Source: a virus. From it: a DNA stretch of 25,471 bases. The notes under the pieces were generated by a model. The model was not told where the DNA came from. It searched no databases and worked only from the letters and a program-made list of their open reading frames with translations. Below are positions 1 to 25,471 of this stretch, piece after piece (positions within the stretch are counted from its first letter, which is position 1; each line of letters starts with the position of its first letter). The translations under genes were made by a program, and so were the position numbers. Location: positions 1 to 25,471 of the IMG/VR virus record IMGVR_UViG_3300042563_001137; one strand, 5' to 3'.

Positions 1-2
1 CA

Positions 3-206
3 CTATCGGGATTCTTAGATATCTTTGAAGGTAGACTCAATAAACTAAGAGACACTTTAAAAAAAGAATTGGAAAAATCTAAATCTGAAAGATGTAGAAC
101 CACTATTAAAAGTGCATTGCGCGATGCCAAACGCCTAAAAAAGGTAGTCAAACAAGGAAGAGAAGATCATAAGCAAAACTGTCCGCATTGTGGTGGCAAA
201 ATATAA
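3..206 (+). CDS. C-terminal part of an unknown phage protein with a half zinc ribbon
   Basis: An open frame enters the window from the left and stops at TAA 204-206, giving 67 residues. It is very rich in Lys, Arg and Glu and is probably helical (residues about 10-55), then ends in CPHCGGKI, a single CxxC knuckle. The missing upstream part may carry the partner cysteines. The frame overlaps the ATG at 188 of the next reading frame, but the better start for that next gene is ATG 218, which leaves 11 bases between the genes. I do not recognise the family. A small helical protein with a terminal zinc-binding knuckle is all that can be said. Confidence 0.6.
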   Translation, partial: LSGFLDIFEGRLNKLRDTLKKELEKSKSERCRTTIKSALRDAKRLKKVVKQGREDHKQNCPHCGGKI

Positions 207-217
207 GTATTAACTAT

Positions 218-1033
218 ATGCAAAAGACATATAGATCAATCTTTATAAGTGATGTACATCTAGGTACGAAAGATTGTCAAGCAGATAAACTAAATAATTT
301 TTTAAAACATAATTCATGTGATACATTGTATCTAGTCGGCGATATAATAGATGCATGGAAAATACAACAAAACAAATGGCGTTGGAAACAATCGCACACC
401 AACGTAGTACGCAGAGTATTAGGTCATGCCAAGCGTGGCACTAAAGTAATATTCATTGCAGGCAATCACGATGAATTCTTAAGACCAATGATACCATATG
501 GTTTTAGTTTTGGCCTAATAGAAATACATAATCAAATAGAACATATAGGTGCAGATGGTAAACACTATCTAGTAGTACACGGTGATTTGTTTGATGGCAT
601 TACAAGATTGGCGCCATGGTTATCATTTTTAGGAGATAAAGCATATGATTTCATACTTAGCCTCAACAGCAGATTTAATTGGATTCGTCATCGTTTTGGT
701 TTTGGGTACTTTAGCCTTAGCATGTTTCTTAAGCGAAAGGTCAAAAAAGCAGTAGATTTTATTTTTAAGTTTGAAGAAAATTTAGCCAACTACTGTAAGA
801 AGCGTGGCTTCGATGGCGTGATATGTGGACACATACACCACGCAGAGATTAAAGAAATCAATGGTGTTATATACATGAATGACGGCGATTGGGTTGAGTC
901 TTGTACTGCATTAGTTGAACATTGGGATGGGCATTGGGAAATAATAACCTGGACCAAGGAGAAGGATAATGTGGCTAATGATATTACTAGCAATACATTC
1001 GCAGAATCCAAAAGATCAACCGGGGAGAATTGA
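218..1033 (+). CDS. plcP: Calcineurin-like metallophosphoesterase, COG2908, PlcP-like phospholipase C candidate
   Basis: This 271-residue protein has the full set of metallophosphoesterase motifs: SDVHLG (D12, H14), GD at 41-42, GNHDE at 82-86 (N83, H84), VHGD at 120-123 (H121) and GHIHH at 204-208. The family is COG2908, which contains both LpxH (UDP-2,3-diacylglucosamine hydrolase) and the alphaproteobacterial phospholipase C PlcP. E. coli LpxH has GNRD where this protein has GNHD. The next large gene is an Agt-like glycosyltransferase, the usual partner of plcP in phosphate-starved marine alphaproteobacteria. PlcP would cut phospholipid head groups from membranes to give diacylglycerol. 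An in-frame ATG at 188 exists, but 218 sits just before the conserved core and avoids overlap. LpxH-like activity is the main alternative. Confidence 0.8.
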   Translation: MQKTYRSIFISDVHLGTKDCQADKLNNFLKHNSCDTLYLVGDIIDAWKIQQNKWRWKQSHTNVVRRVLGHAKRGTKVIFIAGNHDEFLRPMIPYGFSFGLIEIHNQIEHIGADGKHYLVVHGDLFDGITRLAPWLSFLGDKAYDFILSLNSRFNWIRHRFGFGYFSLSMFLKRKVKKAVDFIFKFEENLANYCKKRGFDGVICGHIHHAEIKEINGVIYMNDGDWVESCTALVEHWDGHWEIITWTKEKDNVANDITSNTFAESKRSTGEN

Positions 1034-1142
1034 ACTAATGTTTAATGATCAGAAAACATGTGAACAAGTTTTATCTACAATGAAATATGATTTAAAATTT
1101 AAAAGCTTTAAGGTTGAAGGTGTATGTCAAAAACAATCCTAA
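969..1142 (+). CDS. Small conserved-looking phage protein overlapping both neighbours
   Basis: A 57-residue frame begins at ATG 969 inside the 3' end of the phosphoesterase gene and ends at TAA 1140-1142, 19 bases into the glycosyltransferase gene. A clear Shine-Dalgarno AAGGAGA at 956-962 lies 6 bases before the ATG, which favours 969 over the internal ATG at 1038. The protein starts with a short hydrophobic stretch (MWLMILLAIHS), then has a compact body with two cysteines and ends in VEGVCQKQS. It resembles the small N-terminally hydrophobic proteins common in marine T4-like phages. Function is unknown. The double overlap suggests translational coupling of all three genes. Confidence 0.7.
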   Translation: MWLMILLAIHSQNPKDQPGRIELMFNDQKTCEQVLSTMKYDLKFKSFKVEGVCQKQS

Positions 1143-2131
1143 TCGTCACAGATAACTTACCTAATCAAATAAATGGTGTTGTTACCACTTACAAAAATAT
1201 TGAAGCGTGTGCGATTCGGGACAACTATCGTGTTGTATATCTTGATCCCGGGAGGTTCCGCTATGTTGATTGCCCTGGCTACAACGAAGTCAAGATTGCC
1301 TTTCCCTGGAAAATGGGCCAGATATTTGAGGAGATCAATCCGGATCATATCCATATCGCCACCGAAGGTCCTGTGGGTCTGTGTGCTAGACAATATCTTG
1401 ACAAACGCGGTTATCGCTATAACACTGCTTATCATACTAAGTTTCCAGAAGGAATTAGAAAGTTGTTTGGCGTACCTGAAGCCATTACTTGGCCTTTAGT
1501 TCGTTGGTTCCATAAGCATAGCGGTAAGGTATTGACCACTACAACCACGATGGTTAATGAATTAAAAGAGCAAGGTTTTGGTACAGAAGTTATTCCTTGG
1601 ACGCGAGGTGTAGATAGAACTATTTTTAAACCAGAACACAGAGCAGAAACTGTTTCTAAATACATATTATGTGTTAGTCGTGTTAGTAAAGAAAAAAATC
1701 TAGAAGCATTTTTTGAACTGGACTATCCTGGATATCTTAAAGTTATGGTGGGCGATGGTCCTATGTTAGAAACCTATAAAAAGAAATACCCCGATGTACA
1801 TTTCACCGGATACAAAACGGGAATAGATTTAGCTAGATATTATGCAAATGCAGAGGTGTTTGTATTTCCAAGTCAATGGGAAACTTTTGGAATAGTTATG
1901 ATAGAGGCAATGGCATGCGGCACTCCTGTAGCTGCCTATTCTGTAACTGGCCCAAAAGATGTAATAGAAGAGGGATTGACCGGATATATGTCATCGCTAG
2001 ACCAAGGATTAGTAATTTCTGTAGATAAATGTTTACAACTTGATAGAAAAAAAGTGGTTGAAGGTAGTAAAAGATGGAGCTGGGAGAATGCATGGCAAAT
2101 ATTTAAAAATAACCTCGTAGATAAGGAATAA
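1124..2131 (+). CDS. agt: GT4-family glycosyltransferase, Agt-like (glycolipid synthase candidate)
   Basis: This 335-residue GT-B glycosyltransferase starts with the acceptor-domain pattern ILIVTDNLPNQINGVVTT (residues 5-22). It contains HIATEGPVG (77-85) and TAYHTKFPE (101-109). The donor domain has VSRVSKEKN (184-192), GDGP (210-213) and the retaining GT4 E-x7-E motif at E253 and E261 in the WETFGIVMIEAMACGTPVA region. These features match the SQDG/mannosyltransferase-like clade that includes Agrobacterium Agt. Agt places glucose or glucuronate on diacylglycerol to make phosphorus-free glycolipids. Its position just after the PlcP-like gene supports the same role here: PlcP makes diacylglycerol and Agt glycosylates it. 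Sugar donor and acceptor are inferred. The start overlaps the preceding small gene, and AAGG lies 8 bases upstream. Confidence 0.8.
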   Translation: MSKTILIVTDNLPNQINGVVTTYKNIEACAIRDNYRVVYLDPGRFRYVDCPGYNEVKIAFPWKMGQIFEEINPDHIHIATEGPVGLCARQYLDKRGYRYNTAYHTKFPEGIRKLFGVPEAITWPLVRWFHKHSGKVLTTTTTMVNELKEQGFGTEVIPWTRGVDRTIFKPEHRAETVSKYILCVSRVSKEKNLEAFFELDYPGYLKVMVGDGPMLETYKKKYPDVHFTGYKTGIDLARYYANAEVFVFPSQWETFGIVMIEAMACGTPVAAYSVTGPKDVIEEGLTGYMSSLDQGLVISVDKCLQLDRKKVVEGSKRWSWENAWQIFKNNLVDKE

Positions 2132-2134
2132 ATA
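2127..2134 (+). promoter_or_regulatory. Possible late-type promoter (AATAAATA)
   Basis: AATAAATA at 2127-2134 differs at one base from the T4 late promoter TATAAATA and lies 23 bases before the ATG at 2157. It overlaps the stop codon of the glycosyltransferase and forms a short inverted repeat, TAAATA-CT-TATTTA, at 2129-2142. AT-rich DNA makes chance matches common, so this is weak. Confidence 0.3.
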
Positions 2135-2156
2135 CTTATTTAAATGAGGAGCCATT

Positions 2157-2456
2157 ATGCGAAAAATAGCAATGGCGTTCCTATTCTGCCTAACTAGCTC
2201 TATAGCAAACGCCCAGGAGATTATCGATTTAACCAAACCAATGAAATGTTCTGACGCACAAACCGTTATGAATTATTTCTTAGATATTCACCAAGAAAAA
2301 CCAATTTGGGTAGGCAAAACAGTACACAATACACATATTACATTACTAGCAAATAAAGAAAAAAGATCATGGACTGTGATTGAGTATGATGCTAGATTGG
2401 CGTGTGTTTTAGGCGCAGGCGAAGAAAAAACAAGCAGTAACTTAGAAAATCTTTGA
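2157..2456 (+). CDS. Small secreted phage protein with signal peptide
   Basis: This 99-residue protein has a textbook signal peptide: MRK, a hydrophobic core AMAFLFCLTSSI, and an ANA cleavage site before QEIID at about residue 19. The mature part has two cysteines (in MKCSDAQT and ARLACVLG) that could form a disulfide in the periplasm. GAGGAG at 2143-2148 gives a good ribosome site. Similar short exported proteins occur in marine T4-like phages, but I know of no assigned function. It sits between the lipid genes and the Nudix gene in the same direction. A role at the host envelope is plausible from export alone. Confidence 0.75.
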   Translation: MRKIAMAFLFCLTSSIANAQEIIDLTKPMKCSDAQTVMNYFLDIHQEKPIWVGKTVHNTHITLLANKEKRSWTVIEYDARLACVLGAGEEKTSSNLENL

Positions 2457-2473
2457 CACATAAAATATAGATT

Positions 2474-2923
2474 ATGATCATACCAGAAAAACAATATAAA
2501 CAAATTATTAATAGCACCGTCAATTTATGTGTTGACGTGTGTTTGAGATATAATGATAAAGTTCTATTAATCAAAAGAACTGAAGAACCCTGCAAAGGGG
2601 TTTTTTGGCCAGTCGGTGGCCGAATCCATAAAGGCGAAAAAGCTGTAGAGGCTGCACGCCGAAAAATCAAAGAAGAAATTGGTATAGATTTTAAAGGCGA
2701 TCTATATCCTATGGGGTTTTACGAAGACCGATACAAAGAAAATTCGTTTTCCAAAAATACAGACTATTGTACATTAAGTATTGTGTTTGCCGGAGATCTA
2801 GAAGGTCTTCCAAACATCGTATTAGATAAAACATCTGAAGAAATTGGATTTTTTGACGAATTGCCAAGCAGATTCAAAGTGCAAACATTCGCTAACGATT
2901 TTGCAATAGAAGGCTGGGTATAA
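2474..2923 (+). CDS. Nudix hydrolase, GDP-mannose mannosyl hydrolase-like
   Basis: This 149-residue protein carries one Nudix box: G49-x5-E55-x7-R63, then K64-I65-K66-E67-E68-I69-G70-I71. The metal-binding pair E67/E68 is present, but the first Glu of the usual REUxEE pattern is Lys (K64). The GGR just at the start of the box and the following FYEDRY region resemble GDP-mannose mannosyl hydrolase (Gmm/NudD) members more than MutT. It would hydrolyse a nucleoside diphosphate sugar or similar compound in the cytoplasm. Given the sugar genes elsewhere in the window, an NDP-sugar substrate is reasonable but not shown. There is no clear Shine-Dalgarno before ATG 2474. Confidence 0.8.
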   Translation: MIIPEKQYKQIINSTVNLCVDVCLRYNDKVLLIKRTEEPCKGVFWPVGGRIHKGEKAVEAARRKIKEEIGIDFKGDLYPMGFYEDRYKENSFSKNTDYCTLSIVFAGDLEGLPNIVLDKTSEEIGFFDELPSRFKVQTFANDFAIEGWV

Positions 2924-2926
2924 ATA
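2919..2926 (+). promoter_or_regulatory. T4-type late promoter candidate TATAAATA
   Basis: An exact TATAAATA lies across the stop codon of the Nudix gene, 53 bases before the ATG at 2980. T4 late promoters consist of this motif alone, recognised by gp55 with the gp33 coactivator. gp33 is encoded in this window at 21029. The downstream membrane protein and holin-like gene fit late expression. Confidence 0.5.
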
Positions 2927-2979
2927 ACAGTATGGCCTATGTCTGGCCGTGAATTTTAATCATTTAAAGGAAATACAAA

Positions 2980-3228
2980 ATGGAAATTATCATCATCATT
3001 ATCGCAGTTGTTGCTTTTTTGGCGTACATGCTACATATGACCAACCAAAAAGACAATAATGTTATCTCTAAAGAGATCGATCAAATAGTTGCTAAAGCAG
3101 AAGAAAAAGTTGAAGCAGCAAAAACTGAAATTAAAGAAGAAGTTGCCAAAGTTGAAGCGAAAGCTGAAGCAGTAGTGACCGAAGTTAAAGAAACCGTTAA
3201 GCGCGGAAGAAAGAAAAAAGCCAGTTAA
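2980..3228 (+). CDS. Membrane-anchored Ala/Glu/Lys-rich helical protein
   Basis: This 82-residue protein has one N-terminal membrane segment (about residues 2-18, six consecutive Ile then AVVAFLAYML). A long charged helix follows, built from repeating EEKVEAA, TEIKEEV and AKVEAKA blocks (residues about 32-72), with a basic tail RGRKKKAS. The layout suggests a protein anchored in the inner membrane with a cytoplasmic coiled coil or amphipathic helix. The ribosome site AAAGGAAA lies 8 bases upstream. It is followed by the holin-like gene, so a role in lysis timing or membrane interaction is conceivable. No family is recognised, and low-complexity helices make homology searches unreliable here. 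Confidence 0.7.
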   Translation: MEIIIIIIAVVAFLAYMLHMTNQKDNNVISKEIDQIVAKAEEKVEAAKTEIKEEVAKVEAKAEAVVTEVKETVKRGRKKKAS

Positions 3229-3280
3229 GTCTATAGTATGATTTTGTGGTGGCGTATGATAATAATAAAAGGAGAAAATT

Positions 3281-3694
3281 ATGCCAGCATGGGACGAACA
3301 CGCAAACGAGGAGAAAAAGAACCCTACTCCATTTAATACTAATGCAATTCCGCCCGCAGGATATGTATCAGGTAACCCTGATATGTTGAAAAGCACCGGC
3401 GGCGCTATGCAAGAAGGCGCCGATGTATTAGTTAAAAATGATAATTCAGATTGGATTAACAAAAAATGGCGACCAGCAATGGGATGGGTTTACATGGCGA
3501 CATGTACAGCTGATTTTGTACTATTCCCAGTACTATGGTCATTGTTACAAGCACTAAGTAATGGTGCAGTCACAAATCAATGGCAACCATTAACACTGCA
3601 AGGTGCAGGGTTATATCATATAGCAATGGGTGCCGTACTCGGTATTGCTGCTTATGGACGTACTAAAGAAAAAGTAGCCGGCGCAGCTGGTTAA
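3281..3694 (+). CDS. Putative holin (3-TM/GTA-holin-like membrane protein)
   Basis: The 137-residue protein has a hydrophilic N-terminal third. It then has the pattern KWRPAMGWVYMATCTADF (about residues 65-82), a hydrophobic stretch FVLFPVLWSLLQAL (82-95) and a third hydrophobic segment GLYHIAMGAVLGIAAYG (about 112-128), ending in RTKEKVAGAAG. The WRP-W start followed by two or three membrane segments and a basic tail resembles the phage and gene-transfer-agent holin family with three membrane segments. AAAGGAG lies 8 bases before the ATG. The endolysin candidate lies far away at 17590, which is common in T4-like genomes. An unrelated membrane protein remains possible. Confidence 0.6.
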   Translation: MPAWDEHANEEKKNPTPFNTNAIPPAGYVSGNPDMLKSTGGAMQEGADVLVKNDNSDWINKKWRPAMGWVYMATCTADFVLFPVLWSLLQALSNGAVTNQWQPLTLQGAGLYHIAMGAVLGIAAYGRTKEKVAGAAG

Positions 3695-3707
3695 TATAGT
3701 TATGAAA

Positions 3708-3730
3708 AAGTGCGGGGCAATCCCGCACTT
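3708..3730. terminator. Perfect 9-bp hairpin between the holin-like gene and the next promoter
   Basis: AAGTGCGGG at 3708-3716 and CCCGCACTT at 3722-3730 form a 9-bp GC-rich stem with a 5-base loop. The T tract is better in the minus direction (GAAAAAG precedes the stem), while the plus strand reads TTCTGTT after it. It lies just before the promoter at 3734, so it probably ends the upstream operon and insulates the next one. Confidence 0.7.
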
Positions 3731-3733
3731 CTG

Positions 3734-3762
3734 TTGACATTTATAGAATTAGATATTATAAT
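3734..3762 (+). promoter_or_regulatory. Sigma70-type promoter, TTGACA-N17-TATAAT
   Basis: TTGACA 3734-3739 and TATAAT 3757-3762 are both perfect with a 17-base spacer, directly after a hairpin and 25 bases before the ATG at 3788. This position between operons makes it one of the most credible promoters in the window. It would drive the small gene at 3788 and the genes after it by host RNA polymerase. Confidence 0.8.
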
Positions 3763-3787
3763 TTAGTTATTATTTAAAGGAGTTGAT

Positions 3788-3952
3788 ATGGCTAATCATA
3801 AAGAACGCGATCCAAACACTACCAAATCTGGTAAACCAAAACTTCATTCAAAACCGTTAGCAGATTTGCAAACAATGGTTAAGTCTGCAAGACCAAAAAA
3901 TGTGCCAATGATTAATAAGGCGATTCAAAAGAAAGTTGGCAGGGGTCGTTAA
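3788..3952 (+). CDS. Small basic phage protein, 54 residues
   Basis: ATG 3788 opens a 54-residue frame ending at TAA 3950-3952, whose last base is the first base of the next start codon (TAATG). AAGGAG at 3777-3782 is a strong ribosome site. The protein is rich in Lys, Arg and Pro (pI clearly basic), begins MANHKERDPN and ends KKVGRGR, with no membrane segment. It may bind nucleic acid or be a small host-takeover protein, since it is first after a strong promoter. That is only a guess from charge and place. No family is recognised. Confidence 0.7.
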   Translation: MANHKERDPNTTKSGKPKLHSKPLADLQTMVKSARPKNVPMINKAIQKKVGRGR

Positions 3953-5055
3953 TGTCTGTATTTTACAATATGCCGCCACCGGCTAATGATTTTCCATCTT
4001 TTATAAACGATGCAAATAGTTTAGCAGGACAAATTGCACAGACGATTGCAGGTACAAGTGCTATATCACAGCATGACGTATTATACAATATGGTTCGTGC
4101 AAAAAATCAAAAAAATCGTTACCTTAAAGACAATTTAAAGAAAAAATTTTCAGGTCAAATTTATTTGACAGATCATATTTTTCATGCTGTTAGATATAAG
4201 CCATCTGACGCAAATATTCATTTCTTTAGCATGCAGAATGCACCTAAGATATTTGAAAATTCTATTGTTATACTAAGTAACAATAATGTGATGGTAAATA
4301 ATGAGCTAACAGCTTTAATTGAACTTTATTTAAGATCACCTACATCTGTTTTTGTAATTTGGGACTTTGACAATCACCATTGGTTTGCTTTATCCGGCAT
4401 ACTTGCGGCAATATGCGATCTTTACGTTCCAACTCATGCAGACAACCTTGAACCTTTGTCAAGATACAATAATATCATGGCTGGTCCTGTGCCTTCAGGT
4501 GTTATTCAATGGACTCGAGAATATTTACGAGATAATTTTGACATTATTAAAAATACTGTTAGATCAGATGAGCCATTGGGACATCATATTGAATATCCCC
4601 AATTTCCAATTCGACAAAAAACAGTACAAACACTAAATCGTAAATTATCAGAAGTAAAACTTGTTGATGGTTCTTACCATAGCAAAGATATGCTTGAAAG
4701 ATTTACAGAATGGTGTAGTCATAAAGCACATTGGATTGTTCCTGTTCTAAATGATGCACCTATTCGAATTTTTGATGCGTTGGTAACAGGCGGAATTCCA
4801 ATTATTCCTCGTTCTTTAAAATATCATAAAGATGTTGTAGATATTTGGGATCACGTTCTATTTTATGACTATGAAGATGTCCAAAATCCATTAATTCTAA
4901 CCGAAAAAGCGAATAACCTTTTTGACGAAAGGGGTATTTCCGGAATACTTGACAGACATGAAAAAGTATATTATAATTACCATGTAGACAACAGAGTTGA
5001 ATCAATTTTGAAAGCGGTACAAGATGAATATGGATTATCAGGACTTACTAGTTAA
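3952..5055 (+). CDS. Possible GT-B-fold glycosyltransferase-like protein
   Basis: This 367-residue protein has no obvious membrane segment. Its C-terminal half holds the pattern HWIVPVLNDAPIRIFDALVTGGIPIIP (about residues 264-290) followed by a WDHVLFYDYEDV stretch. This resembles the donor-side end of GT-B glycosyltransferases, where a conserved E or D lies near R-x-F-D/E-A-x-x-x-G-x-P-x-I. The middle part (IWDFDNHHWFALSG) is unlike anything I can name. If it is a glycosyltransferase, targets could include phage DNA bases, virion proteins or host glycans. It starts one base into the previous stop codon, and a consensus promoter for the following gene lies inside its 3' end. Function is tentative. 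Confidence 0.5.
   Translation: MSVFYNMPPPANDFPSFINDANSLAGQIAQTIAGTSAISQHDVLYNMVRAKNQKNRYLKDNLKKKFSGQIYLTDHIFHAVRYKPSDANIHFFSMQNAPKIFENSIVILSNNNVMVNNELTALIELYLRSPTSVFVIWDFDNHHWFALSGILAAICDLYVPTHADNLEPLSRYNNIMAGPVPSGVIQWTREYLRDNFDIIKNTVRSDEPLGHHIEYPQFPIRQKTVQTLNRKLSEVKLVDGSYHSKDMLERFTEWCSHKAHWIVPVLNDAPIRIFDALVTGGIPIIPRSLKYHKDVVDIWDHVLFYDYEDVQNPLILTEKANNLFDERGISGILDRHEKVYYNYHVDNRVESILKAVQDEYGLSGLTS
4949..4977 (+). promoter_or_regulatory. Sigma70-type promoter, TTGACA-N17-TATAAT
   Basis: TTGACA 4949-4954 and TATAAT 4972-4977 match the consensus perfectly with a 17-base spacer. The site is inside the 3' end of the preceding gene and 46 bases before the ATG at 5024, so it probably drives the WYL_2-like gene. 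Confidence 0.7.
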
Positions 5056-5359
5056 CACTAAAACTGGATTTGATTGGTATAAACAAGCAGATCCAAAAGA
5101 ACAAAAACTTTTCCGAGAATGGTTACAAGGTGTCCTTAAAATGGAAACTGTGTGCTTGACTTTTCGGAAGAAAGATGATACAATAAGGGAAATGAAATGC
5201 ACTCTTGTTGAATCTAAATTACCCGTAGTCGAAAAGAAGACAGATCGAGTTCGTAAAGAAAACGATGATGTGATTTCTGTTTTCGACTTAGAAAAGAACG
5301 AATGGCGTTCTTGCAGGTATGATTCAATTAAGCAAATTAACTTTACCCTTGGAGAATAA
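5024..5359 (+). CDS. WYL_2/Sm-like SH3 beta-barrel phage protein
   Basis: A 111-residue protein with the pattern VCLTFRKKDDTIREMKCTL (residues about 43-61) and, near the end, DVISVFDLEKNEWRSCRYDSI. This pair of blocks is typical of the short Sm-like/SH3 barrel proteins (WYL_2 type) widespread in T4-like phages. In these, a K-K-x-G/D-T-x-R-x-M-x-C-T-L strand is followed by a V-x-D-x-E-x-x-x-W-R-S/C strand. Members may bind nucleic acid, but no firm function is known. The start at 5024 overlaps the previous gene by 32 bases, and ATG 5030 would also work. A second promoter motif at 5156 lies inside this gene. Confidence 0.75.
   Translation: MNMDYQDLLVNTKTGFDWYKQADPKEQKLFREWLQGVLKMETVCLTFRKKDDTIREMKCTLVESKLPVVEKKTDRVRKENDDVISVFDLEKNEWRSCRYDSIKQINFTLGE
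5156..5184 (+). promoter_or_regulatory. Extended -10 promoter, TTGACT-N17-TACAAT
   Basis: TTGACT 5156-5161 and TACAAT 5179-5184 are one mismatch each from consensus, with a 17-base spacer and an extended -10 (TGA before TACAAT). It is inside the WYL_2-like gene and would transcribe the gene at 5360 from a site about 175 bases upstream. Confidence 0.5.
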
Positions 5360-6484
5360 ATGGCAACAAAACGTGAACATGATGCAAGCAAAGTTCTTCA
5401 ATCAGAACCACTAGTATCTAAACTCGATCCTTTGTCAGATGACTATACAATTACTTTGATGCGTCTTAATAATTGGTATAGTACAGAAAAGACACGGTCT
5501 GATTCCTACAAATACTATCAGCAATATGTTAAAAAGAATCGACCAACCGATGTAAAATATTTTGCCGAGGTTGAGGAAAGAGATGTTCACATTACTTATG
5601 GTTGGATGGCACGTATGCTTTTACAAGGCGCCATTGTTTCCACAGATCACCAAAAAGCATTTGACAAAAATCTTACTGGTCTAATTGATCTAGGTAAAGC
5701 TAGATTATTGACAAAAGAAACAACCGTCAAAGTCGCAGTAGCTACAACAACAGTTAAACGTACATCTATTCAAGATGCTATGAAAGAAAAAGCATCTGAG
5801 TATGTCGGTGAGCTTGAAGGCTTTATTGATGAGTTTGTTACTGAGGATAAAGAGTTCAATTTATATAATCACCTCAAAGGTAATCAAATTCCTGCTCCTT
5901 ATGTTATCACAGTTAAGAGTTGGGCAGAAAGCAAACTTACAGAATTTGAAGAAGTTGTAGATTCCAAAGATTCACAGATTGTAGAGGGTTATTCAAACTT
6001 TAACAAGCGCAAACTAAAAAGCATGGTTAAGATGTTTGAATCATTCATTGCAGATTGTGACAAATATGGTCAGTTCAAGAAAGCCAATCGTAAGCCTCGA
6101 GCAGTTCGAGAAAAACCGGCAGTTGCACAAGTTAAGAGTTTGAAATACAAACTCAAAGATGAAGAACTCGGATTAACCTCAGCCAGGGGAATAGATCTTG
6201 TAGGCGCAGAACAAGTGTGGTTGTTTAATACGAAAACTCGTAAGCTTGCAGTATACACATCCGAATCTACAAAAGGTATGACTGTTAAAGGTACTACTTT
6301 GCAGAATTGGTCTCCAGAAAAATCAAAGCAAAAGACTTTGCGTAAACCTGAAGAACAAATTAAAGATTTGATGGCGTCAGGTAAGGTCAAACTTAGAACG
6401 TTCTTGGATAGTATTAAATCCAAAGAACAAGCAGTAAACGGTCGGATAAATATAGATACAATCATTCTAAAAATTACGAGGTAA
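5360..6484 (+). CDS. Large conserved-type phage protein of unknown function
   Basis: This 374-residue soluble protein is rich in Lys and Glu and mostly helical by composition. It has a mid-section IQDAMKEKASEYVGELEGFIDEFV (around residues 132-156) and a C-terminal section ending in IDTIILKITR. GGAG lies 8 bases before ATG 5360. No signal peptide, membrane segment or catalytic motif is visible. The strong helical middle and a basic linker near residues 240-255 (KKANRKPRAVREKPA) split it into two possible domains. I associate similar proteins with marine T4-like phages but can give no role. It lies immediately before a virion-like gene, so it could be structural or a regulator. Confidence 0.7.
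   Translation: MATKREHDASKVLQSEPLVSKLDPLSDDYTITLMRLNNWYSTEKTRSDSYKYYQQYVKKNRPTDVKYFAEVEERDVHITYGWMARMLLQGAIVSTDHQKAFDKNLTGLIDLGKARLLTKETTVKVAVATTTVKRTSIQDAMKEKASEYVGELEGFIDEFVTEDKEFNLYNHLKGNQIPAPYVITVKSWAESKLTEFEEVVDSKDSQIVEGYSNFNKRKLKSMVKMFESFIADCDKYGQFKKANRKPRAVREKPAVAQVKSLKYKLKDEELGLTSARGIDLVGAEQVWLFNTKTRKLAVYTSESTKGMTVKGTTLQNWSPEKSKQKTLRKPEEQIKDLMASGKVKLRTFLDSIKSKEQAVNGRINIDTIILKITR
6445..6452 (+). promoter_or_regulatory. Possible late promoter GATAAATA
   Basis: GATAAATA at 6445-6452 differs at one base from TATAAATA and lies 36 bases before the ATG at 6489. That gene looks like a virion protein, which fits late expression. Confidence 0.35.
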
Positions 6485-6488
6485 ATAT

Positions 6489-7748
6489 ATGGCCGGTTTA
6501 AGTCTAAGTTATTGTCAGCTAATCAAGATAGTATTATCTCAGATTGGCGGCAGTCCATTACAACAAGTTTATACTCAGTTAAGCCAAGGTGCAAAACAAA
6601 TAACTACTGGTTCAGGTGTTATTCCAAATGGCTTAACTGAAGTAACAACACTAATCAATACAATTACTAATACTATCAATACCGCATCTGGTATTGTTGC
6701 TACTGCTCAGGATACGATGGAGAAGATTGCTCAGCAAATCTATCAAAATCCTATAGGATCTGTTCTTGATACAACAATAGATCAATTAGATGTCAGAGTG
6801 ACACGAATAACAATTCGCCAACAAGACATTACAACATATGAAAATGCAAATGGTGCAGGTACTGCTTCCCCTCTTCCTCCCTTTACAACTATTGCTGCAG
6901 AAAAACAATCACTAACAGATGAAAAAGCAGATTTGACTCGTTTAAGAGCTAAGCTTATCACATATAAGGGTAATTCCGATAAGCTAAGTGGTGTTGCTAC
7001 ATTATCAGGTGCAGAAGCAGGCGGTGGATGTTCATTACAAGATCTCTTAGGATCTGGTTGCACTCCAAATGATGCAGTACCAGATGTTGACCTTAAAAAT
7101 TTAATTGATTCAATTAAACAAGGTGATTTGATTAAAGCTATCGGTGATAAAATTGCAGCAAATACTGGATATGATGCATATAAAACTGCTCTTCTTGGGT
7201 TTGAAAGTACTGTAAATGGTTTTATTGATAGTTTTAATGCATCTATTAATAAAGCCGCTCTTCGTAATGCTATTCAATCTCAAATTACTCAGATAGTGTT
7301 CAATTTGCTTTCAGGTTGCTCCGGTGAAGTATTAGACTTAACAGTTAAGCCTAATGTTAAAACTGCAGTTAGTAAGTATATAGAAGTATTGCAAGATCAA
7401 GCTAATGTATCGCCTACGACAGCTGTAGAAGGTACATATGTGGATCCAAATGGTAATGTAACTGCAGTAACAAGTGTCGTGACATCTCAATCAGTAACAG
7501 GAACAGATGTTGGACCTTTTGATGCGGCAAAAACGGCGGGTCAAACTTATACGGCAATAGTTTTTATTCCAGGCACTACGCCAGAAACAAACGAAACACA
7601 AACATTCAACCTAGGCACATTATATTCTAGTGCGAGGGCAGCTGCAGATAACATAGATGCATTAATGACAAGAAATGAAATTACTAGATATACAATAACG
7701 ATAAAACAAGGCGATACCGTACTAGCAACTTATAGAACAAATATGTAA
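6489..7748 (+). CDS. Probable virion or tail-associated protein of unknown family
   Basis: This 419-residue protein is rich in Thr, Ser, Asn, Ala and Gly, with few charged clusters, as in phage structural proteins. It has long stretches of polar repeats such as TLINTITNTINTASGI (residues about 52-67) and a helical section LTDEKADLTRLRAKLITYK (about 138-156). The C-terminal region is beta-rich and ends TRYTITIKQGDTVLATYRTNM. Cysteine pairs occur near residues 181-191 (GGGCSLQDLLGSGC). No signal peptide is seen. The composition and a late-type motif upstream suggest a virion component, but no specific T4 homologue is recognisable by eye. Confidence 0.55.
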   Translation: MAGLSLSYCQLIKIVLSQIGGSPLQQVYTQLSQGAKQITTGSGVIPNGLTEVTTLINTITNTINTASGIVATAQDTMEKIAQQIYQNPIGSVLDTTIDQLDVRVTRITIRQQDITTYENANGAGTASPLPPFTTIAAEKQSLTDEKADLTRLRAKLITYKGNSDKLSGVATLSGAEAGGGCSLQDLLGSGCTPNDAVPDVDLKNLIDSIKQGDLIKAIGDKIAANTGYDAYKTALLGFESTVNGFIDSFNASINKAALRNAIQSQITQIVFNLLSGCSGEVLDLTVKPNVKTAVSKYIEVLQDQANVSPTTAVEGTYVDPNGNVTAVTSVVTSQSVTGTDVGPFDAAKTAGQTYTAIVFIPGTTPETNETQTFNLGTLYSSARAAADNIDALMTRNEITRYTITIKQGDTVLATYRTNM

Positions 7749-7760
7749 TGAAAGAAAATT

Positions 7761-8642
7761 ATGATCGTAGTTGATTTTAACCAAACCGCTATTTCTAATC
7801 TTATGATGGAAGTAGGCGGACGTAATGATGTGGAAATTCAAGTGCCCCTTTTGCGGCATATGATTTTAAATTCTATTAGAAGCTATAAACAAAAATTTGG
7901 TAAAGAATATGGTGAGCTAGTTATTGCTTGCGACAATCAAAATTATTGGAGACGCGAATATTTCCAGTACTATAAAGCAGGTCGTAAGAAGGCAAGAGAA
8001 GATTCCGGTTTTGATTGGAAAACAATCTTTGAAGCATTGAACCTTATTAGAAGTGAGATTGATGTATTCTTTCCATATAAGGTAATCAATGTCGATGGCG
8101 CAGAAGCAGATGATATTATTGCTGTTTTAGCAGAGTGGTCTCAAACAAATGATACAAACAATCTTTTGTTTGAGGATCCAAAGCCATTCCTAGTTCTTTC
8201 TGGCGATCATGACTTTATTCAGTTGCAAAAGTATAGCAATGTGAAACAGTTTTCACCTGTACAAAAGAAATACGTTAAGCCTGACATTAGTCCCGAAAAA
8301 TATATCTTCGAACATATTATTCGAGGTGATAAAGGTGACGGGGTTCCAAATGTATTATCCGCAGATGATAGCATTGTAAATGGTATCCGACAGAAAGCTA
8401 TTCGTCAAGATAAAATTGATGTATGGTATAAAGACTTTGAAGCAATGCCAAAAGATGCAGACTTCAAAAAGAATTATGAACGTAACAAAAAGCTAGTTAG
8501 TTTTGACTCCATTCCCGACAAAATTAAAAATGCTATTATAAATAGTTATGTCGAAAAACCACAAAAAGATAAAAGCAAGTTGCTAAACTTCTTTATTGAG
8601 CATAAAATGAAAAACATGCTCGAACTCATCGAGGAATTTTAA
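7761..8642 (+). CDS. rnh: T4-type RNase H, 5'-3' flap exonuclease
   Basis: This 293-residue FEN-like nuclease matches T4 RNase H, which removes RNA primers and flaps from lagging-strand fragments. Metal-binding acids are visible: D5 (IVVDFNQ), D58 (ACDNQNYWRREYFQYYK), E115, D117 and D118 (DGAEADD), D149 and D151 (SGDHDF), and D190 and D193 in the helix-hairpin-helix turn GDKGDGVPN. T4 Rnh is about 305 residues, so the length fits. It acts with gp32, also encoded here at 22337. In T4 the order is rnh-dsbA-33-59-32, and the same order is kept here with insertions. The ribosome site before ATG 7761 is weak (GAAAG). Confidence 0.95.
   Translation: MIVVDFNQTAISNLMMEVGGRNDVEIQVPLLRHMILNSIRSYKQKFGKEYGELVIACDNQNYWRREYFQYYKAGRKKAREDSGFDWKTIFEALNLIRSEIDVFFPYKVINVDGAEADDIIAVLAEWSQTNDTNNLLFEDPKPFLVLSGDHDFIQLQKYSNVKQFSPVQKKYVKPDISPEKYIFEHIIRGDKGDGVPNVLSADDSIVNGIRQKAIRQDKIDVWYKDFEAMPKDADFKKNYERNKKLVSFDSIPDKIKNAIINSYVEKPQKDKSKLLNFFIEHKMKNMLELIEEF
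8537..8544 (+). promoter_or_regulatory. TATAAATA late-type motif inside rnh
   Basis: An exact TATAAATA lies in the 3' end of rnh, about 100 bases before the ATG at 8644. It may be a late promoter for the following gene, or a chance match in AT-rich coding DNA. Confidence 0.35.
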
Positions 8643-8643
8643 A

Positions 8644-9120
8644 ATGAAAACATCAATACCGCAAATCTTTGACGAAGTCGAAAAGGCTGGAAGCAAAGAA
8701 TCAAAAATTAAAGTGTTAAGAGCATATGATACGCCTGTACTAAAAGGCATTTTGCAAATTAATTTTAATACTGATATCAAAGTACATTTACCTGACGGCG
8801 AGCCTCCATTCAAGAAGGACACGTCTATTCCAACAGGATATTCTGAAACTAATCTTTATACCGAATTTAGACGATTCTACATTTGGTTAAATGAAAGTAT
8901 TAATTTGACTCGCGCGCGAAAAGAACAATTATTTGTTCAATTGCTAGAAGGCATTCATTGGACAGAAGCAGAAGTTGTTTGTTTGGCAAAAGATAGAAAG
9001 TTGCAAACAAAGTACAAGTCATTGAAAGAAGATCTTGTTCGAGAAGCGTTCCCGGATGTACTACCACCTAAAAAGGTTCCGGTCCTAGCAAAAAAGAAAG
9101 AGGCTTCTTTGAACAAGTAA
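8644..9120 (+). CDS. Conserved T4-like phage protein, with internal -1 slippery site
   Basis: This 158-residue protein begins MKTSIPQIFDEVEKA. It has the pattern VLKGILQINFNTDIKVHLPDGEPPF in two strands and ends its conserved part at about residue 137 (REAFPDVLPP). Small proteins of this design (LPEG/DG-PPFK motif, then TEFRRFYIWL, then EAFP) are common next to replication genes in marine T4-like phages. Their function is unknown. The last 20 residues are a Lys-rich tail encoded over A AAA AAG at 9090-9096, the heptamer used by E. coli dnaX. The -1 frame stays open for 53 more codons, so a longer 204-residue form may be made. Confidence 0.75.
   Translation: MKTSIPQIFDEVEKAGSKESKIKVLRAYDTPVLKGILQINFNTDIKVHLPDGEPPFKKDTSIPTGYSETNLYTEFRRFYIWLNESINLTRARKEQLFVQLLEGIHWTEAEVVCLAKDRKLQTKYKSLKEDLVREAFPDVLPPKKVPVLAKKKEASLNK
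9090..9096 (+). other. A AAA AAG slippery heptamer, possible -1 frameshift site
   Basis: Within GCA AAA AAG (codons 149-151 of the gene at 8644) the heptamer fits the X XXY YYZ rule exactly, in the zero frame. It is identical in context to the E. coli dnaX site, including the GC before it. A slip of one base leads into the open frame 9096-9257. I did not identify a clear stem-loop within 10 bases downstream. Confidence 0.5.
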
Positions 9121-9257
9121 TAAGTTTGTTCAAAATCAATTCTGCAGAGGTATCCAACAAAGAAGCCTGGTTAGATTTAGGATCCATGCCAGATGATCCA
9201 TTATACGATAAGAGATCGTTTGAGGATCACAAATACAGAGCATTTGACAAGTATTGA
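9096..9257 (+). CDS. Candidate -1 frameshift extension of the gene at 8644
   Basis: From G9096 the -1 frame reads 53 codons to TGA 9255-9257. The peptide runs ERGFFEQVISLFKINSAE and then a part with NKEAWLDLG, SMPDDPLYDKR and a final YRAFDKY. It is acidic and aromatic, unlike the random frame of an AT-rich shadow. It fills the otherwise empty gap up to the next promoter. The only in-frame ATG is at 9186, deep inside, and has no ribosome site, so independent translation of the whole segment is unlikely. The stop of this frame falls between the -35 and -10 of the 9244 promoter. It could instead be a decayed remnant. Confidence 0.45.
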   Translation, partial: ERGFFEQVISLFKINSAEVSNKEAWLDLGSMPDDPLYDKRSFEDHKYRAFDKY

Positions 9258-9272
9258 AAAAGGTGTTATAAT
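9244..9272 (+). promoter_or_regulatory. Extended -10 promoter, TTGACA-N17-TATAAT
   Basis: TTGACA 9244-9249 and TATAAT 9267-9272 are perfect with a 17-base spacer and an extended -10 (TGTTATAAT). The ATG at 9301 follows after 28 bases. The block GGTGTTATAATAA is shared with the promoter at 10937. Confidence 0.8.
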
Positions 9273-9300
9273 AAAGTATGTTTAAAGTGAGGTATTCTAT

Positions 9301-9681
9301 ATGACTATGCACCTTGAAGGCCCTTGGTTATCTGCTTTAGGTAAGAAAAAGGGCAAACAAAAATTTCGCAATGCTGAAGAAGCAAAACGGCATCGCGAAC
9401 TTACCGCCGAATGGGAAAAGCTTGTTCAATCCCACGGCACAAAAAACAAAGCTGCCGCTAAAGTAGAAAAGTTATCTTACTCTTTATCTACTCCTCCAGG
9501 CAGAATCACAAATACACATATCAAAAGCTTAAACACTGGACACACAGGTGCAGTTGCAAGCAAACCCATTCCTCAATATACAGGCACAAAGATGATAGGC
9601 ATTGGAACTATGCACAAGTCTAATGCTGTCCCCATCTTTACTGATGATGAGGCCAAATCAATTTCAAGTATGAGACGTTAA
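9301..9681 (+). CDS. Conserved marine phage protein of unknown function
   Basis: This 126-residue protein begins MTMHLEGPWLSALGKKKGKQKF and has a basic helical middle with AEEAKRHRELTAEWEKLVQSHG (about residues 26-47). Its C-terminal part is VASKPIPQYTG, then KMIGIGTMHKSN and AVPIFTDDEAKSISSMRR (about residues 87-126). The MTMHLxGP start and the IPxFTDDEAKxISSMRR end are motifs I associate with a family found in many marine phages and podovirus or myovirus neighbours of primase or ligase genes. No function is known. It is the first gene after a perfect promoter, so expression is probably early. GTGAGG lies 10 bases before the ATG. Confidence 0.75.
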   Translation: MTMHLEGPWLSALGKKKGKQKFRNAEEAKRHRELTAEWEKLVQSHGTKNKAAAKVEKLSYSLSTPPGRITNTHIKSLNTGHTGAVASKPIPQYTGTKMIGIGTMHKSNAVPIFTDDEAKSISSMRR

Positions 9682-9682
9682 T

Positions 9683-10447
9683 ATGAAAGTAGTATTAGTT
9701 ACGGGCGGATTTGATCCTTTACATAGTGGTCATATCGAATATTTTAAAGCAGCTAGAAAATTAGGTAATATATTGGTTGTCGGAGTCAATTCTGATGATT
9801 GGCTAACACGGAAAAAAGGTCAACCTTTTATGCCATTGAATGAGCGCATGGCAATCATAGAAGCCCTTCAACCTGTTACTTATTGTATTTCTTTTGATGA
9901 TGCTGATAATAGTGCTAAAGGTGCAATTAGAAAAGTCAGAGAATTGTTTCCCAATGAAACGATTGTTTTTGCGAATGGCGGAGACCGTACTAAAGAGAAT
10001 ATTCCTGAAATGGATATTGTAGATGATAAGTTAGAATTTGTATTCGGCGTAGGTGGCGAAAACAAGATGAATTCTAGTTCTTGGATTCTTCAAGAATGGA
10101 AAGCACCGAAGACCGAGCGGCAATGGGGTTATTATCGAGTACTCCAAGAAGATGGTAAAGAAATTAAACTTAAAGAACTAACCGTAGAGCCGGGCAAGTC
10201 TCTAAGTATGCAAAGACATCAACACCGAAGTGAATTGTGGTTTGTTGCAGAAGGACAGGCAATAGTAAATACAATTCATCCCGAAACAAAAGAAATAGTC
10301 AAAAGAGGTTCATATGAACGTTTTGCAACTATTAGTATTTCAGATACTGAATGGCATCAGCTCTGTAATTTAACCGAATCCCCATTAAAGATTATTGAAA
10401 TCCAATATGGCGATAATTGTATTGAAGAAGACATTGAACGTAAATAA
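9683..10447 (+). CDS. Cytidylyltransferase-like domain fused to a mannose-6-P isomerase-type cupin
   Basis: This 254-residue two-domain protein has at residues 1-135 a nucleotidyltransferase of the HxGH type: GGFDPLHSGHIEYFKAARK with H14-S-G-H17, then NSDDWLTRKKG and NERM. It is close in style to RfaE/HldE-type cytidylyltransferases. Residues about 140-254 form a cupin with SMQRHQHRSELWFVAEGQA (metal ligands H179, H181, E184), like the C-terminal isomerase domain of ManC/AlgA. The first domain would activate a sugar phosphate or polyol phosphate with a nucleotide. The second may isomerise or bind a sugar phosphate. The fusion suggests a complete two-step sugar route. The substrate cannot be read from the sequence. 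The gene begins one base after the previous stop. Confidence 0.85.
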   Translation: MKVVLVTGGFDPLHSGHIEYFKAARKLGNILVVGVNSDDWLTRKKGQPFMPLNERMAIIEALQPVTYCISFDDADNSAKGAIRKVRELFPNETIVFANGGDRTKENIPEMDIVDDKLEFVFGVGGENKMNSSSWILQEWKAPKTERQWGYYRVLQEDGKEIKLKELTVEPGKSLSMQRHQHRSELWFVAEGQAIVNTIHPETKEIVKRGSYERFATISISDTEWHQLCNLTESPLKIIEIQYGDNCIEEDIERK

Positions 10448-10465
10448 CTTAAAGGAAAATATATT

Positions 10466-10750
10466 ATGACTATTCCATCAAGCCCAGCAGACCGCAAAGC
10501 TATTCTAGATTGTATGAAAGAAATTAGTGGATCTATGACGCGCACCGAAGGTGAACGAGAATTTGTTCGTGAATCAATTAAAGAAATTTGTGAGAAATAT
10601 GATTTATCTAAAAAGACATTCCGTCGTATGGCTAAAGTATACCACAAACAAAACTTTAATTTAGAACTTGAAGAACATGAAGAGTTTGAAAATATGTATC
10701 AAACTATTACAACTACAACAACAATGGCCAAAGATACAACAAATGTATAA
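10466..10750 (+). CDS. dsbA: DsbA-like double-strand DNA binding protein
   Basis: This 94-residue protein is helical. Its pattern EKYDLSKKTFRRMAKVYHKQNFNLELEEHEEFENMYQTI (about residues 43-81, quoted here by key parts) matches the T4 DsbA layout, where a K-x-F-x-x-L-A-x-x-Y-H-K core is followed by an acidic EAE-E-V/F-LYD segment. T4 DsbA is 89 residues and binds double-stranded DNA near late promoters. Its place between rnh and gene 33 agrees with the T4 order. The start at 10466 has AAAGGAAA upstream. The C-terminal TTTTTT run is an extension I do not recall from T4. Identity rests on pattern and synteny, not on a search. Confidence 0.75.
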   Translation: MTIPSSPADRKAILDCMKEISGSMTRTEGEREFVRESIKEICEKYDLSKKTFRRMAKVYHKQNFNLELEEHEEFENMYQTITTTTTMAKDTTNV

Positions 10751-10940
10751 TCAATATATTCTAGAAGCAAAATACCTCGATAAGATCCGCCGAGTAAAAC
10801 GTAAAACGATTGTGGGGGTTTATCCTACTCTAGAAGCTATTGAGAAGGTCAAAGAAAAAATGCTTGCTGAAGAAATTAAATATAAATTATTATTCTCAAT
10901 CAATGGACAATTTAATCCGTTTCTTGGAAATATTGCTTGA
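10743..10940 (+). CDS. Small basic phage protein, 65 residues
   Basis: ATG 10743 overlaps the last 8 bases of dsbA, and the frame stops at TGA 10938-10940, inside the -35 box of the ligase promoter. The product, MYNQYILEAKYLDKIRR and onward, is basic and helical with a VYPTLEAIEKVKEKMLAEE section, and ends FNPFLGNIA. The open frame extends upstream to 10668, but that part is a shadow of dsbA. Translational coupling to dsbA is likely because there is no separate ribosome site. No family is recognised. Its helical, basic character would suit DNA or RNA binding. Confidence 0.6.
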   Translation: MYNQYILEAKYLDKIRRVKRKTIVGVYPTLEAIEKVKEKMLAEEIKYKLLFSINGQFNPFLGNIA

Positions 10941-10965
10941 CATTCTTTCCAATTGGTGTTATAAT
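10937..10965 (+). promoter_or_regulatory. Extended -10 promoter, TTGACA-N17-TATAAT
   Basis: TTGACA 10937-10942 and TATAAT 10960-10965 are perfect, with a 17-base spacer and an extended -10 (TGTTATAAT). The ligase ATG at 10985 lies 19 bases downstream with AAGGAG in between. Spacing and context make this a strong candidate for the ligase promoter. Confidence 0.8.
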
Positions 10966-10984
10966 AAGACATTAAGGAGCAGAA

Positions 10985-12313
10985 ATGAGCAACATCTACA
11001 ATATTTTTGAACAATTAGCTTCAGACAATTCCCGTTTAGCTAAAGAAGCAATTCTTATTAAAAACAAGAATAACACTTTACTTAAAAGAGTATTTTATTT
11101 GGCGTTGGATCCCTTTACTCAGTTTTATATCAGGAAAATTCCAACATATCAAACTGCTCCAGATATCCATCAAAAAACACTAGAAGAAGCATTGGACAAT
11201 CTTAGTGTGTTGTCAGACAGGGTGATGACAGGCAATAATGCAATTAACCATTTACAATTTATTTTAGGATCGGTGAGTTCAGAAGATGCAAAAATCATTG
11301 AGCGTATTATTGCAAAAGACATGCGTTGCGGAGTCTCCGAAGCAACCGTTAATAAAATTTGGCCAGGAGCTATCTCGACATACCCAGTTATGTTGGCTTC
11401 TGGATACGACCAAAAGCTCGTCGACAAAATCTCATTCCCAGCTTATGTCCAGCTCAAGCTTGACGGAATGCGATTCAACGCAATCGTTAAAGGTACAACG
11501 GTAGAATTTAGATCTCGCAATGGTAAAGAATTAAATATTCCTAACCCTGCATTCTCAGTACCATTTGTAAAAATGGCTGAACATTATAAACAAGACATGG
11601 TGTTCGATGGCGAGCTATTGATTGCAGACTTTGCAGGCAAACCCGTTAATCGACAAACAGGCAATGGTATTTTGTCTAAGTCAATTAAAGGCACAATGAA
11701 TGAGATTGAAGCCGATAATGTTCGAGCAACATTGTGGGATGCCATTCCTTATACTTCATTCATCGAAGGTATTGATAATGAACAATATAACACTAGATTT
11801 GCTAAATTGCTTAATTCTATTTCCTATGTTAATAATCAATTTACTCAATTTAGACATTATGTATCTCCAGTATGGAATAAAGAAGTCAATGACCTTTATA
11901 CTGCTCAAAAGATCTTTGAGAAGTTTCTTTCCGAAGGTCAAGAAGGTACTATTCTAAAATCTAAAACAGGTATTTGGCAAGACAAACGCTCCAAAGAACA
12001 AATTAAGTTTAAAGGCGAATTGGAATGCGAACTTAAGGTTGTTGATTGGGAAGAAGGCACAGGCAAAAACGTTGGCCGTCTAGGAGCATTGGTATGTGAA
12101 TCGAGCGACGGTGTTATTCGAGTAAATGTCGGCTCAGGTTATTCGGACGAACAGCGTGATGAATATACCAAAAAAGTAATAGGAAAAATCATCACTGTAA
12201 AATATAATGCTCGTATTAAAGATAAATCTGGGGTTGAGAGTTTGTTCTTGCCCGTTTTTATCGAATTGCGTGAAGATAAAGATAAAGCGGAGTCTAGTAA
12301 ATCTATCAAATAA
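10985..12313 (+). CDS. 30: ATP-dependent DNA ligase (T4 gp30 type)
   Basis: This 442-residue ligase seals nicks between Okazaki fragments and during repair, using ATP. The adenylation motif is KLDGMR with the catalytic lysine K158 (QLKLDGMRF), almost the same position as K159 of T4 ligase. Further nucleotidyltransferase motifs are EFRSRNGKE (motif III), VFDGELLI, EGTILKSKTG (motif IV) and QIKFKGELECEL (motif V). The N-terminal helical domain (residues 1-150) is of the T4 kind, and a C-terminal OB domain follows. T4 gp30 is 487 residues, so this one is slightly short. AAGGAG lies upstream and a perfect promoter precedes it. It probably works with RNase H and gp32 from this window. Confidence 0.95.
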   Translation: MSNIYNIFEQLASDNSRLAKEAILIKNKNNTLLKRVFYLALDPFTQFYIRKIPTYQTAPDIHQKTLEEALDNLSVLSDRVMTGNNAINHLQFILGSVSSEDAKIIERIIAKDMRCGVSEATVNKIWPGAISTYPVMLASGYDQKLVDKISFPAYVQLKLDGMRFNAIVKGTTVEFRSRNGKELNIPNPAFSVPFVKMAEHYKQDMVFDGELLIADFAGKPVNRQTGNGILSKSIKGTMNEIEADNVRATLWDAIPYTSFIEGIDNEQYNTRFAKLLNSISYVNNQFTQFRHYVSPVWNKEVNDLYTAQKIFEKFLSEGQEGTILKSKTGIWQDKRSKEQIKFKGELECELKVVDWEEGTGKNVGRLGALVCESSDGVIRVNVGSGYSDEQRDEYTKKVIGKIITVKYNARIKDKSGVESLFLPVFIELREDKDKAESSKSIK

Positions 12314-12314
12314 T

Positions 12315-12322
12315 TATAAATA
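12315..12322 (+). promoter_or_regulatory. T4-type late promoter candidate TATAAATA
   Basis: An exact TATAAATA sits two bases after the ligase stop codon and 21 bases before the ATG at 12344. It lies in a short intergenic gap, so chance is less likely than for motifs inside genes. Confidence 0.5.
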
Positions 12323-12343
12323 ATCGGGAAATGAGGATTTCAT

Positions 12344-12613
12344 ATGCCCGCAACAATTTATAACTTTCCTGAGAGACGAACCTACTATCGAGGTTACAAG
12401 ATTCCTCTTTATACAGAAGAGGAAATCTTTTTGACTATTTTTGCTTTAAATATGTTTGGTAATGTTAAAGAAAACGTTACTGAAAAAACTCTAGAAAGCT
12501 ATGAACCTATAGAAGTTATTAAAGCCTTATTAGAAGCCAAATCCTGTTTTGCACTATCTACAAAAGCAAAACATACTATAATGAATATACTTAAATCTAT
12601 TGAAACATTGTGA
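12344..12613 (+). CDS. Small phage protein of unknown function, 89 residues
   Basis: The product begins MPATIYNFPERRTYYRGYKIP and then becomes helical, with EEEIFLTIFALNMFG (residues 25-39) and a C-terminal section ending MNILKSIETL. GAGGA lies about 8 bases before the ATG. No motif, membrane span of full length or signal peptide is seen. The hydrophobic section is short and amphipathic. It is followed without gap by the next gene, whose GTG start overlaps its stop (GTGA), so the two are probably co-translated. No family is recognised. Confidence 0.65.
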   Translation: MPATIYNFPERRTYYRGYKIPLYTEEEIFLTIFALNMFGNVKENVTEKTLESYEPIEVIKALLEAKSCFALSTKAKHTIMNILKSIETL

Positions 12614-13158
12614 ATATATTTTACCTACATAATAATGTATATGAATGTGCTAAAATGCACCCAGACAAACACGTCGTGAAAATGATCCTCGAATATGCTC
12701 AACTTCTTTCTACTGCTCATCGTTATCTTGATGGCAATATCGTTACTGGCCACACTAAAACTGGTCGAAAACAAACTCGATATGTTCTTCCTGACGACCG
12801 CGATAATTTGCTTTATGCTTCTACTCATATCAATCATCCTTCAGCAATTTGGACTAGAAAGTCTCCAGAAAATTATCTTTGGCTAGCTAATATGCTAATT
12901 GCCTTATGTGAAGAATATACTTATCGTTATGGGAAAACACATAAGGTAGAACGTGACGGACTTTGCTATGTCCTGTTAAAAAATATTCCTAAGAATATAG
13001 GTAATGAAGGTTGGTCAGAACCGACTCCTGCTATGCCAGATGAATATAAGGTTCCTGGCAATTCTATTCAGGCATATATAAATTATTATGTAGGTGCTAA
13101 AAGGCATCTTGCGAATTGGAAAAAACGAACTATACCATCTTGGTATGTAATTAATTGA
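12610..13158 (+). CDS. Conserved His-rich phage protein of unknown function
   Basis: This 182-residue protein starts with GTG at 12610, overlapping the previous TGA. Its N-terminus MNIFYLHNNVYECAKMHPDKHVVKMILEYAQLLSTAHR is a distinctive pattern (C14, H17, H21 and the helix after) that I associate with a family seen in T4-like phages and some giant viruses. Further conserved-looking blocks are HPSAIWTRKSPENYLWL and PTPAMPDEYK. The cysteine and histidines could bind a metal, but no catalytic role is known. There is no signal peptide. The protein ends TIPSWYVIN, where YY-GAK-x-W-K-R-x-P-x-W also looks conserved. Confidence 0.75.
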   Translation: MNIFYLHNNVYECAKMHPDKHVVKMILEYAQLLSTAHRYLDGNIVTGHTKTGRKQTRYVLPDDRDNLLYASTHINHPSAIWTRKSPENYLWLANMLIALCEEYTYRYGKTHKVERDGLCYVLLKNIPKNIGNEGWSEPTPAMPDEYKVPGNSIQAYINYYVGAKRHLANWKKRTIPSWYVIN

Positions 13159-13167
13159 AAGGTAATT

Positions 13168-13566
13168 ATGACAACAGACTCTCACCGCGTACCAGTTGAA
13201 GCTGGGTTTCACGATGCTCGCGGAACTATTCTCCCACTAACACATGGCGACGCTAATGTCCAAATGATTTGGTCTAAGGCAGGAGCCCTTCGTGCTAACC
13301 ACTATCACAAAACAGATACTCATACTTGTTATTTGGTAACAGGTGAGATGATGTTCTATTGGCGCAATCATGGTGAGGATACAATTCACCGCGAACATTT
13401 TAAACAAGGCGATATGTTTAAAACTGGTCCATTGATCGATCATGAAATGGTTTTTGAAACTGATTCTATCATGGTTGTTATCTCAGAACACAAACGTGAT
13501 GCTGATACCTATGACGAAGACATCGTAAGAATTGCTCCTCTCCATGAACAGTATGTTGAAGTATGA
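13168..13566 (+). CDS. Cupin-fold protein, sugar-metabolism type
   Basis: A 132-residue single cupin. The metal-site pattern is ANHYHKTDTHTCYLVTGEMMFYW (H47, H49, and the T/H pair after), followed by the second cupin block KQGDMFKTGPLIDHEMVFE with H91. This resembles cupins in NDP-sugar pathways (epimerases or isomerases of deoxysugars) and regulators. It is the first of four adjoining genes for sugar handling, ending 14 bases inside the methyltransferase gene. An epimerase or isomerase role on a nucleotide sugar is the best guess. GAAAGG gives the ribosome site. Confidence 0.75.
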   Translation: MTTDSHRVPVEAGFHDARGTILPLTHGDANVQMIWSKAGALRANHYHKTDTHTCYLVTGEMMFYWRNHGEDTIHREHFKQGDMFKTGPLIDHEMVFETDSIMVVISEHKRDADTYDEDIVRIAPLHEQYVEV

Positions 13567-14701
13567 TAGTTGCCGTGCATGCGGCAGTAAAGCATTATTC
13601 CCTTGGCTAGCACTACCAAATTCACCGGTTGCTAATGCCCTATTTGAAAAACCTGATTTCTATAGACATCCTCTAGAATTAAATGGTTGCTTAGAGTGTG
13701 GGCATTTGCAGTTAGCAGGAGCTCCTGATCCAGATGGTGTGTTTTCTACATATAAGTATAAGTCTGGCGTATCTGCATCTTTTAGAAAACATTTTAAAGA
13801 GTATGCTGCAGATATAGTTAACAAATATGGATTTGGTATTGATGGTCGAGTATTGGAAATCGGAAGTAATGATGGATACTTATTAGAAGAGTTTAAAAAG
13901 CAAAATTGCAGAGTAACGGGTGTTGAACCATCTGAGCATATGCTTCAAGAACATAATGACAAAGGTATTCCTGTCGTTATAGGATTCTTTACATCCGAAA
14001 TGGTTGATAACTATAAATGGAACAGCTACTTTGATTATGTCTGCGCTAATAACGTACTTGCACATATTCCAAATACATTAGATGTTGTTAATGGCATTAC
14101 TAAAGCTCTTCGTATCGGGGGCAAGCTAGTTGTAGAATGCGGCGATCAAGAAGGTATTATTAATGGTAAATTCTTAGACAATGTCTATCACGAACATATA
14201 GATTACTATTCATCTTATTCTTTTGCTAAACTACTTCAACGAGCAAATCTAAAAGTTATATCAGTTAAACCTGTAAATACACATGGAATTAGTTTTAGAT
14301 TAATTGCCGAAAAAGTATTACCTCACGTTAACATAGAATTGCCGAAACCTAAAGTAAATTGGGCACAATCTAAAAAGGATGTTGAACAATTAATTAGCGA
14401 TCGTGAAGATAAAATGAAAGCTTTAATTGGCGATCGTCAGTTCTTCGCATATGGTGCTGCTGCAAAAGCAGTTACGGCATTGTATACATTAAGTATGATT
14501 AACAATCAATTAATTGGTGTTGTCGATGACAATGAACTGAAACAGGGTTATTATTTCCCCGGTACAGATGTTTTAATTAAGCATCCAGAAACAATGCCTA
14601 AAGATGCGTTGGTTGTGGTAACTGCTTGGAATGTTTTTGATGACATTAAAGCAAAATTAGTAGAACGTGGCCATACTGGAGAAATAATCTGTATGCAATA
14701 A
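13553..14701 (+). CDS. Zinc-binding sugar C-methyltransferase (Methyltransf_13/14 type)
   Basis: The product of 382 residues has three parts. Residues 1-60 form a zinc site C7-x2-C10 and C46-x2-C49 (putative zinc-binding methyltransferase domain). Residues about 95-200 form a SAM-binding core with VLEIGSNDGYLLE. The C-terminal third, with FAYGAAAKAVTALY and VDDNELKQGYYFPGTDV, is the C-methyltransferase end domain. This trio is the signature of NDP-ketosugar 3-C-methyltransferases such as TcaB9 and NovU. The frame stays open upstream to a TTG at 13532 and has ATG at 13544 too. I chose 13553 because MLKYDSCRACG matches the family start. It overlaps the cupin gene. Confidence 0.85.
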   Translation: MLKYDSCRACGSKALFPWLALPNSPVANALFEKPDFYRHPLELNGCLECGHLQLAGAPDPDGVFSTYKYKSGVSASFRKHFKEYAADIVNKYGFGIDGRVLEIGSNDGYLLEEFKKQNCRVTGVEPSEHMLQEHNDKGIPVVIGFFTSEMVDNYKWNSYFDYVCANNVLAHIPNTLDVVNGITKALRIGGKLVVECGDQEGIINGKFLDNVYHEHIDYYSSYSFAKLLQRANLKVISVKPVNTHGISFRLIAEKVLPHVNIELPKPKVNWAQSKKDVEQLISDREDKMKALIGDRQFFAYGAAAKAVTALYTLSMINNQLIGVVDDNELKQGYYFPGTDVLIKHPETMPKDALVVVTAWNVFDDIKAKLVERGHTGEIICMQ

Positions 14702-15432
14702 TCTATGGTACTGGTAAATGGGCACAACTTATTGGTTCAAAATTAAATGCGCTAAAAGTTACCCCCGTTTACGTAGGTAGCAGAATATCGCCAGAAGTAA
14801 TATCCCGAGACGAAGTAAAAAATGCTTCTTATCGGGATATGCCTGTCTTTATTGCCTCAGCAACACAATCGCATCTTAGCGATCTAAAACATTGTTTAGA
14901 TTTACGACCAACTAAGATATTTGTGGAGAAGGGATTCTCCAATGCTGAAGAAAGAAAGCAAGCAACACAACTGGTAGGCAATATTCCCTCATATGTATTA
15001 TCGCAACATAGATATTCCTCCATATTTGATCTTTTCATAAGTTCGCAGGATGTTAATCAAGTATATAAATGTACCTACACCTGGAAAATTGAAAACGATA
15101 ATGTTTCTGAATTTTTATATCATATATCATCGCTGGATGGATATTTAAGAAAGAAACAAACAGAAATATATAACAGTAATTTTGGTAACTACAACATAGA
15201 TGATATATCTAGTTATAATATAGTTGAAAGTCCTTATAGGATTTTAAAAATACAAATTCAATCTCGTCTTTATGATGCTACCTTTAAAATTGGAGCATAT
15301 AATAACGTAGTAATGAAACAAAAAGATTCTAAACAAAAAATTGTTATGACATCTTATTCTGAGGATAATTTAGGTAAGATGATATATAATGTTTTAGAGA
15401 AAAATAGTAAAATACGACTTGAGAGGATATAA
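14689..15432 (+). CDS. Gfo/Idh/MocA-like oxidoreductase, non-ATG start
   Basis: The first ATG of this frame is at 14839, but the coding sequence clearly begins earlier. From about 14692 it reads YAIIYGTGKWAQLIGSKLN, a Rossmann fold dinucleotide motif, then VYVGSRISPEV. The part after 14839 has FIASATQSHLSDLKHC and FVEKGFSNAEE, the EKP-like lysine block of Gfo/Idh/MocA enzymes. I place the start at CTG 14689, with GGAG at 14678-14681 seven bases before it. ATA or ATC codons nearby, or a frameshift from the methyltransferase, are alternatives. The protein (about 247 residues) is shorter than typical family members (about 330-350), so the C-terminal domain is reduced. It is probably an NAD(P)-dependent ketosugar reductase. 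Confidence 0.7.
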   Translation: MYAIIYGTGKWAQLIGSKLNALKVTPVYVGSRISPEVISRDEVKNASYRDMPVFIASATQSHLSDLKHCLDLRPTKIFVEKGFSNAEERKQATQLVGNIPSYVLSQHRYSSIFDLFISSQDVNQVYKCTYTWKIENDNVSEFLYHISSLDGYLRKKQTEIYNSNFGNYNIDDISSYNIVESPYRILKIQIQSRLYDATFKIGAYNNVVMKQKDSKQKIVMTSYSEDNLGKMIYNVLEKNSKIRLERI

Positions 15433-16445
15433 TGAATATTTTAATTTTAGGCGGTGATGGTTTTATTGGATATCACCTAAGTGAATCGATTCTTGAAGAT
15501 AGTAGATTCGATAATGCAAAAATTGTCAGTGTGGATTTATATAATAATCGTACACATATGCTACCTAAAGATAGCAGACACGTCTTTCATCAATTAGATG
15601 TTATTAAAGAACGTAACAAAATAGATGAACTAATTGCAGGGTGTGATGTATTATTACCTTTCGTTGCTATCGCAACTCCTAAGCTATATGTTGAACAACC
15701 ATTACGAGTTTTTGAGTTAGACTTTGAAGAAAATCTTCGAGTAATTAAATTAGCCCAAAAATTAGGCAAGCGAGTTATATTTCCATCTACATCTGAAGTA
15801 TATGGCAAAGGCGAAGCACCATTTGACGAAGAAACCACAGACTTAGTATATGGGCCAATTAAATATTCTCGATGGATCTATGCCTGTTCTAAACAATTAT
15901 TAGATCGTGTTATTTTTGCGTTGGATCAAAAAGAAGGAATGCGATTTACATTGTTCCGTCCCTTCAATTGGTTAGGTCCATATCTTGATTCTTTAGATGC
16001 AACGTCTGAAGGATCGTCTCGTCTAATTACACAGTTAATGGGTGATGCGTTACAACGAGGCGAAGTTACTTTAGTCGACGGTGGTCATCAGAAACGATGC
16101 TTTACAGATGTACGAGATGGTGTAGCTGCACTTAAAGAAATTCTTTTACATGAAGATATCGCGCAAGGCAAAATCTACAATGTAGGAAATCCTTGGAACA
16201 ATCTATCAGTTCGTGAAGTATCAGAACAATTGATTGTTAAATTAAAAGAACGTAAAATGGTAGACAATGTCCAGATTAAAGTTAAATCTAGCGGCGACTT
16301 CTATGGCGCGGGATATCAGGATGTATCTAATAGAGTTCCAAGTATCAATGCTATCGGCAATGATTTAAATTGGACTCCTAAATACACGTTTGCCGAATCA
16401 TTGGATAATATTTTAAATACTGTTCAATCTAAAAAGCCATTATAA
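15432..16445 (+). CDS. NDP-sugar dehydratase/decarboxylase, ArnA C-terminal-like
   Basis: This 337-residue short-chain dehydrogenase has GGDGFIG (7-13), the catalytic SEVYG (S121, E122), Y150-x3-K154 in RWIYACSKQ, and LFRPFNWLGP. It also has VDGGHQKRCFTDV, and GYQDVSNRVPSI with R301. The last blocks are hallmarks of the ArnA C-terminal domain, where E434 and R619 carry out oxidative decarboxylation of UDP-glucuronate to UDP-4-keto-arabinose. The matching E122 and R301 are present, so a UDP-glucuronate decarboxylase activity is likely. It starts at the last base of the previous stop (TAATG). It makes a 4-ketosugar that the C-methyltransferase and oxidoreductase next to it could modify. Confidence 0.85.
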   Translation: MNILILGGDGFIGYHLSESILEDSRFDNAKIVSVDLYNNRTHMLPKDSRHVFHQLDVIKERNKIDELIAGCDVLLPFVAIATPKLYVEQPLRVFELDFEENLRVIKLAQKLGKRVIFPSTSEVYGKGEAPFDEETTDLVYGPIKYSRWIYACSKQLLDRVIFALDQKEGMRFTLFRPFNWLGPYLDSLDATSEGSSRLITQLMGDALQRGEVTLVDGGHQKRCFTDVRDGVAALKEILLHEDIAQGKIYNVGNPWNNLSVREVSEQLIVKLKERKMVDNVQIKVKSSGDFYGAGYQDVSNRVPSINAIGNDLNWTPKYTFAESLDNILNTVQSKKPL

Positions 16446-16455
16446 TATATAATGG
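16437..16455. repeat. Perfect AT-rich inverted repeat at the end of the ArnA-like gene
   Basis: CCATTATA 16437-16444 and TATAATGG 16448-16455 are perfect inverted arms around ATA, covering the stop codon. The stem is AT-rich and weak as RNA. It might be an operator, a weak terminator or a promoter element (it contains TATAAT on both strands). Confidence 0.45.
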
Positions 16456-16470
16456 TATAGGAGTTAATTA

Positions 16471-16731
16471 ATGCCTTTTTACGATTTCAAGTGTTCTGAG
16501 TGCGCAGATGTGTTCTCAGTAAGTTGCCGTATAGCAGAGAAGGATAATCAAGAATGTCCTTCTTGTCGCTCAAACAAATATGAACACCACCACACAGCTA
16601 TGCCAGGCTTTGGTGACCCTGTCCGTTTAGGCATTAGGACAGTGGATAATGGGTTCAGAGAAGTATTATCTAAGATTGGCTCAAACAATGGTCGTCTAGC
16701 CAATCTTAAGGATAAATTGAGTAGGAAATAA
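16471..16731 (+). CDS. FmdB-type small zinc ribbon protein
   Basis: This 86-residue protein has MPFYDFKCSECADVF (C8, C11) and ECPSCRSNKYEHHHT (C29, C32), giving four cysteines in two CxxC knuckles at the N-terminus. This matches the FmdB/CxxC_CxxC_SSSS putative regulatory zinc ribbon family. Such proteins are common in marine phages, and their role is unknown. They may bind nucleic acid or partner proteins. The C-terminal half is charged and ends NLKDKLSRK. TAGGAG lies 8 bases before the ATG. Confidence 0.8.
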   Translation: MPFYDFKCSECADVFSVSCRIAEKDNQECPSCRSNKYEHHHTAMPGFGDPVRLGIRTVDNGFREVLSKIGSNNGRLANLKDKLSRK

Positions 16732-16758
16732 ATCATGGTAGTTTGTCTATTATCACCC

Positions 16759-16791
16759 GAGGAGGTCAATACTTAAACGTGTTGCCTCCTC
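16759..16791 (+). repeat. Strong hairpin before phoH
   Basis: GAGGAGG 16759-16765 pairs with CCTCCTC 16785-16791. The stem continues with CAA/TTG, a T-G pair and AC/GT after a bulged T766. The loop is TTAAAC. There is no T run after it, so it may be a weak terminator, an RNA-processing site or a structure controlling phoH translation. The phoH ribosome site AGAGGAAG is 13 to 20 bases downstream. Confidence 0.6.
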
Positions 16792-16815
16792 TCTTACTAT
16801 CCAAAGAGGAAGCTC

Positions 16816-17568
16816 ATGGCAAAAACTAAAACCAATCTTCAGATCCAATCTAATCAAACACCTCAACTTACATTAACAAATAATAAGTTGAAATTGAGTT
16901 TAGATGATATGAAAACTATCAAGCCATTAACAGATAATCAGAAAGGATTTTTTGAATCTTATGATAAATCAAAAATTATGTTATTGCATGGTGTTGCAGG
17001 AACAGGCAAAACATACATTGCTCTTTATCACGCTTTAGAAGAAGTTTTAGACAAGACAAATCAATATCAGAAAGTAGTAATAGTTAGGTCAGCAGTACCT
17101 AGTAGAGATATCGGACATTTACCGGGAGACGAAAAAGAAAAGACAGAAGTTTATACAGAACCCTATGTAGAAATTTGTAAAGATTTATTTGATAGACCAG
17201 ATGCATATCAAAGACTTGTTGAACAAAAAGCAATACAGTTTATGATTACATCTTTTGTTAGAGGTATTACCTTAAGCAATTCTATCATTGTTGTGGACGA
17301 ATGTCAGAATATGACAGACATGGAATTGAATTCCATAATGACTCGTATCGGACATAGATCAAAGATCATATTCTGCGGAGATTTCAGACAAACAGATTTG
17401 TATAAAAAGGGAGATATGTCGGGATTAAAGAAATTTATAACAATCGCAGATATGATGCCTAATTTCAAAACATTTGAGTTTGGGGTTGATGATATAGTTA
17501 GATCTGCTATAGTTAAGGAATATATATTAGCAAGGTTAAAATACGAAACCCAGTATGAAATGGGTTAA
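16816..17568 (+). CDS. phoH: PhoH-like P-loop ATPase
   Basis: This 250-residue ATPase has Walker A GVAGTGKT (59-66) and Walker B IIVVDECQN (157-165, D161 and E162). It also has the PhoH-specific blocks VIVRSAVPSRDIGHLPGD (88-105) and IIFCGDFRQTDL. PhoH is part of the phosphate-starvation regulon in bacteria and is one of the most widespread auxiliary genes in marine phages. Its exact role is still debated (RNA helicase or nuclease-linked activity). Its presence with the PlcP-Agt pair fits a phosphate theme. It is preceded by a hairpin and followed by the endolysin. Confidence 0.95.
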   Translation: MAKTKTNLQIQSNQTPQLTLTNNKLKLSLDDMKTIKPLTDNQKGFFESYDKSKIMLLHGVAGTGKTYIALYHALEEVLDKTNQYQKVVIVRSAVPSRDIGHLPGDEKEKTEVYTEPYVEICKDLFDRPDAYQRLVEQKAIQFMITSFVRGITLSNSIIVVDECQNMTDMELNSIMTRIGHRSKIIFCGDFRQTDLYKKGDMSGLKKFITIADMMPNFKTFEFGVDDIVRSAIVKEYILARLKYETQYEMG

Positions 17569-17589
17569 TAACTATAATAAGGAGTACCT

Positions 17590-18216
17590 ATGAGTTTTGA
17601 ATTCGAATTCACAGAAGAAAAATTAAAAAAATGTTTGTCTAGAAACAAAAATATACCTGAATTGTTTAAGACATTTAATACAGTGTTACCAAAATATGAA
17701 ATAAACACTGTAGATAGGGTCTCAGCATTTTTGGCACAATGTGGCCATGAATCATTAGACTTTACGGTTCTAAAAGAAAATTTAAATTATGGCGCGAAAG
17801 GTTTACTAGGATTGTTTAAAAAATATTTTCCGAATGAAGCTTTAGCTAAAGAATATGAACGCAAGCCTGAAAAGATTGCAAATAGAATTTACGCAAATAG
17901 AATGGGCAATGGACCAGAGTCATCTGGAGACGGTTATGCGCATAGAGGCCGTGGCGCAATTCAATTGACAGGTAAACTAAATTATCAAGCATTTGCAAAT
18001 TCTATTGGCCTTTCTTTAGAAGACGCAATAGAATATTGCGAAACTTTGGATGGTGCTATTGAATCCGCATGTTGGTTTTGGAGTAAAAATAAATTGAATG
18101 CCATTGCTGATAAGAATGACATTGTTCTATTGACAAAAAGAATCAACGGTGGTACAATAGGTTTAGAAGATCGTAAAAAGCACTGGGAACATAATAAAGA
18201 AGTTCTCGCAGACTAA
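17590..18216 (+). CDS. GH19-type endolysin
   Basis: This 208-residue protein has the GH19 chitinase/lysozyme signature AFLAQCGHESLDF with catalytic E54 (QCGHE) and the second acid E63 in LKENLNY. It then has GYAHRGRGAIQLTGKLNY (about residues 115-132) and ESACWFW with NAIAD. Phage members cut peptidoglycan rather than chitin. There is no signal peptide, so it needs a holin, for which the protein at 3281 is a candidate. AAGGAG lies 6 bases upstream of ATG 17590. A promoter motif for the next gene lies inside the 3' end. Confidence 0.9.
   Translation: MSFEFEFTEEKLKKCLSRNKNIPELFKTFNTVLPKYEINTVDRVSAFLAQCGHESLDFTVLKENLNYGAKGLLGLFKKYFPNEALAKEYERKPEKIANRIYANRMGNGPESSGDGYAHRGRGAIQLTGKLNYQAFANSIGLSLEDAIEYCETLDGAIESACWFWSKNKLNAIADKNDIVLLTKRINGGTIGLEDRKKHWEHNKEVLAD
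18130..18158 (+). promoter_or_regulatory. Extended -10 promoter, TTGACA-N17-TACAAT
   Basis: TTGACA 18130-18135 is perfect and TACAAT 18153-18158 has one mismatch. The spacer is 17 bases and the -10 is extended (TGGTACAAT). It lies inside the endolysin gene and 73 bases before the MazG-like gene, allowing early expression of that gene and those after it. Confidence 0.55.
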
Positions 18217-18231
18217 AAGGAAAATTATATT

Positions 18232-18582
18232 ATGACAATGCAACTAGATGTGAAAATGTTTCTCGATGCATGTGAACAAAAGCCTTCTCAGGAAAATGTT
18301 CATTTGTATCGAGGATTAATCGCTGAAGAATATGATGAATTTCAGCATGCAGTAGTTATGCGCGATGAAGTCGAACAACTTGATGCTTGTATGGATATGA
18401 TCTGGGTTATACTCGGATATTGCCATATGAAAGGTTACGATATTAAAGGAGCTTGGGAAGAAGTTGCTAATAGTAATCTAAGTAAAATTGATTATAAAAC
18501 GGGCAAAGTCATTCGCCGCGAGGATGGCAAAATTTTAAAACCTGAAGGTTGGGCGCCTCCAAACTTAACTAAATTTATATAA
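18232..18582 (+). CDS. mazG: MazG-like nucleotide pyrophosphohydrolase
   Basis: This 116-residue protein has the all-alpha NTP pyrophosphohydrolase pattern: EEYDEF (E30, E31, E34) and, one helix later, DACMDMIWV (D46 and D50), giving the EExxE-ExxD type metal site. It then has GAWEEVANSNLSKI and KPEGWAPPNL, which are typical of phage MazG-like proteins. It would hydrolyse dNTPs or alarmone-like nucleotides. In phages it is thought to change host nucleotide pools. The stop TAA overlaps the next ATG (TAATG). A promoter candidate lies 73 bases upstream. Confidence 0.85.
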   Translation: MTMQLDVKMFLDACEQKPSQENVHLYRGLIAEEYDEFQHAVVMRDEVEQLDACMDMIWVILGYCHMKGYDIKGAWEEVANSNLSKIDYKTGKVIRREDGKILKPEGWAPPNLTKFI

Positions 18583-19235
18583 TGTTTAATCACATACCGT
18601 TGGAGTTACCTAAACTCCAACGTGTAACCAATAGCGATGGCTCCAGAGTATATGCCACTCCTTCGGGTAAGAAATATCCATCGGTCACTACTGTCACAGG
18701 ATTACTTAAAAAAGATATAATCAACGAGTGGCGCAAAAGAGTAGGTGACGAAGAAGCAAATAAAATATCAAGTAAAGCTGCTAAACGAGGCACACGAATT
18801 CATACACTTTGCGAAAAATATCTTCTTAACGAGGAAGTTTCTGCAGAAATGTTTGATAATGAAATGTGGAATTCGTTAAGGCCTCTTTTAGATGACATAG
18901 ATGATATATATGCTTTAGAACAACCTTTATATTCTGACCATTTACAAGTTGCAGGAACTGTAGACTGTATTGCTAGGTATAAGGGTAAGTTATCAGTAAT
19001 AGATTTTAAATCATCTAAAAGAATAAAGCACAGAGATGATATTCACGATTATTTTATTCAATGTTCTGCATATGCTGTTGCATTTGAGGAACTTACAGGA
19101 ATTCCTGTACCAAGATTGGTTATTCTAATGGCAGTAGATGATGAGAAGCCATTGGTCTTTAATGAGAAACGAAATGACTGGATTGAAGAATTTAAAACAC
19201 TTAGATTAGAATATAAAAGGCAGAAAGGTATATAA
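18582..19235 (+). CDS. PD-(D/E)XK exonuclease, RecB/MGME1-like
   Basis: This 217-residue nuclease has an early helix with AKRGTRIHTLCEKYL (H74), then AGTVDCIARYKGKLSVIDFKSSK with D128 and D141-F-K143, and a final QCSAYAVAFEEL motif. H-D-D-K-Q is the RecB-like nuclease signature, also found in Cas4, MGME1 and many phage exonucleases. It would degrade DNA ends, for recombination or host DNA breakdown. There is no helicase domain. It overlaps the mazG-like gene by one base and the next gene begins one base after its stop, so these form one operon with the oxygenase and the bilin genes. Confidence 0.85.
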   Translation: MFNHIPLELPKLQRVTNSDGSRVYATPSGKKYPSVTTVTGLLKKDIINEWRKRVGDEEANKISSKAAKRGTRIHTLCEKYLLNEEVSAEMFDNEMWNSLRPLLDDIDDIYALEQPLYSDHLQVAGTVDCIARYKGKLSVIDFKSSKRIKHRDDIHDYFIQCSAYAVAFEELTGIPVPRLVILMAVDDEKPLVFNEKRNDWIEEFKTLRLEYKRQKGI

Positions 19236-19236
19236 A

Positions 19237-19839
19237 ATGTTTAAAGACGATTTATATGAGGTTGTTCGAGGAGCGTTATCTAAAGATTTGTGTCAGCATT
19301 TAGATACAGAATTTGAATTATTAAAGCAGCTAACCTATTTACAGGGTGGACAAAGCGAAGAAAACAAATTTATGTTTGGCGATAGTCAAGTTACAAATAG
19401 TTTTGCTTATTACGGGGCACTATGCTTTGAATCCTTAGCTTTGCAGATGCAACCGTTGATAGAAAAGATTACAGGCAAATCTTTGTATCCGACATATACA
19501 TATGCGAGGATTTATTATAACGAAGCAACAATGGCAATACATAAAGATAGACCAAGCTGTGAATTTTCAGCAACAATTAATATTACGATAGATGAAAAGC
19601 CATGGGAAATTTGGTTTGAGAATTTGCAAGGTGAGCATAAAGCAGTTGAATTATATCCCGGCGATTTAATTGTATATAAAGGCGATACATTGAATCATTG
19701 GAGAGATGCTTACAAAGGTCAGCGACAAACACAAGCATTCCTACATTATGTAGACAAAAAAGGTAAATATAGAGATTATAAATTTGACAAAAGACCACAC
19801 TTAGGTCTATCCGCAAATGCAAGGAGCGTCAATTTATGA
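19237..19839 (+). CDS. 2OG-Fe(II) oxygenase, prolyl-hydroxylase-like
   Basis: This 200-residue protein has the iron-binding H102-x-D104 in IHKDRPSCEFSATI, the distal H154 in TLNHWRDAY, and R163 in GQRQTQAF for 2-oxoglutarate. The fold matches the prolyl 4-hydroxylase-like group common in cyanophages and other marine phages. Its substrate is not known. It overlaps heme oxygenase by four bases (ATGA), placing it in the same operon. Both enzymes use iron, O2 and reductant, and the released heme iron might serve this enzyme, but that is only a suggestion. Confidence 0.85.
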   Translation: MFKDDLYEVVRGALSKDLCQHLDTEFELLKQLTYLQGGQSEENKFMFGDSQVTNSFAYYGALCFESLALQMQPLIEKITGKSLYPTYTYARIYYNEATMAIHKDRPSCEFSATINITIDEKPWEIWFENLQGEHKAVELYPGDLIVYKGDTLNHWRDAYKGQRQTQAFLHYVDKKGKYRDYKFDKRPHLGLSANARSVNL

Positions 19840-20366
19840 GCACATTAAAAGAACTAACTGCAGATAAACATAGAGAAGCAGAGTCTCAACCTTTTCTAAA
19901 AACAATTTTTGCCGGCAATGTAGATGAAGCAAAATATACGGACTATCTATATCAATTATTATTGGTGTACCAAACTTTAGAGAATTATGCAGATGATTTG
20001 AATTTGTTTGAGGGTATTGAAGATATAAAAAGATCAAGAATGATTGAGCTGGATTGGGTAGAACTATTAGGAGATGCTCCTAGCGGACATCTAAACAAAT
20101 CAACTATCAATTACTTAGATTATATTAATAGCATTAAGAACGATAAACAAAAGCTCATGGCTCATGTTTATGTCAGACATATGGGTGACCTATTCGGCGG
20201 GCAAATGTTAGCGAAGTTATTGCCCGGTAGTAATCATATGTATAAGTTTAATGATGTACCTAACCTTATTAAAGGCATTAGATCTAAGCTTGATATATCA
20301 CTTGCAGATGAAGCTAATGTAGCTTTTGACTATAATATAGATATGCTAAAAGATTATAATGATTGA
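19836..20366 (+). CDS. ho1: Heme oxygenase
   Basis: This 176-residue protein has the heme oxygenase pattern. The N-terminal helix TADKHREAES carries the proximal heme ligand H12. YLYQLLLVYQTLE follows, and the distal helix has VYVRHMGDLFGGQML (112-124) with the Gly-rich kink GDLFGG. It opens heme to biliverdin IXalpha, iron and CO, using ferredoxin electrons. At 176 residues it is shorter than cyanobacterial HO1 (about 240). The stop overlaps the start of the bilin reductase by 8 bases, so biliverdin is made and used by co-translated enzymes. Confidence 0.9.
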   Translation: MSTLKELTADKHREAESQPFLKTIFAGNVDEAKYTDYLYQLLLVYQTLENYADDLNLFEGIEDIKRSRMIELDWVELLGDAPSGHLNKSTINYLDYINSIKNDKQKLMAHVYVRHMGDLFGGQMLAKLLPGSNHMYKFNDVPNLIKGIRSKLDISLADEANVAFDYNIDMLKDYND

Positions 20367-21036
20367 AATTTGGCCACAGGCAAATGATTTTGCCAATAAG
20401 CTAATTGATAGCTTTAAACAATATGATAAAGAAGATATTGATGACAAATATTATCATATAGATAAAAATTTTAGATGGGAAAATTACGTTTGGACCAGTA
20501 AAAATTTTAGACGAGCTCATATTGAAATTGTAGACGCAACTGAAAGTAAAAAGATGTGGGTTATGCATATGTGTATATTCCCGCATTACAATGACCCGTC
20601 ACCTATATTTGGTTTCGATATTGTTTGTGGTAAGAATAAAATTACTGGTGCATTTCATGATTTTTCAAAAGTAGATGATTGTTATTTGTACAAAACATAT
20701 CTAAATAGAATGGAAGGGTTGAATTGGTCTAAACCTAGAGAATTGCCTGATTGGGCAAAACAAATATTCAGTCCACAAATGTTGGCAGTTGGTAATATTC
20801 AAACACAAGAAGAATTTGATCAACTAACAAAAACAGTTATTGACAATCTGCAATTATACATTTATAATATAGGTGTTAGGTATGCAGATAAAGATTATAA
20901 AGAACAACATAATCATTATTGTAAATATCAAAAAATGAATCCTCATACACCTGCTATGATGGTAAACTTTGGCGTGAATAAAGATGTCTTTACTCAATTT
21001 ATGAACGATGTCTTATTCCAGGAAAAACATGAATAA
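20359..21036 (+). CDS. pcyX: Ferredoxin-dependent bilin reductase, PcyX/PcyA-like
   Basis: This 225-residue protein has the FDBR hallmark PIFGFDIVCGKNKITGAFHDFS (82-103, shown by its key residues D87 and the GAFHDFS end). Residues that match the PcyA active site are E56 (AHIEIVD), H70 (VMHMCIFP) and D87. H70 to D87 is 17 residues apart, exactly as H88 to D105 in PcyA. PebS of cyanophages lacks this His. PcyX is a phage FDBR family near PcyA, found in marine viral contigs linked to alphaproteobacterial hosts, and makes phycoerythrobilin from biliverdin. Product here (PEB or PCB) cannot be decided by eye. No ferredoxin gene is in the window, so the host would supply it. Confidence 0.85.
   Translation: MIEIWPQANDFANKLIDSFKQYDKEDIDDKYYHIDKNFRWENYVWTSKNFRRAHIEIVDATESKKMWVMHMCIFPHYNDPSPIFGFDIVCGKNKITGAFHDFSKVDDCYLYKTYLNRMEGLNWSKPRELPDWAKQIFSPQMLAVGNIQTQEEFDQLTKTVIDNLQLYIYNIGVRYADKDYKEQHNHYCKYQKMNPHTPAMMVNFGVNKDVFTQFMNDVLFQEKHE
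20840..20868 (+). promoter_or_regulatory. Sigma70-type promoter, TTGACA-N17-TATAAT
   Basis: TTGACA 20840-20845 and TATAAT 20863-20868 are perfect, with a 17-base spacer. It lies inside the bilin reductase gene and about 160 bases before gene 33, so it likely gives 33 and 59 expression separate from the auxiliary genes. Confidence 0.6.
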
Positions 21037-21298
21037 CGAATTAGAACCATATATCTTAACCGATAGTTTAGTAATAACCAAAAAATTTAGATCCCCTAAT
21101 GAATTTTCTCTTTACATTGAGGAACGAGTAGCTAAAGAAAGTATCGGCTACATGGATGCAATTATACAATACTGCGGAGAAGTTGACATTGATGTTGAAT
21201 CTATATCTAAATTGATTAATCAATCTCTAAAGGATAGAGTACAATTAGAAGCAGAAGAAGGTAACTACTTTAAAAAGAGGGGAAAATTACCACTGTGA
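21029..21298 (+). CDS. 33: gp33-like late promoter coactivator
   Basis: This 89-residue protein has a core FSLYIEERVAKESIGYMDAI and VDIDVESISKLINQSLKDRVQLEAEEGNY (key parts). It matches the gp33 pattern of T4: IEKMVEE-GMSYLEA, then I-x-x-x-I-x-S-x-x-x-x-K-I-Q-x-E-A. gp33 links the sliding clamp to RNA polymerase for late transcription. It is followed by gp59 and, two small genes later, gp32, as in T4. Start 21029 has AGGA 5 bases upstream, and ATG 21008 is an alternative. GTGA at the end overlaps the start of gp59. Confidence 0.85.
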   Translation: MNNELEPYILTDSLVITKKFRSPNEFSLYIEERVAKESIGYMDAIIQYCGEVDIDVESISKLINQSLKDRVQLEAEEGNYFKKRGKLPL

Positions 21299-21915
21299 TT
21301 ATGGACGAATATTCAGTATACAAAATGTACTTGGCTCTTAAATTACATTTCACGACAGATAACTACGATGTAATTAAACAAAAGGGCAGAGTAAGAGCAA
21401 GCCGTCAAGCGTTTGCTAAACGTAAAGATATATTCTCTATTAGAAAAGTTTCTAAAACTTATTCGGACGAACAAGTAGCAAATTTCTTAGTTGCTAACTT
21501 TACATCCGGAGATCGCTGGGGCGGTTTATTTGATTCTGAAGCTAACGAACGCTATACAGAATGGCAAAAGCGAGTACAGAGTTTATCCTATATTTTCAGC
21601 AACGATCTAGAAGCAATTATGGAAGAGTTGGAATCTAAGAATAAAACTTTTGATTACGCTTTTGAGATTTCTAAAAATCAACATCCATATATAATTAAAG
21701 CATTTTTAAGGAAAACCATAACCTTAGAAACGCTTGTTATTCTAGAAAAGATAAATCCTTTTTTAGATAAATTTGATACTCATCTTAACACCGATATTAT
21801 GTGGCCGGATATTTCCAGATTGATAAGAAAGTACAAACCATTTTTACAATTTGACAAGGAAAAGTATAATGGAATACTTAGACGAAGAGTTGAACGTGAC
21901 AGCTCAGAAGATTAA
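21295..21915 (+). CDS. 59: gp59-like DNA helicase loader
   Basis: This 206-residue protein begins (M)DEYSVYKMYLALKLHFTTDNYDVIKQKG, the conserved start of T4 gp59, which loads gp41 helicase onto gp32-coated forked DNA. Key blocks are ANFLVANFTSG, GLFDSEANERYTEWQKR and YIIKAFLRKTITLETLVIL. T4 gp59 is 217 residues. The GTG at 21295 overlaps the gp33 stop, and ATG 21301 is an equally good start. It sits between gp33 and gp32, as in T4. Confidence 0.9.
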   Translation: MIMDEYSVYKMYLALKLHFTTDNYDVIKQKGRVRASRQAFAKRKDIFSIRKVSKTYSDEQVANFLVANFTSGDRWGGLFDSEANERYTEWQKRVQSLSYIFSNDLEAIMEELESKNKTFDYAFEISKNQHPYIIKAFLRKTITLETLVILEKINPFLDKFDTHLNTDIMWPDISRLIRKYKPFLQFDKEKYNGILRRRVERDSSED

Positions 21916-22081
21916 CAATCTAGAAAAAGAACTAGATATAACTAGACATCTATTAGAACAAACGATAATGTCACTTAAGGAAACACAACGTTATCTTATG
22001 AAATTAGCTTATACTCAATCAGATCTAACAAAGAAGGTTGCTACATGGCCTTTTATTACTGTATCTGATAAGGATGAATAA
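21869..22081 (+). CDS. Small coiled-coil phage protein
   Basis: This 70-residue protein starts at ATG 21869 with AAGGA at 21856-21860, overlapping the gp59 end by 47 bases. It has a leucine-rich helix VTAQKINNLEKELDITRHL, then LEQTIMSLKETQRYL (residues 10-43), with heptad-like spacing. It ends ATWPFITVSDKDE. The TTG at 21851 is an alternative start but has no ribosome site. I see no homology. It lies between gp59 and gp32, so a replication-related helper role is only a guess. Confidence 0.6.
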   Translation: MEYLDEELNVTAQKINNLEKELDITRHLLEQTIMSLKETQRYLMKLAYTQSDLTKKVATWPFITVSDKDE

Positions 22082-22106
22082 TTTAGGAGTTTATTTAAAA
22101 TTTAAT

Positions 22107-22292
22107 ATGAGCATTAAAAAAAGAAATATGGATTTGGACCGAGAGAAAAAATTTCGGACAATTAAGAAGAAAAGTGCTATAGACAAGCATAAGAATCTTA
22201 TATATAATATTGCATCATCTAAAAAAATTGATGATGACAATGGAGAGTTAGATTATGATTATTCGACAGTACTCAAAATCAAACGACGTTAA
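22107..22292 (+). CDS. Small very basic phage protein
   Basis: This 61-residue product begins MSIKKRNMDLDREKKFRTIK and ends VLKIKRR, with a short acidic island DDDNGELDYDY in the last third. TAGGAG lies about 17 bases before ATG 22107, which is long. ATG 22074, overlapping the previous stop, is an alternative start that adds 11 residues. The basic N-terminal half could bind nucleic acid. No family is recognised. Confidence 0.5.
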   Translation: MSIKKRNMDLDREKKFRTIKKKSAIDKHKNLIYNIASSKKIDDDNGELDYDYSTVLKIKRR

Positions 22293-22336
22293 TACAAAAC
22301 ATACTTTTTATACACCGTTAATACGAAAGGCAAATC

Positions 22337-23269
22337 ATGGCATTTACATCACTATCTGATCTTAGAAAATCCCGCGGCGGATTCGACTCTTTAATGAAAG
22401 AGGTAGAAAAGATCGCCAATCCCCAATCCGAATCACGTGGCGCAGATGATCGCTACTGGCAACCAGAAGTCGACAAGGCAGGTAACGGCTACGCTGTTAT
22501 TCGTTTCCTTGCACCACCTAAAGGTGAAGAACTTCCTTGGGTTCGAGTTTGGAATCATGGATTCAAAGGCCCAAGCGGCAAGTGGTACATCGAGAATTCT
22601 CTTACAACCTTAGGCAAAGCAGATCCTGTTTCTGAATACAACACAGAACTATGGAACTCTGGCTCCGAGGCAAATAAAGAAATTGCTCGTCAACAAAAGC
22701 GCAAGCTAAGTTACATTACTAATATTTTAATCGTTAAAGACCCAGCTCATCCTGAGAACGAAGGTAAAGTATTCCTTTATAAATTCGGCAAGAAAATCTT
22801 TGATAAGATTAAAGACGTTGCTGAACCTCAGTTCGAAGATGAAAAACCAATCAACCCGTTTGATTTCTGGGAAGGCGCAAACTTCAAGTTGAAGATTCGC
22901 AATGTCGAAGGTTATCGCAATTACGATAAATCTGAATTCGATGGCATTAGCTCTATCTCAGAAAGCGACGATGAAATCGAAGCAATTTGGAACAAGCAAC
23001 ATTCTTTGACACAGTTCTTGGATGAGAAACATTTTAAATCTTATGACGAATTGAAGAAGAAATTCGAGATGGTTATGGGATTGAATGGTGGTGGCGCTGC
23101 TTCAACAAAACGAGCAGACGAGACTAATCTAGATGGCATTCAAGAAACACCTAAGTCTGCATTTACACAAAAGGCAGAAAAGGCGCCTGTTAAAGCGCCT
23201 CCTAAAGAAGTAGACTTTGATGATGACGACGAGTCACTATCCTATTTTGCTAAATTAGCAGAAGATTAA
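22337..23269 (+). CDS. 32: gp32 single-stranded DNA binding protein
   Basis: This 310-residue protein matches gp32, which coats single-stranded DNA in replication. Blocks in order: a basic N-terminal domain with LRKSRGGFDSL (LAST-like), the OB-fold core with VRVWNHGFKGPSGKWYIE and FWEGANFKLKIRNVEGYRNYDKS, and an acidic tail DFDDDDESLSYFAKLAED for protein contacts. The zinc ligands of T4 gp32 (H64, C77, C87, C90) are not kept. His 74 is present, but the protein has no cysteine at all. The same loss is known from marine T4-like relatives. AAAGG lies upstream, and a strong terminator follows. Confidence 0.95.
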   Translation: MAFTSLSDLRKSRGGFDSLMKEVEKIANPQSESRGADDRYWQPEVDKAGNGYAVIRFLAPPKGEELPWVRVWNHGFKGPSGKWYIENSLTTLGKADPVSEYNTELWNSGSEANKEIARQQKRKLSYITNILIVKDPAHPENEGKVFLYKFGKKIFDKIKDVAEPQFEDEKPINPFDFWEGANFKLKIRNVEGYRNYDKSEFDGISSISESDDEIEAIWNKQHSLTQFLDEKHFKSYDELKKKFEMVMGLNGGGAASTKRADETNLDGIQETPKSAFTQKAEKAPVKAPPKEVDFDDDDESLSYFAKLAED

Positions 23270-23298
23270 ACTAAAGCTCCTTTCTAAGAACTTAGTTT

Positions 23299-23324
23299 AA
23301 ACCCCGCATAACGCGGGGTTTTTT
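23299..23324. terminator. Rho-independent terminator after gp32, convergent junction
   Basis: AAACCCCGC 23299-23307 and GCGGGGTTT 23313-23321 form a 9-bp stem with a 5-base loop. A T6 run at 319-324 (TTTTTT) follows. It ends the plus-strand gp32 operon, and an A run on the other side means the minus-strand tail operon may use it too. The stop of the minus-strand gene is 11 bases away. Confidence 0.9.
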
Positions 23325-23334
23325 AATGTACAAA

Positions 23335-25080
23335 TTATCTAAGCTTACCGTATGTGATTTTATATAAATCCAGTGTTGCTTCATGTATAGATTTAGGAGC
23401 TGCTGCGGAAAATGGCATAGGTGCACTTGCTGTTTGATTATTGTTATTGTTGATTTGTGTTATAACATCACCAGCTTTATCCATACCTGCACCCACTAAA
23501 TCTGCAGTTTCAGACGCCATTTCTTTTAATACTTTTGCAGTCGCGGTGCCTAAACCTGGGGCTAAGTCTAACATTTCTGTTTTACCGTCGACAGTTATCG
23601 GAAATTGAAAAGCGCTATCTATAAGCGATATAGTTTTATCTCCCAATGGAGCTAAAAAGTCATCAACAAGAGAAAGTGCCGATTTAGCCATTTTGCTAAA
23701 ACCGTCTTTCATAGTTTTTATAGAATCTTCCACTAAATCTTTGCCCTGCTGCAAATAAAAATCTGTCATACTCGGATAATATTTTCCATCCGAACCTTTA
23801 AACATTTCTTCTCCAGATTCACTAAACATACCGGGAATAGGTTTTACAGTATTTTTACTCATATCCTTTTTTTCTTGCATCAATTCTCTTCGAGGATCCG
23901 TTTCAGCAAATTTTTTACGATTTTCATTTGCTTTTTCTTTTTGTATCATGCCTTCAAGTATTTTGTCTTCTTCTGGGCCGGTCATATTGGCAATTGACAA
24001 TGCAGTTGCGCCAAAGCCCAACATACTAAACAGTGCGGCTAAATTGCTGCCTCGAGCTGCAGCTGCAGCTGCGGCTGAAGTGGCTCTGCCTCCAGCTGCA
24101 GCTGAAGTGGCTCCTGATCTAGTAGTTTCTCTTAGTATTTTTGCATCTTCTATAGCTTCACTAGCATTAGATAATAAAGGAAATCTTCCTCTGGGTAATC
24201 TTTTTTGACTATTGGGGGGACTGGTTGTTTTTTCTCCGTTAACAACTACAGGTGGTATAGCGCCGCCGCCGCTACTAGGCGAGCCTTGTCTATTTTTATT
24301 AAGATCAAAATCACCCCCTCCAAAAGCTTTAGTAAGTTGGTCAAGAACAAATTTGATGCTGGCAAGAATACCTGTTAATACACCTGCTATTGCTGCACCT
24401 ATAGGACCTGCTAATGCCGCAATAGCCGAAACTACTGATCCCGCTAATCCGACGATTCCTGTTATTATCCCGCCTATTGCACTAATAATTCCTGTGCCTA
24501 ATACTGCCCCAAAGCCTGTAAGTGCCCCCAATAAACCTTTAAGTAATCCACCGCCACCGCCACCTCCGTCGCTGCCGTTTATTCTTTCGGCAATAGCAGT
24601 AGCTAGTAATTCACGTTCTTTGGCTCTTGCGCTGTCTGAATATTTTTCTCGTATAAATCCAATATCGCTACTAACTAATTCTGTTAGACTAAGTATTTGC
24701 GATGTATCATCCATCATCTTTTGTTGATATTTAGATGGACCAAATAATTTACCCATCATATTTCTAAAGAATCCCTTATCGTCGGAATTCTTATTAGAAT
24801 TATTTCCTACATTTGGTCTTTCTCTAAAATTGCTCTTATTCTTTTCAAAGTATTTTTTGATTTCTGAAAGATTAGATCCTTGGCCTTGCAATAATGTTTT
24901 TCCCATCTCTTGCATGTCTTTTCGAAGACTTTGAAACTCTTTGTTTTGTTTCATTAGTCTGTCGGAAACAGTATGTAATACTTTAGTTTGTCCTTGCAAG
25001 TTCTGCGTTTGTGCATTTACAGCTTCAAGCAATATTCTATCAGTATTAGTAACACCCTGAGGATTTTGAGGTAAGGCCAT
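23335..25080 (-). CDS. 29: gp29-like tail tape-measure/baseplate hub candidate
   Basis: This 581-residue minus-strand protein has a helical N-terminal part (residues 1-165) with QNLQGQTKVLHTVSDRLMKQNKEF. It has a glycine run SDGGGGGGG (170-178), a hydrophobic membrane-like region (179-246), an Ala/Gly/Ser-rich linker (about 318-350) and a helical C-terminal part. T4 gp29, which sets tail length and belongs to the hub, is 590 residues, so the size agrees. It lies directly after a tail-chaperone pair with a frameshift site, the usual place for a tape-measure gene. No direct homology can be shown by eye, and another virion protein is possible. The start at 25080 is 2 bases after the previous stop. 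Confidence 0.6.
   Translation of the reverse strand: MALPQNPQGVTNTDRILLEAVNAQTQNLQGQTKVLHTVSDRLMKQNKEFQSLRKDMQEMGKTLLQGQGSNLSEIKKYFEKNKSNFRERPNVGNNSNKNSDDKGFFRNMMGKLFGPSKYQQKMMDDTSQILSLTELVSSDIGFIREKYSDSARAKERELLATAIAERINGSDGGGGGGGLLKGLLGALTGFGAVLGTGIISAIGGIITGIVGLAGSVVSAIAALAGPIGAAIAGVLTGILASIKFVLDQLTKAFGGGDFDLNKNRQGSPSSGGGAIPPVVVNGEKTTSPPNSQKRLPRGRFPLLSNASEAIEDAKILRETTRSGATSAAAGGRATSAAAAAAARGSNLAALFSMLGFGATALSIANMTGPEEDKILEGMIQKEKANENRKKFAETDPRRELMQEKKDMSKNTVKPIPGMFSESGEEMFKGSDGKYYPSMTDFYLQQGKDLVEDSIKTMKDGFSKMAKSALSLVDDFLAPLGDKTISLIDSAFQFPITVDGKTEMLDLAPGLGTATAKVLKEMASETADLVGAGMDKAGDVITQINNNNNQTASAPMPFSAAAPKSIHEATLDLYKITYGKLR
24068..24113. repeat. Two 19-bp near-identical units in the Ala-rich linker of the gp29-like gene
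   Basis: GCTGCGGCTGAAGTGGCTC at 24068-24086 and GCTGCAGCTGAAGTGGCTC at 24095-24113 (plus-strand reading) differ at one base and are 27 bases apart, start to start, so they keep the frame. They encode two ATSAAA-type units on the minus strand. This suggests slippage or duplication in a linker. Confidence 0.7.
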
Positions 25081-25082
25081 TT

Positions 25083-25298
25083 TTATTTACCGCTCTTTAG
25101 TTGTTTTTGTTTAAGTTTTTCATTTTCTTCACTAACATGATTAATTAACATAGTAACGTAAATATCTCTTTCCCATGGAATCATATTTTCTATTTCGGTT
25201 AAAGAATAATGATGATGCTGCATCAATGAAAAGTTTAACTGAAAATAGTTAAGAAGTCCTTCATGGGAAAGAGTTAGACGAAAAAATTCTGTAATCCC
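25083..25298 (-). CDS. Second frame of tail assembly chaperone (gp26/gp51-like)
   Basis: On the minus strand this frame is open from 25298 to TAA 25083-25085. The frameshifted product would use 25280-25083: RLTLSHEGLLNYFQLNF, then SLMQHHHYSLTEIENM, then IPWERDIYVTMLINHV and a Lys-rich end, 65 residues. The IENM-PWER-Y-TML pattern is typical of the gp26/gp51-type hub or chaperone proteins of marine T4-like phages. The frame has no good start of its own except ATG at Met in SLMQ (25223), with no clear ribosome site. The upstream frame ends just within its first residues, so a -1 frameshift joining the two is likely. Confidence 0.6.
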   Translation of the reverse strand, partial: GITEFFRLTLSHEGLLNYFQLNFSLMQHHHYSLTEIENMIPWERDIYVTMLINHVSEENEKLKQKQLKSGK

Positions 25299-25471
25299 TC
25301 AAGCGTCAATTCATTGTGAGCACCACACGAAGGACAATCCTGTTCAACGTGTTGTACTACTTTTGGCATAGTTACAAAGAAGTTTTCTAACATTCCAAAT
25401 TGTGCTTTGGAGAATCCATTAACAAACTCTGTCAATTCCTCTGTAGTATAATCGTCGTATATTTTCTCTTC
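25274..25471 (-). CDS. First frame of tail assembly chaperone (gp26/gp51-like), partial
   Basis: This minus-strand frame enters from the right edge, so its start is outside the window, and stops at TAA 25274-25276. The visible 65 residues contain TEELTEFVNGFSKAQF, a CxxC knuckle DCPSCGAHNE, and LTLEGLQNFFV before the stop. Joined to the -1 frame, the sequence would read through as LEGLQNFF-RLTLSHEGLL, which looks like one continuous protein. The neighbouring gp29-like gene fits the place of tail chaperones with programmed frameshifts in other phages. The unshifted short form is also expected. Confidence 0.65.
   Translation of the reverse strand, partial: EEKIYDDYTTEELTEFVNGFSKAQFGMLENFFVTMPKVVQHVEQDCPSCGAHNELTLEGLQNFFV
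25280..25286 (-). other. T TTT TTC slippery heptamer, probable -1 frameshift site
   Basis: Read on the minus strand, AAT TTT TTC holds the heptamer T TTT TTC (25286 to 25280), in phase with the first frame two codons before its stop (GTC TAA). A one-base slip enters the second frame exactly where the protein sequence remains sensible. A homopolymer sequencing error is the main alternative. Confidence 0.6.

Follow-up and report, generated by a model that had tools for sequence, protein, structure and literature searches.

A PlcP-Agt type gene pair in T4-like phages, predicted to remodel host membrane lipids

Results and discussion

A phosphoesterase and a glycosyltransferase gene joined by a small reading frame

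The window analysed here, i.e. the whole stretch of DNA, is an IMG/VR virus record of 25,471 bases with a G+C content of 35%. It opens with three overlapping genes, all on the plus strand:

218..1033, plus strand: plcP-like gene, a calcineurin-type metallophosphoesterase and predicted phospholipase C (271 aa; Pfam Metallophos, 45 bits)
969..1142, plus strand: small bridging ORF (57 aa), overlapping both the plcP-like gene and the GT4 gene
1124..2131, plus strand: agt-like GT4 glycosyltransferase gene, product a predicted diacylglycerol glycosyltransferase (335 aa; Pfam Glycos_transf_1, 89 bits)

The ATG at 218 is taken as the start of the plcP-like gene; a start at the TTG at 188 instead would lengthen the product by 10 aa. 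Window bases 1-4702 recur unchanged on a second public contig, of 48,934 bases (L085), which continues the phage sequence upstream of the window; on it, a small gene precedes plcP. An earlier note made from the letters alone had described a phosphoesterase with GNHD and GHIHH motifs and a GT4 with an E-x7-E motif, overlapped through a small gene. This description holds throughout: both motifs are present in the 271-aa frame, the E-x7-E is E253-x7-E261, inside FPSQWETFGIVMIE, and the 57-aa ORF at 969-1142 overlaps both genes. The presence in the window of a gene pair of the PlcP-Agt type is confirmed.

The 57-aa ORF is itself conserved as a protein. It is present in 111 loci, with GT4 partners as well as with the GT2 partners described below, has a conserved start (MW[LI][ML]I[LI]xAVHxxNPxDxPGR) and contains two Cys. 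Over the 63 nt that it shares with plcP, mean amino acid identity is 67% in its own frame against 42% in the PlcP frame. Searches of the ORF against Pfam, NCBIfam, PHROGs and PADLOC gave no match.

The phosphoesterase is PlcP-like

Judged from its sequence, the window phosphoesterase is PlcP-like and not an LpxH. Its scores on the LpxH models TIGR01854 and NF003743 (36.7 and 47.6 bits) are far below the respective cut-offs of 190 and 134, which were easily exceeded by the positive control, E. coli LpxH (389 and 364 bits); plcP-type proteins of P. aeruginosa and S. meliloti gave 44.5 and 55.1, and 38.9 and 38.1 bits, respectively. The metal ligands of the calcineurin type (D-x-H, D, GN-H-D, H, GH-x-H) are all present in the window protein, and an alignment showed them to be kept in all 230 viral and all 115 bacterial PlcP rows. 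At the position of the Arg in the GNRD motif of LpxH, the window protein and every one of these phage and bacterial rows have a His (GNHD). What the window protein has in common with LpxH is the calcineurin-like fold and the metal ligands, but it lacks GNRD, lies far under the family cut-offs, and can be aligned with LpxH over only half the length, at an identity of about 24%.

By comparison, identity reaches 56% over 247 residues with a PlcP of the PA3219 type encoded on a P. aeruginosa plasmid (L321). On this plasmid, plcP is immediately followed by a GT4 gene and then by a cyclase gene, a layout that we take to be that of PA3219-PA3218-PA3217, and the locus identity of L321 rests on this assumption. 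PA3219 and PA3218 have been found to make glycolipids, by genetics and assays, and PA3219 is 46-47% identical to its S. meliloti and Phaeobacter PlcP counterparts (PMC8528852). As the 56% of the window protein exceeds these values, it falls within the range of proven PlcPs.

A careful phylogenetic analysis recovered the phage PlcPs as one group with full support (100/100), branching beside bacterial PlcP, and when LpxH was included, the E. coli LpxH branch was at the maximal length that the program allows. The earlier note would have been refuted by a placement inside LpxH; as far as sequence can decide, the outcome was against LpxH, and the protein groups with bacterial PlcP. We reject an LpxH identity on the curated cut-offs with their positive control, the motif and the tree. 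The AlphaFold model of the window PlcP (pLDDT 80, with a poor middle part) had LpxH structures as its top PDB matches, which is expected, since PlcP and LpxH share one superfamily. A phospholipase C activity on PG, PE or PC is inferred.

Two contigs with bacterial names carry a PlcP that falls inside the phage clade, one in a Hyphomonas MAG (L241) and one in a Methylotenera MAG (L275, 669,623 bases). The surroundings of the gene look phage-like in the latter and bacterial in the former, and a search of both genomes for gp23 found none.

The glycosyltransferase is Agt-like, with a substitution in the catalytic dyad

The residues of the SAR11 Agt have been mapped by mutation and docking (Wei et al., PMC8231724), which identified contacts to diacylglycerol (His104, Thr162, Arg163 and Trp320, GTcp numbering), contacts to the UDP-sugar (Gly82, Gly85, Arg190, Lys195, Thr257, Phe258, Gly259 and Glu264), and a catalytic dyad, His104-Asp256. 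The diacylglycerol contacts are kept in the window GT4 as H104, T160, R161 and W320, and so are all UDP-sugar contacts, including R186, K191, T254, F255, G256 and E261. In the dyad, the His is kept and E253 replaces the catalytic Asp. Glu occupies this site in 100 of 142 phage GT4s (Asp in the other 42), against only six of 82 bacterial relatives, and it is the usual residue at that catalytic position across GT4 enzymes generally. In the SAR11 Agt, the corresponding change, D256E, abolishes more than 90% of the activity (PMC8231724); the sugar donor or the rate of the window enzyme may differ. This replacement of Asp by Glu is the main weakness of the Agt reading.

The window GT4 is 39% identical to the P. 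aeruginosa Agt1 encoded on L321, a value near the 41% identity of Agt1 itself to the Phaeobacter Agt (PMC8528852). The Lys and Tyr variants seen in remoter phage GT4s also occur in the aligned P. aeruginosa Agt1. In a tree obtained by a quick method, the phage GT4s form a clade (SH-aLRT 92) that is nested among bacterial plcP-linked GT4s and away from WaaG, with the caveat that the branches of WaaB and WaaG are very long and their positions uncertain. A clade acting on proteins or DNA would have spoken against the earlier note; instead, the protein groups with the plcP-linked bacterial GT4s and not with those of LPS synthesis. Its structure model has an ordinary GT-B fold (pLDDT 89), which does not tell the acceptor. 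We conclude that the GT4 is Agt-like by sequence, while synthesis of glycosyl-diacylglycerol is inferred from its clade, its contact residues and its linkage to plcP.

A role in a defence system was also considered and rejected: the match to the Pfam GT4-conflict family is weak (29 bits for a cut-off of 26), this cut-off is also passed by bacterial Agt-type proteins (27-33 bits), and PADLOC returned nothing of note.

The pair is widespread among viruses, and an unrelated glycosyltransferase can take the place of GT4

The search for the pair in viral genomes that the earlier note had proposed showed that it is common there and often flanked by pstS. A scan of IMG/VR found relatives of PlcP encoded on at least 597 stretches and relatives of the window GT4 on 446. 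All 96 viral loci retrieved with both plcP and GT4 show the two genes in the same order and on the same strand, and the gap between them is mostly the same 94 bases, containing the small ORF. Median dN/dS values are 0.10 for plcP, 0.15 for GT4 and 0.08 for GT2, indicating purifying selection on all three genes. With such constant order and strand and such low dN/dS, the plcP-GT4 arrangement is not due to chance. T4 major capsid protein gp23 is encoded on 11 of 19 large carrier contigs, and the window itself encodes gp32, a T4-type RNase H and a ligase. Carrier contigs are up to 525 kb long. The cassette thus resides on genuine viral genomes of T4-like phages and is under selection, as established computationally. 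A nucleotide search for close isolates gave a single match, 174 nt in the plcP of phage Mosig.

We collected 181 non-identical phage PlcP loci, 14 of which end too early, leaving 167 readable. In 156 of these, a glycosyltransferase gene stands behind plcP, in keeping with a PlcP, next to which a gene for a phosphorus-free lipid head group is expected. The enzyme belongs to GT4 in 109 loci, of which a script counted 106 and the remaining three are L146, L159 and L160, where GT4 overlaps plcP; it belongs to GT2 in 47, and 11 loci have neither. The GT2 (about 238 aa, e.g. L047:6901-7623) is unrelated to GT4 and occupies the position that GT4 has elsewhere, after plcP and the small ORF. In NCBIfam and the PDB, it most resembles enzymes of polysaccharide or arsenosugar type, with all matches under cut-off, and no homologue with at least 30% identity over most of its length was found in isolate phages and plasmids. 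The GT2 at L047:6901-7623 may be a new glycolipid synthase.

Further variation includes a third type of glycosyltransferase behind plcP on one PlcP contig from faeces. On four contigs (L110, L112, L114 and L147), a gene that by eye resembles a RimK-type ATP-grasp ligase lies between plcP and GT4 (e.g. L114:5105-6004).

Comparison with bacterial PlcP-Agt operons

When 289 alphaproteobacterial genomes were searched with the GT4 alone, plcP lay directly upstream in 29 of the best 30 loci; conversely, a GT4 lay directly downstream in 45 of 80 bacterial PlcP loci. Bacteria short of phosphate use the two genes to remove phosphate head groups from their membrane lipids and to replace them by sugars. 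Bacterial PlcP-Agt operons, such as those of SAR11 HTCC7211, P. aeruginosa (PA3219-PA3218) and A. tumefaciens (agt), share with the phage pair the protein families, the order, the strand and similar residues. The phage pair differs in being carried by T4-like phages and in falling into separate phage clades, in a catalytic Asp that is replaced by Glu in most GT4s, in the additional 57-aa ORF and the GT2 variant and, for the window copy, in the absence of a Pho box upstream.

Links to phosphate

The pstS gene is found at most 2.6 kb from plcP in 24 of the 181 loci, in most cases immediately preceding plcP or immediately following the glycosyltransferase gene. A pstS-type gene is present on five of 29 large carrier contigs and adjoins the cassette, within about 3 kb, on four of them. 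This adjacency is unlikely to arise by chance, as it would rarely result if genes were placed at random on contigs of 120-250 kb. The known phosphate genes of phages, such as pstS and phoH, act on uptake or have an unclear function, whereas PlcP and its glycosyltransferase would act on membrane lipids.

A cultured example is provided by Pelagibacter phage Mosig EXVC030M, isolated on HTCC1062, whose plcP is annotated as putative UDP-2,3-diacylglucosamine hydrolase and neighbours a divergent phosphate ABC transporter (pstS-like) gene (L001:6894-8729). The Mosig PlcP is 50% identical to that of the window and has GNHD. It differs from the window in that no glycosyltransferase gene lies near plcP, and tblastn found no GT4 in the Mosig genome; on contig L161, a PlcP 94% identical to that of Mosig is followed by an Agt-like GT4. 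The host strain HTCC1062 is reported to lack plcP (Sebastian et al., PMC4796936). Because Mosig and HTCC1062 form a cultured phage-host pair, the first step of the route can be tested in culture.

Two other possible signs of a phosphate connection were less informative. PhoH, which the earlier note had offered as a hint, is indeed encoded in the window (16816-17568) but says little about phosphate, since 3487 phage records match it. As for regulation, the best match to a Pho box above the window plcP is 8/14, i.e. at chance level, so that Pho-box control of the window copy was not found, although the promoter may lie further upstream given that plcP follows a small gene. Pho-box control is typical of bacterial plcP copies without strictly defining the family; among these copies, 36 of 98 have a match of at least 11/14, against 0.7 expected. 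Other phage copies display a weak excess over shuffled sequences, which we distrust because related copies are counted repeatedly and the shuffles keep single-base content only. A T4 late promoter was also sought; of 226 viral upstream stretches, 19 contain one, at no fixed position.

A putative route from phospholipid to glycolipid, and competing explanations

What the analyses establish directly is the existence of the genes, their linkage, the constraint on them, their location on T4-like contigs, and the placement of their products with PlcP and Agt. Accordingly worded, the earlier claim of a phage-borne PlcP-Agt route is supported by family placement, contact residues, linkage and viral spread, while lipid changes have not been shown. 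We consider it probable, from homology, that in this pair the phage encodes its own copy of the PlcP-Agt route by which bacteria remodel their lipids; the activity, timing, host and benefit of this copy remain inferred or not shown.

In such a route, the PlcP-like enzyme would cut the phosphate head group off host phosphatidyl lipids (PG, PE), yielding diacylglycerol together with glycerol phosphate or phosphoethanolamine, as inferred from the close homology and from metal ligands that are all intact. The Agt-like GT4 would then use a UDP-sugar to attach glucose, galactose or glucuronic acid to the diacylglycerol, a step suggested by clade, contact residues and gene linkage. The bilayer would be preserved as phosphorus-free glycolipid, and host enzymes may release phosphate from the phospho-alcohol for phage DNA. 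Phosphorus for phage DNA would be the likely gain, and a change of membrane or surface a by-product or second gain. Variants of the route would use GT2 in place of GT4, as in about a quarter of related phages, or be joined by PstS in some.

In its fullest form, our proposal is of a long-held cassette of T4-like phages, in which PstS, PlcP and a new small protein are combined with a glycosyltransferase (an Agt-like GT4, or an unrelated GT2 doing the same job), and that would turn membrane phospholipid into glycolipid and direct the phosphorus to phage DNA even in hosts that lack plcP, such as HTCC1062. We hold this only tentatively. Several points count against the main reading, namely the Asp to Glu replacement, the lack of a Pho box above the window copy, the lack of a glycosyltransferase near plcP in Mosig, and the presence of sugar-nucleotide genes, possibly for a surface glycan; moreover, there are no biochemical, lipid or expression data.

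The same enzymes and lipids could serve a gain other than phosphorus, such as a block to superinfection, a change of receptor or easier lysis. Lipid make-up does alter phage attachment in Ruegeria, where an olsA mutant is less susceptible (PMC9938194), and the window carries genes of sugar-nucleotide or surface-glycan type (9683-10447 and 13168-16445). Such a gain is rather unlikely in our opinion, but it cannot be set aside lightly; pstS adjoins the cassette in 24 of the 181 loci, and in four of the five large carriers that have it, which better fits a gain of phosphorus. A further possibility is that PlcP acts on lipids and is merely co-inherited with a GT4 or GT2 acting on another acceptor, e.g. 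an undecaprenyl-linked or LPS sugar chain. This would agree with the Glu for Asp in GT4 and with a GT2 that is unrelated to Agt and has only sub-threshold matches of polysaccharide or arsenosugar type, but it is at odds with the tight linkage in both phages and bacteria, the retention of the diacylglycerol contacts W320, H104 and R161, and the occurrence of two unrelated glycosyltransferases in one slot behind plcP. A shared acceptor, diacylglycerol, best explains this swap, and we regard separate acceptors as improbable.

The public annotation as UDP-2,3-diacylglucosamine hydrolase and the LpxH structure at the top of the fold search would instead suggest that the phosphoesterase makes lipid X and that GT4 decorates lipid A or the core, the pair altering LPS. 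However, the scores lie far below the LpxH cut-offs in the presence of controls, His stands for the GNRD Arg in all 230 phage proteins, the branch to E. coli LpxH is maximal, and the partner is Agt-like, unlike WaaG or WaaB. An LPS-modifying pair appears very improbable indeed, and remodelling of host phospholipid to glycolipid remains our preferred reading.

Novelty and implications

A search of the open-access literature on plcP together with phage or virus returned bacterial plcP work and phage reviews, and no phage PlcP-Agt pair; subscription papers and preprints were outside the search, and an earlier mention is possible. In viral surveys, 'lpxH' appears among the viral genes (PMC9611531, PMC10653327), and we infer that some of these entries may be mislabelled plcP. 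We rate as new the phage setting of a known bacterial pathway, as well as the GT2 variant. The pair is carried by many large T4-like phages of waters, which suggests that the phage mines or rebuilds the host membrane during replication.

The phage nutrient genes known to date mostly concern uptake, nucleotides and photosynthesis. If the proposed route were true, the host membrane would be a phosphorus store for phages, and the lipids of infected cells would be altered in natural waters, where such glycolipids are taken to indicate phosphorus stress in bacteria. The GT2 swap offers a candidate for a new glycolipid synthase.

Other genes in the window

The sugar-nucleotide genes at 9683-10447 and 13168-16445 include a heptose-phosphate adenylyltransferase fused to a cupin, a C-methyltransferase, and a UDP-glucuronate decarboxylase / UDP-xylose synthase (NCBIfam, 397 bits for a cut-off of 294). 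The substrate of the last enzyme is UDP-glucuronate, which is a known Agt donor. Two genes past GT4, a Nudix hydrolase is encoded at 2474-2923, which weakly resembles GDP-mannose mannosyl hydrolase (35 bits for a cut-off of 146). Finally, this T4-like phage window contains a heme oxygenase gene at 19836-20366 (Pfam, 76.5 bits).
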